This document shows positions 1-51,917 of a DNA stretch of 51,917 nt, in pieces. How positions within the stretch are numbered: the stretch's first letter is position 1; each line of letters opens with the position of its first letter. Below the pieces are notes generated by a model, which made no database searches, was not told the DNA's origin, and saw nothing but the letters and a program-made list of their open reading frames with translations. Source of the stretch: a delta proteobacterium MLS_D. GTDB lineage: Bacteria > Desulfobacterota > Syntrophia > Syntrophales > UBA2210. Where the stretch lies: positions 1 through 51,917 of the forward strand of contig LQBH01000005.1 in assembly GCA_002030015.1 (NCBI GenBank), read 5' to 3'. The translations under genes were made by a program, and so were the position numbers.

Positions 1-447
1 CGTGGCGTCTCCACCATGTGCCGCCGCCTCATGTCCCGTGACGACAATCCCATCGGCGCCCTGTTTCTCGGCGCTGCGGGCATGCCGCTCGTTGACCACC
101 GTGGCTATGACTTTACCGCCGTAAGTATGAGCTTCCTTCGCCAGCCAGTCGCCTTTGCCCAGGGAAAAGTTGATCACCGGTACCTGCTCCTCCAGGAGCA
201 CCCGGGCATTCTCCCGGGCTCCCGGAAACATGAGCGTGGCGTTTGCGCCGAAGGGCTTGTCGGTGAGGCTTCGTATCTCCCGAATGGCCTGCCGGGTTTC
301 CGTGGTATTAAGGGGACCCGTGGCAAGAATGCCCAGGCCTCCGGCGTTGGACACCGCCGCCACCAGGGAAGGAACACTGATCCAGCTCATGCCGGAAAGA
401 ATAATGGGAACATCAATACCGAATAGGTCCGTAACACGGGTTTTCAT
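1..447 (-). CDS. nitronate monooxygenase family protein, C-terminus cut by window edge
   Basis: The minus-strand frame starts at ATG 447-445 with an AAGGAG ribosome site a few bases upstream and stays open to base 1, giving 149 residues. The N-terminus (MKTRVTDLFGIDVPIILSGM) and the following SNAGGLGIL and KPFGANATL stretches are typical of the FMN-dependent nitronate monooxygenase / 2-nitropropane dioxygenase TIM barrel. The later GADGIVVTGHEAAAHGG segment fits the flavin-phosphate and catalytic-His region of that family. Family members oxidise alkyl nitronates; some relatives are enoyl-ACP reductase (FabK)-like, and the visible part does not separate these. The gene follows the squalene synthase-type gene in the same direction after about 42 bases, so the two are probably co-transcribed. 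The family call is firm; the substrate is unknown. Confidence 0.88.
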   Translation of the reverse strand, partial: MKTRVTDLFGIDVPIILSGMSWISVPSLVAAVSNAGGLGILATGPLNTTETRQAIREIRSLTDKPFGANATLMFPGARENARVLLEEQVPVINFSLGKGDWLAKEAHTYGGKVIATVVNERHARSAEKQGADGIVVTGHEAAAHGGDAT

Positions 448-489
448 GACAAGATACTCCTTCCAGAAATTGAGTTGTAGGGTTTGCAG

Positions 490-1545
490 TCACTTGCTGA
501 TGGCATTGTCCGCCTTCCGCCGGGCACCGTTGTAAAGCCACCTGACAAGATGATTCGAAAAAACGGCGCAGGTGCTGGTCATGATGATTCGCCTTACGTC
601 ATTCCGCCCTATCTTAACGGTGGTACCCTGCAGAATCTGGTCGCGGTTTCGTCTCACCAGGGCGAGGGTTTCCACGGCCATGAGCAGCGGCCAGAGGCAG
701 AAGAGACGATACCTGACAAACCGCCGCGGAATAGTCTGAACGTACTCGATCGCCTCATCGAGGTATTCCAGCGCCATGTCGACGAGACGGTTCAGCACGG
801 CCTCCGCCGCACGGCTGTCTTCCCTTAACCCGGCCCGCGGATCGATTCCTTCATCGAGAAAAAAGGAGCGGGGTACGTAGCACCATCCACGCTCGCGGTC
901 TCCCTGAAAGTCCTTGACGATGTTCGTCATCTGCAGGCCGAGGCCGAAGGAGACACTGCGGGCGCGAAGACGTTCATAAATATTTTCAGGGACGCACCGT
1001 CCGGCGTTTGAACCGCCGAAGAAAAGAGACGTAATCATCAGTCCGACCGTACCCGCCACGTAGTAACAGTACCGTTCCAGCTCCCTTCTGTCTTCGAGAA
1101 CGACGGTGCCGCTGCCGTCGGCTTTTCGCTGAAAGGATGCCATGCCCCGCGCTGTTTCGCGGACACGTTCCGATATGATAGAAATGTACTCCGCCGGCAG
1201 TTTGACGAATTCCCGGAACACGCGGGGCGTGTCGAAAAGCAGCTCACTTTCGGCGCCGTTCCCCCTGACCGCGAGTGAAGCGGTGAAGCGGTCAACCTTG
1301 TCCCGCCAGTCGCGTCCGGGCGGGAAGAGGTTTTCATAGGCAGCGAGATAATCGATTTTGGCGGCCGCCTCAAGGGATGGTTCGTCTTCGATAGTATCGG
1401 CGATACGGAACAACAGGTACGCCAGAAGCATGCTCCGGTAAGCGTCACCCCGAAGAACCCGAATATTAACGGCAAACGTCCTGGACACACGGTCGAGATG
1501 TTTTTCACAGACGGTAAAATCGTCTTCCCCGGTCCTGTATCCCAT
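490..1545 (-). CDS. squalene/phytoene synthase family protein (squalene synthase type)
   Basis: This is a head-to-head prenyl transferase of 351 residues. Two aspartate-rich motifs that bind the Mg-diphosphate of farnesyl diphosphate are visible: DTIED at residues 50-54 and DFQGD at 212-216, the latter inside QMTNIVKDFQGDRERGW. The YCYYVAGTVG segment near 160 is also typical of squalene synthases. The C-terminus is hydrophobic (LFCLWPLLMAVETLAL), suggesting membrane contact. I chose ATG 1545 because GGGAGA lies about 8 bases upstream and homology begins there; ATG 1572 in the same frame is the alternative. The product is probably squalene for hopanoids, but a single gene without HpnC/HpnD neighbours leaves the exact product open. 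An intrinsic terminator and a sigma54-type promoter lie upstream on the same strand. Confidence 0.88.
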   Translation of the reverse strand: MGYRTGEDDFTVCEKHLDRVSRTFAVNIRVLRGDAYRSMLLAYLLFRIADTIEDEPSLEAAAKIDYLAAYENLFPPGRDWRDKVDRFTASLAVRGNGAESELLFDTPRVFREFVKLPAEYISIISERVRETARGMASFQRKADGSGTVVLEDRRELERYCYYVAGTVGLMITSLFFGGSNAGRCVPENIYERLRARSVSFGLGLQMTNIVKDFQGDRERGWCYVPRSFFLDEGIDPRAGLREDSRAAEAVLNRLVDMALEYLDEAIEYVQTIPRRFVRYRLFCLWPLLMAVETLALVRRNRDQILQGTTVKIGRNDVRRIIMTSTCAVFSNHLVRWLYNGARRKADNAISK

Positions 1546-1700
1546 GCGTCGGTCTCCCGCGGCGCCGGGCATGACGCCGCCCTTTCCGGTCAATTGGGCA
1601 CAAGAATACCCGGTTACCGGCGCGGGGTCAAGTACAGGCGACACTGTGACGACGCGCAGGAACTTTTTTGTGTCCGATCCGGGGTGCCCCGCGGAGGGCA

Positions 1701-1730
1701 AACAAAAAGGGAGGCCCGAGGGCCTCCCTT
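1701..1730 (-). terminator. intrinsic terminator of the candidate small RNA
   Basis: Read on the minus strand, a perfect 10-bp stem AAGGGAGGCC/GGCCTCCCTT with a 4-base loop is followed by TTTTTGTTTG. The T-run lies only on the minus-strand side, so it ends leftward transcription. No protein gene lies just upstream to explain it. Confidence 0.8.
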
Positions 1731-1912
1731 GCAGGGGGTAACCAACCAAATATTCTTATCGTCGCATCAACATCACAGGTGAATCCCCGCTTTGCAATTT
1801 TCCGTTGCCGTTCAACCCAGCAGCCCGCCCCGCGTCGCCTTCGCGGAACGGACTTTCTACCATCGGTCGGTCCAAAGGTTTCAACCGGAATCAGGAGGTA
1901 AGTTCCAGTTTG
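1701..1912 (-). ncRNA. candidate sigma54-dependent small RNA (or terminated leader) with anti-SD loop
   Basis: The stretch is bounded by a -24/-12 promoter (1923-1938) and an intrinsic terminator (1701-1730), and no protein frame in it looks real. The +1 predicted from the -12 element falls near 1912. The RNA would then begin almost directly with an 8-bp hairpin, AACUGGAA pairing with UUCCGGUU (one G-U pair), whose 12-base loop CUUACCUCCUGA displays ACCUCCU, complementary to ribosome-binding sites. A second hairpin, CCGCG/CGCGG, sits in the middle. The size of about 210 bases and the sigma54 control recall GlmY/GlmZ- and Qrr-type RNAs, but I see no sequence match to them or to 6S RNA. It could instead be an attenuated leader of the squalene synthase gene 155 bases downstream. 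Structure and promoter are read by eye only. Confidence 0.5.
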
Positions 1913-1922
1913 CCTCTGGTAT

Positions 1923-1938
1923 TGCATGATCCGTACCA
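1923..1938 (-). promoter_or_regulatory. sigma54 (-24/-12) promoter
   Basis: The minus strand reads TGGTACG-GATC-ATGCA, against the sigma54 consensus TGGCACG-N4-TTGCA. The invariant GG and GC are present at the required spacing; only two positions differ. It points leftward toward the terminator-bounded RNA. A kinase/NtrC-type regulator pair lies within 3 kb. Confidence 0.65.
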
Positions 1939-2023
1939 GAAAGGCGACATTCCGGGAAAACGCCGCGGGCCGTGTCTTCCGGCGTTTCCGTTCGAAAACA
2001 TGACGCGGCCGGAAACGGAAATA

Positions 2024-2131
2024 ATTGTCGAACGAAAGAAGGCAAAAACTGCGTTATCGGAAATAGTATTAATAATATTAACACGTTATCATTTGTCGAA
2101 ATGTATACGGCTTTCGACAAAATTGTCGAAT
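2024..2131. promoter_or_regulatory. cluster of TTGTCGAA boxes, probable enhancer-binding site
   Basis: Four copies of an (A/T)TTGTCGAA box occur: 2024-2033 (+), 2092-2101 (+), 2112-2121 (-) and 2122-2131 (+). The middle pair forms a perfect inverted repeat, TTTGTCGAAA then TTTCGACAAA, with centres 20 bp apart (two helical turns). They lie about 90-210 bp upstream of the leftward sigma54 promoter, the usual range for NtrC-family activators. The surrounding DNA is AT-rich. Binding by the regulator at 4419-5783 is inference. Confidence 0.55.
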
Positions 2132-2176
2132 CGCACTGTTTCAATCCGCAGGACAGTCGCCGAAGATCTTCCCCCG

Positions 2177-2496
2177 AAATCCGCGATTGGTTCAGCCTGT
2201 TCACGGTACAGACAGTTCAACACCCCGTTTGTTCGGCGAGATATGTGCTGCCCGATGCACATTCAGACCAAACCGTGAAGGTTGCCGTAATGACATGACA
2301 AGCTGAATCACCCATGAGCGGTTCCACCGCGAAAGAGGAAGCGCCCCCTCCCCTTGCTCCCCTCCCTCCCGGGGAGGGGACGGAGAAAATGGTCTATCGC
2401 CCATAGCCTCTCTGTTATATCATTCGACTTTTCATGCCGCGACGTTGCCTATTGATGACTCGATATTTTGCTCTTACGACAATCAATCGCGGATTT
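2177..2496. repeat. MITE-like element, copy 1
   Basis: The 320-bp element is bounded by perfect 13-bp terminal inverted repeats, AAATCCGCGATTG at 2177-2189 and CAATCGCGGATTT at 2484-2496. The left arm shares with the copies at 14694 and 19060 a block around CAGACAGTTCAAC and TGCTG(C/T)CCGAT(G/A)CACATTCAGACC. The middle has a polypyrimidine CCCTCCC...GGGGAGGGG tract and the shared phrase ATGGYCTRTCGCCCATAGCCT, then CTCTCTGTTATATC. There is no coding capacity. It lies just upstream of the histidine kinase promoter. No clear target duplication is visible for this copy. Confidence 0.75.
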
Positions 2497-2514
2497 TTGG
2501 TCTTCCGGAACCTC

Positions 2515-2543
2515 TTGTAATCAGGCGAACCGTAGTATAGTAT
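2515..2543 (+). promoter_or_regulatory. sigma70-type promoter of the two-component operon
   Basis: TTGTAA (2515-2520), a 17-base spacer and TAGTAT (2538-2543) precede the kinase start by about 37 bases. A 12-codon frame from ATG 2546 would end at TGA 2582-2584, overlapping the kinase ATG, but it has no ribosome site of its own. Confidence 0.45.
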
Positions 2544-2580
2544 CAATGCACATTAACGACAAGGACCAACTGCAGAAATC

Positions 2581-4422
2581 ATGAACGATCGTCGGGAATC
2601 CCCACCGGACCGGGCACGGCAGGAGGGGAACAAAACAATTTTCTCAAACTACATCATGCCGTTCACGGTCTTCCTGGTAGTGGCCGTTTTCGTTACGCTG
2701 ATCCTGATCATGGGCGTCATGGACCTCAGGCGGCTCGACAGGACACTGACGGAATTCCTGGAAAACCGGGCGCTTGACATAGTCGCTACTATTGAGAACG
2801 TGGCACAGGAAGATCTCAACTTTCTGCGTCGTATTCTGCGGGATGAGAGGGAATATTACGGCGGGACCGCGCAGGGTCATCCTTCCGACAAAGAACACAA
2901 TATTCAGGAACGTCTTATAAAAGCCCTTTACGATGTGGCGCGGGATATCGATACTTACTGGAAAAAGGACGAACTTTCAGAGAGTGTCCTCAAGGAAATC
3001 GCCGCCCGGGAAAAACTGTCGCTCATCGTCCTCCTCGATGAAAACGGACACATAGCCCTTAAGAGCAGGGAGTTCCAGCAGGAACCCGTGGACATGCAGG
3101 CTATCAGAGGCAACGAGCAACAACAACTGGTCATGGAACTGCTCAAGACGCTGGGACCGCTCATGAACATGGGTTACATAACGCTGCACCGCAAGGACGA
3201 CAGCGGCACTATCGTCATAGCTCTGGACGCGGGCAAACTGAAATACTGGGGGGCGAAAATTGCCGTCAAGCGCGTCATCGGAGAAATTGGCTGGGAACAG
3301 GAGCTCGCGTATCTCTCCGTTATCGACCAGAGCGGAAATATCCTGGAAAAGGTCGGCGTTGAACCGCCTCCGCGGCAGATCACGAAAACGGACTTTCAGG
3401 GCGCAGACGAGCTCCCTGCGGATCAACGGGTTGCGAATAACCGCCGGTACACCGACGAAGAGGGGAGTCACTACCTGGACATCGTCGCTCCCGTGCGCCT
3501 CGAAGACACTGTCGTGGGGTACGCCCGCATGGGCCTGAAGTGGGACCGCGCCGGGTCGATGCTGGCGGAAAACAGAAACCGCATGATTTTCACGACGATT
3601 CTCATCGTGTTGATAGGCACCCTGTCAACGGTGGTTCTGTACCGCAACCAGAGCAAGCAACTTGCCCGCATGGAAGAAATGAAGAAGCGCCTTCAGCGGG
3701 CCGAACAGCTTTCAGCGCTGGGGCAGCTTGCCGCCGGCGTGGCGCACGAAATACGAAACCCCCTGAACGCCATCAGTATCGCAACCCAACGCCTGAAACG
3801 GGAGTACTCTCCCGACGACGAGGCGAGAAAAGACGATTTTGACCGAATATCCGGCATCATCCGCGATGAGATCCGAAGGCTCAACGACATTATCGAAGAA
3901 TTCGTCACCTTTTTCAGAATCAAGCGCATGGAACTTCGTCCCGGTCCGCTGGAAGACCTGCTGGAAAGAATAGTGAAAATCATGGAATCCGAATTAGCTT
4001 CCCGCGACGTGGTGCTGAAACCGGCGTGGAACAGTGAACGGTCGTCAATAATCACAATGGACCGGGACAAACTGACACAGGCTTTTTACAATATTATTAA
4101 AAACGCGATGGAATCCATCGACGATTCCCGTCGCGGACAGGTAACCATCGAGGTGGAAGACCGCGCCGACCGTCAGGTCGCCGTCATAATAACCGACAAC
4201 GGATCCGGCCTCGCGCCCGAGGAACTGGAACGTATTTTCAACCCCGAGTACACCACAAAGGAAAAGGGACTCGGACTGGGGTTGACGCTCGCTCATGAAA
4301 TCATTCACGGCCACCGGGGGGAAATCCGCGTCACCAGCACGAAGGGAACAGGAACTACCTTCGAAATACTGTTGCCCCTTGACGACGGGCGAATGGAAGA
4401 GGCGGAAGTGAAATCATCATGA
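2581..4422 (+). CDS. membrane sensor histidine kinase (NtrB/AtoS/ZraS type)
   Basis: The 613-residue kinase has one membrane helix near 24-46, a large periplasmic sensor region (about 50-335, with a Cache/PAS-like appearance), a second helix near 336-354 and a short coiled linker. The cytoplasmic core follows: H-box GVAHEIRNPLNAI with phospho-acceptor His389, N-box FYNIIKNAMESI (502-513), G1 box DNGSG (539-543) and G2 box GLGLGL (563-568). The H-box style is that of kinases that phosphorylate NtrC-family regulators. Its stop codon overlaps the start of such a regulator (ATGA), so the two are translationally coupled. The ligand sensed cannot be read from the sequence. The ribosome site is weak; ATG 2581 is the only sensible start. 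Confidence 0.93.
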   Translation: MNDRRESPPDRARQEGNKTIFSNYIMPFTVFLVVAVFVTLILIMGVMDLRRLDRTLTEFLENRALDIVATIENVAQEDLNFLRRILRDEREYYGGTAQGHPSDKEHNIQERLIKALYDVARDIDTYWKKDELSESVLKEIAAREKLSLIVLLDENGHIALKSREFQQEPVDMQAIRGNEQQQLVMELLKTLGPLMNMGYITLHRKDDSGTIVIALDAGKLKYWGAKIAVKRVIGEIGWEQELAYLSVIDQSGNILEKVGVEPPPRQITKTDFQGADELPADQRVANNRRYTDEEGSHYLDIVAPVRLEDTVVGYARMGLKWDRAGSMLAENRNRMIFTTILIVLIGTLSTVVLYRNQSKQLARMEEMKKRLQRAEQLSALGQLAAGVAHEIRNPLNAISIATQRLKREYSPDDEARKDDFDRISGIIRDEIRRLNDIIEEFVTFFRIKRMELRPGPLEDLLERIVKIMESELASRDVVLKPAWNSERSSIITMDRDKLTQAFYNIIKNAMESIDDSRRGQVTIEVEDRADRQVAVIITDNGSGLAPEELERIFNPEYTTKEKGLGLGLTLAHEIIHGHRGEIRVTSTKGTGTTFEILLPLDDGRMEEAEVKSS

Positions 4423-5783
4423 AGGCAATGAACATACTCATCACCGAAGACGGCCGGACGCAACGGGAAATGCTGAGAGATTTCCTCTCCAATGAAGGCC
4501 ACATGATCGTCGAGGCCGCCGACGGCGAAGAGGCGGTAAAGACCGTACTGGACGGCCCGGTCGATCTTGTCCTGCTCGACTACAAGATGCCCGGCATGAA
4601 CGGTCTCGAAGTCCTCAAGAAAATCAGGGAAATAAATCCATACGTGGACGTCATCATGATGACGGCCTACGGAACGGTTGAAACCGCGGTACAGGCCATG
4701 AAAGAAGGCGCCCTCGACTACATCACGAAACCCGTTGAACTCGAGGAGTTATTGCTCCTGATCGACCGAATATCGGAACGCCGCACCCTGATCCGTGAAA
4801 ACGAGCTGCTGAGGAGGCAACTGTGGAAAAAGGGCATGGCGGGCGACCAGATCATTTACCGAAGTCCTCTCATGGAATCCATTGTCAACCTGGCGGGGCG
4901 GGTGGCGTCCAGTCGGGCCACGGTGCTCATTCAAGGTGAAAGCGGCACCGGGAAGGAACTCTTTGCCAAGCTCATTCACGGCCTGAGTCCGCGTTCCGGT
5001 GACCCGATGATCGTGGTCAACTGCGGCGCCCTGCCGGAAACACTGCTTGAAAGCGAACTGTTCGGCCACGAAAAAGGCTCCTTCACGGGCGCCACGGCCC
5101 GTCGAATAGGTCGTTTCGAAGAGGCCGACGGAGGAACCCTGTTTCTCGACGAAATCGGCGAGCTCTCCGCCGCGGTCCAGGTAAAACTGCTCCGTTTTCT
5201 TCAGGAACGGGAATTCCAGCGACTGGGAGGCAATCAGACGCTGAAGGCGGACGTAAGGATCATCAGCGCCACCAATCGGGACCTGGAGGAACTGATGAAA
5301 CGGGGAGTATTCCGGGATGATCTCTACTACCGTCTGAATGTCGTCACCTTGCGCATACCGCCGCTGCGGGAACGGAAAGAAGACATACAGCCCCTGATTC
5401 AACACTTTCTCGACCGTTTCGCCAGGGAAAACAACAAATCCATTGAAGGAGTCAGCAGTGAAGCCATGGATCTTCTGCTGAAATACGATTACCCGGGCAA
5501 CGTGCGGGAACTGGAAAACATCATCGAGCGGGCCGCCGTGATCACCAGGGATAAGGTCATCTCGGTGCGCGATCTTCCCTTCAGGGACTCGCTGAACCGG
5601 CGGCACGGAGAAGCCGGGGGCACGGGAAACCTGATGAAAGATTCGGTTGAAACCCTGGAATGTCAGCTCATGAAACAGGCCCTGGAGGACGCCGACTATA
5701 ACCAGACCCGGGCCGCCGACATTCTCGGCATCACGGAACGGACACTCCGTTACAAAATGAAGAAATACGGTTTGAAATCATGA
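4419..5783 (+). CDS. sigma54-dependent NtrC-family response regulator
   Basis: The 454-residue protein has three domains. The receiver domain is about 1-120, with phospho-acceptor Asp54 in LLDYKMPG and Lys104. The AAA+ domain carries Walker A GESGTGKE (173-180), the sigma54-contacting loop GSFTGA (220-225), Walker [13 protein letters not shown] (238-249) and a following arginine region. A Fis-type helix-turn-helix ([20 protein letters not shown]) ends the protein at about 428-447. It should activate sigma54 promoters after phosphorylation by the overlapping kinase. The only good sigma54 promoter noticed in the window is the leftward one at 1923-1938, which has repeated upstream boxes. The stop codon directly abuts that of the convergent metallophosphoesterase gene (TCA|TGA, no spacer). 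Confidence 0.95.
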
Positions 5784-6938
5784 GGCGCCGGTCCCCACCA
5801 GATCGATGATCACCACTTCCGGCGGCGCCAGCAGGCGAATGGCCGGCCCCCATGTACCGGCACCCCGGCTCACATAAAGACGCCCGCCTCCGGGCAGCAG
5901 ATGATACCCGGAAGAATACCGGTAAAAAAGCTTCGTCACCAGCGTGAAGGGAAAGATCTGCCCCCGGTGGGTGTGGCCCGAAAGCTGGAGATCGAAAGGA
6001 CTCGGCACGGCGGAACTTACCGTCGGCTGATGCTTCAGAAGCAGCCGGAACACCTGATCGTCCACAGGTTCGAGCAGTTTTTCTTCTTCCCCGGTATCCC
6101 TGAAGGAGTGGGGCGCGTTGAGGGGTGACAGCTTTCGTCCCGCCGGGTCGTCGACGCCGGCGACGGCCAGGACGCCGTCCGCGACGACAACCACCTCGCC
6201 GCGGAGCAGCCGGAACCCCGACAGGCGGTGAAATTCCGCCGCGTTCGAAACCCCCGCGTAAAACTCGTGGTTGCCCATGACGGCGAACTTGCCCAGGGGA
6301 GGAGCGAATTCCCCGAGAAGGCGGGCGCTCCCCGCTATGGCGTCCATCTGCCCGTCCACGAGATCCCCTGTGGACACCAGTATATCGGGATGCGCCTCTT
6401 CCACCAGTCCAAGTATCCGAGCGAGCCGTTTCTCGCGGAGCACCAGGCCCAGGTGTACGTCTGACAGTTGAACGATCCGTATTCCACCGTACGTTTCGGG
6501 CAGTTTCGCCGTTTCGATGGTAATGTGCGTGGTCTGCGGGTTCCTGGCCTCATAGCAGCCCCAGGCCGACAGCCCCGAAGCAAGAACGAGGCACAGGACC
6601 GTGGCGCCGTACCCCGCGAAAAATCGCGCGTGGACACCCATGGGCGAAAGAACGGCACGAAGGAGATCGACGAACAGGAAAAGGGAAACGGTGATGAACA
6701 TGAATCCCATCCAGGTGTAACCCGTGTAGGCGATAACCAGCGCCGCCGTCTCGTGGCCCCGCCGCTCAAGCACGGTCACCAGCACGGGGGAAACGACGAA
6801 AAAGGCCAGGATTAACGTCATGGCAACGGTCGCCGCCGGACCGATCTCGAAGGCCGTCCGGAGCCGCAGCAGAAAATACAGGTGCATTCCCCCGTAAACA
6901 ATCAGGAAGACCGCTACAAAAACGAGCATGGCTTTCAT
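5778..6938 (-). CDS. membrane-anchored metallophosphoesterase (YkuE-like)
   Basis: The 386-residue protein has a hydrophobic N-terminal half with about four membrane helices (roughly 1-24, 35-57, 65-95, 107-127) followed by a calcineurin-type phosphoesterase domain. Metal-binding motifs are complete: SDVH (Asp160, His162), GDLVDG (Asp192), GNHEF (Asn223, His224) and SGHTH (His322, His324). YkuE-type relatives act on lipid-linked or cell-envelope phosphoesters, but the substrate here is unknown. I placed the start at ATG 6938, where the hydrophobic helix begins, although the frame is open further upstream. The gene follows the MEMO gene by 46 bases and ends back-to-back with the regulator gene. 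No terminator separates the convergent pair. Confidence 0.88.
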   Translation of the reverse strand: MKAMLVFVAVFLIVYGGMHLYFLLRLRTAFEIGPAATVAMTLILAFFVVSPVLVTVLERRGHETAALVIAYTGYTWMGFMFITVSLFLFVDLLRAVLSPMGVHARFFAGYGATVLCLVLASGLSAWGCYEARNPQTTHITIETAKLPETYGGIRIVQLSDVHLGLVLREKRLARILGLVEEAHPDILVSTGDLVDGQMDAIAGSARLLGEFAPPLGKFAVMGNHEFYAGVSNAAEFHRLSGFRLLRGEVVVVADGVLAVAGVDDPAGRKLSPLNAPHSFRDTGEEEKLLEPVDDQVFRLLLKHQPTVSSAVPSPFDLQLSGHTHRGQIFPFTLVTKLFYRYSSGYHLLPGGGRLYVSRGAGTWGPAIRLLAPPEVVIIDLVGTGAS

Positions 6939-6984
6939 GAATTCCCCGTTTCGAGACACTGTTCCGCCGGCGTGCACCCCTGTT

Positions 6985-8211
6985 TCATCGCCCTTTCCGC
7001 TCGAACACCATGGAAGCGTACGTGACGGCGCTGTCCGTTGCTTTCTCACGGTACGTTTCGTGGGTGATCACATCACCGGTACTTTCACGCATCAGCAGCG
7101 TGAAGAGAATGATCGCCGGAAGTCCGCACACGTTGTAGGGGTCACCCGTATCACGCGCCGTCCGATAAATCTCCTCCGCGTCACCCCGCGCGATGAGCGA
7201 CAGAATGTTCCGATCCTGCTCCCGGGCACGGGGCAACAGGTCGTCGGCCGACACGCCGTGGCCGAACTTCAAACCAACATGAGAAAAATCGACGGCGGCG
7301 ACCACGAGTGTCTCTCCGGAGGAATCTGCGATCAGCCGGTTCAGCTGTTCGTACATGGCACGGAACCGGTCATCGTCCGACAGTAATCCGCCGCTTGGCA
7401 TGATATCCTGAAGCCCGCCGCAGAGCACGGGAACGATCGCGAAAGAAGACGCCAGATAATGTCGAAGAAACACTGTCTGGAATTCAATGGAATGTTCCGC
7501 CTTGTGCCCGAAATTGTCGGAAGCCAGCGTACCCGGCGGCAAGCCTTCGGTCAGAGACCCGATGAATTCTCCATCCGGTGCGATCCTTCCGAAGGGGGTC
7601 AGGAAACCCTTGTTCAGAATCGAGTAAAGTCCGTCCTGTTCCCGGTGATTGATCCCGAGGATGATGACGCGGTCGTACCGCTGGGCCCTGATTCTGCGGT
7701 AGACATCGACGTACACCGACCCGGCCACGGCCGTGTCGATATGCGGCGCCAGGATGCCCGACACCGCCGTATCGCGCGATCTTTCGACGGAAGGGGGCAG
7801 CTCCCCTTCCAGTTTTTCAATCCACGCACGCAGGGTGTCCGGCTCGGCGCTGTAAGCCTTGCCCGCGAAGGCGGGTTCACGATCCGGGTTTTGAAAAAAC
7901 TCGTCCCGAATTTCTCGCATCTTTTTCTGAAACCGTTCGCTGTCCAGCAGGAAAAGCTCGTCGAAGCGGGCAAGCAGGGCGTCGATCTCTTCCAGGGACG
8001 GCGCACCGTCCGGCCGAAGATCTGTAAGGGCGCCCAGGAGCCCCAACCGGTCGTACTGTCCGTTCAGTTTTTCCAGGAGAGGATACAGCCCCGCATCCAG
8101 CGCGACATCGCCGCCGGACAGTTTGAAGGGATCAAGAAAGACAATAACCCGCCGCTCCCGGTACATCACCGGCACCGCCTGCAGGTCCTTTCTCAGTCGT
8201 GGTTTTTCCAC
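6985..8211 (-). CDS. MEMO family protein (AmmeMemoRadiSam system protein B type)
   Basis: The C-terminal 270 residues match the MEMO family: ILAPHIDTAVAGSVY, VIILGINHR, DNFGHKAEHSIEFQTVFL and VVAAVDFSHVGLKFGH carry the family's conserved His and Asp residues. MEMO proteins resemble extradiol-type dioxygenases and occur with AMMECR1 and radical SAM partners. Neither partner is in this window. About 140 residues precede the MEMO core, an extension common in deltaproteobacterial versions but of unknown role. The start is GTG 8211, with GGGAGG six bases upstream; the nearby ATG at 8216 is out of frame. It heads a leftward run with the metallophosphoesterase and lies 63 bases after the cardiolipin synthase gene. 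Confidence 0.87.
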   Translation of the reverse strand: MEKPRLRKDLQAVPVMYRERRVIVFLDPFKLSGGDVALDAGLYPLLEKLNGQYDRLGLLGALTDLRPDGAPSLEEIDALLARFDELFLLDSERFQKKMREIRDEFFQNPDREPAFAGKAYSAEPDTLRAWIEKLEGELPPSVERSRDTAVSGILAPHIDTAVAGSVYVDVYRRIRAQRYDRVIILGINHREQDGLYSILNKGFLTPFGRIAPDGEFIGSLTEGLPPGTLASDNFGHKAEHSIEFQTVFLRHYLASSFAIVPVLCGGLQDIMPSGGLLSDDDRFRAMYEQLNRLIADSSGETLVVAAVDFSHVGLKFGHGVSADDLLPRAREQDRNILSLIARGDAEEIYRTARDTGDPYNVCGLPAIILFTLLMRESTGDVITHETYREKATDSAVTYASMVFERKGR

Positions 8212-8274
8212 GCCATCCTCCCTCTCGGCGTTTCGAAAATAAATTTCCTGGACCGAGCATCGCTGATTTCCGCA

Positions 8275-9708
8275 TCACATATACGGCGACAGGAGCCAGG
8301 CCAGGGAATCCCGTACCCGCTCGGGAAAGGGCCTGGCGTCCACCTCTTCCAGTGTCACCCGCCTTGACCGACGTCTCACCTGTTCAACATGTTCCGCCAG
8401 TCGCCCGGCGAGCGCCTCGTCGTACACTTCAACAGCCAGCTCAAAATTGAGGCGAAGGCTCCGAGGATCAATGTTCGCCGAACCGATGTGTAAATAATGA
8501 TCGTCGATCATAAAAAGTTTGGTGTGAACGAAAGGCGGCGGCTGGTAATACACTTCAACGCCCCAGCGCAACAGTTCCCACAGCATGTTCCTGGCGGCCC
8601 AGTGGACCGGCGGCAGATTGTTTTTTTCGGGCAGCACGATCAGCACACGAATGCCCCGCAGGGAGGCCGCCTGCAGGACGGCCATCAACTCCCTGGGGGG
8701 AATGAAATAGGGCGTCATAATCGTTACCGACCTCCTCGCCGCCGTGACGGCGCCGATCAGCACCATGGCAAGCTTGTCCAAATCCTCGTTCGGACCGTCT
8801 GTTATGACGCGGCAGACGGCGTCCCCCGCTGGCTCAGATTGAATCCCGCTCCCCGGTTCGTAGCGCCCCGTGACGAAGGCCCAGTCATCGAGAAAAACCT
8901 CTTCCAGGGCGGCGGCCACCGGTCCGGAAATGCGGAAATGCATGTCTACGACTCGGTTGGGATCATCAAGGTTCTTCACCAGGTGCCGGTCGCCGATGTT
9001 CATGCCCCCGGTAAAACCGATCGCACTGTCGGCGACCATCAGCTTCCGGTGATTTCGAAGATTGATGTGAATAGATGGCATCACAAACAGCCGAGGAGGA
9101 ATGAACCGCCCCACCGGAACACCGGCCCTTTTAAGCAGCGTCCCCGCCCGGGGACAGGAATAGAATTCGCCGACACCGTCGAGAATCACCCTGACATCGA
9201 CACCCCGACGGACCGCGTCGCCGAGGGCAGCGATGAACCGGCGGCCGGTACGGTTCGTTTCAAAGATGTATGTGGTCAAAAAAAGGGTTCGGGAAGCCGA
9301 CTCGATTGTTTCGATCATGGCCGGGTAGACACCTTCGCCGTTGTGGTAAAAATCGATTCGGTTTCCCGCAACCAGAGGACGTTTCGTAACGGCGGCGGTG
9401 GTATTTATAAACTCGGCAAGTCCCTCACCCGCCCGAATAAGACTCCGGGCCAGTTCACCCGCATCGTTTCTTTCGGGAAAAGGTGGAACGGTCTTCCTGT
9501 CGTCGGGACGAAGTTTTTTCGCCTTCGTCTTCACCCTGTTGATGCCGAAGAGAAAGTAGAGCAGGGGACCACCGAAGGGAATAAGAACGCAGAGAGCAAT
9601 CCAGCCGAGGGCGGCCCGGGGATCCCGTTTCAGAAGGAGGGCGTGACCGGCGCTTGCCAGGGCAAGCACAAAAGCCGCTATCGATGCGAGCGAGCTGAAA
9701 AGGGCCAT
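8275..9708 (-). CDS. cls: cardiolipin synthase (phospholipase D family)
   Basis: This membrane enzyme should join two phosphatidylglycerols into cardiolipin. The 477-residue protein has two N-terminal membrane helices (about 4-24 and 32-55, the second in the typical ALGWIALCVLIPFGGPLLYF form) and two complete HKD motifs: His220/Lys222/Asp227 in NHRKLMVADSAIGFTGG and His395/Lys397/Asp402 in FVHTKLFMIDDHYLHIGSAN. Length and order match bacterial ClsA/ClsB-like enzymes. I chose ATG 9708, where the first helix starts. A longer in-frame start (GTG 9789) would add 27 residues that look noncoding. The gene is transcribed divergently from the Nfu gene. Confidence 0.92.
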   Translation of the reverse strand: MALFSSLASIAAFVLALASAGHALLLKRDPRAALGWIALCVLIPFGGPLLYFLFGINRVKTKAKKLRPDDRKTVPPFPERNDAGELARSLIRAGEGLAEFINTTAAVTKRPLVAGNRIDFYHNGEGVYPAMIETIESASRTLFLTTYIFETNRTGRRFIAALGDAVRRGVDVRVILDGVGEFYSCPRAGTLLKRAGVPVGRFIPPRLFVMPSIHINLRNHRKLMVADSAIGFTGGMNIGDRHLVKNLDDPNRVVDMHFRISGPVAAALEEVFLDDWAFVTGRYEPGSGIQSEPAGDAVCRVITDGPNEDLDKLAMVLIGAVTAARRSVTIMTPYFIPPRELMAVLQAASLRGIRVLIVLPEKNNLPPVHWAARNMLWELLRWGVEVYYQPPPFVHTKLFMIDDHYLHIGSANIDPRSLRLNFELAVEVYDEALAGRLAEHVEQVRRRSRRVTLEEVDARPFPERVRDSLAWLLSPYM

Positions 9709-9882
9709 GAACCGTGATCTTTCTCCGCCGAACCGGCCAGGAACTCCGCCTTCGATGAACACCAGCCGTTTCCCGCACAGAAACGGCACTGCCGACTGGA
9801 AACGTGTGATTGTGATTTAATGTAGTACAGGAAACAGGTTCCGTCAAGCTTGCCGGGCAGTGCCCGCGCGGTGGAAGGTGGC

Positions 9883-9910
9883 TTGACTTTTTGCAAAGAG
9901 CACCTATCAT
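9883..9910 (+). promoter_or_regulatory. sigma70-type promoter of the nfu gene
   Basis: TTGACT (9883-9888), a 16-base spacer and TATCAT (9905-9910) lie about 38 bases before the GTG start of the Nfu gene. Confidence 0.6.
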
Positions 9911-9947
9911 ATATCCCATAAACGGCCGCTGCCGTCGGAGGAATCAG

Positions 9948-10169
9948 GTGAAAGAAGAAGTCCGAAAAGCGCTGGAGGAGATCAGACCCGCTTTGCAGGC
10001 CGACGGGGGAGACGTGGAGCTTATCGACGTAACCGATGACGGCGTTGTCGTGGTCAAATTACAGGGTGCCTGCGCGGGCTGTCCCATGGCCGAGATGACC
10101 CTGAAAGGCGGTATCGAACAACGGTTGAAACAGGTTGTTCCCGGCGTCAAAGAGGTCGTGAGCGTGTGA
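9948..10169 (+). CDS. NifU C-terminal-like (Nfu) iron-sulfur scaffold protein
   Basis: The 73-residue protein is a stand-alone Nfu domain. [19 protein letters not shown] and the metal-binding CAGC (Cys42, Cys45), followed by [13 protein letters not shown], are diagnostic. Nfu proteins carry [4Fe-4S] clusters, bridged across a dimer, to target enzymes. The start is GTG 9948, with GGAGG at 9937-9941, six bases away; upstream codons in the same frame overlap the promoter and are not coding. The next gene begins 58 bases later on the same strand and may be co-transcribed. Confidence 0.93.
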
Positions 10170-10227
10170 AGGCTTTCGTGAAGACGTCCCCTGAGTATTC
10201 CGCGGGGCCGGATGAAACGGATGCGCT

Positions 10228-10971
10228 ATGAGCACGCCGGCGATTTATCGAGCCACCATAGATGGTATAGTTCGTCATTTCCCCGACAGGGCGGGACTGC
10301 GCCGTTACCTTGACATCGGCGCCGGTTCGGGCGAACTGGTGAGCCTGCTTGAGGAACACTACGACAACGTCCGGTCCGTCTGTTGTGATTACACGGATGA
10401 ACTGATGCAACTGCCCGGTCGGCAGGTCGATATAATCGATCTGAATACCGCAGCGGGTCTTCCCTACGAAGACGCCCGCTTCGATGTGGTCACGGCAACG
10501 GAAGTGATTGAGCATCTCGAAGATTTTCGAAAGCTGCTCCGCGAAATTCACCGGGTGCTCAGGCCGGGCGGCCTGCTGGTGCTGAGCACACCGAATATCC
10601 TCAATCTCAATTCCCGCCTGCGCAATCTCTGGTTCGGTTTCGCAGAACTCATGGGTCCACTTCCGGTCGACGGCAGGCGAAAAGAAAGCTGCGCCGGCCA
10701 CATCAGCCCGGTTTCCCCCTTTTACATCACGCACGCCCTTCGCGAAACGGGATTCCGAAACGTTGATGTCACGGTGGATCGCTACCAGCGCTCGGGCATG
10801 CTGAAACTGGCCCTGCTCTGGATTCCATTCCGACTCATGAACGCCTACATCACGCGGCGGGAAGTGAAAAGATATAAAACCATCGACGCCTCGAACCGCG
10901 ACATGGTGAAACAGATCAATTCAATTCCTCTGCTCCTGGGACGAACGGTCATTCTGTCGGCTGTCAGGTAA
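10228..10971 (+). CDS. class I SAM-dependent methyltransferase
   Basis: The 247-residue protein has a Rossmann methyltransferase core: motif I LDIGAGSGELV (28-38), an acidic residue after strand 2 (CCDYTDE), the post-strand-4 FDVVTATEVIEHLEDF segment and RVLRPGGLLVLSTPN. This pattern resembles UbiG/Coq5-like and sugar- or lipid-modifying methyltransferases. The SFYITHAL-type middle and basic C-terminus give no substrate. There is no signal peptide, and one hydrophobic stretch (LKLALLWIPFRLMNAYI) may touch membrane. It is downstream of nfu and converges with nagZ, leaving 9 bases between the stops. The function is otherwise unassigned. Confidence 0.8.
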   Translation: MSTPAIYRATIDGIVRHFPDRAGLRRYLDIGAGSGELVSLLEEHYDNVRSVCCDYTDELMQLPGRQVDIIDLNTAAGLPYEDARFDVVTATEVIEHLEDFRKLLREIHRVLRPGGLLVLSTPNILNLNSRLRNLWFGFAELMGPLPVDGRRKESCAGHISPVSPFYITHALRETGFRNVDVTVDRYQRSGMLKLALLWIPFRLMNAYITRREVKRYKTIDASNRDMVKQINSIPLLLGRTVILSAVR

Positions 10972-10980
10972 CTGAAGGAA

Positions 10981-12087
10981 TCACCGGACACGACTCTTCA
11001 GATCCATGATGCGCCGAAAAGACCGGTCGATCCGCCCGGCGTCGATCACCCCCCGTTCCAGGAGCGATGCGATGACCGCGGCGGCCCTGCGCGATGCCTC
11101 CTCGTCGTAGACAGAATTATTGGCAAACAACAGAATATCAACGCCCGCCAGGACGGCCCTTTCGACCGTTTCCGTGAAACCGTAGCAGTCGCGAAGGGCT
11201 TTCATTTGAAGATCGTCCGAAATCACCACGCCGTCATATCCCAGGCGGCCGCGCAGCAGGCTGTCGATGGTCGCCCGCGACAGCGTGGCCGGCAGGACGG
11301 GATCGATCGTTTCGTTGAAAAGATGCGCCGTCATGACCAGATCGGCACGGCCCTCCTGTATGAGCGTCGCGAATGGAATCAGCTCCTCTTCCGACCAGAG
11401 GCCCGTAACATCAACAAATCCCTCGTGCGAATCGGCGTCGGACGAGCCGTGACCGGGGAAATGCTTCAGTGTCGAAATAACGCCCTTCCGCCGGTACGTT
11501 CCGATCATGACGCGGGCGTGACGGATCACCACGGCGGGGTCGGCGGAAAAACTCCGTTCCAGACCGCCGATAACGGGGTTCATCGGATTTCTGTCGAGAT
11601 CGACCACGGGAGCGAAATTAATATTAATGCCCGCCGCGATCAACGCATCCGCGGTGATACCCGCCGCAGCTCGCGTCATACTGGTATCGTCGATGCGCCC
11701 CAGCGCGCGCTGTGACGGCGTGAAAGGAAAACCGCAGGCCTCCTTGAGCCGCGACACCCTGCCTCCTTCCTGGTCGACGGCGATGAACAGGGGGACCGGC
11801 GCCCGCGCCTGCAGGTCAGCCGTCAACCGTCGCACCTGTTCCGGGGAGATGATGTTACGCCCGTACTGTCCCGTGGGAACATCATAATCGAAGATCACGA
11901 CACCGCCGATCCGCCCGGCCTCGATGTCATCGGCGACGGCAGGCGCGTCGTCCACTGCCGTCCCTCGAAACCCGACCATGATCATCTGGCCGATTTTTTC
12001 TTCCAGCGTGGTGCAGAAAGCCGCGGCGGGGGCGAGAAAGGCGACAAGGAACAGGCAGACAACGACTGCAGCCAATTTCGCCTTCAC
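10981..12087 (-). CDS. nagZ: beta-N-acetylhexosaminidase, glycoside hydrolase family 3 (NagZ-like)
   Basis: The enzyme should cleave N-acetylglucosamine from peptidoglycan fragments. The protein has about 368 residues with a signal-like N-terminus (KLAAVVVCLFLVAFLAPAAA), unlike the cytoplasmic NagZ of E. coli, so it is probably exported. The GH3 core shows AVDQEGGRVSRL, the NagZ signature KHFPGHGSSDADSH (catalytic Asp-His dyad) and VISDDLQMKAL with the nucleophile Asp. GTG 12087 is preferred because GAGGAG lies six bases upstream; ATG 12093 sits directly on that ribosome site. The gene follows mobA after 10 bases and part of its ribosome site lies in the mobA stop, so translation is probably coupled. 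Confidence 0.88.
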   Translation of the reverse strand: MKAKLAAVVVCLFLVAFLAPAAAFCTTLEEKIGQMIMVGFRGTAVDDAPAVADDIEAGRIGGVVIFDYDVPTGQYGRNIISPEQVRRLTADLQARAPVPLFIAVDQEGGRVSRLKEACGFPFTPSQRALGRIDDTSMTRAAAGITADALIAAGININFAPVVDLDRNPMNPVIGGLERSFSADPAVVIRHARVMIGTYRRKGVISTLKHFPGHGSSDADSHEGFVDVTGLWSEEELIPFATLIQEGRADLVMTAHLFNETIDPVLPATLSRATIDSLLRGRLGYDGVVISDDLQMKALRDCYGFTETVERAVLAGVDILLFANNSVYDEEASRRAAAVIASLLERGVIDAGRIDRSFRRIMDLKSRVR

Positions 12088-12097
12088 GGGCATCTCC

Positions 12098-12676
12098 TCA
12101 GGTGAGGCGCAGCCGCGCCTGTTCAAGATCATCCTGTGAATTGATATTCAGGAACATGGTTCCCTCCGGGTCAAAGGAGCGGAGAACCGACTCGGGGATT
12201 TCCACGGTTCGGCACCGTTTATAGAAAAGTCTGATTTGAAGCCGGTCGTCGTCGATGAGTTTTTTTATCGCCGGCAGACACCGGCGGGAATAGACGGCGT
12301 GCAGCGGTTGCAGCCCGTCGGCCGGCGCAGGAACCAGGACGTCGCAGTTTCCGGAGTTTTCCATCATCCACGTGATAAATGATCTGTTCAGGAAGGGCAT
12401 GTCGCATGCCGCGGCGAAGGCCCGCTCGTTTCGCGCGAAAAAGAGTCCCGTATACATGCCGCCGAGGGCGCCCTTCCCGGGAATAATGTCCGTCACAATG
12501 ATCGCGTCCAGGTCGAGGTAATCAGACGGTTCGTTGGTCACCAGGATTATCTCGTTGAAGAGATCCCTGAACAGCGCGATGGTCCGGTCGATCAGGCGCA
12601 CACCGCCGATCTCGGCGAACGCCTTGTTTTCTCCCATTCTGCGGCTTCTCCCGCCGGCAAGAATAATGCCGGTCAT
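12098..12676 (-). CDS. mobA: molybdenum cofactor guanylyltransferase
   Basis: MobA transfers GMP from GTP to molybdopterin cofactor, giving the bis-MGD used by DMSO-reductase-family enzymes. The nucleotidyltransferase signature ILAGGRSRRMGENKA starts at residue 4. DIIPGKGALGGMYTGL and AAACDMPFLN are the other conserved loops, including the Mg-binding Asp. The total is about 192 residues from ATG 12676, the usual size. Longer in-frame starts overlap the upstream dehydrogenase gene and add no recognisable sequence. It lies between an iron alcohol dehydrogenase and nagZ, all leftward. A tungstate/molybdate-type binding protein is encoded at the end of the window but is not linked. Confidence 0.92.
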   Translation of the reverse strand: MTGIILAGGRSRRMGENKAFAEIGGVRLIDRTIALFRDLFNEIILVTNEPSDYLDLDAIIVTDIIPGKGALGGMYTGLFFARNERAFAAACDMPFLNRSFITWMMENSGNCDVLVPAPADGLQPLHAVYSRRCLPAIKKLIDDDRLQIRLFYKRCRTVEIPESVLRSFDPEGTMFLNINSQDDLEQARLRLT

Positions 12677-12692
12677 GGCCACCCGGCTTTTT

Positions 12693-13856
12693 TCAGGTGC
12701 AATATCCAAAGATTTCCTCAATGACGGGAACGGTATAGTCCCGGAGCCCCCACACTTCCGCCAGGACGGCCGCGTTCGCGGCTATCTTTTCCAGATCCGA
12801 CTCCGGAATGCCCGCTTCTTTCAGGGACACAGGACTTCCAATGGACACGAACCATTTCTTCAACGCTTCTATGCCCAGCAGCGCGGCCCGCCCGTCGTCT
12901 TCCTCGTCAACGCCGAAAACGCGGCGTGCAAAGATGGCCAGCTTCACTTCCTTCTCCGGGAGGGCGTACCGCATCCATGCCGGAAGAACAATGGAGAGTC
13001 CCGCTCCGTGAGCTATGTCGTAAATGGCGCTGAGAGGGTGTTCCAGCATGTGTGCCGGAAGGCTGAAGGCACCGACGCCTGCCGTAGTGAGCCCGTTGAA
13101 GGCAAGCGTCGTCGCCCACATGATGGAGGCGCGGGCATCATAGTCGCGGGGGTTCTCGAGAATCACGCCGATGTCTTCCATGATCACCTTCGTCAGGGTT
13201 TCAACCAGACCGTCCTGAAGGGGACTGATCAGTTCCTTCGCGTTGAAATATCCCTCCAGCATGTGGGTGATCGCGTCGACGGCGCTGTAGGCGCTGTAGG
13301 CTGCACCGAGACTGAACTGCACCGTGGGATCGAGAATGGACGTTTTCGGCTGAATATGGGGCGACCGGAAACTGAATTTCTGCGCTTCCTCTTCGCGGGT
13401 GATGACCGCGGCGGCGTTCATTTCAGAGGCGCTCGCCGAAACGGTGAGCACCGTCAGAACGGGCAGGGCCTTGTGTATGACGGCCCGCCGGGTGAAAAAA
13501 TCCCACACGTCGCAATCGGCGTAAAAACCCGCGGCAATGGTCTTGGCCTCGTCAATGACACTGCCGCCGCCCACGGCGAGCACCACGTCCACTTCTTCGC
13601 GCCGTGCCGTTTCGATCCCCTTGAGCGCGTGGGACAGTACCGGGTTGGCCTTGACGCCGGGAAATTCAACGACCTCGAGACCCGCCTCCCGAAGCGATTC
13701 GGCAACCTGGTCGTAAACGCCGTTTTTCCTGATACTTCCCATGCCGTAGACGAACAGCACTTTTCGGCCGAATTGCTGTATCTCGCCGCCGATCCTGGCG
13801 ATCTGTCCCTCGCCGAAAATGATTTTCGTGGGATTTTCATAGACAAAATTTTTCAT
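12693..13856 (-). CDS. iron-containing alcohol dehydrogenase (butanol dehydrogenase/YqhD group)
   Basis: The 387-residue enzyme belongs to the group III metal-dependent alcohol dehydrogenases, which interconvert alcohols and aldehydes with NAD(P)H. The N-terminal half has FVYGMGSIRKNGVYD and the nucleotide-binding GGGSVIDEAKTIA (96-108). The C-terminal helical half holds the iron ligands, apparently Asp194 and His198 (DAITHMLEGYF), a His in PAHMLEHPLSA and His283 in YDIAHGAGL. The start at ATG 13856 has AAGGGAG seven bases upstream. The substrate cannot be told from sequence; sequence style is closest to BdhA/YqhD. A long antisense frame over this gene is a GC-rich shadow. Confidence 0.9.
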   Translation of the reverse strand: MKNFVYENPTKIIFGEGQIARIGGEIQQFGRKVLFVYGMGSIRKNGVYDQVAESLREAGLEVVEFPGVKANPVLSHALKGIETARREEVDVVLAVGGGSVIDEAKTIAAGFYADCDVWDFFTRRAVIHKALPVLTVLTVSASASEMNAAAVITREEEAQKFSFRSPHIQPKTSILDPTVQFSLGAAYSAYSAVDAITHMLEGYFNAKELISPLQDGLVETLTKVIMEDIGVILENPRDYDARASIMWATTLAFNGLTTAGVGAFSLPAHMLEHPLSAIYDIAHGAGLSIVLPAWMRYALPEKEVKLAIFARRVFGVDEEDDGRAALLGIEALKKWFVSIGSPVSLKEAGIPESDLEKIAANAAVLAEVWGLRDYTVPVIEEIFGYCT

Positions 13857-14245
13857 GATCCGCTCCCTTCATCAACCCCGCGGGACATTCCCGCGGTAGT
13901 TCACGTCTCACTCACGCTATACACAAGGAGAAAGCGCGAGTCAACCGCCGCGAAGGCGACGATGAAGGAACCGGTGAAACGGCGGGAAAAACCGTTCCGC
14001 CGCTCAAAAAATATTGTTCATTCCTTCATGACATGTCTTCGCCCTCGCCGAAGAAAAGGGAGGAGATCAGGGTTGATATTCAAAGAAAACGGGATGTTCG
14101 ATACTTTAAAATAACAATTAATAAGGTTCGCCGGTTTTCTCATCTTCATACAGGCGGGGAGCCCGCGATGGTGGCAACAAAGCGCGGGATCATGCCACGC
14201 CGGGGAATCCGGGCGTCGCGTCGGAGGAACAGCACCGGAATAGTT
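13857..14245. other. gene-free stretch upstream of the alcohol dehydrogenase
   Basis: No convincing gene is visible in these 390 bases. It includes an AT-rich patch near 14100-14130, which could hold the leftward dehydrogenase promoter. An imperfect GC-rich inverted repeat lies near 13977-14003 (CGGCGG ... CCGCCG). Confidence 0.5.
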
Positions 14246-14485
14246 TTATGATTCTTCCGTCGGTTGACCGGCTGTGTCTCCTGTTCCGGCGGCGGGAGGG
14301 CGGGGCATGAATATCCACAGCAGAACATAGAGAACCAGCCCGAACCCCCAGGCGAGAGCCAGGAGCACCGTCAGTACCCGCCAGACCCAGGACGGCACCG
14401 GGCTGTGTTCACCCAGTCCCCCGCAGACCCCGCCGAGCCAGCGGTCATGTTCCGATTTTGTCAGATTCTGCAGCCATTCGAACAT
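14246..14485 (-). CDS. PspC domain protein
   Basis: The 79-residue protein has the PspC signature near its start (RWLGGVCGGLGEH) followed by a strongly hydrophobic helix (VLTVLLALAWGFGLVLYVLLWIF) and a short polar tail. In PspC/PspB systems this domain senses envelope stress. Here it stands alone, without pspA or pspB nearby, so the role is unknown. The start at ATG 14485 has GGGGAA upstream. The gene lies just downstream of the tRNA-Val terminator and is probably transcribed separately. Confidence 0.87.
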   Translation of the reverse strand: MFEWLQNLTKSEHDRWLGGVCGGLGEHSPVPSWVWRVLTVLLALAWGFGLVLYVLLWIFMPRPPAAGTGDTAGQPTEES

Positions 14486-14513
14486 GTAACGTTTCCCCGT
14501 GGTATCAGGTTAA

Positions 14514-14548
14514 ACAAAAAAGGGGTGTCGACGAACGCCGCTACCCCC
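14514..14548 (-). terminator. intrinsic terminator after tRNA-Val
   Basis: Minus-strand GGGGT...ACCCC stem with an inner CGGCG-TTCG-type hairpin is followed by a run of six T. It starts about 11 bases after the tRNA 3' end. Confidence 0.75.
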
Positions 14549-14558
14549 GGTATTTGCA

Positions 14559-14633
14559 TGGTAGGCGGTACTGGATTTGAACCAGTGACTTCTACCGTGT
14601 GAAGGTAGCACTCTCCCGCTGAGTTAACCGCCC
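14559..14633 (-). tRNA. tRNA-Val (anticodon CAC)
   Basis: The 75 bases fold as a full cloverleaf on the minus strand. The acceptor is GGGCGGT/ACCGCCT (G-T at the end), the D-arm has CTCAGCGGGAGAG, and the anticodon stem CTACC/GGTAG has the loop TTCACAC giving anticodon CAC. The T-arm is CTGG-TTCAAAT-CCAG and the genome encodes the 3' CCA. It reads the GUG codon. Confidence 0.97.
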
Positions 14634-14645
14634 TGAAGAAAATGC

Positions 14646-14674
14646 ACGATAGCCCAAAGAAAATTTGAATGCAA
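14646..14674 (-). promoter_or_regulatory. promoter of tRNA-Val
   Basis: Minus-strand TTGCAT (14674-14669), a 17-base spacer and TATCGT (14651-14646) lie about 12 bases before the tRNA. The MITE copy 2 end is only 20 bases further upstream. Confidence 0.7.
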
Positions 14675-14693
14675 GCCCAAAAATATCCCCCAC

Positions 14694-15008
14694 AATCCGC
14701 GATTGATTTTCTGTAGAGCACCTTATCGCGTTTTCAGTATGCACAAAGGATATAACAGAGAGGCGATAGGCTTATGGGCGACAGGCCATATTTTCTCTGT
14801 CCCCGTCCCTGGAGGGAGGGTCTTCCCAAATCAGTTTCCCCTCCCCTGGAGGGAGGGGATGAAGGGGAGGGGGTGATTTCCCGCCTGTTCTGTCATTGCA
14901 GCACCCCTGATGGTCCGGTCTGAATGTGTATCGGACAGCACGTATCGTGCCGAATTAACTGGGCGTTGAACTGTCTGTACCACGAACAGGTTGAGCCAAT
15001 CGCGGATT
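14694..15008. repeat. MITE-like element, copy 2
   Basis: The 315-bp element is inverted relative to copies 1 and 3. Terminal inverted repeats AATCCGCGATTG (14694-14705) and CAATCGCGGATT (14997-15008) are perfect. Internal blocks match copy 3 closely, including TATGCACAAAGGATATAACA, the GGGCGACAGGCCATATTTTC block and TAACTGGGCGTTGAACTGTC. An ATATCCC direct repeat flanks it (14683-14689 and 15014-15020), possibly a target duplication with a few extra terminal bases. No protein is encoded. Confidence 0.8.
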
Positions 15009-15038
15009 TTGGGATATCCCATCCGGCGGCGCGTCTTT

Positions 15039-15845
15039 TCAGGCCCCCGTGAACCGGGGCGGCCGTTTTTCCGCGAAGGCCGTCATGGCTTCCCGGCAGT
15101 CGTCCGTGGACAACAGCAGCATGTTCTTGTGAACGGCCAGGGCTATTCCGTCCCGCACCGTGGCATACCTGCTGTAATTGAGAACTTCCTTCGTGTTTTG
15201 AACCGCCAGGGGGGCGCTCTCCTTAATTTCCCCGGCGAGCTTGTTCGCGCCTTCCATCATGGCCGTCTCGTCGGGGTACATCATGTTGACGAGCCCCATG
15301 CGCTCGACCTCAGCCGCCGAGAAGAATCGTCCCGTGTAGGCCATCTGGCGCGTGAAGGCCTGCCCGATGATGTGGGGAAGCCGTTGCAGGACACCCATGT
15401 CCGCCACGATGCCGATCCGCGCCTCCCTGAGTGAAAACGTCGCGTCCTGCGTACACAGGCGCAGGTCGCAGGAAGCGATCATATCAAGGCCGGCACCCAC
15501 GCATATGCCGTGCACGGCCGCGATGACCGGCTTGCTGCACTCCTCGATGGCGTGGCAGCACTCGAAGATGTTCTTGTCGTGAACGGGGACCTGAAGCATA
15601 TTTTTCGGACTGCCCACCAGTCCCCGCTCGAGGGCGTCCTTCAGGTCCAGACCTGCCGAAAATATGCGGGCGTTGCTCTTGAGAATAACCACCCATACAT
15701 TGTCATCCTGTGACAATGCGTGAAACACCTCCGTCATTTCCGTCGCGAGCTCGTAATTCAGCGCATTCAGGGCCTTCGTTCGGTTGAGCGCGACCACGGC
15801 CACGTGATCCTCCGTAGTCACCTCGATACAGTGGTATGTTTTCAT
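15039..15845 (-). CDS. enoyl-CoA hydratase/isomerase family, dienoyl-CoA isomerase-like
   Basis: The 268-residue protein is a crotonase. The oxyanion-hole loops FSAGLDLKDAL (62-72) and GICVGAGLDMIASCDLRL (113-130) are present. Three acidic residues, Asp121, Glu141 (LREARIG) and Asp149 (IVADMGVLQRLP), match in type and in spacing (20 and 8) the catalytic residues I recall for mammalian delta3,5-delta2,4-dienoyl-CoA isomerase (Asp176, Glu196, Asp204). Conversion of 3,5- to 2,4-dienoyl-CoA is therefore more likely than simple hydration. The start at ATG 15845 has GGGAGGT upstream; the longer in-frame extension is not coding-like. The gene stands alone, with a MITE downstream. Confidence 0.88.
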   Translation of the reverse strand: MKTYHCIEVTTEDHVAVVALNRTKALNALNYELATEMTEVFHALSQDDNVWVVILKSNARIFSAGLDLKDALERGLVGSPKNMLQVPVHDKNIFECCHAIEECSKPVIAAVHGICVGAGLDMIASCDLRLCTQDATFSLREARIGIVADMGVLQRLPHIIGQAFTRQMAYTGRFFSAAEVERMGLVNMMYPDETAMMEGANKLAGEIKESAPLAVQNTKEVLNYSRYATVRDGIALAVHKNMLLLSTDDCREAMTAFAEKRPPRFTGA

Positions 15846-16049
15846 GCAGAAACCTCCCGGAATCATTATATGTCGCACTCTCAACAGGACATCATGCCGC
15901 CGTCGCGACCGCATTCCGCCGATGCGAACAAGGAACTATCATCAATTCTTCTAAAAAACAAATACAGAGACGAACCGGAGACACACGTTTTTCGACGATT
16001 CCAGACGCCGGTCAGCGAGTCTCCCGCGGCCCGTTTCGAATAGAATGAA

Positions 16050-18959
16050 CTACAGCAGTTTCACCAGGTCAAGGCCTGGAACCCCACTTTCCCGTGCATT
16101 TGACAAGGCCTCCTCCGAGCCGAGAATCGTTATTCCGCCTTCTTTCACGACTTCATCCAATACATCCGCGAAGGCCCGAAAATCATCCGCCGTCGTGGCC
16201 AGTACTTCGTCGCGTATCCGCTGCCGTTCCTCCTCGCTTATTCCCGCGATATAACGGGCCATCGAGGAATACCCCCTGGCGTCGGGAAACTGGTAGGCGT
16301 CCATGTCCCCCACGGCCCCGATGACGGCCCTGGTCACTTCCTGGCGGGTCATTTTTTTCTTTCGAAGGAAACGGGCCGTTTCGTCGAAAATTGCAAGGGT
16401 TTCAAGTACATGAGGATCACGGTACGAAACGAAGGTCAGTATCCCGGAAAGACGGTCGAAGGAGCAGAAAGCGCCGTAGGCGCCGCCCTGAACCCGGACG
16501 CGGTCCCAGAGCCAGGAATTTCTCAGATAGCGCGTTATCACGCCCGCCGAACCGTGATACTGGTAACCGAGGCTGTAGAGATCGGCTCCCTTGCCGACAT
16601 AATTCACCTGCGAGGGAACGACGAGACCTTCGTCACCTGAAGCCGCCGGGAATCGCCAGCGCCCGCGAGGATTGTCCCTGTCGGGCAGTCCCTCAGCGAA
16701 TCGGCGAATCTCCGGTTCGATGCGGTTCCATCCCGCTTCGTCGACGGTCACGTTCAAAAGCAGTCCCCGCCGGCGTACCACCATTCGGGACAGGTCCCGC
16801 AGGACCGCGAGAACCTTGTCCCAGTCCCGTTCCACCCGGCGAAGCAGTTTGCGGATGAAAAACAGGTAGGAAACGCCTCCCATTTCTTCGGCGACTCTGT
16901 CGGCCCGGTTGTACCGGGAACGAATTCTCAGGTCGACGATCTGGTGGCCCGCCGGCACCAGCCGCTGTTCGAGACGGGACTTTTCCTCGAGAACCATCTG
17001 GCGGAACCGTTCCCGGTTGTCCAGGCGAACCGTGCTCAGCATATCCGTCATGATCGAGAGCAATTCACCCGTTCGGTCGATCATGCTCTTTCCCCGAAGA
17101 AAAAGTTTTGCCGTGGACCTTCCTCTGCCGCGTGCCGCGGAAAGCAGGAAGGACGTCTGAATGCCGCCGGTTTCCCGGCCGATATGGCGAAGCAGCGTCA
17201 CGTAATCTTCGCGCTCCGTTCCCATCTCCAGGAGCGCCCTGCCGAACAGGGGCAGGTAGGGCAGGTATGCCCGAGGTATTCCGTGCAGGTCGAATCCGGC
17301 GTCTACATAGACAATGCCGCTGGTAAAAATATCGTGGTAGAGAAGCGGGACGCCGCGATGCTCGAGAACGGAAATGGGTATGACGGCGTTGTATTTTTCC
17401 AGGTCCTCAAGCGAGAGGGAAGGAATGGTTTTCAGGGCCGCCGGCGAATCGGGTTTCCCCTGCAGTTTACGAAGTTTTTTGGTGTTCTCCACCGTTTCCC
17501 GCAGTAACCGCTCGTTCATGGCGCTTTTTTTCTCGTCCATCAGCTCCCGCTCACGCCGTTCACGCCGTTTCGCAAGTTCACGGTCGGGCCTGAGTATCAC
17601 TGTTGTCCGATGAGGATTTTTCAGCAGGCACTGATCGATCAGGTCTTGAAAAAGACGCGGTTCGTCGGCGATGCGTTTTTTCAGGGCCGCCAGGGGCGCT
17701 TCGTAGGCGAGGGGAATCATGGGATCCGCCCCGTAGAGCCAGAACGGGAGCATCCGCAGCATAAGAACAAGTCCCCGGGGGTAACTCCCGGTATTGTTTT
17801 CCCGAAGGGCGAACTCCAGCGTGTTGACCGACGCTTCGACGGCGTCGGCGTCGATGCCGTTCCGCGAGAGATCGGCCAGCGTTTCCATGATCAGCGCCTC
17901 CACCCGTTCAAGGGAATCCAGGGCGACACCTTTCATGCCCACGGAGAAAAACATCTGACGCAGTTCGTCTTCCAGGCCTCCGCCGATAATATCTTCGCCC
18001 AGCCCCGACTCGATGAGCGCCTTTCGGAGCGGCGCGCCCGGCATGCCCAGCAAAACGGAGGAAAGAATATTAAAAACAATGTTGCTTTCGAGATCGGTGG
18101 TTTCATCGAGCAGCCAGTTCAGGCAGATCATGCCCTTCTCCTCGCCGTCTCCGCCTGCGGCGAACGATTCCGTGATCCGACGGGGCTCCCGGAACGCGGG
18201 TTGCAGAGGCACTTCCGAGTCAACGGACAACGGCTCGAATTCGTCGAGATACTCGTTCACTATCCGCAGGCGCTCATTCGGATCGTCGTCCCCCCAGAAA
18301 TAAACACGGGCGTTCGACGGGTGGTAGTGGCGCCTGTGAAAATCACGGAAACGGTCATACGTGAGCGAAGGAATCCGGTCGGGATCGCCGCCGGAATCAA
18401 GGCCGTACGTCGTGTCGGGAAACAGCGAATGCTGAACCGTCTCGTTCAGCACGGCGTCCGGCGACGAATAAACGCCCCGCATTTCGTTGTATACCACCCC
18501 CTGATACCTGAGAGGGTCGCCCGGCTTGTCAAGCGCGATGTGCCAGCCCTCCTGCTGAAACACGTCGGGAGTGATGCGCGGATAGAACACGGCGTCGAGA
18601 TATATGTCGACAAGGTTGTAGAAATCCCGGACGTTCTGGCTCGCCACGGGATAGCAGGTCCGGTCGGGATAGGTGAAGGCGTTGAGAAAGGTCTGGAGCG
18701 ATCCCTTCAAAATTTCCACGAAGGGTTCCTTCACCGGGTATTTCCTCGACCCGCAGAGCACCGAATGTTCGAGAATATGAGCCACCCCGGTGGAATCCTC
18801 CGGCGGTGTTCGAAAGGTGATGCCGAATACCTTGTTGGTGTCGTCGTTGATAAGCGACATCAGTTCTGCGCCGGTCTTTTCATGCCGGTAGAGACGGGCC
18901 AGCGTTTTCAGTTCGTCGATGTTCCGTTCCTCGATGAGCTTGAATCCGTGCGTTTTCAT
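16050..18959 (-). CDS. M16 family zinc metalloprotease (PreP/M16C type)
   Basis: This is a 969-residue peptidasome of the insulinase superfamily. The inverted zinc motif HILEH (His61, Glu64, His65) sits in GVAHILEHSVLCGSRKYP, and the PFVEILKGSLQTFLNAFTYP segment is typical of the M16C/presequence-protease group. The full double-clamshell length is present, with a coiled KRRERRERELMDEKKSA hinge near the middle. Such enzymes degrade short peptides inside a closed chamber. No signal peptide is visible, so it probably acts in the cytoplasm. The start at ATG 18959 has AAAAGGAG six bases upstream. A long frame on the opposite strand is a codon-bias shadow. Confidence 0.94.
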   Translation of the reverse strand: MKTHGFKLIEERNIDELKTLARLYRHEKTGAELMSLINDDTNKVFGITFRTPPEDSTGVAHILEHSVLCGSRKYPVKEPFVEILKGSLQTFLNAFTYPDRTCYPVASQNVRDFYNLVDIYLDAVFYPRITPDVFQQEGWHIALDKPGDPLRYQGVVYNEMRGVYSSPDAVLNETVQHSLFPDTTYGLDSGGDPDRIPSLTYDRFRDFHRRHYHPSNARVYFWGDDDPNERLRIVNEYLDEFEPLSVDSEVPLQPAFREPRRITESFAAGGDGEEKGMICLNWLLDETTDLESNIVFNILSSVLLGMPGAPLRKALIESGLGEDIIGGGLEDELRQMFFSVGMKGVALDSLERVEALIMETLADLSRNGIDADAVEASVNTLEFALRENNTGSYPRGLVLMLRMLPFWLYGADPMIPLAYEAPLAALKKRIADEPRLFQDLIDQCLLKNPHRTTVILRPDRELAKRRERRERELMDEKKSAMNERLLRETVENTKKLRKLQGKPDSPAALKTIPSLSLEDLEKYNAVIPISVLEHRGVPLLYHDIFTSGIVYVDAGFDLHGIPRAYLPYLPLFGRALLEMGTEREDYVTLLRHIGRETGGIQTSFLLSAARGRGRSTAKLFLRGKSMIDRTGELLSIMTDMLSTVRLDNRERFRQMVLEEKSRLEQRLVPAGHQIVDLRIRSRYNRADRVAEEMGGVSYLFFIRKLLRRVERDWDKVLAVLRDLSRMVVRRRGLLLNVTVDEAGWNRIEPEIRRFAEGLPDRDNPRGRWRFPAASGDEGLVVPSQVNYVGKGADLYSLGYQYHGSAGVITRYLRNSWLWDRVRVQGGAYGAFCSFDRLSGILTFVSYRDPHVLETLAIFDETARFLRKKKMTRQEVTRAVIGAVGDMDAYQFPDARGYSSMARYIAGISEEERQRIRDEVLATTADDFRAFADVLDEVVKEGGITILGSEEALSNARESGVPGLDLVKLL

Positions 18960-19059
18960 TATATTCTCCTTTTCCGGTCACCCCTTTCATACTTGATTTA
19001 CCTCTCCCTTTCAACCGTCATTCGCGTGCCGGTCAGCTGAGCGGAAACAGGACACCCTG

Positions 19060-19493
19060 AATCCGCGATTGGCTCAGCCTGTTCGTGGTACAGACAGTTC
19101 AACGCCCAGTTAATTGGGCACGATATGTGCTGTCCGATACACATTCAGACCGAGTCATCAATGTTGCTGCAATGACAGAACAGGCTGAAAATCACCCGCT
19201 CCCTTGAAGGGAGAGGGCCGGGGTGAGGGTGAAAATTTTCCCCCTCCCCTTCATCCCCTCCCTCCAGGGGAGGGGAAACTGATTTGGGAAGACCCTCCCT
19301 CCCGGGGAGGGGACAATGATTTGGGAAGACCCTCCCTCCCGGGGAAGAGACACTTTGATTTGGAAAGACCTCCCCCCAGGGACGGGGACAGAGAAAATAT
19401 GGCCTGTCGCCCATAGCCTATCGCCTCTCTGTTATATCCTTTGTGCATACTGAAAACGCGATAAGGCGCTCTACAGAAAATCAATCGCTGATT
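19060..19493. repeat. MITE-like element, copy 3
   Basis: At 434 bp this is the longest copy. It begins AATCCGCGATTG (19060-19071) and ends CAATCGCTGATT (19482-19493), with one mismatch in the 12-bp terminal repeat. The extra length comes from a GAAGGGAGAGGGCCGGGG stretch and a tandem repeat at 19281-19395. An internal inverted pair, CAGCCTGTTC and GAACAGGCTG, lies in the left arm. It separates the M16 protease gene from the HD-domain gene. Confidence 0.78.
19281..19395. repeat. tandem repeat of about 38 bp inside MITE copy 3
   Basis: Three units begin GATTTGG(G/A)AAGACC at 19281, 19318 and 19357, each followed by a CCTCCC...GGGG tract. The other MITE copies carry about one unit, so copy number seems to vary between copies. 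Confidence 0.7.
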
Positions 19494-19511
19494 ATGGGCG
19501 ACGCTTCCCGC

Positions 19512-19541
19512 TTGACTCGCTCCACCGGAACCCGCTATGAT
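19512..19541 (+). promoter_or_regulatory. sigma70-type promoter of the HD-domain gene
   Basis: TTGACT (19512-19517), an 18-base spacer and TATGAT (19536-19541) end 30 bases before the ATG. It lies just outside MITE copy 3. Confidence 0.55.
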
Positions 19542-19571
19542 TCCCTTATATTCTTGAAGGGACCACAATCC

Positions 19572-20348
19572 ATGACCGTCGATGGCTATACTTGCGAAGA
19601 GGCACGAACGATCGCCCGGCGTATCGCCTCGCAGTTCGAGGCTCCCCGCTTCTACCGTGAACAGCGCGAAGCCTGCGCCCTGTCACGGGACCTGTTCGAC
19701 AGAAACGATACCGTCCGAAGCTGCATGAATATCCTCGCGGAAACCTGTTCCTACGGTCACGGCCTTCTTCACGCGGAAAAGGTAGCGATCGACGCCGGCG
19801 CCATCGTCATCGTCGAGGAGCAGGTACGCCCTGCCGCCGTCGACAGCCCGCCCCGATTAGTCTCACTGGCACACCTGGCCGGAGTCCTGCACGATATCGA
19901 ACGGTCCAGCGACGATCACGCCCGTCGGGGCGCACTGACGGCGGCGACAATACTCGGCCGCTTCACCCTTTCTCCCGACGACATCAACGCCGTCGCCGGC
20001 GCCATCAGGAACCACGAAGCCTTTCAATCATTTGAACTGCCAGAAGATCACGCCGCCCGACTGCTGTCCGACGCCCTCTATGACGCCGACAAGTTCCGTT
20101 GGGGACCTGACAACTTCACCGACATGATATGGGATATTCTTGCCGACCGCGGCATTTCGCCCGCGGCGATGATGAAACACTTTCTGCCGGGACTGAAGGG
20201 TATCGAGGCAATACGCGACACGTTCCGGTCGCGAACGGGTACGATTTACGGACCGGATTTTATCGACCGGGGCATCGAAATCGGCATGGCTCTTTACCGG
20301 GAACTCTCCCTGAAGGCGTACCAGAGGGAATCCGACCTCCGCGCCTGA
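19572..20348 (+). CDS. HD-domain phosphohydrolase-like protein
   Basis: The 258-residue protein shows an HD superfamily pattern: His67 (HGLLHAEKVAIDAG), then His107-Asp108 in LAGVLHDIERSSDDH, with further His residues at 116 and in AIRNHEAF, and a later Asp in LYDADKFRW. HD enzymes hydrolyse nucleotides or phosphate esters using metals. This one resembles small uncharacterised HD proteins, and the substrate is unknown. ATG 19572 is chosen because a promoter lies just upstream and the open frame before it runs into MITE sequence. The CBS-domain gene follows after 56 bases on the same strand. Confidence 0.82.
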   Translation: MTVDGYTCEEARTIARRIASQFEAPRFYREQREACALSRDLFDRNDTVRSCMNILAETCSYGHGLLHAEKVAIDAGAIVIVEEQVRPAAVDSPPRLVSLAHLAGVLHDIERSSDDHARRGALTAATILGRFTLSPDDINAVAGAIRNHEAFQSFELPEDHAARLLSDALYDADKFRWGPDNFTDMIWDILADRGISPAAMMKHFLPGLKGIEAIRDTFRSRTGTIYGPDFIDRGIEIGMALYRELSLKAYQRESDLRA

Positions 20349-20404
20349 ACCGGAAGAACGAGACGACGCGGAGATGCTGGAAAAAACTACAGGAGATGAG
20401 AATC

Positions 20405-20854
20405 ATGCGAAAAGCGAAAGACATTATGACCAGGGACGTTGTTACCGTGACACCGGAAACCGAAATCCTTCGAGCGGCGGCGTTGCTGCTCGAACATCAC
20501 TTCAACGGGCTCCCCGTGGTTGACGGAAAAGGTCGCCTGGTGGGCATCATATGCAAGGAAGATCTCGTGGCCCAGCAAAAGGAAATTCCCATCCCGTCAT
20601 TCTTTACCCTTCTTGACGGCCTTATTCCCCTGAGTTCGCAAAAAGCCATGGAGCGCGAACTGGAAAAAATCACGGCGACCACCGTGGAAAAGGCCATGAC
20701 CAGGGACCCCACAACCGTCGATCCCGGTACCGACATCGATGATGTGGCGTCCATTATGGTCAACGAGAAACTTCACACCATTCCGGTGGTCGAAGGAGAC
20801 AAACTCGTGGGCGTCATCGGAAAGGAAGACGTGCTGCGTCTGCTCGTTTCCTGA
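20405..20854 (+). CDS. CBS domain pair protein
   Basis: The 149-residue protein consists of two CBS domains: KAKDIMTRDVVTVTPETEI...LPVVDGKGRLVGIICKEDLV, then VEKAMTRDPTTVDPGTDI...IPVVEGDKLVGVIGKEDVL. Paired CBS domains bind adenine nucleotides and act as energy or ligand sensors. With no attached enzyme domain its partner is unknown. ATG 20405 has AGGAG nine bases upstream; the ATG at 20396 touches the ribosome site and is less likely. The stop lies 3 bases from the stop of the convergent Nudix gene. Confidence 0.92.
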   Translation: MRKAKDIMTRDVVTVTPETEILRAAALLLEHHFNGLPVVDGKGRLVGIICKEDLVAQQKEIPIPSFFTLLDGLIPLSSQKAMERELEKITATTVEKAMTRDPTTVDPGTDIDDVASIMVNEKLHTIPVVEGDKLVGVIGKEDVLRLLVS

Positions 20855-20857
20855 AGG

Positions 20858-21403
20858 TCACAGGCGTTGCCGCGCCGCCCCGGAAGCCGCGAGCCAGGCA
20901 TTCAGTGTTCCCGATTCGAGACGTTCCGCCAGATCCTTCAATACAAGCCGGTCCGTCGGAAAAGCGAGATCAGGGGGAACCGCGTCCAGGGGAAAATAAA
21001 CGGCCCTGTCGGCGTCCGAACCGGGCCGCAACAAGCCGCCGCGAAGTACGCCCCAGAACCAGATGCCCACGGTCTGTTTCTCCCGGTCGTGAAAATTCGA
21101 ATGGACGGCGAACACGGGTCCGGTTTCGACCACAAGCCCCGTTTCCTCGATCAGTTCACGTTCGGCGGCCATCCGAACATCCTCGTCCCACTCAAGGTGA
21201 CCGCAGGGAATGCACCACATGCCCGCGTAGGAACCGGTACGGCGGACCAGGAGTATCTCGTTGTTCCGCATCACGATAACAGCGACACCCACCGTGGGAT
21301 TACGGTGATAAACAGCGCCGCAGCGGGGGCAGTGTCGCCTGTTCTTCCCTTCTCCGCTTCGTTCAAGCAAAGCGCCGCAGACAGGACAATAGCGAAAATC
21401 CAT
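20858..21403 (-). CDS. Nudix hydrolase with N-terminal zinc ribbon
   Basis: The 181-residue protein has a zinc ribbon (Cys6, Cys9, Cys25, Cys28 in CPVC and CPRC) followed by a Nudix domain. The Nudix box [20 protein letters not shown] begins at Gly68 and all signature residues are present. The layout recalls the end of NudC-type NADH pyrophosphatases but lacks their N-terminal domain, so it is one of the shorter zinc-ribbon Nudix proteins that clean up or recycle nucleotide sugars or dinucleotides. The start at ATG 21403 has GAGGAG about 8 bases upstream. It lies just downstream of the ccsA/resB pair on the same strand, 72 bases away. Confidence 0.92.
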
Positions 21404-21475
21404 TCCTTATCTCCTCGCCACAAGCAACGTGAACGCCGCGTCCGCTGTCCGAACACAAGAAAGCCGATCGTGACA

Positions 21476-22303
21476 TCACAGGTAACTGTGAAGACCGGCA
21501 AGAATATAATTAACTCCCAGATACGTGAAAATCATGGAGATAAAGCCGATTATAGAGATCAGCGACATTTTCATGCCCGTCCATCCCCTCGCGATACGGG
21601 CGTGCAGAAACGCGCCATACACCAGCCATGTGATAAGCGACCAGGTCTCTTTCGGATCCCAGCCCCAGTATCGCCCCCAGGCCCGGTCGGCCCAGGCGGC
21701 GCCCGTTATAATTCCCACCGTCAACAGCACGAACCCGATTGAAATGATCCGGTGTGTTGCTTCATCAAGGAAAGACGCAGCGGGAAGCGCACGGGCGAAC
21801 CCGGCAGTGGCGGAATGCTTCAGGAGATACAGAACGCTCAACCCGAAAGCGATGGTAAAACAGGCGTACGCGAGGAACGAACTGATGACGTGGCTTATAA
21901 GCCAGTTGCTCTGCAGGGCGGGAATCAACGGTTCTATGCGGCAGTCCACCGTACCGGAGAGAGAGACATAGGCCAGTATGATAAAGGCGAAAAACAGCGC
22001 AATAACACCGACAAGACTGGTCCTGTACGTTTTTTTCATAACGAAAAAGACAAACACTATGGACCATGAAAAAAAAACCATGGATTCGTAAAAATTCGAC
22101 AACGGGGCATGACCGATGCCGAGCCGGTATGATTCTATCCACCGGACAATCAGCGCCGACGAATGAAGCAGAAGGCCGGCGACGGCGGTGACCCCGGCCA
22201 CTTGATCGGGTCCGGTTTTTCGAAAAACGAGCGCGACAAGGTACATAAACGCCGCGAAAAAATAGATGAATGTTACTATGCTCACAAAAAACGCGTCGTT
22301 CAT
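21476..22303 (-). CDS. ccsA: cytochrome c biogenesis protein CcsA (System II)
   Basis: The 275-residue membrane protein has about eight helices. The tryptophan-rich heme-handling motif WGRYWGWDPKETWSLITW and the following LVYGAFLHARIARGW are diagnostic of CcsA/ResC/CcmC family proteins. Periplasmic conserved His residues are also present. With ResB it forms the System II heme exporter and cytochrome c synthetase that attaches heme to CXXCH motifs outside the membrane. Its start overlaps the resB stop by 4 bases (ATGA). The multiheme cytochrome gene lies just beyond resB on the other strand, an obvious client. Confidence 0.94.
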   Translation of the reverse strand: MNDAFFVSIVTFIYFFAAFMYLVALVFRKTGPDQVAGVTAVAGLLLHSSALIVRWIESYRLGIGHAPLSNFYESMVFFSWSIVFVFFVMKKTYRTSLVGVIALFFAFIILAYVSLSGTVDCRIEPLIPALQSNWLISHVISSFLAYACFTIAFGLSVLYLLKHSATAGFARALPAASFLDEATHRIISIGFVLLTVGIITGAAWADRAWGRYWGWDPKETWSLITWLVYGAFLHARIARGWTGMKMSLISIIGFISMIFTYLGVNYILAGLHSYL

Positions 22304-23625
22304 GATATTGTTCCGTCCTGAAACCTCGCGATGGAAGCGTTCATTTTCTTCTCGAGAATATCCCTGTGCTTGTCGGCATGCGCGGCGACGGAAATTTCAT
22401 GCCCGTCGTCGACCTTCGCAATCCTCACCCAGACCCGTACATGCGAGCAAAAGAGGTGCATTATGAATCCCGCCCCGATAAGAAGAAAACCGAACCAGAC
22501 GAGAGGAGCGCCGGGATCCTTGTTCACCTGAAGCCCGGAATAATAAACCGTGTCAAAATCGCGAAAGGTGAAAATCCTGGAACCTTTCCGTACCGGTAAA
22601 TCTTTCGGCATCCAGAATATGTCATGTTCCATGCCGGGCCGAATGAGCACACCGAGTACGGCCGGACCCCGCCCCATGAAATCGGGATCGAACCTGGCCA
22701 CGGCCAGTGAGAGATCGTCGCCCGGCAGGGCCTGTTTTTTCATCCTGTTCATACGCACGGTGCTTTCTTCGTTCGAGGCCTCGTCGATCACGTCGACCCG
22801 GAAATTGTACCCCCCGGCGATACCGAACGTCGCCTGTGAAAATTTGAGGCCTCCGTGAGTAAGAGGATGATTTACCCTGATTGTTTCGTTCACAATGGTT
22901 TCACCGCCACTTTGTATCGCCAGGTCCGTCTTGTATTCTCTGGGTGTCCCTGATTCATAATACGTTACGGTAAATTTTTCACAGGCGACGTCGAAACCGA
23001 GGTCTACCGTCCCCTGTCCGCCGAACAGCGTCACCCTGTCCGATTTTCCTCCTTCCACCAGCGTCATCTGGCCGCTGAACCCCCATACAGCCCCGATAAG
23101 TCCGCCGCCAAGTATCACGAGCACGCTGCAATGTACGAGGGTCATACCGAAGCGGGAGAACCGGCCCTTTTCCGCAAAAAAGTAAGACGCGTCTCCCTTT
23201 TCCGCCCGGATCGGAGTACCTGCCAGGGACACCAGGAACGACGACATCTGTCGTTCGAGATCGTCACGATTGTTCCGGCTGCAAAACCGCTTCCTGATCG
23301 GCGACGAAACGAACGGCAAATCATCGGTCGTCGATTTCTTTCGAAACGCCAGGCCGGCAACGCGGGGAATCTGCCTGAACGTACAGGCGGCGAGATTCAC
23401 CGACAGCATGAACAGCAGGAGAGTAAACCACCACGAATGGTACATGTCGAACGCGTTGAAAAAGGTCAGAACGGAAAGAAGTTTACCCCCGAACATTTCT
23501 TCATACCTGTCGGGAGACGCACCCTGCTGCACGATCGTGCCGAAAATCGACGTGGCGGCGATTGCGAAAAAAAGAAATATGGTGAGCCTGACCGAGGAAA
23601 GAAATGTATATATTTTTTTCTGCAT
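22300..23625 (-). CDS. resB: cytochrome c biogenesis protein ResB (System II)
   Basis: The 441-residue protein has three N-terminal membrane helices (IYTFLSSVRLTIFLFFAIAA, HSWWFTLLLFMLSVNLAAC, FGMTLVHCSVLVILGGGLIG), a large periplasmic domain and a final helix (VWFGFLLIGAGFIMHLF), the ResB/Ccs1 layout. TFxS-VRLTIFLF at the N-terminus is a family hallmark. It works with the overlapping CcsA. The start at ATG 23625 is about 246 bases from the divergent octaheme cytochrome gene, so maturation factors and client share an intergenic region. Confidence 0.93.
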   Translation of the reverse strand: MQKKIYTFLSSVRLTIFLFFAIAATSIFGTIVQQGASPDRYEEMFGGKLLSVLTFFNAFDMYHSWWFTLLLFMLSVNLAACTFRQIPRVAGLAFRKKSTTDDLPFVSSPIRKRFCSRNNRDDLERQMSSFLVSLAGTPIRAEKGDASYFFAEKGRFSRFGMTLVHCSVLVILGGGLIGAVWGFSGQMTLVEGGKSDRVTLFGGQGTVDLGFDVACEKFTVTYYESGTPREYKTDLAIQSGGETIVNETIRVNHPLTHGGLKFSQATFGIAGGYNFRVDVIDEASNEESTVRMNRMKKQALPGDDLSLAVARFDPDFMGRGPAVLGVLIRPGMEHDIFWMPKDLPVRKGSRIFTFRDFDTVYYSGLQVNKDPGAPLVWFGFLLIGAGFIMHLFCSHVRVWVRIAKVDDGHEISVAAHADKHRDILEKKMNASIARFQDGTIS

Positions 23626-23871
23626 GGGTCCTTTTTCCGAATAGGCCTGACTACTACAGACCCGAAAGTACAGTCAAGAATATAGTTTGCCCGATCTGTT
23701 CATTCCTCGTATCGCCGGGGACAGGCGGTTTACGGTGAAAAAAATGTTGATTGCACGCCGCGATAGTGTTATGACCCGCAGTCATATCGTGCAATCGTAC
23801 CATCCCTCATATTCCACTGGGGAAGAATTCGCCGATTGTCAGCTAAAAATAAGGAAATCGGGGGTTTTATC

Positions 23872-25506
23872 ATGTCGATGAGAATGCACCATGGTTTTCG
23901 AGTGATGGAACGGGCTGCCACCGCCTTCATTGCAGTTCTTGTAATGATGTCATTCTGTTGGGTCACCACGGCCGCGGGGAAACCGGTCACTCAGCAACTA
24001 CCTTCCGTTTCGGAACCAACCGCAGACCACAGCATACTCGAAGAATTGGACCAGCCCATGGAACGGGGGCCGGATGTAACCCGGACATGCCTTTCCTGCC
24101 ACACGGAGGCCGGAAATCAGGTACAAAAGACCATCCACTGGACCTGGGGCGAAGGTGAAATGGGAGAGGAGGGTCTGGGTAAAGCCCACATTATTAATAA
24201 TTTTTGAATTTCCCCGCGAACGAACTGGTGCAGGTGTACCAGCTGCCACGCGGGTTATGGTTGGAAAGATGATTCTTTCGATTTTTCAGAACAAACCAAC
24301 ATGGATTGCCTTGTATGCCACGAACAGTCCGGACAATATAAAAAATTTCCGACTGCCTGCGGCCATCCGGCCTACGAAGAAAAACAATTCGGCGGCAAAG
24401 TTTTTGAACCGGTAGATCTTAACGCCGTTGCGAAAACGGTGGGGAAACCGGGCCTTCAGAACTGCGGCGTGTGCCATTTCTTCGGCGGCGGCGGCGACGG
24501 CGTCAAGCACGGCGACCTTGACTCGTCTATCTTGTCCGCGGATCGCGACCTGGATGTTCACATGTCTAAACAGGGAGCGAATCATACCTGTACCGCCTGC
24601 CACACGACCATCAATCACCAGATGGCGGGCAGATATTACACCGAGAGGGCGCCCCTTGAGCGCCGCATGGCGATGCCTGAAGACTACGGCAACCGCATTT
24701 CATGCGAATCCTGTCACGGGGCGACACCCCATGAAACCATGGCGATACTCGATGATCATACCGCCAAGGTTTCCTGCCAGGCGTGCCATATTCCCCGTTA
24801 CGCCAGGGGAGGCATAAGCACGTTGATGTGGTGGGACTGGTCGACGGCGGGCAAATTCACCGATGACGGCAAGCCGATCGTCACAACAAATGAGGACGGA
24901 AGGCCAACGTATCACACCATGAAGGGGGATATGACCTGGGCCGAAAATGTCGTCCCCACGTACGCCTGGTACAACGGCAGCATGGAATACGTAACCATGA
25001 AGGATACCCTGCCGAAAGACGGTTCTGTTGAAATCAACCGCCCGCTCGGCAGTTACGATGATCCAGAGTCGCGGATTTTCCCCTTCAAGTATTATGAGGG
25101 ACGCCAGGTGTACGATGCCGGGGCAGACCGGCTGGTCGTCAGCAAACTGTTCGGTCCCAAGGGCAGTGGGGCCTATTGGTCCGATTACGACTGGCAACGT
25201 TCCGTGGAAGTCGGCATGGCCGAGTCGGGCGAAGAGTTCAGCGGGCAGATCGGGTTTGTCGACACAGCGATGTACTGGCCCATAACCCACATGGTGGCGC
25301 CGAAAGAAGATTCTCTTCAATGTGCGGCATGCCACGCCCGCGACGGCAGGCTCGCCTCCCTTCCGGGTTTTTATCTGCCGGGGCGGGACCGCGTCTCCTG
25401 GATCGATACTATCGGCTGGTCACTTTTCGTTCTTTCGATTATCGGGGTCTTGATACACGGGCTTCTTCGGGTTGTTTTCCGAATGGCAAGGAGCAAAAAG
25501 CAATGA
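23872..25506 (+). CDS. membrane-anchored octaheme cytochrome c (OTR-like) with in-frame UGA, predicted selenoprotein
   Basis: The gene reads as one 544-residue protein if TGA 24205-24207 is decoded. The signal sequence (about 1-36) is followed by eight CXXCH heme sites at residues 73, 122, 146, 198, 240, 278, 302 and 484, and a C-terminal membrane helix (514-536). KTIHWTWGE, CTSCHAGYGWKDDSFDF and GGGGDGVKHGDLDSS place it with octaheme tetrathionate reductase (OTR)-type cytochromes, which reduce tetrathionate, nitrite or hydroxylamine. Homologues as I recall them read NNFCI where this gene reads NNF-UGA-I (residue 112), and Asp209/Lys212 fit the active-site Asp/Lys pair. The frames before and after the TGA are the same, so this is not a frameshift. 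A SECIS-like hairpin follows. The start ATG 23872 has GGGGG seven bases upstream. A plain nonsense mutation is the alternative. Confidence 0.85.
24213..24254 (+). promoter_or_regulatory. bacterial SECIS-like hairpin after the in-frame UGA
   Basis: The lower stem is CCCGCG (24213-24218) with CGCGGG (24249-24254), then a symmetric 6x6 internal loop. The upper stem is CUGGUGC (24225-24231) with GUACCAG (24236-24242), 7 bp with one G-U pair, closed by an AGGU loop (24232-24235). The loop starts 24 bases after the UGA and has G in its second position, within the limits I recall for bacterial SECIS elements. UGCAGGU is also found in the E. coli fdhF element. Confidence 0.72.
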
Positions 25507-26114
25507 AACGAACAATTTATATGTACAAGGGTTTTGAGAGAATCTGGCACTGGCTTCAGGCGGCCCTGATTATATTGCTTCTGCTGACAGGTTTTGAGAT
25601 CCACGGAAGTTACGAATTGTTCGGATACCAGGGCGCCTATGTCGTACATATTCAGGCCGCGTGGATACTGTTGGGACTGCTCGTTCTTGCCTTGTTCTGG
25701 CACATTACCACCGGTGAATGGAGGCAATACAAACCGACTCTGAAAAATCTGGACAAGATGGTGCGCTGTTACATGGTGGGAATATTCCTTGATGAACCGC
25801 GTCCCTACACGAAAACTCCCGAGACAAAGCTGAACCCCCTTCAGAAGCTCAGCTACCTGGGTGTTTTGCTGTTTATCCTTCCGATTCTTATCATCAGCGG
25901 CCTGGCTTGTTACTTTTACAATGATCTCCAGGCTTGGGGACTGTCCGTGGGATTCGGATCACTCGCGATCCTTCACACCATCGGCGCTTTTCTCATGCTC
26001 ATCTTCCTGGTGGTCCACGTTTACATGACGACGACCGGGCACACCCCTCTTGCCTACACCATCGCGATGATCACCGGCCGGGAGGAAGTACCCGACGATA
26101 ACAGGGTTTGCTGA
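25503..26114 (+). CDS. cytochrome b561/formate dehydrogenase gamma-type membrane protein
   Basis: The 203-residue protein has four to five membrane helices (ALIILLLLTGFEIHG, VVHIQAAWILLGLLVLALFWHI, YLGVLLFILPILIISGLACYF, ILHTIGAFLMLIFLVVHVYM). His residues in the first helix region (ERIWHWLQA), VVHIQ, FWHITTG and VVHVYM are placed to hold b hemes, as in the b561/FdnI group. Its ATG overlaps the octaheme cytochrome stop (ATGA), with AAGGAG upstream, so the two are made together. It probably passes electrons between the quinone pool and the anchored octaheme subunit. Direction is not certain, but a reductase role is likelier. Confidence 0.88.
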   Translation: MKRTIYMYKGFERIWHWLQAALIILLLLTGFEIHGSYELFGYQGAYVVHIQAAWILLGLLVLALFWHITTGEWRQYKPTLKNLDKMVRCYMVGIFLDEPRPYTKTPETKLNPLQKLSYLGVLLFILPILIISGLACYFYNDLQAWGLSVGFGSLAILHTIGAFLMLIFLVVHVYMTTTGHTPLAYTIAMITGREEVPDDNRVC

Positions 26115-26126
26115 TACACCGTTCGA

Positions 26127-26164
26127 GTCCGAGGGGGCGGGCGATCCAACACGTCCCCTCGGAC
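26127..26164 (+). terminator. strong hairpin after the cytochrome b gene
   Basis: A perfect 10-bp stem GTCCGAGGGG/CCCCTCGGAC with an 18-base loop lies 12 bases after the stop. No T-run follows, so it may be a 3'-end stabiliser or a Rho-type end rather than a classic intrinsic terminator. Confidence 0.45.
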
Positions 26165-26259
26165 GTACCTTCGTACAATTCCGTTACACGTCCCTTCATC
26201 ATCATTGTATCCGGCACTCACGGGAGCCGGCATATCACCGTGGCGCAGAAAGACGTTTC

Positions 26260-26287
26260 TTGACAAAGATGCCTCCCGTTGTATAGT
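26260..26287 (+). promoter_or_regulatory. sigma70-type promoter
   Basis: TTGACA (26260-26265), a 16-base spacer and TATAGT (26282-26287) are close to consensus and precede the GTG start of the thioredoxin-fold gene by 30 bases. Confidence 0.75.
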
Positions 26288-26317
26288 CGATTACTCTCGA
26301 GAAAGGACTCCAGGCCC

Positions 26318-26974
26318 GTGAGAATTGATGACGAAACTCTTGAAACGATCCGTTCCCGTTTGAAAACCGAACTCACGGACTCAGCGGAAATTCTGCTCTT
26401 CACCACCGACCGCATGACAGGTTCCTGCGACAACCGGGGTTACAACGACTTCGCCGACCAGTTGCTGGACGCGATTGCCGACGTTGATCGCCGTCTGTCC
26501 GTGCGACGCCTCGATCTCTTCGGCGATGAAGGACGAGCCTTCGGGCTGTCCCTTTCCCCCACCCTTCTCATCGGTGCGCAGGAACGCTTTCCCGTACAGT
26601 TTCACGGCGCGCCCACAGGCAACCTGGGGGGAGCTTTCATCGAAGCGATCCTCATGATTTCCCGGAGAGATCCCGATCTCACACCGGAATCAAGACGCCT
26701 GCTGGGAACAATTGCCCGACCCGTGACAGTGGAATGTTTCGTCGCACCGGACTGCGCATACTGCCCCGCCGCCGTTGACCTTGGCGCCCGAATCGCTTTC
26801 TCCTCCGGTGATGTTATCACGTTCCGGTCCATCGACATCACCCAGGGAATGGATCGCGCTCTTCTGTTCGACGTGGCCTCGGTGCCTCACCTGGTCATCG
26901 GTGAAGATCCGTCAACCGCACTTGTGGGCGTTCCGCGGGAGGAAGCGCTGGTCGGCGCCCTGCTGGGCCGGTAA
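26318..26974 (+). CDS. double thioredoxin-fold protein (PDO/glutaredoxin-like)
   Basis: The 218-residue protein looks like two fused thioredoxin folds, the layout of protein disulfide oxidoreductases. The second fold keeps a redox motif, CAYC (Cys146, Cys149) in ECFVAPDCAYCP, followed later by the cis-Pro region ASVPHLVIGE. The first fold has GLSLSPTLLIG at its cis-Pro position but only a single Cys (TGSCDNRGY), so it is probably redox-inactive. No signal peptide is seen. The start is GTG 26318, because the promoter -10 overlaps any earlier start. It follows the cytochrome operon but has its own promoter. It may serve disulfide reduction in the cytoplasm. Confidence 0.75.
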   Translation: MRIDDETLETIRSRLKTELTDSAEILLFTTDRMTGSCDNRGYNDFADQLLDAIADVDRRLSVRRLDLFGDEGRAFGLSLSPTLLIGAQERFPVQFHGAPTGNLGGAFIEAILMISRRDPDLTPESRRLLGTIARPVTVECFVAPDCAYCPAAVDLGARIAFSSGDVITFRSIDITQGMDRALLFDVASVPHLVIGEDPSTALVGVPREEALVGALLGR

Positions 26975-26988
26975 TCATGTCCCGCCGT

Positions 26989-27195
26989 TCATTTCCTGTC
27001 TTGAGTCCCGCCGTCTTTCGGTGAATAATAGGCACAGTCCATCCCCGAACTTTCTTCCACCTCCATACAGGGAAGCCGCTTTGACTTGAACCCCATGGCG
27101 CGGCAGCCATAGGGAAAATCACGGTCGTGGGTGATATAAAAATGACGGCAGAGAAAGCAGTGAACAAAGTGGTTGACATGCATTCCGCGGCTCAT
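26989..27195 (-). CDS. small cysteine-rich conserved protein, unknown function
   Basis: The protein is about 68 residues from ATG 27195 (AAAGGGAAC just upstream); ATG 27219 in the same frame is the alternative. The pattern C-x2-C-x-HFYITHD-x-DFPYGC-RAMGFKS-x4-PC-x11-DC-x-YYSPK resembles a family of tiny proteins common in anaerobes that have CxxC and PYGCRxxGFKS blocks. I know no function; four spaced cysteines suggest metal binding. It converges with the thioredoxin-fold gene, with 14 bases between. Confidence 0.7.
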   Translation of the reverse strand: MSRGMHVNHFVHCFLCRHFYITHDRDFPYGCRAMGFKSKRLPCMEVEESSGMDCAYYSPKDGGTQDRK

Positions 27196-27257
27196 GAGTT
27201 CCCTTTCTCCGCAATCCATTCCCCTGTACCTGAGCCCGGTGCGGGAAATTCCTCTGT

Positions 27258-27821
27258 TTACTCCCGGAAACGGGGACGCTCAGCCCCGGACCTGTCGGAA
27301 AGCGAGCGTCGCCACCCGCCGTCACGCCGGACCGGGACCATACCCGGGGGCGGTGTGGCAAGCATGCCTGCTTCCATGACACCCCAGAATCCCGTCAGAA
27401 CTGCCTCGGCTGCGTCATGACGAAGCGACGTGGGCCGTCTCGCGCCGGACCATTCGATGATAATCCGGGCCGCCGCGAGGGCATTTCGTTTCGCGTCGGC
27501 CCCGCTCCGCCTGTCGCGAGGCAGAATCAGCGTTTCGCGCCAGGCTTCGGCGGTGATCTGAAGAATCCCGATCTTGCGCTTTTCCGCCTCGCTGATCCAG
27601 AGCGACGCCAGGTCGCCTCCGCCCTCGATGACCAGCCAGGCAAGGCCCGGTTCGCCTTCCAGGATTCCCGGAATGCCCCGGCGCAGGCGGACCCGGTTCC
27701 CGAAATTCCGGGAGCCGTACCAGCGAAGCCTGCCGTCGGCACCATAGAGAGCAAGGCCGGTCCTGACACCCAGGTCCACCGCAAGCAACGATTGTTTCTC
27801 TTCTTTCCCGCCGGAGGTCAT
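27258..27821 (-). CDS. RuvC/RNase H-fold protein, hypothetical
   Basis: The 187-residue protein begins with LLAVDLGVRTGLALYG, the first strand and acidic residue (Asp16) of a RuvC-like nuclease fold. WLVIEGGGDLASLW supplies the second acidic position, and LRHDAAEAVLTGFWG near the C-terminus matches the last acidic helix seen in RuvC (DAAEA-type). The basic middle (LPRDRRSGADAKRNALAAAR) could bind DNA. A Holliday-junction-type or related structure-specific nuclease is plausible but unproven. ATG 27821 has AGGTGA upstream. It sits next to the REP/RAYT cluster and close to the MrfAB DNA-repair pair. Confidence 0.65.
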   Translation of the reverse strand: MTSGGKEEKQSLLAVDLGVRTGLALYGADGRLRWYGSRNFGNRVRLRRGIPGILEGEPGLAWLVIEGGGDLASLWISEAEKRKIGILQITAEAWRETLILPRDRRSGADAKRNALAAARIIIEWSGARRPTSLRHDAAEAVLTGFWGVMEAGMLATPPPGMVPVRRDGGWRRSLSDRSGAERPRFRE

Positions 27822-27844
27822 AACAATTCACCTGCAGAAAACCC

Positions 27845-28712
27845 GGGCGGTTCACGAACCGCCCTCATAGTGCGTCCTGTCTCCCCGAAACTATACTATT
27901 CTCCCTGCCCCGCCGGAACGCCACCGTCTACCGCCGATTGCGGCGTCAAACTGCCGAATATTCGGGGTCCTTTTCCCACCCTGCGGGGTTGTCCTGTATG
28001 TACTGACGAATGCTCGTCATGTCGTCATCATTCCGAATAATATGTTCATAATAATTTCTCTGCCATACCGGGACACCCGGCGTCCCCCGCAGGGAATTGA
28101 CTCCCTTTGTGGAAACGGTCTTGAACGCGCCCACCAGCCCTCCTATGGGCTTTCGCGACGCCGCCTGTTCCGTAGGGGCGGTTCGCGAACCGCCCGTGCT
28201 TTCATCGTTGATAATGATAACACCGTGGAGGTGATTCGGCATAACGACCAGTTCTACGGTTTCTACGTAGTCGTATTGCTTTCCAAGCCATTCCCAGGCG
28301 CGGGAGACAACGCGACCCAGGTCATTCAGGACCATCTGACCGTTCACAATATCACCCAAGAGGCATTTTCGTTTTTCCGTACAGATGGTTATGAAATAGG
28401 CACCCGCAGAGGCATAGTCATACCCCTGCAACCGGATGGATCGTCGGTTTGGTTTCTGATTGGGAATGGTTGTCATATTCCTGCCAAAACGCGGGCGGTT
28501 CACGAACCGCCCCTGCACACAATTAACAATGGCCCGAAAATCACAGGTAACACCGGGCAATATGGCAGAACGTTCCCCGCATTTCAGATCAACGGCTCAG
28601 ACGAACAACCCTTGCGGGCGGTTCGCGAACCGCCCCTACAAACATTGAACGATGGTCCGTGATAATCATAGCCGTTGCCTCGTCTGCCGTAGGGGCGGTT
28701 CACGAACCGCCC
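27845..28712. repeat. cluster of five REP-like palindromes
   Basis: A 20-bp palindrome, GGGCGGTTC(A/G)CGAACCGCCC, occurs at 27845-27864, 28176-28195, 28493-28512, 28616-28635 and 28693-28712. Several copies are embedded in TAGGGG...CCCCT(A/G)CA context. They surround the RAYT transposase gene and one lies inside it. The centre alternates AC and GC. Confidence 0.9.
27946..28476 (-). CDS. REP-associated tyrosine transposase (RAYT, IS200-like Y1)
   Basis: The 176-residue protein has the RAYT N-terminus (NRRSIRLQGYDYASAGAYFI), the HUH metal motif in MPNHLHGVIIIN (His82, His84) and a catalytic-Tyr region WQRNYYEHIIRN (Tyr142/143) with a terminal IQDNPAGWEKD typical of the family. Such enzymes are single-copy domesticated transposases that mobilise REP hairpins. 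ATG 28476 is preferred; a longer frame to 28560 runs back into REP sequence. The palindrome at 28176-28195 lies in frame and encodes residues of TGGSRTAP (about 94-101), between the HUH and Tyr regions. The gene looks intact. Confidence 0.92.
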   Translation of the reverse strand: MTTIPNQKPNRRSIRLQGYDYASAGAYFITICTEKRKCLLGDIVNGQMVLNDLGRVVSRAWEWLGKQYDYVETVELVVMPNHLHGVIIINDESTGGSRTAPTEQAASRKPIGGLVGAFKTVSTKGVNSLRGTPGVPVWQRNYYEHIIRNDDDMTSIRQYIQDNPAGWEKDPEYSAV

Positions 28713-28737
28713 CTGCACACATCGGGCATCCACCAGA

Positions 28738-30072
28738 TCATTCTTGATCGCGCCCGCACCGCCGCAGAAGCCGCGCTCGCCGATGCAACAGGGCGCTCCG
28801 CTCCTCCTGTGTCATCCCGTCGCGGTCCAGCGCCCGTTCCACCAGTTCAATGGCACCCCCGTAATCGCGCGCCCGGTGTTCGCACCACTTGGCCAGCTCT
28901 TCCAGGGCAAAAAGATCGCCGGGCCACTGCAGGGCCATCCGCTCCCACAGCCCTCGGGCCTCGTCCCACTCCCCCCGGCGCTTGTGGATCAGCGACAACT
29001 CCCGCGCCGCCTCCCTGACGGTCGTTCCCGTTCTCCCGGCAGATCCGTCGTTGATAATAAACTCCAGCATCCGCTGTCCGCCGCGCTCGTCGCCCCGGTG
29101 AAGCCGCAGTCGGGCCGCCGCGAGCAGGTCTTCCTCGATTTCCCGTGAATCCCGCCGATCGGCGTCTACCAGGTCCGACAGGTGTGCCGCCAGGGCCGCC
29201 ATAGACACCAGGTCAAGCCGGTTGTGTTCGAAGACGTCCCGCATGAGTTCACCGTCTCGACGGCGAAGCCATTCAAAGTACCGGGCCGGGATTTCGTAGC
29301 CCGGCACATCGCCATGCCGCCGGAAGGTAAGGATTTCCTCTTCCAGCGTTCCCAGGCGGCAGTTGTCCAGCCGGTGACCCAGTAGTCGCCGGGAAGGAAA
29401 AAGCAGGTCCAGGTGGGGAACGTCGCCGAAAGGGTCGACGATCCGGTTCATGACGAATCGCGTCGACAGAAGCCCCACGTCAAAGGCCTTGCCGTTGAAG
29501 GTGACCAGGAAGCCCTTTTCGCCGACGATCTCCCGCAGCAGTGACAGACCCGCCGCCTCGTCGGAAAAGTCCCGAAGAAAGATCTGGCGGGTGATCATAG
29601 AGGATCCCTCAAACCACCCCAGGCCGATGAGAAAGGCCGTGGTGCCCGTGCCGCCGGACAGTCCCGTGGTTTCCGTATCCAGAAAGAGGGCGTCGGCGGG
29701 ATCGAAACCGGCGAGTCGCTGGTCCCGGGCCAGAAGGGCAAGGTGATCCATGACAAACCGGGTCATCTCGGCAACGGTCGTTTTGCCGTACTGTTCCTTC
29801 CCGAGAAGAACGCCGTCGCTGACGAAACAGGCGCCCCGGTCGTTTTCCAGGAGCAAGCCGTCGATCACCTCGACGATATCCCGCGCACGCCCTTCCGGAA
29901 ATACTCGCTCCGGCGAAGGCTCGGCCCGCTGCGGCCGCCGTTCCATGATGGCGTCGATGCGCCGCCGCAGATCGCTCACCACGGCGGCACGCTTCGCATC
30001 GACCGACGGCTTTCCGCCTGCCGGGTTCTGTGCCTCGCCGGTGATGCGCTTGAGCCGATCCGTGACGTTCAT
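28738..30072 (-). CDS. mrfB: MrfB-like 3'-5' exonuclease (YprB family) with C-terminal repeats
   Basis: The 444-residue protein has an RNase H-like DEDD exonuclease domain at about 145-320: LFLDTETTGLSGGTGTTAFL gives the first Asp-x-Glu, LVTFNGKAFDVGLL the second Asp region, and ELMRDVFEHNRLDLVSM the final motif. The C-terminal 120 residues look like TPR-type helices (RRGEWDEARGLWERMA). In Bacillus subtilis YprB (MrfB) works with the helicase YprA (MrfA) to repair mitomycin C damage. Here the helicase gene overlaps its start by 4 bases (ATGA). The stop lies 25 bases from the last REP copy. Confidence 0.88.
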   Translation of the reverse strand: MNVTDRLKRITGEAQNPAGGKPSVDAKRAAVVSDLRRRIDAIMERRPQRAEPSPERVFPEGRARDIVEVIDGLLLENDRGACFVSDGVLLGKEQYGKTTVAEMTRFVMDHLALLARDQRLAGFDPADALFLDTETTGLSGGTGTTAFLIGLGWFEGSSMITRQIFLRDFSDEAAGLSLLREIVGEKGFLVTFNGKAFDVGLLSTRFVMNRIVDPFGDVPHLDLLFPSRRLLGHRLDNCRLGTLEEEILTFRRHGDVPGYEIPARYFEWLRRRDGELMRDVFEHNRLDLVSMAALAAHLSDLVDADRRDSREIEEDLLAAARLRLHRGDERGGQRMLEFIINDGSAGRTGTTVREAARELSLIHKRRGEWDEARGLWERMALQWPGDLFALEELAKWCEHRARDYGGAIELVERALDRDGMTQEERSALLHRRARLLRRCGRDQE

Positions 30073-32438
30073 GGCCGGTTTCCCATCAGGTCCAGCACGG
30101 CGCGGGCCACGTCCTTCGCCGCCGGTCCCACCTCCAGCGTGGGCCCCACGCAGGTGGGACAGCCATGCTCGCAGGGACAGCTTTCGATGAGACTGCGCGC
30201 CGACTGGATCAGCCCGTCATGGCGCTCGAAGAGCAATTCGGAAAAACCGATGCCCCCGGGATAGGCGTCGAAAATAAAAATGGTGGGATCGAAATCATCC
30301 TCGCCCGGTGCCGACTGCCCCGTCTCACCCTCCTTTCCCGCCGGGGACCGGCCGGCACCCCCCTTCTGCATGAACCACTGACCGCTCTTGTCGCCGATGC
30401 AGCGGTCCAGATCACGAATATCGGCCATGAGCGCCATGGCCGCCAGGTGATGGAGGCAATAGGCAAGGCCGCTCATGCCGTCGATGATCTCCGACCGCGT
30501 CCAGGGCAGCCTGTCCAGTTCGGCGCGGGGCAGTGTGAACCAGTAACTGGTTGTATGCAGGTCCTTTTCGGGCAGGTTCACGTCGCCGTAGCCCACGTTT
30601 TCCGAGGTGTAAAATTTTATTTTCTTGTAGCCCACCACTTTGCGCACCACCTGTACCTCGCCGTGCTCCACCATGACGGGGTCACGGCGTGACTGGTCGA
30701 AGCCGTCGATAACCCGCACGTTGGTGTAGGTCATGGCGTCGGTGTAGTAATCCACATCCACCTTGCGGACGTAGGCCTTTTTCCGTTCCAGGTCCAGGGC
30801 GTCCACGTGGTACTGCTGGGATTCCACCATGTAGATGGCCTCGTCGTGCACGCTGGTAAAGGCGCTGTCCCAGTCAACCTCGGCGATGATCCGGTGATTA
30901 CTCCGGTCGGTGGTGTCCACCACGACCACGTTTTCCGGGTTGATGCTGCGCAGGCTGATCTCGTCGGCGGGATAACTTTCGGCGGACCAGTGCCACCGGT
31001 CGTCCACCCGGTGGAGCACGCCCTTTTCTTCAAGGTAGTCAAGCAGTTCCTCGATATTTTCCGCCCCGAACCGCTCACCCCGCTGAAAGGGTAACTCAAA
31101 GGCGGCGCTTTTCAGGTGATGGAGCAGAATGAGCAGGTTGTCGGGATTGACCCGGCAGTGTTCCGGCGACCGGGAAAAGAAATAATCGGGATTCTCGGCG
31201 ATGTACTGGTCCATGGGATTGCTTCGGGCAATGAGCACGGCAAGACTGTGGCCCTGCCGCCGGCCCGCCCGGCCCGCCTGTTGCCAGGTGGCGGCGATGG
31301 AGCCGGGATAACCCGTCATGATGCAGGCCTCCAGGTCGCCGATGTCGATGCCCAGTTCCAGGGCGTTGGTGCTCACCACGCCCATGACCTTCCGGTCCCG
31401 CAGGCCCGCCTCGATCCGTCGCCGCAGGTTGGGCAGATAGCCGCCCCGGTAGCCCGTCACCAGGTCGTCGTCCACGGGCTTTCCCCTGGCGAAGCGGTCC
31501 TTCAGGTACTTGGTAAGCACCTCCACGTTGAGACGGCTCGTGGTGAAGACGATGGTCTGAATATTGTTTTCGATCAGTTCCGTTGCCATGTTCCGGGCCG
31601 GGGTCAGGGCCGACTGGCGGATGCCCAGCTCGCGGTTCACGATGGGAGGGTTGTACAGAATAAAGGTCCGGCCCGCCCGGGGCGCGCCGCTTTCGTCGAG
31701 CAGTTCCACGGAACGCTCCAGAAGACGCTCGGCATGTTCCTTCGGGTTGGCCACCGTGGCGGAACAGCAGATGAAAACAGGGTCGGCCCCGTAAAACCGG
31801 CAAATCCGTGAAAGGCGGCGGATCACGTTGGCGAAATGGCTGCCGAAGACCCCCCGGTACACGTGCAGCTCGTCGATCACCACGTAGCGCAGGTTCATGA
31901 AGAGCTTCTGCCATTTCGTGTGGTGGGGTAAAATGCCCGCGTGAAGCATGTCGGGGTTGGTCACCACCACATGCCCCCGACGACGGATGGCCTGGCGGGC
32001 GTCGTCGGGGGTATCGCCGTCATAGGTATAGGTGCCGATGTTCGCCCCCGTCTCGTTGATGAGACCGTGCACCTCGTGCATCTGGTCCTGGGCCAGTGCC
32101 TTGGTGGGGAAGAGATAGAGCGCCCGCGTCTCCGGTTCTTCCAGAATACGCTGCAACACGGGCAGGTTGTAGCACAGCGTCTTGCCGCTCGCCGTGGGCG
32201 TCACCAGCACCACGTTCCGACCCTGGCGGACCAGTTCCAGGGCCTCGGCCTGGTGACTGTAAAGGCGGTCGATGCCGTCCTTTTCCAGCGCCGCCCGCAG
32301 CCGTGAATCAATCCAGTCGGGAAAGGGCGCGAAACGCCCCTCGGAAGGGGGAATCCGCTTCAGCGCCCGAATATTTTCCGTAAAACGCCGATCCGATTCC
32401 TTCCGTGCCGTCCACTCGTCCAGGGTCAGATTCGCCAT
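30069..32438 (-). CDS. mrfA: MrfA-like DEAD/DEAH helicase (YprA family, DUF1998)
   Basis: The 789-residue superfamily 2 helicase has a Q-motif region, Walker A TPTASGKTLCYN, Walker B/motif II VIDELHVYRGVFGSH, motif III CCSATVANP, TSRLNVEVLTKYL and the C-terminal motif VI QQAGRAGRRQG. After the helicase core comes the DUF1998 region with a four-cysteine metal cluster, CPCEHGCPTC, near the end. This combination, with an overlapping YprB-type nuclease, identifies the MrfA/MrfB pair that excises DNA lesions. ATG 32438 has GGCGG upstream. An integron integrase remnant lies immediately upstream on the same strand, so the original promoter region may have been replaced. Confidence 0.92.
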   Translation of the reverse strand: MANLTLDEWTARKESDRRFTENIRALKRIPPSEGRFAPFPDWIDSRLRAALEKDGIDRLYSHQAEALELVRQGRNVVLVTPTASGKTLCYNLPVLQRILEEPETRALYLFPTKALAQDQMHEVHGLINETGANIGTYTYDGDTPDDARQAIRRRGHVVVTNPDMLHAGILPHHTKWQKLFMNLRYVVIDELHVYRGVFGSHFANVIRRLSRICRFYGADPVFICCSATVANPKEHAERLLERSVELLDESGAPRAGRTFILYNPPIVNRELGIRQSALTPARNMATELIENNIQTIVFTTSRLNVEVLTKYLKDRFARGKPVDDDLVTGYRGGYLPNLRRRIEAGLRDRKVMGVVSTNALELGIDIGDLEACIMTGYPGSIAATWQQAGRAGRRQGHSLAVLIARSNPMDQYIAENPDYFFSRSPEHCRVNPDNLLILLHHLKSAAFELPFQRGERFGAENIEELLDYLEEKGVLHRVDDRWHWSAESYPADEISLRSINPENVVVVDTTDRSNHRIIAEVDWDSAFTSVHDEAIYMVESQQYHVDALDLERKKAYVRKVDVDYYTDAMTYTNVRVIDGFDQSRRDPVMVEHGEVQVVRKVVGYKKIKFYTSENVGYGDVNLPEKDLHTTSYWFTLPRAELDRLPWTRSEIIDGMSGLAYCLHHLAAMALMADIRDLDRCIGDKSGQWFMQKGGAGRSPAGKEGETGQSAPGEDDFDPTIFIFDAYPGGIGFSELLFERHDGLIQSARSLIESCPCEHGCPTCVGPTLEVGPAAKDVARAVLDLMGNRP

Positions 32439-32506
32439 TGCATACCGCCGTTTTCAGGAATTTTTACCAGAAACTGCAAAAGTATAGGAGGCCGAACCGA
32501 CGGGTG

Positions 32507-32773
32507 TCAAGAAGGAATAATCCGCCCGCAATCGACTATTGATACTACAGCGGTTACACCACTTTCCAGCATGTGGGTGGCGTAGTGGATGCGTCTTGCC
32601 GTCCCAAAAGTGAATGTAGCGCAAAATCAACTGACAGTAGGTCTGTTCCGTGCGATAGGCGTCGTGATGGTACCGCAGACCTCCCGCACCTGATCCATGA
32701 GCCTCGGATCGAGGTCGGGGCGAAATTGAGGGCGAAAATTAGGTTTACCTGCAGGCTTTGTTTCGAGTACCAT
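32507..32773 (-). pseudogene. intI: integron integrase (IntI-type tyrosine recombinase) remnant
   Basis: From ATG 32773 the minus strand reads MVLETKPAGKPNFRPQFRPD then LDPRLMDQVREV, and after a one-base slip near 32680 continues LRYHHDAYRTEQTYCQLILR and YIHFWDGKTHP. This is the N-terminal domain of integron integrases (compare the familiar DQVREV-RYHHYAYRTEQTY pattern). The next bases jump to YATHMLESG, which is the box II region (HSFATHLLESG) near the normal C-terminus. About two thirds of the gene, including most catalytic residues, is therefore deleted. It is transcribed away from the cassette genes on the plus strand, the classic integron arrangement. Confidence 0.72.
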
Positions 32774-33095
32774 ACCGCAAGTATTGAATGAATACCCGCC
32801 GCCGGGCGGATCCGACTCTGATTATTTCGCTATACACATCCTTACTTTCGCACCAGGCCAAACGAAGCAAGTAACTTTCAATACGTGGAAACAACATGTC
32901 CGCTTTTCCTATATTTGAAGCTTTGTTATCGCAATAAATGGAAATGTTCAGTTTCCTATTAAACTCGACTCATTTCAGAATAAACATGGCAGACAGTGCG
33001 GAAAATTATTAAGAAAACATTTTCCTGAAACTGCGGAAGAAATTCAAGGTGTCACAGACATAATTGGATATGACAATGACGTATTTACATCCTGG
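32774..33095. other. integron leader region between integrase remnant and first cassette gene
   Basis: There is no independent gene. This is where attI and a cassette promoter would lie, but I cannot place either firmly. From 32919 the plus strand stays open in the frame of the next gene (with KHGRQCGKLLRKHFPETAEE) yet has no ATG, GTG or TTG before 33096. Confidence 0.4.
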
Positions 33096-33899
33096 ATGAT
33101 GTGTATGGGAAGTTGTCTTGATATTGATAATGGCGATTGTGTTGAAACACGGGGATGTACGGCGTTCAGTTTTACGCATAACGACCAAATTTATCATGCT
33201 CGGAATAATGATCTACCGCCATTTTTGAAAAGGATAAGTAAAAGTGTTTATTACAGACCCCGAAATGGTAATAGCTTTATTCTGAATACGTCATCGTTTA
33301 TCAATGGCGAGGAGGGAATGAATAATTGTGGTTTAGTCGCCGCCATGACTTTTGTTATTCCAAAATTAGATGAGATTAAACCTGGAATTAATTCGGTCTT
33401 TCTGGTGCGTTATATTCTTGAAAAATGTCAAACCGTTGATGAAAGCATTCGTGCTTTAAGAGAACTTCCTATCGCTTCAAGCTGCAATATAATTTTAACA
33501 GATAAAAGCGGAAAAATGGTTGTCGCAGAATGCAATCCACTGAAAATTAATATCAGAAACAATAAAAAAAACAGAACCGGAGAAAGTTTTATCATCACCG
33601 TGAATCATTTCACGTCAAAAAAAATGTGGAAGCATGATGCGAGTAATCGTAATGTCCATCTTTCTGAAGATCGTTATCAAACAGCTTACAATGCACTAAT
33701 GAGTATTGATTGCAGCGACGGGGTTGAGCATGCAAAAAATATATTAAGCGGCAACCATGGTTTTATTTGTCAATATTGTAAGCAATCAAATTTTAACACA
33801 ATTTGGTCATCTGTTTTTGATATTTCCAATAAAAGAATATATAGAGCGGAAGGCAACCCTTCCAAGGCACAGTACAGGGAAGATACTCGTTTTAATTAA
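33096..33899 (+). CDS. C45 family Ntn acyltransferase/hydrolase (penicillin acyltransferase-like), probably N-terminally incomplete
   Basis: From ATG 33096 the protein has 267 residues. The autoprocessing Cys20 in ETRGCTAFSF, followed by IYHARNNDLPPFLKRISKSV and MNNCGLVAAMTFV, matches C45 peptidases / acyl-CoA:6-APA acyltransferase-like N-terminal-nucleophile enzymes, which cleave or transfer linear amides. The family's N-terminal segment is visible upstream in the same frame (from about 32960), but no standard start codon occurs there after the stop at 32916. The gene either uses a rare start or lost its beginning when it became a cassette. Base composition is clearly more AT-rich than the surroundings. 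An attC site starts 5 bases after the stop. Confidence 0.8.
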   Translation: MMCMGSCLDIDNGDCVETRGCTAFSFTHNDQIYHARNNDLPPFLKRISKSVYYRPRNGNSFILNTSSFINGEEGMNNCGLVAAMTFVIPKLDEIKPGINSVFLVRYILEKCQTVDESIRALRELPIASSCNIILTDKSGKMVVAECNPLKINIRNNKKNRTGESFIITVNHFTSKKMWKHDASNRNVHLSEDRYQTAYNALMSIDCSDGVEHAKNILSGNHGFICQYCKQSNFNTIWSSVFDISNKRIYRAEGNPSKAQYREDTRFN

Positions 33900-33904
33900 A
33901 TTTA

Positions 33905-33964
33905 TTCTAACCTTACTGCCCAGGGGACTGCACACTGACGCCGCTCCTGAGCAGCCCGTTAGGC
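33905..33964 (+). repeat. integron attC site 1
   Basis: The 60-bp site begins TTCTAAC (R'', 33905-33911) and ends GTTAGGC (R', 33958-33964), CTAAC/GTTAG pairing perfectly. Inside, CTGCCCAGGGG on the left pairs with the complement of the right arm (CTGCTCAGGAG) at 9 of 11 positions, leaving the unpaired spacer expected between R and L boxes. Length and order fit attC sites, and it lies directly between two genes of unlike composition. Confidence 0.68.
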
Positions 33965-34004
33965 TGTTATCGAACCCATTATCACCTGTAAGGAAATTGA
34001 CGCA

Positions 34005-34769
34005 ATGGACATCCCACGCATATTCAACATTATGGAAAGTGCGCACCGCATTCATAACCCGTTCACACCGGAAAAGTTTGCCACTCTTGGCGCAGCCCTG
34101 CGTCTGGAATCGGGTACCCGAGTTCTTGATCTTGGCAGTGGCTCTGGAGAAATGCTGTGTACATGGGCACGTGATTACGGTGTCATTGGCACCGGTGTCG
34201 ACCTGAGTCAGTTGTTCAGTGAGCAGGCTGGACTTCGTGCCGAGGAACTGGGCGTGGCCGATCAAGTCACATTCATCCATGACAATGCGGCAGGCTATGT
34301 CTCGGATGAAAAGGTTGATGTGGCGGCCTGCGTGGGTGCTACCTGGATTGGTGGGGGTGTCGCCGGGACGATTGAGCTTTTGGCACGGAGCCTGCGCACT
34401 GGCGGAGTCATCCTTATCGGCGAGCCATACTGGCGGCAATTGCCACCAACGGAAGCTATTGCCAGGGGGTGTCTGGCGAACGCAATCTCTGACTTCCTTG
34501 TGCTGCCGGAACTGGTCGCATCTTTCGGCCGTCTGGGTTACGACGTTGTTGAAATGGTTCTGGCTAATCAAGACGAATGGGACAGATACGAGACGGCCAA
34601 ATGGCTCACCATGCGCCGATGGCTTGAAGCCAATCCCGATGATGAATTGGCCCAGGAGGTGCAATCCAAATTGACCTCGGAACCCGAGCGCCATGTTGCG
34701 TACACACGCGAATATCTGGGCTGGGGAGTGTTCGCGCTGATGCCGCGGATCTACCTCAAGCAGGCCTGA
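34005..34769 (+). CDS. class I SAM-dependent methyltransferase (integron cassette gene)
   Basis: The 254-residue protein has motif I RVLDLGSGSGEMLCTWA, the acidic end of strand 2 GTGVDLSQLF, DQVTFIHDNAAGY and DVAACVGATWIGGG, and a late LRTGGVILIGEPYW. This is a small-molecule methyltransferase architecture, with no hint of substrate. The start at ATG 34005 has AAGGAA nine bases upstream. It begins 40 bases after attC site 1 and ends before a second attC candidate, so it is almost certainly a captured gene cassette. Its composition is GC-richer than the preceding cassette gene, as expected for unrelated cassettes. Confidence 0.85.
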   Translation: MDIPRIFNIMESAHRIHNPFTPEKFATLGAALRLESGTRVLDLGSGSGEMLCTWARDYGVIGTGVDLSQLFSEQAGLRAEELGVADQVTFIHDNAAGYVSDEKVDVAACVGATWIGGGVAGTIELLARSLRTGGVILIGEPYWRQLPPTEAIARGCLANAISDFLVLPELVASFGRLGYDVVEMVLANQDEWDRYETAKWLTMRRWLEANPDDELAQEVQSKLTSEPERHVAYTREYLGWGVFALMPRIYLKQA

Positions 34770-34869
34770 CAACTCATTCAATCCCTAATTCGGGGGACAT
34801 AACACTTAATTCGTCAAAATAAATTTGTGGTATTACATGTGTGAGTGTTTAATAGTAGCAAGCTCGCCT

Positions 34870-34923
34870 ATCCAACCGCCTTGAGCAGACCGCAAAAAGC
34901 CGCGGCTGATTACGGCGTTAGGC
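34870..34923 (+). repeat. integron attC site 2 (candidate)
   Basis: The site begins ATCCAAC (34870-34876) and ends CGGCGTTAGGC (R' GTTAGGC, 34917-34923). Inside is the hairpin CAG-(A)-CCGC / GCGG-CTG with one bulged A, the extrahelical base typical of attC. R''/R' pairing is imperfect. A better-pairing R'' is GCCTGAC at 34764-34770, right at the methyltransferase stop, but that would make a 160-bp site, longer than usual. Confidence 0.5.
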
Positions 34924-34994
34924 TGCGGGGACCGGTGTGGAAAACTTCACCGGGATGATCATAACGTCGATTAATTGAGTCTTTGGGAGGACAC

Positions 34995-35096
34995 ATGAAA
35001 CAGTACACAATATTCAAGCGTCGCGCTGGCATAGGGTTTTATAAAAGCATTCAACCTAAAGACATAAGGAGCATTTATGTGTTTATCAAAAGGTAA
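34995..35096 (+). CDS. 33-residue ORF overlapping the next gene start, possible leader
   Basis: GGGAGG at 34985-34990 lies four bases before ATG 34995. The frame runs MKQYTIFKRRAGIGFYKSIQ, then PKDIRSIYVFIKR, to TAA 35094-35096, overlapping the choloylglycine-hydrolase-type start at 35077 in another frame. The strong ribosome site suggests real translation. It could couple translation to the next gene or be a cassette-borne small protein. The sequence is basic and matches nothing I know. Confidence 0.35.
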   Translation: MKQYTIFKRRAGIGFYKSIQPKDIRSIYVFIKR

Positions 35097-36201
35097 AATC
35101 TGGTCGCTTACAGTTGCGGTGACGTTTTTCATTCTTTTTTTATTTACTGCAACGACTTATGCCTGTACAGGTGTGCGTCTTGTGGGAGAAGACGGAACGG
35201 CGGTTTTCGGCCGAACACAGGAGTGGGGAAAATTCGACCTCAATGCCAAGGTTGCAGTCATTGCACGAGGCACATCGTTTCAGGGCAAAACACCGGAAGG
35301 AAAAAACGGTCTGCGATGGGATGCAAAATACGGGTTTGTGGGCACTCTTCTTCTGGACCGGGCTTTCTGCACCGGATTGAACGAAAGGGGCCTGTCAGCA
35401 GGCTTTTTCTATCACGAGGGCTTTGCCGAATATGCTGATTTCGACGTCAAAAAGGCGGATCAATCAATTGCCCCAAGCGATGTTCTGTCTTTCATCCTTT
35501 CCAGTTTCTCTACCTTGGAGGAGGTACGTGAAGGCCTGAAGCAGGAACATGTCGTAGCCGTGGTTGATCCCGCTCTGCACAAAACGGTCCCCATGCATCT
35601 CATGATCACAGAACCCGGCGGGGACTGCATGGTCATTGAATTCAAGGACGGTCAGGCGAAATTTTTCGACAACCCGGTGGGCGTGATTGCCAACAATCCG
35701 ACCTTTGACTGGCATTTGACCAATCTACGCAATTACGGATTCTTGTCCCAACAACCCTTTCATGCCAAAAAATGGGGCGAACTGGAAATTACACCCCTGG
35801 CAGCAGGATCCGGGCTTCTCGGCCTGCCCGGAGATTTCACCTCTCCTTCCAGATTCGTGCGCGCGACTGTTTTTTCTCAGACCTCGCGCCCGACAGAGGG
35901 TGGCCTGGATACCGTGCAGGAGGTTTTCAGAATCCTGGACAGCTTCCAGCTTCCGGCCAGCCAGTCCGAGGGTACAAATACGGGAAATGAGGCCAAAGAC
36001 AGTTCACTTCCTTCAGGTACACAATATACAGTGGTCACTGATACGAAGAACCTGGTCATGTATTATCACACCATGTTCAACCGCAGAATCCGGAAAATCG
36101 ATTTAAAAGCAATTGATTTCAGCACGGGTACTATGCGCAGCATCCCGCTTGACGAAAAACGCAAACAGGATATCAGAGAGGTGACAGGCATGCTGCAGTA
36201 A
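35077..36201 (+). CDS. choloylglycine hydrolase / penicillin V acylase family protein, exported
   Basis: This 374-residue N-terminal-nucleophile hydrolase has a Sec signal peptide (SLTVAVTFFILFLFTATTYA) that ends exactly before the nucleophile Cys30 in YACTGVRL. Other family residues are visible: Arg46 in FGRTQEW, GLNERGLSAGFFYHE, GVIANNPTFDWHLTNLRNY and SPSRFVRATVF. Relatives hydrolyse bile-salt amides, penicillin V or acyl-homoserine lactones in the periplasm of Gram-negative bacteria; which one applies is unknown. AAGGAG lies about 6 bases before ATG 35077. It is the second Ntn amidase within 3 kb and lies downstream of attC site 2, though no attC is seen after it. Confidence 0.9.
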   Translation: MCLSKGKIWSLTVAVTFFILFLFTATTYACTGVRLVGEDGTAVFGRTQEWGKFDLNAKVAVIARGTSFQGKTPEGKNGLRWDAKYGFVGTLLLDRAFCTGLNERGLSAGFFYHEGFAEYADFDVKKADQSIAPSDVLSFILSSFSTLEEVREGLKQEHVVAVVDPALHKTVPMHLMITEPGGDCMVIEFKDGQAKFFDNPVGVIANNPTFDWHLTNLRNYGFLSQQPFHAKKWGELEITPLAAGSGLLGLPGDFTSPSRFVRATVFSQTSRPTEGGLDTVQEVFRILDSFQLPASQSEGTNTGNEAKDSSLPSGTQYTVVTDTKNLVMYYHTMFNRRIRKIDLKAIDFSTGTMRSIPLDEKRKQDIREVTGMLQ

Positions 36202-37031
36202 AATATAACACAACATCGATTATTTATCCCGGCGGCACAGGTATATCTTTATCTTTTTTTATGACAATCGCATTACCTGCTCTCGTTTAACTTCTGCTTT
36301 CGCGGCGACGGCAAAAAACAGCGTCCGCTGAAGAGTCCTGTCAGCCGGTCGTCAAAAGAATGTTCGCAATGTGGGTAAGTAATACGTGCATTTCTTGACG
36401 GGACCTTCTTGCCGAACAGGTGCCTTATTTTACTCCTGTCCGGGCATCTATCGATGGTTAGCCAGTGTAAAGTGGCCCATGACAAAACCAAATAAAAGCG
36501 AATAGATAAACATTTTCAAAGGCAATTCGGGCACCGAGGGCAACACACGGGTATTTATTGACGGCAGTTCTCGTTCCCATCCAGTTCTTCGAACGGCTGC
36601 CATTGGATCTGGAACGTATCAACCAGGCTGACGGTTGTCTTTACATGCTGGACCGCAGACTGGCAGGGAGACGGAGAATCGCTTTGGCTATCTGTTTCCT
36701 GGTCGTATGATGGTCAGGGAATGAAGCAGCGGCAGGGCCGGGATGCGCATTCAAAATTGCGCCAGGAAGTGACGCGTGGGTGATTGGAGATGAACCATGT
36801 ATTTCCCTAGACTTCATATCCATAAGCGACTATTCTAAATCATTAGAAATGCTTGCCATGTGCGTTGAACTATCGACTAACCTGCGACGAGAACAGGGCG
36901 AAACTGCCTGAAATGAATGAGTTTTTCCAAAACCGGTGGCAGCCCTGGCTGCTGCCGGGCACGGCGTTAACGTGTCAGTCACATTGAAACGGGTGATTGT
37001 TTACAGGCCTGAAAAAAGGGGGGGCATTACC
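36202..37031. other. gene-poor accessory stretch
   Basis: No intact gene is visible in these 830 bases. A possible transposase remnant lies near 36320-36440. The rest has only short open frames with no ribosome sites, and composition changes from AT-rich to mixed toward the catalase gene. Confidence 0.55.
36320..36440 (+). pseudogene. possible TnpB-type transposase C-terminal remnant
   Basis: A plus-strand stretch reads SPVSRSSKECSQCG, the first half of the zinc ribbon that ends IS200/IS605 OrfB (TnpB) proteins (pattern P-x-SS-K-x-CS-x-CG). A stop follows at once and the second CxxC is only faintly suggested in another frame (FYSCPG). If real it is a heavily decayed insertion sequence. Confidence 0.3.
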
Positions 37032-38486
37032 ATGAAAGACAACGACCGCAAACGCACAACCAACGATGCGGGAATTCCCGTATCCAGCAACGAGTTTTCA
37101 CTGACCGTAGGGCCCGACGGGCCGATTCTGCTGCATGATCATTTCCTGATGGAACAGATGGCCAATTTCAACCGGGAGATGATTCCGGACCGCCAGCCCC
37201 ACGCGAAAGGCTCGGGGGCCTTCGGATCCTTCAAAGTGACCCGGGATGTCAGCGCCTACACGAGGGCCGCCCTGTTCCAGCCGGGTACTGAGACCGATAT
37301 GCTGGCCCGGTTCTCAACGGTGGCAGGCGAGAGCGGCAGTCCCGACACCTGGCGGGATGTGCGCGGCTTCGCGCTCAAGTTCTACACTACCGAGGGCAAT
37401 TACGACATGGTCGGGAACAACACGCCGGTGTTTTTCGTGCGCGATCCCATGAAGTTCCAGCACTTCATCCATTCGCAGAAGCGCCGCGCGGACAGCGGCC
37501 TGCGCGACAACGACATGCAATGGGACTTCTGGACCCTGTCCCCCGAGTCGGCCCACCAGGTCACCATCCTGATGAGCGAGCGCGGCGTCCCCAGGAGCTA
37601 TCGGCACATGCACGGTTTTTCGAGCCACACCTACATGTGGTACAACGCCAGGGGCGAGCGCTTCTGGGTGAAATACCACTTCAAGACCGACCAGGGCATC
37701 GAGAATCTCACTCAGGAGGAGGCCGACCGTATCGCCGGTGTGGATACCGACTATCACCGACGCGACCTGTTCGAGGCGATCAAGCGGGGGGATTATCCCA
37801 GTTGGACGCTCAAAGTGCAGATTATGCCCTTTCACGAGGCCGAGACCTACCGGTTCAACCCGTTTGACCTGACCAAGGTCTGGCCCCATGGTGACTACCC
37901 TCTTCATGAAGTGGGACGGTTCACTCTGAACCGCAATCCGGGCGATTTTCAGGCCGAGATCGAGCAGGCGGCATTCGAACCGAACAATCTCGTCCCCGGT
38001 ATCGGTCCCAGCCCGGACAGGATGCTCCTCGCCCGGCTGGTGGCCTACGCCGACGCCCACCGGGCCCGCCTCGGTGTCAACTACAAACAGATCCCGGTCA
38101 ACCGGCCGAAGAGCCCGGTCTACAGTTACAGCAAAGGCGGCGCAATGCGGATCGAGAACGTCTCCGATCCGGTCTATGCGCCGAACTCCAAGGGAGGTCC
38201 CGAACCCGACCCCGATCGCTATCCCGAACAGGCCATATGGAGTGCCGACGGCGAGTTCATCCGTACCGCCTACACCAGGCGCAAAGATGATGACGATTTC
38301 GGCCAGCCCGGCGCCCTGGTACGGGAGGTGATGGATGACGCTCAGCGCGACCGCCTGGTGTCCAACGTGGTCGGGCACTTGGAAAACGGCGTGTCCGAAG
38401 CGGTTCTGGAACGCGCGTTTGAATACTGGCGCAACATCGACAAGGAGATCGGCGACCGCATCGTCAAAGGCGTACAAGGGGACTGA
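37032..38486 (+). CDS. katA: monofunctional heme catalase
   Basis: The 484-residue cytoplasmic enzyme splits hydrogen peroxide. Active-site residues are present: His57 in [16 protein letters not shown], the Asn of [16 protein letters not shown] (Asn130) and the heme-ligand Tyr in [34 protein letters not shown] and [11 protein letters not shown] are also typical, and the length fits small-subunit clade 3 catalases. ATG 37032 has a GGGGGGC ribosome-like stretch upstream; an in-frame extension to 36936 is not catalase-like. It sits at the end of the accessory region with gene-free DNA on both sides, suggesting acquisition. A GATCTCA/TGAGATC hairpin overlaps its stop. Confidence 0.94.
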
Positions 38487-38509
38487 TCTCATCATACTTT
38501 GGTGAGATC
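38485..38509 (+). terminator. hairpin at the catalase 3' end
   Basis: GATCTCA (38485-38491) pairs perfectly with TGAGATC (38503-38509) around an 11-base loop. It overlaps the stop codon and lacks a T-run, so termination is uncertain. Confidence 0.35.
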
Positions 38510-39116
38510 TCGATAATAAGTGCCCTCAGCTAATCGGGGTGTAGCCCTCGCCACCCGGCATGCGGATCCGCACCGGTTTGCTTAGAGGGATTATCGGGCC
38601 GTGGCCGGGTAGTTTGTGTAAATCCTCAGCTCTTTGACAGACAGCATCCCTTTATCCTTATGCCATTTGCTGGTTATACCCGTTTGAGTTGGCAACGTCC
38701 GGGATAAGCGAGCACCCTGGGCCTTTGCGGCCGATCGCCGCAGAGCCGGTCACAGAAACCAACGTTCCCGGTTTACAAAGCTTACAATCTTTGGTTTTTG
38801 CCCGGAGCCACTGTTTGAAGTAGTTGCGCGGGATGCCGGATTATAACGTGAGAGCTTATATAAAACTCTGCCCGGCGAAAGAAATCCGGGATTCGAGACT
38901 GTTTTTAAAGTAATCGGCGTCCCGGGTATCAAGTTACATGTGAAGACTGAATAAAGAGGGTACCTCCTTAAGATATTACCCCTTTTCGTTTATTGTTGAC
39001 GGATATCAGTTTTTCCAATATAATACAGATTTTACAGGAACATACCGCCGCGCCTGCCGACAGGCGTCGAAAGTAACGGCGGAGTTCAAACAATACAGCC
39101 GGAGGTCCGCCGAACC
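38510..39116. other. gene-free stretch
   Basis: No gene is recognised in these 600 bases. It has a perfect 12-bp palindrome TGCGGATCCGCA near 38562 and GC-rich inverted segments around 38540-38610, then AT-rich DNA. A weak GGGTA/TACCC hairpin before CTTTT lies near 38960-38985. The YihG-like gene follows. Confidence 0.5.
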
Positions 39117-40055
39117 GTGATATTTCGTTTTCTTCCCGCTCCTCTGCGGGGTGTCGTATCGATGCTTGGATATGTATTGAACACGTTGTTCTGGGTTTCG
39201 ATTCTTTTTATTGTCGCCCTTTTCAAGTTCATCATCCCTATTGCTGCCTGGCGGGATTTCTGTTCACAGATTCTTACCTGGATTGCCGAAAACTGGATTT
39301 CTCTGAATAATCTGAACAGCTTCCTGGTAAACCGCATTCAATGGGATGTGACCGGCATGGAGGGTCTCAATCGGGAAAGTTCCTACCTGGTGATGTCCAA
39401 TCACCAGTCATGGACGGATATCCTGGTGCTTCAGAAAATATTTAACCGCCGGATCCCCTTCATGAAGTTTTTTCTGAAAAAAGAACTGATATGGGTGCCC
39501 GCTCTGGGGCTTGCATGGTGGGCGCTGGATTTTCCCTTCATGAAGCGCTATTCGGAAGCGTTTCTGAAAAAACACCCGCACCTGAAGGGACGGGATATTG
39601 AAACAACCCGACGCGCCTGCGAAAAGTTCAAGACCACGCCCGTGACCATCATGAATTTTGTCGAAGGCACCCGCTTCACGCCGAAAAAACACCGACGGCA
39701 GTCATCGCCTTACGGGCACCTGCTTCGACCGAAGGCGGGAGGAACCGCCTACGTCCTGCAGGCGATGGGCGACCGACTGCACCAGATTCTCGATGTTACC
39801 ATTGTCTATCCGGATGGATCTCGCAGTTTCTGGCATTTCCTCACGGGCAGAATGAAGCGGGTCATGGTTCGCGTCCAGACCCGTCCCATCGACACCCGGA
39901 TCATTGGGGATTACTTCAACGACGCAGAGTTCCGGGAACGCTTCCAGTCCTGGCTCAACGAACTCTGGACCGGAAAGGATCTCCAGATTGAACCTCTGGT
40001 CCGCAAGGCGCATACCGCCGCGCGCCCGGGAATGCTACTCTCCCCGCAGGTATAA
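39117..40055 (+). CDS. lysophospholipid acyltransferase family protein (YihG-like)
   Basis: The 312-residue membrane protein has an N-terminal helix (VLNTLFWVSILFIVALFKFII) and the acyltransferase motifs NHQSWTD (His96, Asp101) and FVEGTRFTPKK, which position the acyl donor and glycerophosphate. Length and the LNNLNS..W.V.G..GL segment resemble E. coli YihG, a minor 1-acyl-glycerol-3-phosphate acyltransferase. The start is GTG 39117, with GGAGGT about 10 bases upstream. The 3' end overlaps that of the convergent unknown gene by 21 bases. Confidence 0.9.
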   Translation: MIFRFLPAPLRGVVSMLGYVLNTLFWVSILFIVALFKFIIPIAAWRDFCSQILTWIAENWISLNNLNSFLVNRIQWDVTGMEGLNRESSYLVMSNHQSWTDILVLQKIFNRRIPFMKFFLKKELIWVPALGLAWWALDFPFMKRYSEAFLKKHPHLKGRDIETTRRACEKFKTTPVTIMNFVEGTRFTPKKHRRQSSPYGHLLRPKAGGTAYVLQAMGDRLHQILDVTIVYPDGSRSFWHFLTGRMKRVMVRVQTRPIDTRIIGDYFNDAEFRERFQSWLNELWTGKDLQIEPLVRKAHTAARPGMLLSPQV

Positions 40056-40871
40056 AGGCAGGTCCTTTTCATCCTTCCCCTGGAAACTGCACAGCAGCGG
40101 GCAGGTCTTGCAGGGTGACTTCAGGCCCTTGAGCGGCGGCTCACCTTTGATCTTTTCCTCAATGAAATCGAGACACTCGTTTACATCATCGTCGTCGCCC
40201 TCTACGGCGATGGTGACGGAGCCCTCGGCGCCGCCGAAACCTCCCGAGGCGAAATGCACCGCCTCGACGCCGAACAGGTCTTCAAGGGCGTCCAGTTCCG
40301 TGTAAGCCAGGCCGTCGGCGACACAAACCATGCCCACGCGCGCCCCGATGCTGCGTTCCACTGAGAACAATCCTCCCATGCGGGAAGCATCCTCCACGGA
40401 TGGAATCATCTTTTCGAGACCGACGGGATACAGGATCGTCCCGCCCCGAGCCTTGAGAGGCAGGTAAAAATCTCCCATGGTGCCTCCCTGAGGACTGGCC
40501 ATGACGACGCCTATATTCCCCGTGTGATCAATGGCACTGGCCCCCTTGAGCAGAATATCTCCCCGTCCCAGCCTCTCCAGCAGCGTCGAAGGTTCGACTT
40601 CCAGGACTTCGCCCTTGTGAAAAGTGATCGGCTGCAGACGATCGCCCTGCCCCAGAGCGCAGAGTACGCCCCGTATGACCTGCCCGGCCACATACCGTTC
40701 TTTTTCTATGGACCGTTCCAGTAGTTCCTCAACAATGTACGCGTTGGTCGATCCCCTTCCCACGAGCACATAGCCCTCCCCCATGGCTTCCTGAACCTCG
40801 GGCATGGCGACTACTCCCTTGGCTATAAGCCGTTTTGATTCCGATGACGTCAACGTAAACAGGGCCTGCAT
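40035..40871 (-). CDS. conserved-looking protein of unknown function with C-terminal CxxCPxxC
   Basis: I do not recognise this 278-residue protein. It is soluble and acidic, starts LFTLTSSESKRLIAKGVVAM, contains YVLVGRGSTNAYIVEELL, glycine-rich HFASGGFGGAEGSVTIAVEG and an acidic DDDDVNECLDFIEEKI, and ends with SPCKTCPLLCSFQGKDEKDL. The CKTCPLLC cluster suggests a metal or iron-sulfur site. The repeated small glycine turns suggest a nucleotide- or substrate-binding alpha/beta fold. ATG 40871 has GGAGGAT six bases upstream, a strong ribosome site, so it is surely translated. It is divergent from the histidine phosphatase gene. Confidence 0.75.
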   Translation of the reverse strand: MQALFTLTSSESKRLIAKGVVAMPEVQEAMGEGYVLVGRGSTNAYIVEELLERSIEKERYVAGQVIRGVLCALGQGDRLQPITFHKGEVLEVEPSTLLERLGRGDILLKGASAIDHTGNIGVVMASPQGGTMGDFYLPLKARGGTILYPVGLEKMIPSVEDASRMGGLFSVERSIGARVGMVCVADGLAYTELDALEDLFGVEAVHFASGGFGGAEGSVTIAVEGDDDDVNECLDFIEEKIKGEPPLKGLKSPCKTCPLLCSFQGKDEKDLPLYLRGE

Positions 40872-41075
40872 GGCGTATCCTCCTTGTCATAACTGTTATA
40901 CCGATGTGGGACCCTGCCGCCGCCGGACGGCGGAGCCGGGCGCTTTGTAGTTTTTCAGTATAACATCTTTTGTCGTTCCGGAGCAAAAAAGGATTCCCCT
41001 TGTCTTGCAAAGAATCGGGCAAAACTGTAGAAGAGAGCGATCGGTCGGTCCGAACAATGACGAAGGAGCACCGTC

Positions 41076-41693
41076 GTGAAACTGATACTTGTGCGTCATG
41101 GTCAGACGCAATGGAACCATGAAAAACGCGTTCAGGGGACAAGTGATATTCCGCTTAACGCTCTGGGCCTGACCCAGGTGGAACGGGTCGCCGAAGCGTT
41201 GAGCGCCGAGTCCATCGACGCGATCGTCTCGAGTCCACTGAAACGGGCTGTCCAGACGGCGGACGCCGTCAACCGGTTTCACCGGCTGCCCGTGACCATC
41301 GACAACAATCTCGCTGAACTCGACCAGGGCGATTTCGAGGGACGGACCTTTTCTGATCTTCTGGCGAGTCACACCGACTTTCTCAAACAATGGGCGAGTG
41401 ACCCCGCCTCGGTCACCATGCCAAACGGCGAATCACTGGCGGACCTTCAGCGGCGCGCCTGGCGTGTGGTGGAATCCCTGCCGGCCTCGGCGGGAACTGT
41501 TCTTCTGGTATCGCACAATTTTACGATCATGACGATCCTCTGCAAGATCACGGCGATAAGCCTGCACCGCGTACGGGAAACCTCTGTCTCTCCCGCGTCC
41601 GTGACGTTCGTGGATTATGAAGGGGGCCGCGGCATGGTCGTTTCGCTCAACGACACGTCGCACCTGGCGGGATGCGCGGAAACCGTGGCCTGA
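41076..41693 (+). CDS. histidine phosphatase family protein (phosphoglycerate mutase-like)
   Basis: The 205-residue protein carries the RHG motif (LVRHGQTQWN, phospho-His8), SSPLKRAVQTA with its conserved Arg, NNLAELDQGDFEG with the acid/base Glu and VLLVSHNFTIM with the second His. Such proteins act as phosphatases on small metabolites; alpha-ribazole phosphatase (CobC) and GpmB-like enzymes look similar and cannot be separated here. The start is GTG 41076, with AAGGAG about 8 bases upstream. Its stop is 21 bases from that of the convergent CysRS-like gene. Confidence 0.9.
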   Translation: MKLILVRHGQTQWNHEKRVQGTSDIPLNALGLTQVERVAEALSAESIDAIVSSPLKRAVQTADAVNRFHRLPVTIDNNLAELDQGDFEGRTFSDLLASHTDFLKQWASDPASVTMPNGESLADLQRRAWRVVESLPASAGTVLLVSHNFTIMTILCKITAISLHRVRETSVSPASVTFVDYEGGRGMVVSLNDTSHLAGCAETVA

Positions 41694-41714
41694 CGGAGTA
41701 ACTTCGGCGAAGCC

Positions 41715-42932
41715 TCAATCGAATAACGCCTGTACCACGTAATCGACGCGTCTCAGAGCGGCCAGCGCCGAAGCGGCCTCCCGGGGCGATAAATTCTCAA
41801 TCCGCTTCTGCGGCAGTGCGGCGTCGATGCGGTCCAGCGCATTTTTCAGGCGCAGATCGTCGTCCATGGCACTGATGAACATCTCCTTCACCTCCCGGCC
41901 GATTCCCCCCCTCGACGGACCCTTTGCCTTGCGCGCCAATAGCTCGGCGGCGGTTCTCAAGCTCCGCAGCCTGCCTGCCGCCGCTTCCATGGTATCTCCG
42001 GAATAGTCAAGCCGGTCCCGGTAATGACCGTACATCAGGAAAAACCGCACTTCGGCCGCCCGGTATCCCCGTTCGAGCAAATCGTTGATGTACAGGATAT
42101 TCCCCCGGCTTTTGGACATTTTTTTTCCGCCCACGAGCAAATGCTCCCCGTGGAGCCAGAATCGCGCCATGGGTCGGGGCCGGATAGATTCCAGGACGGC
42201 CATGGTGTAGTCGTGATGGCGAATTAAATTGTCCACGCCGCCACAGTAAATGGAAAGCGTTCCGTCGGTGTATGCCGAGATGACGCTCGCGTCCTGAATA
42301 TTCCAGGACGGCCGCCCCCTGCCGAGAGGCGTGTCACGGCAGACATCGTCATCTCCGTCGACGCATCCGTGCCAGAGAATGAAATCGCCCAGGTTCCACC
42401 GGTCGCCGGGATAGGTGTCTCGGTGAAAACGCCGCCGTTTTTTCGGCCACCGGTGCATGTCAAGACCGTAGAGTGACCCGAAGCGTGGATATTTCAGGGG
42501 ATCGAAGTATATGTTGTCGCCGTGGCGATAGGCGATTCTCCGGTCGAGCAGAAGAGCGCTGATCTGCACCGCCTCATCCACGTATTCTGAGGCCTTGCCC
42601 AGAAAATCGACGGGGCGCGCCCGCAACAGGTTCAGCTCGTCCAGGAAAATATCGATATTGCGTTGCGTCATGGCGAGCACGACCGTTCCCGTCCGTTCCG
42701 CTTCACGGATCGCCTTGTCTTCTATGTCCGTGATCACCATCCCCCGGCTCACGCTGAATCCCCGGTATTCCAGGTAACGGACAAGCAGGTCTTCGAAAAG
42801 AAAGGTCCGGTAATTGCCGATGTGGGCGCGCCGGTACACGGAGGGTCCGCAGGTGAAGACCGTGACCAGGTCTCTGTCGACGGGCCGGAACGGTTGCAGG
42901 TTTCTGCCGAGCGTATTGAATAAACGCAGCAC
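41715..42932 (-). CDS. cysteinyl-tRNA synthetase paralogue with altered zinc site
   Basis: The 405-residue protein is a class I synthetase: FTCGPSVYRRAHIGNYRTF holds Cys28 and the HIGH-type HIGN, and KMSKSRGN (271-278) is the KMSKS loop. The overall fold follows CysRS, but compared with E. coli zinc ligands as I recall them (Cys28, Cys209, His234, Glu238), the second becomes Asp214 (WNIQDASV) and the fourth Thr243 (RHHDYT). The zinc that reads the cysteine thiol is therefore probably lost. It is also shorter than CysRS (about 460). It may charge or ligate another amino acid, or act without tRNA as MshC-type enzymes do. GTG 42932 has GAAGGAGG seven bases upstream. Confidence 0.8.
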   Translation of the reverse strand: MLRLFNTLGRNLQPFRPVDRDLVTVFTCGPSVYRRAHIGNYRTFLFEDLLVRYLEYRGFSVSRGMVITDIEDKAIREAERTGTVVLAMTQRNIDIFLDELNLLRARPVDFLGKASEYVDEAVQISALLLDRRIAYRHGDNIYFDPLKYPRFGSLYGLDMHRWPKKRRRFHRDTYPGDRWNLGDFILWHGCVDGDDDVCRDTPLGRGRPSWNIQDASVISAYTDGTLSIYCGGVDNLIRHHDYTMAVLESIRPRPMARFWLHGEHLLVGGKKMSKSRGNILYINDLLERGYRAAEVRFFLMYGHYRDRLDYSGDTMEAAAGRLRSLRTAAELLARKAKGPSRGGIGREVKEMFISAMDDDLRLKNALDRIDAALPQKRIENLSPREAASALAALRRVDYVVQALFD

Positions 42933-43030
42933 GGATGAACCTCCTTCGCGTTTGTCGCCTGTCCGTAAATGACTCATACCATGAACGATCAGCCCCCGGC
43001 AAGGTGACGGACGGGAACTAACCGGCTTTA

Positions 43031-44299
43031 CTACATGTTCCGGTAAGATCTGCTGTAACTACCGAACAGGAACACGATCACGGCAAGCAGCGTCCCGCCC
43101 GTTCGAATGGTGGCCAGAACACCGAAAGCATCGGCCATGGAGCTTATGAGCATGTTGCCCAGGGGAAGCGCGGAAAAGGTCAGCATGTAAATGCTCATGA
43201 CGCGCCCGTGATACCGCCGGTCGGATTTCTCCATGATGAGCGACGCGTTGAGAGAAAGATAGCAGGCCGACATGAACCCCACGGTGAAGAGCACGCACAT
43301 TCCCGGAACGTACGTCCGGACGAACGAAAAGGCGACAAGCAAAAGGCCGAAGGATATGCCAAGGGAAAGCTGAACCAGGCCGGGACGCCGGAGTCTTCGA
43401 ATTGACGCGATGACCAGCGACCCGATCAGCCCCCCGATGCCGTTGACCATCATGAGAATACCCAGTCCGCCGGGGCCGATGTGATACACTTTTTTGGCGA
43501 CAACGGGCATCAGCGCCTGGTAAGGCATGCCGAGAATGATGGGCGCCAGGCTCAGTATGAGCAGTACCAAAAGCACCGGATTGTCCCGGATATAGGCGAA
43601 ACCGTCCATCAGGGAACGGAACCCCGTCAAGCCGTCTCCGTCGTCGCCGCGGCCCTTGTCTGAAAGCCGGGAAAGACCCAAAAACACGAGGAGAAGCATA
43701 ACGGCCATGAGGACATATACGCCGCCCACGCCGATCCAGGGCAGGCCGATAAGCGCGCCCGCCAGGGGCGGACCCAGCACGCGGCTCGCATTGAGACCGG
43801 CGCCGCTGAGGGCGATGGCGTTCATGAGGCGCGGCGGACTGATAAGATCGGCCACGAAGGACTGGCGGGCCGGCATGTGAAAGGTGAATGCCGAACCCAT
43901 AACAACGCTTATGCAGAGCATATGCCAGAGCTTAATGAGACCGGTGAGTACCAGGACGGCCATGAGTACGGCGCCCGTCACGAGCAGGACCTGGGTGATC
44001 ATGATGATGCGGAGTCTCGAATGGCGATCCGCCGCGATACCGCCGACGAGCGACAGGAACAGCATGGGCAGGCCGAAACCCAGCGAGATGACGCCTATCG
44101 ACGAAGCAACGCCCGTCAGTTCAAAGGCGAAGTACCCGTTGACGAAGAAATACATCTGCATGGCCAGGACGCCCGGCAGCATGCCCAGCCAGAGTGTTCG
44201 AAAATCCCGTTCTTCCAGCGCGGGAAACATTCTGCCCAGACCCGACAGCACACCGCCCACGGCGGTCCTTTTATGGCTGAACTGGTCGTCATTCGTCAT
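43031..44299 (-). CDS. MFS transporter
   Basis: The 422-residue protein has about twelve membrane helices and Major Facilitator features, including GGIAADRHSRLRI between helices 2 and 3 and a matching loop in the second half (SIRRLRRPGLVQLS). The start (ALEERDFRTLWLGMLPGVLAMQMYF-like region) resembles the EntS/MFS_3 group of exporters for siderophores, drugs or metabolites. No substrate can be named. It follows the YchF gene by 21 bases in the same direction and is followed after 98 bases by the CysRS-like gene, a possible operon. Confidence 0.9.
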   Translation of the reverse strand: MTNDDQFSHKRTAVGGVLSGLGRMFPALEERDFRTLWLGMLPGVLAMQMYFFVNGYFAFELTGVASSIGVISLGFGLPMLFLSLVGGIAADRHSRLRIIMITQVLLVTGAVLMAVLVLTGLIKLWHMLCISVVMGSAFTFHMPARQSFVADLISPPRLMNAIALSGAGLNASRVLGPPLAGALIGLPWIGVGGVYVLMAVMLLLVFLGLSRLSDKGRGDDGDGLTGFRSLMDGFAYIRDNPVLLVLLILSLAPIILGMPYQALMPVVAKKVYHIGPGGLGILMMVNGIGGLIGSLVIASIRRLRRPGLVQLSLGISFGLLLVAFSFVRTYVPGMCVLFTVGFMSACYLSLNASLIMEKSDRRYHGRVMSIYMLTFSALPLGNMLISSMADAFGVLATIRTGGTLLAVIVFLFGSYSRSYRNM

Positions 44300-44320
44300 G
44301 TTTCCGTCGCCGCGGGCGCC

Positions 44321-45391
44321 TCAGACACTGAACCGTATGTTGAGAATGTCGCCGTCGTGAACCACGTAATCCTTGCCTTCCAGGCGGAATTTCCCCTGTT
44401 CCTTGACGGCCTTTTCGGAACCGCAGGCGATGAAATCATCATAGGAAAAACATTCCGCGCGAATAAACCCGCGGGCGAGATCGGAATGAATGGTCCCGGC
44501 CGCGTCGAGCGCCGTCTCACCGCGGCGCAGCGTCCAGGCCCGGACTTCGTCGGAACCGACGGTGAGAAAACTGATATACCCGAGGGTTTCGTAAGCAAAA
44601 CGGGTCAACCTGCTCCGTGCGGACTCGGAAATGCCCATATCGTCCATAAACAGTTTCGCCTCTTCCTCGTCGCTCAGGCGACACAATTCCATTTCGAACG
44701 CACCGGCGAATTCGATGACCCGGAACCGTTGCTCCAGAGCACGTATCAACGCGTCGTTTTTGCCGAAATTTGTCTCCGATGAATTGACGATGACCAGAAC
44801 CGGCTTTTTCGACACAAACTGAAAACCGCTGATAATCCGGTTTTCTTCGTCACTGAAGTCCATATCTCTAAGAGAACGGTTCTCGTTGAGCCATTCCTGA
44901 AGGCGAACAAGAATCGTCTGTTCCGCCTGCAACTCCGGTGTTTTCTTGCCACGCTCGATGGTGTGGGTGATGCGTTCCAGCCGCTGTTCCACCATGATAA
45001 GATCGGTCAGCAGGAGTTCCGTTTCCAGGGCATCCAGGTCCCGCAAGGGATCGGGTTCCCCTTCTATATCGTCGGGAAAATTTCGAAGCACCAGCGCCAG
45101 CGCGTCCATCGTTTTGACGAGGGCCATCTGGGATGCCGAAAATCCGCCGTTCCGGGCCGATCCTTCCGAAAAGCCAACAAAATCAACACATTCGATGGTA
45201 GCGTGAATAATTTTTTTTGGCAGATACATTTCCGCGAGACGATCGACACGTTCGTCGCCTACGGTAACCACGGCCAGGTTCGGTTCGGCCTTGGTTGAAC
45301 CATATCCGCCGACGGAAACATCCGAACCTGTCAGGGCGTTGAAGATAGTGGTCTTTCCCGAACCGGGCAGACCGAGAAATCCTATTTTCAT
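44321..45391 (-). CDS. ychF: YchF/OBG-family P-loop ATPase/GTPase
   Basis: The 356-residue protein begins MKIGFLGLPGSGKTTIFNAL with the P-loop, has DFVGFSEGSARNGGFSASQM as switch/G3 region and ends with a TGS-like domain (AWTLRRGETALDAAGTIHSD...YVVHDGDILNIRF). It is a recognisable YchF relative, with the IVNSSETNFGK segment in place of the usual NKxD-type motif (YchF prefers ATP). It is somewhat divergent from classic YchF. The start is ATG 45391, where the P-loop domain begins; a longer in-frame extension is not coding. It is divergent from the 29-residue membrane protein. Confidence 0.88.
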   Translation of the reverse strand: MKIGFLGLPGSGKTTIFNALTGSDVSVGGYGSTKAEPNLAVVTVGDERVDRLAEMYLPKKIIHATIECVDFVGFSEGSARNGGFSASQMALVKTMDALALVLRNFPDDIEGEPDPLRDLDALETELLLTDLIMVEQRLERITHTIERGKKTPELQAEQTILVRLQEWLNENRSLRDMDFSDEENRIISGFQFVSKKPVLVIVNSSETNFGKNDALIRALEQRFRVIEFAGAFEMELCRLSDEEEAKLFMDDMGISESARSRLTRFAYETLGYISFLTVGSDEVRAWTLRRGETALDAAGTIHSDLARGFIRAECFSYDDFIACGSEKAVKEQGKFRLEGKDYVVHDGDILNIRFSV

Positions 45392-45506
45392 GGGACTGTG
45401 TACCCTCCTTACAATACGGCAGCGAAACAATATCCGGAACTTAGGCCCCGCGCCACGGTCTGTCAAGGGCTTTTCACCGGCCCTCCGGAATTCGTCGCCA
45501 CGACCC

Positions 45507-45535
45507 TTGTGCGGGGCGCCGCCGATGATTATATT
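45507..45535 (+). promoter_or_regulatory. promoter of the 29-residue membrane protein
   Basis: TTGTGC (45507-45512), a 17-base spacer and TATATT (45530-45535) lie 33 bases before the TTG start. Confidence 0.5.
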
Positions 45536-45568
45536 ATTTATCATTAAATGCGGAGGAGACCGAAATTC

Positions 45569-45658
45569 TTGAAGGAACTGTTACTGATCGCTCTTGTCGT
45601 CGGCGCCTGGTTCGCGCTTCAGGTATGGATACTACCCCGTCTCGGCGTTAAGACCTGA
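45569..45658 (+). CDS. 29-residue single-helix membrane protein
   Basis: The frame starts TTG 45569 with GGAGGAG at 45552-45558 and reads MKELLLIALVVGAWFALQVW, then ILPRLGVKT, ending at TGA 45656-45658. It is one hydrophobic helix followed by a short PRLGV-type tail. I recall similar tiny proteins (WF-LQ-WVLPRLGVPT style) next to unrelated genes in deltaproteobacteria. The promoter, ribosome site and amphipathic ends support a real gene. Function is unknown; it probably sits in the inner membrane. A GC hairpin follows the stop. Confidence 0.6.
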   Translation: MKELLLIALVVGAWFALQVWILPRLGVKT

Positions 45659-45820
45659 CTGCGGGACGCCTGCCGGTCGGCAGACGAAACAACCGCCCCT
45701 GATTCCCCCCGTGACACCAACGGCCCCGGCGGCTGAAAAGAACTACAGATTCGTCCCGCTTACTGACGTCGTCGGGTTGGACCGGTGGGCCTGTCATCCT
45801 TCCCCTAAAAAAATTCCCCT

Positions 45821-46951
45821 TTACGACAACGTCTTGGTGAACCGCCTCGAGGCGACCCAGAGCACCGTCGTTCCCATTACCGCCAGGGCCGCCATCTGGG
45901 GCCACAGGATGTCCGCGCCGATTCCCTTGAGAAAAATACCGCGGACTATCACGAGAAAATAGCGCAAGGGGTTTATATAGGTGAGCCATTGCACCGGTTC
46001 GGGCATGTTTGCGATGGGAAACATGAACCCTGACAAAAGCACGGCGGGGAAGAAAAAGAAGAACGTGCCCATCAGCGCCTGCTGCTGCGTCCTGCTCACG
46101 GTGGAAATCAGGAGCCCCGCGCCGAGAGCGGTCATGAGGTACAGCGCCGTCGCGAAAAAGAGCAGCAGCAGGCTGCCGCGTATGGGCACCTCGAACCAGA
46201 ACGCACCCACGACGGTTATGATGATCACGTCGATGAACCCGATGATGCCGAAGGGAATTGTTTTTCCGAGGATGAACTCGAGCGGGGTGATGGGCGTCAC
46301 CATGATCTGCTCCATGGTACCGATTTCCTTTTCGCGAACAACGGCCATGCTGGTCAGCATCAGCGTGATAAGCATGACCATCATGGCGATGACGCCCGGG
46401 ACGTAAAAGTTCCTGCTTTCCAGGTTTTCATTGAACCAGGCCCTCGTTCGAAGCTCGACGGCTTCGTACTCCTCCGTCGTCCCCAACGCGCGGCCGAGCC
46501 GTTCCATCATTACTTCCCGCGAAAAATCGGCTGTCACGCCGGCGACGTACCCGAGCATGATACCGGCCGTGTTCGAATCCGTTCCATCAATGATAACCTG
46601 AAGATGGGCGGTCCGACCGGCGCGCAGATTCTCCTCAAACCCCTCGTCCATGACCAGCGCCATCCGGACATCTCCCCTGTCGATAAGCCGCATCGTTTCA
46701 GCCGGATCCCGCGGGTACGCCGTGATATTGAAATAGTCCGAGGCTCCGAAACGGGCGGCGAGATCGCGCCCGGCGGCGCTGTTGCCGGCGTCGTACACCG
46801 CTGTGGGAACATGGCGCACGTCGGTGCTGACGGCGTAACCAAAAATGAGCAACTGAAGCACGGGGACCACGAAAATAATCGCCTTCATTCGAGGATCCCG
46901 AAACACTTGAATGAATTCCTTGATCACCATCTGAACAATTCGTTCACCCAC
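45821..46951 (-). CDS. ybhR: ABC-2 type export permease, second of pair (YbhR-like)
   Basis: The 376-residue permease has an N-terminal helix near 25-45, a large periplasmic domain (about 50-170) and five C-terminal helices (FYVPGVIAMMVMLITLMLTSM, IPFGIIGFIDVIIITVVGAFW, LLLLFFATALYLMTALGAGLL, GTFFFFFPAVLLSGFMFPI, LWPQMAALAVMGTTVLWVA). The REKEIGTMEQIMVTP loop is the usual contact with the ATPase. It is the last gene of a five-gene leftward operon and starts 3 bases after the previous stop. The layout matches E. coli YbhGFSR-type exporters of drugs or cations. Confidence 0.9.
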   Translation of the reverse strand: MGERIVQMVIKEFIQVFRDPRMKAIIFVVPVLQLLIFGYAVSTDVRHVPTAVYDAGNSAAGRDLAARFGASDYFNITAYPRDPAETMRLIDRGDVRMALVMDEGFEENLRAGRTAHLQVIIDGTDSNTAGIMLGYVAGVTADFSREVMMERLGRALGTTEEYEAVELRTRAWFNENLESRNFYVPGVIAMMVMLITLMLTSMAVVREKEIGTMEQIMVTPITPLEFILGKTIPFGIIGFIDVIIITVVGAFWFEVPIRGSLLLLFFATALYLMTALGAGLLISTVSRTQQQALMGTFFFFFPAVLLSGFMFPIANMPEPVQWLTYINPLRYFLVIVRGIFLKGIGADILWPQMAALAVMGTTVLWVASRRFTKTLS

Positions 46952-46954
46952 GGT

Positions 46955-48088
46955 TCACTCCAGACGCTTTCTGAATTTCACGTTCGCCGTGACAACCATG
47001 ACGCAGCCGAACAGCAGCAGCAGGCCCGCCTCGACATACAGAATGTCGAGACCGACCCCCTTCAGATAGATTCCTTTCAGCAACGCCACGAAATACCGGG
47101 CCGGAATAATATAGGTGATGGACTGTATAACCTGCGGCATTGTGCTGATGGGGTACATGAACCCGGACAGAAGAAACGACGGCAGAAAAGTGGTCACGAT
47201 CGCCGCCTGGCTCGCCAGCAGCTGGTTCTTTGTTACGATGCTGATCAGCATACCCAGGGAAAGCGCGCCTGACAGGAAAACTGCTGCCGTACCGAAAAGA
47301 AGCGCCACGCTTCCCCTCAGCGGCACCTGGAAGAGGAATTCCCCCATGAGAACGGCCAGGAGGACGTCGAACAGACCGATGGTGAAATAGGGAATCAGTT
47401 TGCCCAGGACGAGCTCAGGCACCTTGACGGGCGTTGAGATCAACTGCTCCATGGTGCCCCGTTCCCACTCGCGGGCCACGGTGAGCGACGTGAGGAGGGC
47501 GGCTATTATCGACATAATGACGGCGATGAGGCCGGGAATGATATAATTCTTCGAATCCAGGTCCGGGTTGTACCAGACCCGGGTTCGCACATCGAGCGGC
47601 GGTGCCGGCTCGACGCCTTCCAGGCGGCGGGATTTCGCCGCGGCGACCTCCTGTGAATATATCAGCGTGACCGCCTCGGCGTACCCGGCGGCAAGGGTGG
47701 CGGTGTTCGAATCGCTGCCGTCGATAATCAGTTGAACCTCCGCTTTTCGCCCCGACGCCGTCCTGCCGGCGAAATCCACAGGAACCACCAGGCCCGCCAG
47801 CGCCACGCCGGCGTCGACGGCTCTCTCTATTTCCCGGTAGTTATCCACGTACCGGTACAGCGAGAAGTAGGGAGACCCGGTAAAACGGCTTATAAACTCC
47901 CGGCTTTCGTGGGTGCCGTCCTGGTCCCAGACGACCAGGGGCACGTTATCCACGTCCAGCGTGAGCGCGTACCCGAACAGAAAAAGAAGCAACATGGGAA
48001 TGGCGATCGCCATGCCGAGGCTGCGAGGATCCCTGGCGATCTGTATAAATTCCTTGCGCGACACGGCCCATAGACGCCGCAGATTCAT
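46955..48088 (-). CDS. ybhS: ABC-2 type export permease, first of pair (YbhS-like)
   Basis: The 377-residue protein is a close structural twin of the following permease: RKEFIQIARDPRSLGMAIAIP at the start, a periplasmic domain, then YIIPGLIAVIMSIIAALLTSL, the AREWERGTMEQLISTPV coupling loop and four further helices. Its start overlaps the stop of the upstream ATPase gene by 4 bases (ATGA). The two permeases probably form a heterodimeric channel powered by the two ATPases and linked to the periplasmic HlyD protein. Confidence 0.9.
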   Translation of the reverse strand: MNLRRLWAVSRKEFIQIARDPRSLGMAIAIPMLLLFLFGYALTLDVDNVPLVVWDQDGTHESREFISRFTGSPYFSLYRYVDNYREIERAVDAGVALAGLVVPVDFAGRTASGRKAEVQLIIDGSDSNTATLAAGYAEAVTLIYSQEVAAAKSRRLEGVEPAPPLDVRTRVWYNPDLDSKNYIIPGLIAVIMSIIAALLTSLTVAREWERGTMEQLISTPVKVPELVLGKLIPYFTIGLFDVLLAVLMGEFLFQVPLRGSVALLFGTAAVFLSGALSLGMLISIVTKNQLLASQAAIVTTFLPSFLLSGFMYPISTMPQVIQSITYIIPARYFVALLKGIYLKGVGLDILYVEAGLLLLFGCVMVVTANVKFRKRLE

Positions 48089-49059
48089 CGCCGAACCTCC
48101 TGCTGCGGTTCTTCCTCCCGGTCCCTGTTTTCGACGAGGGAAACAAAGACGTCTTCAAGCGACGCTGCGACGGGTTCGATCCGCTCAACGGCGAACCCCT
48201 GTTCCGGCAGCATCACCCGCAGGTCGCCCAGAACCCGTTCGCCTTCGTCCGTCACCACGTGCAGGCCGCGCCCGAAGAGCGCCGCTTCCTTCACGCCGGG
48301 CATTGCCGCTATCACCTCCATTGCCTCGTTGGGCCTCTCGCAGTAAACCTCGAGAACGTCCTCCCGCATCAGATCCCTTTTCAGCTCCTCCGGCGCTCCC
48401 AGGGCGATCAGCCCTCCCCGGTATATAAGGCCCAGCCGGTCGCAGTATTCAGCTTCGTCCATGTAATGGGTTGTGACGAACACGGTAACGCCCGATCCGG
48501 ACAGCTCGTAGATCAGGTCCCAGAAACGCCGCCTGCTGACGGGATCGACTCCCGACGTCGGTTCGTCGAGAAAAATGACGGGAGGCTCGTGCAGAACGGC
48601 GCAGCCAAGTGCCAGCCTCTGCTTCCATCCTCCGGCAAGAACACCCGCGGGAGACGAACGATGCTCCGTCAAACCGGCCATCTCGATCACCCATTCCTTG
48701 CGTTCCTGTTTCCTGCTCGAAGGAATCCGATAAATTCCGCTGTAAAAATTTATATTTTCCTCGACCGTCAGATCTTCGTAGAGAGAAAATTTCTGGCTCA
48801 TGTAGCCGATGCGCGTTTTGATGAGTTCGGGCTGGTTTCGAATATCGAAACCCGCCACGGTTCCCGTCCCCCCGGTCGGGGCGAGAATGCCGCAGAGCAT
48901 GCGTATGGTGGTGGACTTGCCGGCGCCGTTGGGCCCGAGAAAACCGAAGATCTCTCCCGTGGTCACGGAAAAACTGATACGGTCCACGGCTATGAAGTCT
49001 CCGAAGCGTCGTTCCAGGTTCTCCACGGAAACCGCCGTTTGGCCCTGTTCTTTATCCAT
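48085..49059 (-). CDS. ABC transporter ATP-binding protein (YbhF half)
   Basis: The 324-residue ATPase has Walker A GPNGAGKS, signature LAGGWKQRLALG (a variant of LSGGxxQ), Walker B VIFLDEPTSGVDP and H-loop THYMDEAEYCD, plus a C-terminal extension. E. coli YbhF fuses two such units in one chain; here two separate genes overlap by 8 bases. The start is ATG 49059, inside the end of the neighbouring ATPase gene. A longer frame to 49224 lies inside that gene and is a shadow. Confidence 0.92.
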   Translation of the reverse strand: MDKEQGQTAVSVENLERRFGDFIAVDRISFSVTTGEIFGFLGPNGAGKSTTIRMLCGILAPTGGTGTVAGFDIRNQPELIKTRIGYMSQKFSLYEDLTVEENINFYSGIYRIPSSRKQERKEWVIEMAGLTEHRSSPAGVLAGGWKQRLALGCAVLHEPPVIFLDEPTSGVDPVSRRRFWDLIYELSGSGVTVFVTTHYMDEAEYCDRLGLIYRGGLIALGAPEELKRDLMREDVLEVYCERPNEAMEVIAAMPGVKEAALFGRGLHVVTDEGERVLGDLRVMLPEQGFAVERIEPVAASLEDVFVSLVENRDREEEPQQEVRR

Positions 49060-49990
49060 GGATTCCGTTCTCCCGGTCTTTCGCAAGAACAGATACAAAA
49101 ACATCTTCCAGCGCCGGTTCGACAGGCCGAATGTCCCCGACTTCGATCCCCTCTTTTCGAAGAATCTCCGCGACCGTTTCCGTATGCTTTTCCGGCATGC
49201 CGGTCGCCACGTGCACCTTGTCACCGAACAGGCTGACCGCCTCGGTTCCCATCTCGTTCCTCAAAACAGCCGCGGCGCGACGCGGGACGTTAGCGCGGAC
49301 TTCCAGGATCGTCTCTTTCATGAGCCGCTTCACGTCGGTCGGCGTTCCCGTCGCCAGCAACCGCCCCCTGTGCATGAGCCCGATGTTCCCGCACCGCTCG
49401 GCCTCGTCCAGGTAAGCTGTTGAAATAACGATACTGACCCCCTCCGATGGCAGTCTGTACAGAATACGCCAGAAATCCCGCCGTGAAACAGGATCGACGC
49501 CGTTCGTTGGTTCATCGAGCAGCAGAAGCTCGGGCCGGTGAACAAGGGCACAGGCCAGGCCGAGTTTCTGCTTCATGCCGCCGGAAAGATTGCCGGCAAT
49601 TCTCTTTTGAAAAGCCTCAAGACCGCTGAATGAAAGAAGTTCAGGGACTGTTTTCCGCCTTTGACGGACCGGCACACCATAGATATCCCCGTAGAACTCT
49701 ATGTTTTCGATTACCGTCAGATCTTCATAGAGACCAAAGCGCTGGCTCATGTACCCGATCCGCTCCTTGATCCTTTCCGCTTCGTGAACCGAGTGATGAC
49801 CCAACACCCACGCCTCGCCGGACGTCGGTTCCATGACGGCTGCAAGCAGGCGCATGACCGTTGTCTTGCCGGCACCATCGGGACCGACGAGACCGAATAT
49901 ACCGCCGGAAGACACGCTCAGGGTAAACTGGTCAACGGCTTTGACCCCGTTGAATGTTTTTGTCAGGTTGTCTGTGCGCAGGGCATCCAT
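49052..49990 (-). CDS. ABC transporter ATP-binding protein (other YbhF half)
   Basis: The 312-residue ATPase has Walker A GPDGAGKTT, signature LSGGMKQKLGLA, Walker B LLLLDEPTNGVDP and the switch ISTAYLDEAERC, in which the usual H-loop His (as in TTHYMDEA of the partner) is replaced by Ala-Tyr. The missing H-loop His suggests one of the two nucleotide sites is degenerate, as in many heteromeric exporters. ATG 49990 lies 2 bases after the HlyD stop, with only a weak ribosome site, so translation is probably coupled. Confidence 0.92.
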   Translation of the reverse strand: MDALRTDNLTKTFNGVKAVDQFTLSVSSGGIFGLVGPDGAGKTTVMRLLAAVMEPTSGEAWVLGHHSVHEAERIKERIGYMSQRFGLYEDLTVIENIEFYGDIYGVPVRQRRKTVPELLSFSGLEAFQKRIAGNLSGGMKQKLGLACALVHRPELLLLDEPTNGVDPVSRRDFWRILYRLPSEGVSIVISTAYLDEAERCGNIGLMHRGRLLATGTPTDVKRLMKETILEVRANVPRRAAAVLRNEMGTEAVSLFGDKVHVATGMPEKHTETVAEILRKEGIEVGDIRPVEPALEDVFVSVLAKDRENGIHG

Positions 49991-49992
49991 GA

Positions 49993-51150
49993 TCAGTCGT
50001 CCGCGTGCGTCATGATCTCGGCGTCCGCCGGCATGCCCGGTTTCAATTCAAGCCGGGGGTTGGGGATATCGATCTTGACGCGGTAGACGAGCTTGACTCG
50101 TTCTTTGTGAGTCTGAATGTTCTTGGGGGTAAATTCAGCACTCGAGGAAATGAAGGCAACCCGCCCGTCATAAACCTTTCCTGGTAAACCGTCCGTGGTC
50201 ACGCGGGCCGTTTGCCCCCATTTGACGCGCTCCAGGTCGGTTTCATCGATATAGGCCCGGAGCCACACGTTCTCCAGGTCGCCCAGGGTCACCACCGGCG
50301 TCCCGGGAGCCACGTACTCACCGGGCTCCACGTTGTGGGACAGAACTATTCCTGAGAGGGGAGCTTCCACGGTGGCATCGTTCAGGCGTACATCCACCAG
50401 CGCCAGCGCGGCTTCGGCCTGCTCAACCCGTGCCCGTGCCTGCTCGATGGTCTCCGCGCGGTGACCGGCCTGAAACAGCTTGTAACGCGCCTCGGCCTCC
50501 CGAAAGGATGCCTGCGCCTGCCGGATCTGCTCCTTCCGGGGTCCTGCCCGGACCAGCTTCAACTTCTCCTCCGTCTCACTGAGACCGGCAAGTGCGCGAT
50601 CGTATTCCGTCTCGACGCGATCGAACTCGCGCTCTGAAATCGCTTCCGTTTTAAGCAGTCTCATCTGTCGATCACGCTCGATTTTGAGAAGTTCAACCTG
50701 GGCGCGAATATTCCGCACGGCGGCTTCGGCGGCGGCGATTTCCTGGGGTCGCGAGCCGGCCAGCAGTTCATCGAGGCGTGCCCCTGCCCGTTCCATGGCG
50801 GCACGAGCCTGGGCTATATCTTCATCACGGAACCCCGCTTCCAGCTCGGCCAGGGCGGCCTGTGCGGCGCGCAGTTCCGCCCGTCGAAGTGCCTGCTCCT
50901 GGACCAGCGCCGAGTCATCCAGGCGGGCGATCACCTGCCCCGCCCCGACCCGCTCGCCTTCGGAAACAAGTCGCTCCGTTACGCGACCCGCTATCTTGAA
51001 ACCGATGTCGGCGGCCCGCACCTCTATATTCCCTGAAACAAGAACAATCCCCTCATCAATGTTCGAATTTCTCAGACGGTACGCAGCAAGTACAACAACG
51101 AAAACAGCGATCACCGCCGCAAGCAGTAACAACGATCTTTTCCGGTTCAT
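49993..51150 (-). CDS. ybhG: HlyD-family membrane fusion protein (YbhG-like)
   Basis: The 385-residue periplasmic adaptor has one N-terminal membrane anchor (LLLLAAVIAVFVVVLAAYRL), a lipoyl-type half (VLVSGNIEVRAADIGFKIAG), a long alanine- and glutamate-rich coiled-coil hairpin (about 85-235, with repeated QARA/AEA segments), then the second lipoyl half (VEAPLSGIVLSHNVEPGEYV) and a beta-barrel. It links the ABC exporter to an outer-membrane channel. It is the first gene of the operon and is divergent from the tungstate-type binding protein gene. A plus-strand frame across its coiled coil is a repeat-driven shadow. Confidence 0.92.
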   Translation of the reverse strand: MNRKRSLLLLAAVIAVFVVVLAAYRLRNSNIDEGIVLVSGNIEVRAADIGFKIAGRVTERLVSEGERVGAGQVIARLDDSALVQEQALRRAELRAAQAALAELEAGFRDEDIAQARAAMERAGARLDELLAGSRPQEIAAAEAAVRNIRAQVELLKIERDRQMRLLKTEAISEREFDRVETEYDRALAGLSETEEKLKLVRAGPRKEQIRQAQASFREAEARYKLFQAGHRAETIEQARARVEQAEAALALVDVRLNDATVEAPLSGIVLSHNVEPGEYVAPGTPVVTLGDLENVWLRAYIDETDLERVKWGQTARVTTDGLPGKVYDGRVAFISSSAEFTPKNIQTHKERVKLVYRVKIDIPNPRLELKPGMPADAEIMTHADD

Positions 51151-51316
51151 GGTTCACTCTCCCCCGATGCCCCGTGCAAGGGCTCAATCATCGGCAGCGC
51201 CGATCTTTTCCGCTTTCAATACCTTATTTCTCGCGTACTGTCCAAGGTTTGCGATTCTTCCGCCCAGCGCATTCAGTATGCAAAGCGGTACTTGCACCAC
51301 GCAACCTGATTTTGCC

Positions 51317-51377
51317 TTGACAAAGACTATTTCTTTCATTAAGAGATCATTAATTACAATTTATTACTAATTAATAA
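51317..51377 (+). promoter_or_regulatory. promoter/operator region before the tungstate-type binding protein gene
   Basis: TTGACA at 51317-51322 is followed by an AT-rich region. A perfect inverted repeat TTATTA-CTAAT-TAATAA occupies 51361-51377. It could be an operator of a metal- or oxyanion-responsive regulator, but does not match the ModE box I remember. Confidence 0.35.
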
Positions 51378-51423
51378 ATAAATAGCTCATGGATTCTGTT
51401 CAACGGATCTCAATTAACAATAG

Positions 51424-51917
<494 letters not shown>

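Follow-up and report, generated by a model that had tools for sequence, protein, structure and literature searches.

An octaheme c-type cytochrome gene at 23872-25506 (+) of the window (the whole stretch of 51,917 nucleotides that was analysed) is interrupted by a single in-frame UGA at 24205-24207 (+), and we consider it very probable that this gene encodes a membrane-anchored periplasmic cytochrome of the octaheme tetrathionate reductase (OTR) family in which the UGA is decoded as selenocysteine (Sec) and which works by the mechanism proposed below. Close to the catalytic heme the family conserves a single free cysteine; the UGA falls on this residue and, as far as can be judged from sequence comparison, is almost certainly read as Sec.

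Gene and protein

The frame runs from the ATG at 23872 to a TGA at 25504-25506, and its translation has one internal stop, the TGA at residue 112 of 544. The ORF check thus agrees with the earlier note, which had described one gene with its frame unbroken across a single UGA at these coordinates. When translated through the TGA, with this codon set as Cys for the profile match, the protein scored 597.6 bits against TIGR04315 (cut-off 375; profile positions 1-440 of 440), and a phmmer comparison with the OTR of Shewanella oneidensis (1SP3) gave E=1.6e-108 over residues 59-494, so the family membership proposed in the earlier note stands. Past the TGA, dN/dS against the copies of the same genus was 0.08-0.11, which points to purifying selection persisting 3' of the UGA.

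The protein has eight CXXCH motifs, the second of which (CTSCH, 24235-24249, +) lies 10 residues past Sec112. Counting along the alignment, residue 112 corresponds to Cys64 of 1SP3 chain A, the number that the earlier note had given for a conserved Cys at this site. Lys212 (24505-24507, +) is aligned with Lys153 of 1SP3 and is invariant in 14 Sec-type proteins; Lys153 is presumably the Lys ligand of the active-site heme. A Lys ligand outside a CXXCK motif has been described for OTR (PMC12285233), and the window protein has both the eight CXXCH motifs and an aligned non-CXXCK Lys of this kind. A hydrophobic segment in the translation suggests an N-terminal signal peptide (23872-23976, +; boundary approximate), and a locally confident model helix together with hydrophobic sequence points to a C-terminal transmembrane helix at residues about 509-543 (25396-25500, +). 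The predicted structure as a whole had a mean pLDDT of 47, too poor for placing Sec112.

UGA and Cys in homologous genes

Homologues were gathered at order and phylum level, from genomes that are mostly metagenome assemblies, and from named genome contigs. Among 156 homologous loci, the codon at the position of residue 112 was UGA in 57 (a count of loci rather than species, because some organisms stand twice through repeat records, e.g. L085/L118 and L017/L153), while 98 loci encode Cys there and one encodes Thr; there were 45 (37 + 8) distinct 60-nt sequences 3' of the UGA. The comparison with other genomes that the earlier note had recommended thus returned both UGA and Cys, and the UGA genes carry a conserved SECIS-like hairpin. 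The UGA forms are hosted by Desulfobacterota/Thermodesulfobacteriota and related lineages, including cultured isolates such as Thermodesulfatator autotrophicus S606 (L118), and the gene-bearing relatives, two further genomes of the genus and one of the family, all have the UGA.

Some genomes were seen to hold Sec and Cys paralogues of OTR together: G333 and G473 have one of each, and G285 has two Sec forms with differing hairpins and one Cys form (loci L091, L092, L052, L053, L055, L093 and L098 for the three genomes). The locus with Thr (L107), alone among the full-length homologues, lacks both Cys and Sec at this site and sits on a long branch, and a betaproteobacterial-type Cys OTR (L181) was found on a metagenome-bin contig labelled Bordetella parapertussis, a label that is probably wrong.

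SECIS-like hairpin

The hairpin of the window gene (24225-24242, +; CUGGUGC-AGGU-GUACCAG) has a 7-bp stem (24225-24231 with 24236-24242), and its pairing was found in 16/16 distinct sequences counted. The earlier note had placed a SECIS-like hairpin 24 bases downstream of the UGA; the hairpin is a real pattern across genomes, but it is the apical loop AGGU (24232-24235), not the hairpin, that starts at 24 nt. Published rules for bacterial SECIS elements ask for a loop of 3-9 nt, a stem of 4-16 bp, a G at loop position one or two and a distance of 16-37 nt after the UGA (PMC13188914), and the window hairpin, with 7 bp, AGGU and 24 nt, falls within them. Such a hairpin was present in all 57 UGA genes, in two designs that both obey these rules. 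Type 1, to which the window hairpin belongs (49 loci), has the stem CUGGUGC/GYACCAG and a loop of AGGU or AGUU, always 24 nt past the UGA, and type 2 (8 loci) has the stem GCAACGA/UCGUUGC and the loop GGC at 21 nt.

The rarity of the hairpin within the window was rejected as stand-alone evidence, as 5% of the TGA triplets in the window were followed by a 7-bp hairpin and 13% by a 6-bp one under the same spacing and loop rule. Folding z-scores were -2.3 (76 nt) and -0.7 when the stretch was shortened to 44 nt. A covariation test of the stem gave weak support, with one double change only, because the stem is nearly invariant. It is the recurrence across genomes, with the UGA at one codon in 57 loci, that in our reading puts the combination of hairpin and UGA far beyond chance.

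The hairpin and the codons for NWCRCTS overlap, and codon usage there differs between the two forms. Among distinct genes with the RCTSCH motif, the codon of Arg121 was AGG in 34/34 Sec genes versus 1/61 Cys genes (Fisher p=5e-25), that of Thr was ACC in 34/34 versus 39/61, and that of Ser was AGY in 34/34 versus 34/61. Cys120, whose TGC (24229-24231, +) is within the hairpin, is replaced by Pro or another residue in Cys-type homologues. Eight residues past Sec, the Sec proteins have Cys in 49/57 cases (all type 1) and Ala in 8/57 (all type 2), never Pro, whereas the 99 non-Sec proteins have Pro in 52, Ala in 18 and Cys in none (Cys in 49/57 versus 0/99, Fisher p=2e-32). Both p-values ignore shared ancestry and are descriptive, because the sequences are related. 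Taken together, these patterns indicate that the RNA hairpin constrains the protein sequence of the Sec forms.

The same association could also mean that Cys120 is a functional resolving thiol, the partner of Sec in a selenenyl-sulfide, and not a by-product of the hairpin. Its occurrence with Sec in 49 of 57 proteins and in none of 99 others, and the eight residues separating U and C, are in keeping with such a pair. We regard it as possible but doubtful, since Ala takes this place in the eight Sec proteins of hairpin type 2, and the RNA constraint is sufficient to account for Cys120 because its TGC closes the stem beside the loop and the neighbouring Arg121 is fixed as AGG. We prefer to read Cys120 as a by-product of the hairpin.

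Selenocysteine decoding in the genome

Searching the genome for selA, selB, selC and selD, as had been proposed earlier, returned the complete set. SelB (346.7 bits, above the cut-off), SelA (579.9 bits) and SelD (380.4 bits) were all found, together with two tRNA-Sec genes with the anticodon UCA. The selD gene has an in-frame TGA of its own (around 1531-1533 of L038, G000:C22), followed by GCC TGC AAA, which we take to be the usual Sec position of SelD. The two tRNA-Sec genes (L040 and L041; G000:C24 and G000:C53) are nearly identical and differ in their flanks and acceptor-end bases. SelB scored above the cut-off in 33/35 genomes with a Sec form, the two others being drafts (96% and 81% complete), and in 34/35 genomes with Cys forms only. 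Co-occurrence with SelB was therefore rejected as a discriminator between Sec and Cys forms, because nearly all Cys-only genomes have it as well; SelB is necessary, not discriminating.

Reassignment or leaky suppression, with the UGA read as Cys or Trp, would also yield a full-length protein, and a Cys read-through product would fit the family. We find this very unlikely: the same gene ends in TGA and UGA is therefore not globally reassigned, each of the two UCA-anticodon tRNAs is a tRNA-Sec, and the constraint imposed by the hairpin is specific to the UGA genes. Two further explanations seem to us scarcely credible. That the TGA marks a mutated or decayed Cys-type OTR gene (a nonsense mutation or pseudogene), or is a sequencing error in such a gene, is suggested by the single base separating TGA from TGC or TGT and by the draft state of the assembly (70 contigs), but this is contradicted because the UGA recurs at one codon, in 57 loci from many independent assemblies and cultured isolates, and also by the low dN/dS past the TGA and the synonymous conservation of the hairpin. 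A programmed stop, in which the functional forms would be the 111-residue fragment and a C-terminal protein with a start of its own, has a 401 aa ORF from the ATG at 24301 to recommend it, but that product would have neither heme motifs I and II nor the signal peptide, and the conservation of residues 113-142 (between the UGA and this ATG) and the codon bias in the hairpin would be left unexplained.

Evolution of the Sec forms

With selenocysteine as the preferred reading of the UGA, its history was followed in a tree for which the columns of the trait itself were removed, built by a quick method and with no bootstraps. Four Sec/Cys changes are needed, all four of them forced by supported branches, and their direction is not given by the counts; the tree thus demands at least four switches between Cys and Sec. 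A large clade with the type 1 hairpin (29 tree rows) is entirely Sec, the type 2 Sec proteins are placed among Cys proteins, and four further Sec proteins with a type 1 hairpin (L091-L094) stand in the other, soluble-type group.

A distant octaheme homologue with an in-frame UGA was detected in two genomes (L095/L190 and L096/L191, 70% identical; L095:2000-3304). This family scores 199 bits against TIGR04315, under its cut-off, and the contexts of the UGA are TETYUAPPNT and LHSYUAPPNT. The UGA is on the same alignment column as the conserved Cys, where all other members have Cys, and inspection by eye suggests, in each of the two sequences, a small CGGR-loop hairpin about 35 nt past the UGA. 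As it comprises two sequences, this putative second UGA octaheme family is a lead, not a result. We lean, with some reservation, towards the view that exchange of Cys for Sec beside the catalytic heme has been recurrent, at least twice in OTR, where the two SECIS hairpins are unrelated, and once more in the family of L095 and L096, each OTR hairpin fixing the residue at +8, so that an RNA signal would have rewritten a position near the active site.

Gene neighbourhood and proposed function

The cytochrome forms an operon with a cytochrome b561 gene (Ni_hydr_CYTB; 25503-26114, +; PF01292, E=3e-25), whose ATG overlaps its stop codon (ATGA). In loci with enough flank, a cytochrome b561 gene follows immediately downstream in 52/56 Sec loci and 72/94 others. 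On the other side, the divergent neighbour encodes ResB of system II cytochrome c maturation (22300-23625, -; PF05140, E=6.9e-86), followed by a CcsA-type cytochrome c assembly protein (21476-22303, -; PF01578, E=2.1e-51), and ResB is at the same divergent place in the loci of six relatives (L010, L011, L015, L017, L110 and L153, repeat genome records included). A Pfam search of the three ORFs past the cytochrome b561 gene (26279-26974, 27417-28040 and 28042-28662; within window positions 26279-28662, +) gave no match.

Following established bacterial Sec decoding, SelB with Sec-tRNA(Sec) would bind the hairpin at 24225-24242 while the ribosome is at the UGA, and failing decoding by SelB and the hairpin, synthesis would end with a fragment of 111 residues that has a single heme motif. 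The protein would then be exported and receive its hemes, probably from the neighbouring ResB/CcsA pair, and the gene order suggests that it exchanges electrons with the quinone pool via the overlapping cytochrome b561. Sec112 would take the place of the one free Cys that is conserved close to heme II, the Lys-ligated catalytic heme, and its position suggests a catalytic role for the thiol or selenol at residue 112. In the Shewanella OTR the catalytic heme is heme II, and tetrathionate, nitrite and hydroxylamine are reduced (PMC4484225). By analogy with that enzyme only, the selenol probably speeds the reduction of a sulfur- or nitrogen-oxyanion, for example tetrathionate. The most likely role is that of a periplasmic terminal reductase, fed with quinol through cytochrome b561, with the selenol aiding reduction at heme II; Sec incorporation itself, the heme-side geometry, catalysis and substrate are what we infer here.

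Relation to known systems and significance

The Shewanella OTR (1SP3) shares with the window protein the eight CXXCH motifs and the aligned pairs Cys64/Sec112 and Lys153/Lys212. In contrast, it has Cys and not Sec and is described as soluble, while the window protein ends in a transmembrane helix and its gene overlaps that of a cytochrome b561. In Thermosulfurimonas dismutans, TDIS_1882 and TDIS_1883, an octaheme cytochrome with a nearby cytochrome b gene, have been proposed to form a membrane-linked periplasmic reductase (PMC4911364); the pairing matches that of the window, although Sec is unmentioned in that paper and the likeness lies in gene pairing and description.

The earlier note knew of no multiheme c-type cytochromes as an established selenoprotein family, a claim that fails because a review published in May 2026 lists both TIGR04315 and ExtKL (PMC13188914). 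The former appears as 'Tetrathionate reductase family octaheme c-type cytochrome' (WP_331457571.1), a 'GenBank annotated' selenoprotein family. The paper treats it in a table row only, leaving its SECIS, distribution and evolution undescribed, and by this row WP_331457571.1 is likened to the window protein as a Sec form of TIGR04315. The ExtKL multiheme cytochrome (NF040886), listed there as a selenoprotein family too, is likewise a multiheme c-type cytochrome but of a different family, absent among the profile matches of the window protein. TIGR04315 is thus already known as a selenoprotein family and is not a new kind. A search of open-licence papers found no study of Sec-OTR beyond PMC13188914, and within that literature the Cys/Sec switches, the two SECIS designs, the codon constraint and the second octaheme UGA family appear to be undescribed.

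What was a bare table entry for TIGR04315 is now backed by sequence evidence from 57 loci and by a cultured source, Thermodesulfatator autotrophicus. The results also carry a warning that such respiratory genes may be split or truncated when sulfur-cycling bacteria are annotated. With its two designs, the hairpin offers a clean natural case in which an RNA element constrains a protein close to the active site, and as related bacteria have Sec and Cys versions of one enzyme, the contribution of Sec is directly measurable. If true, the pairing of a selenol with the Lys-ligated active site of a multiheme protein would be unusual in catalysis.
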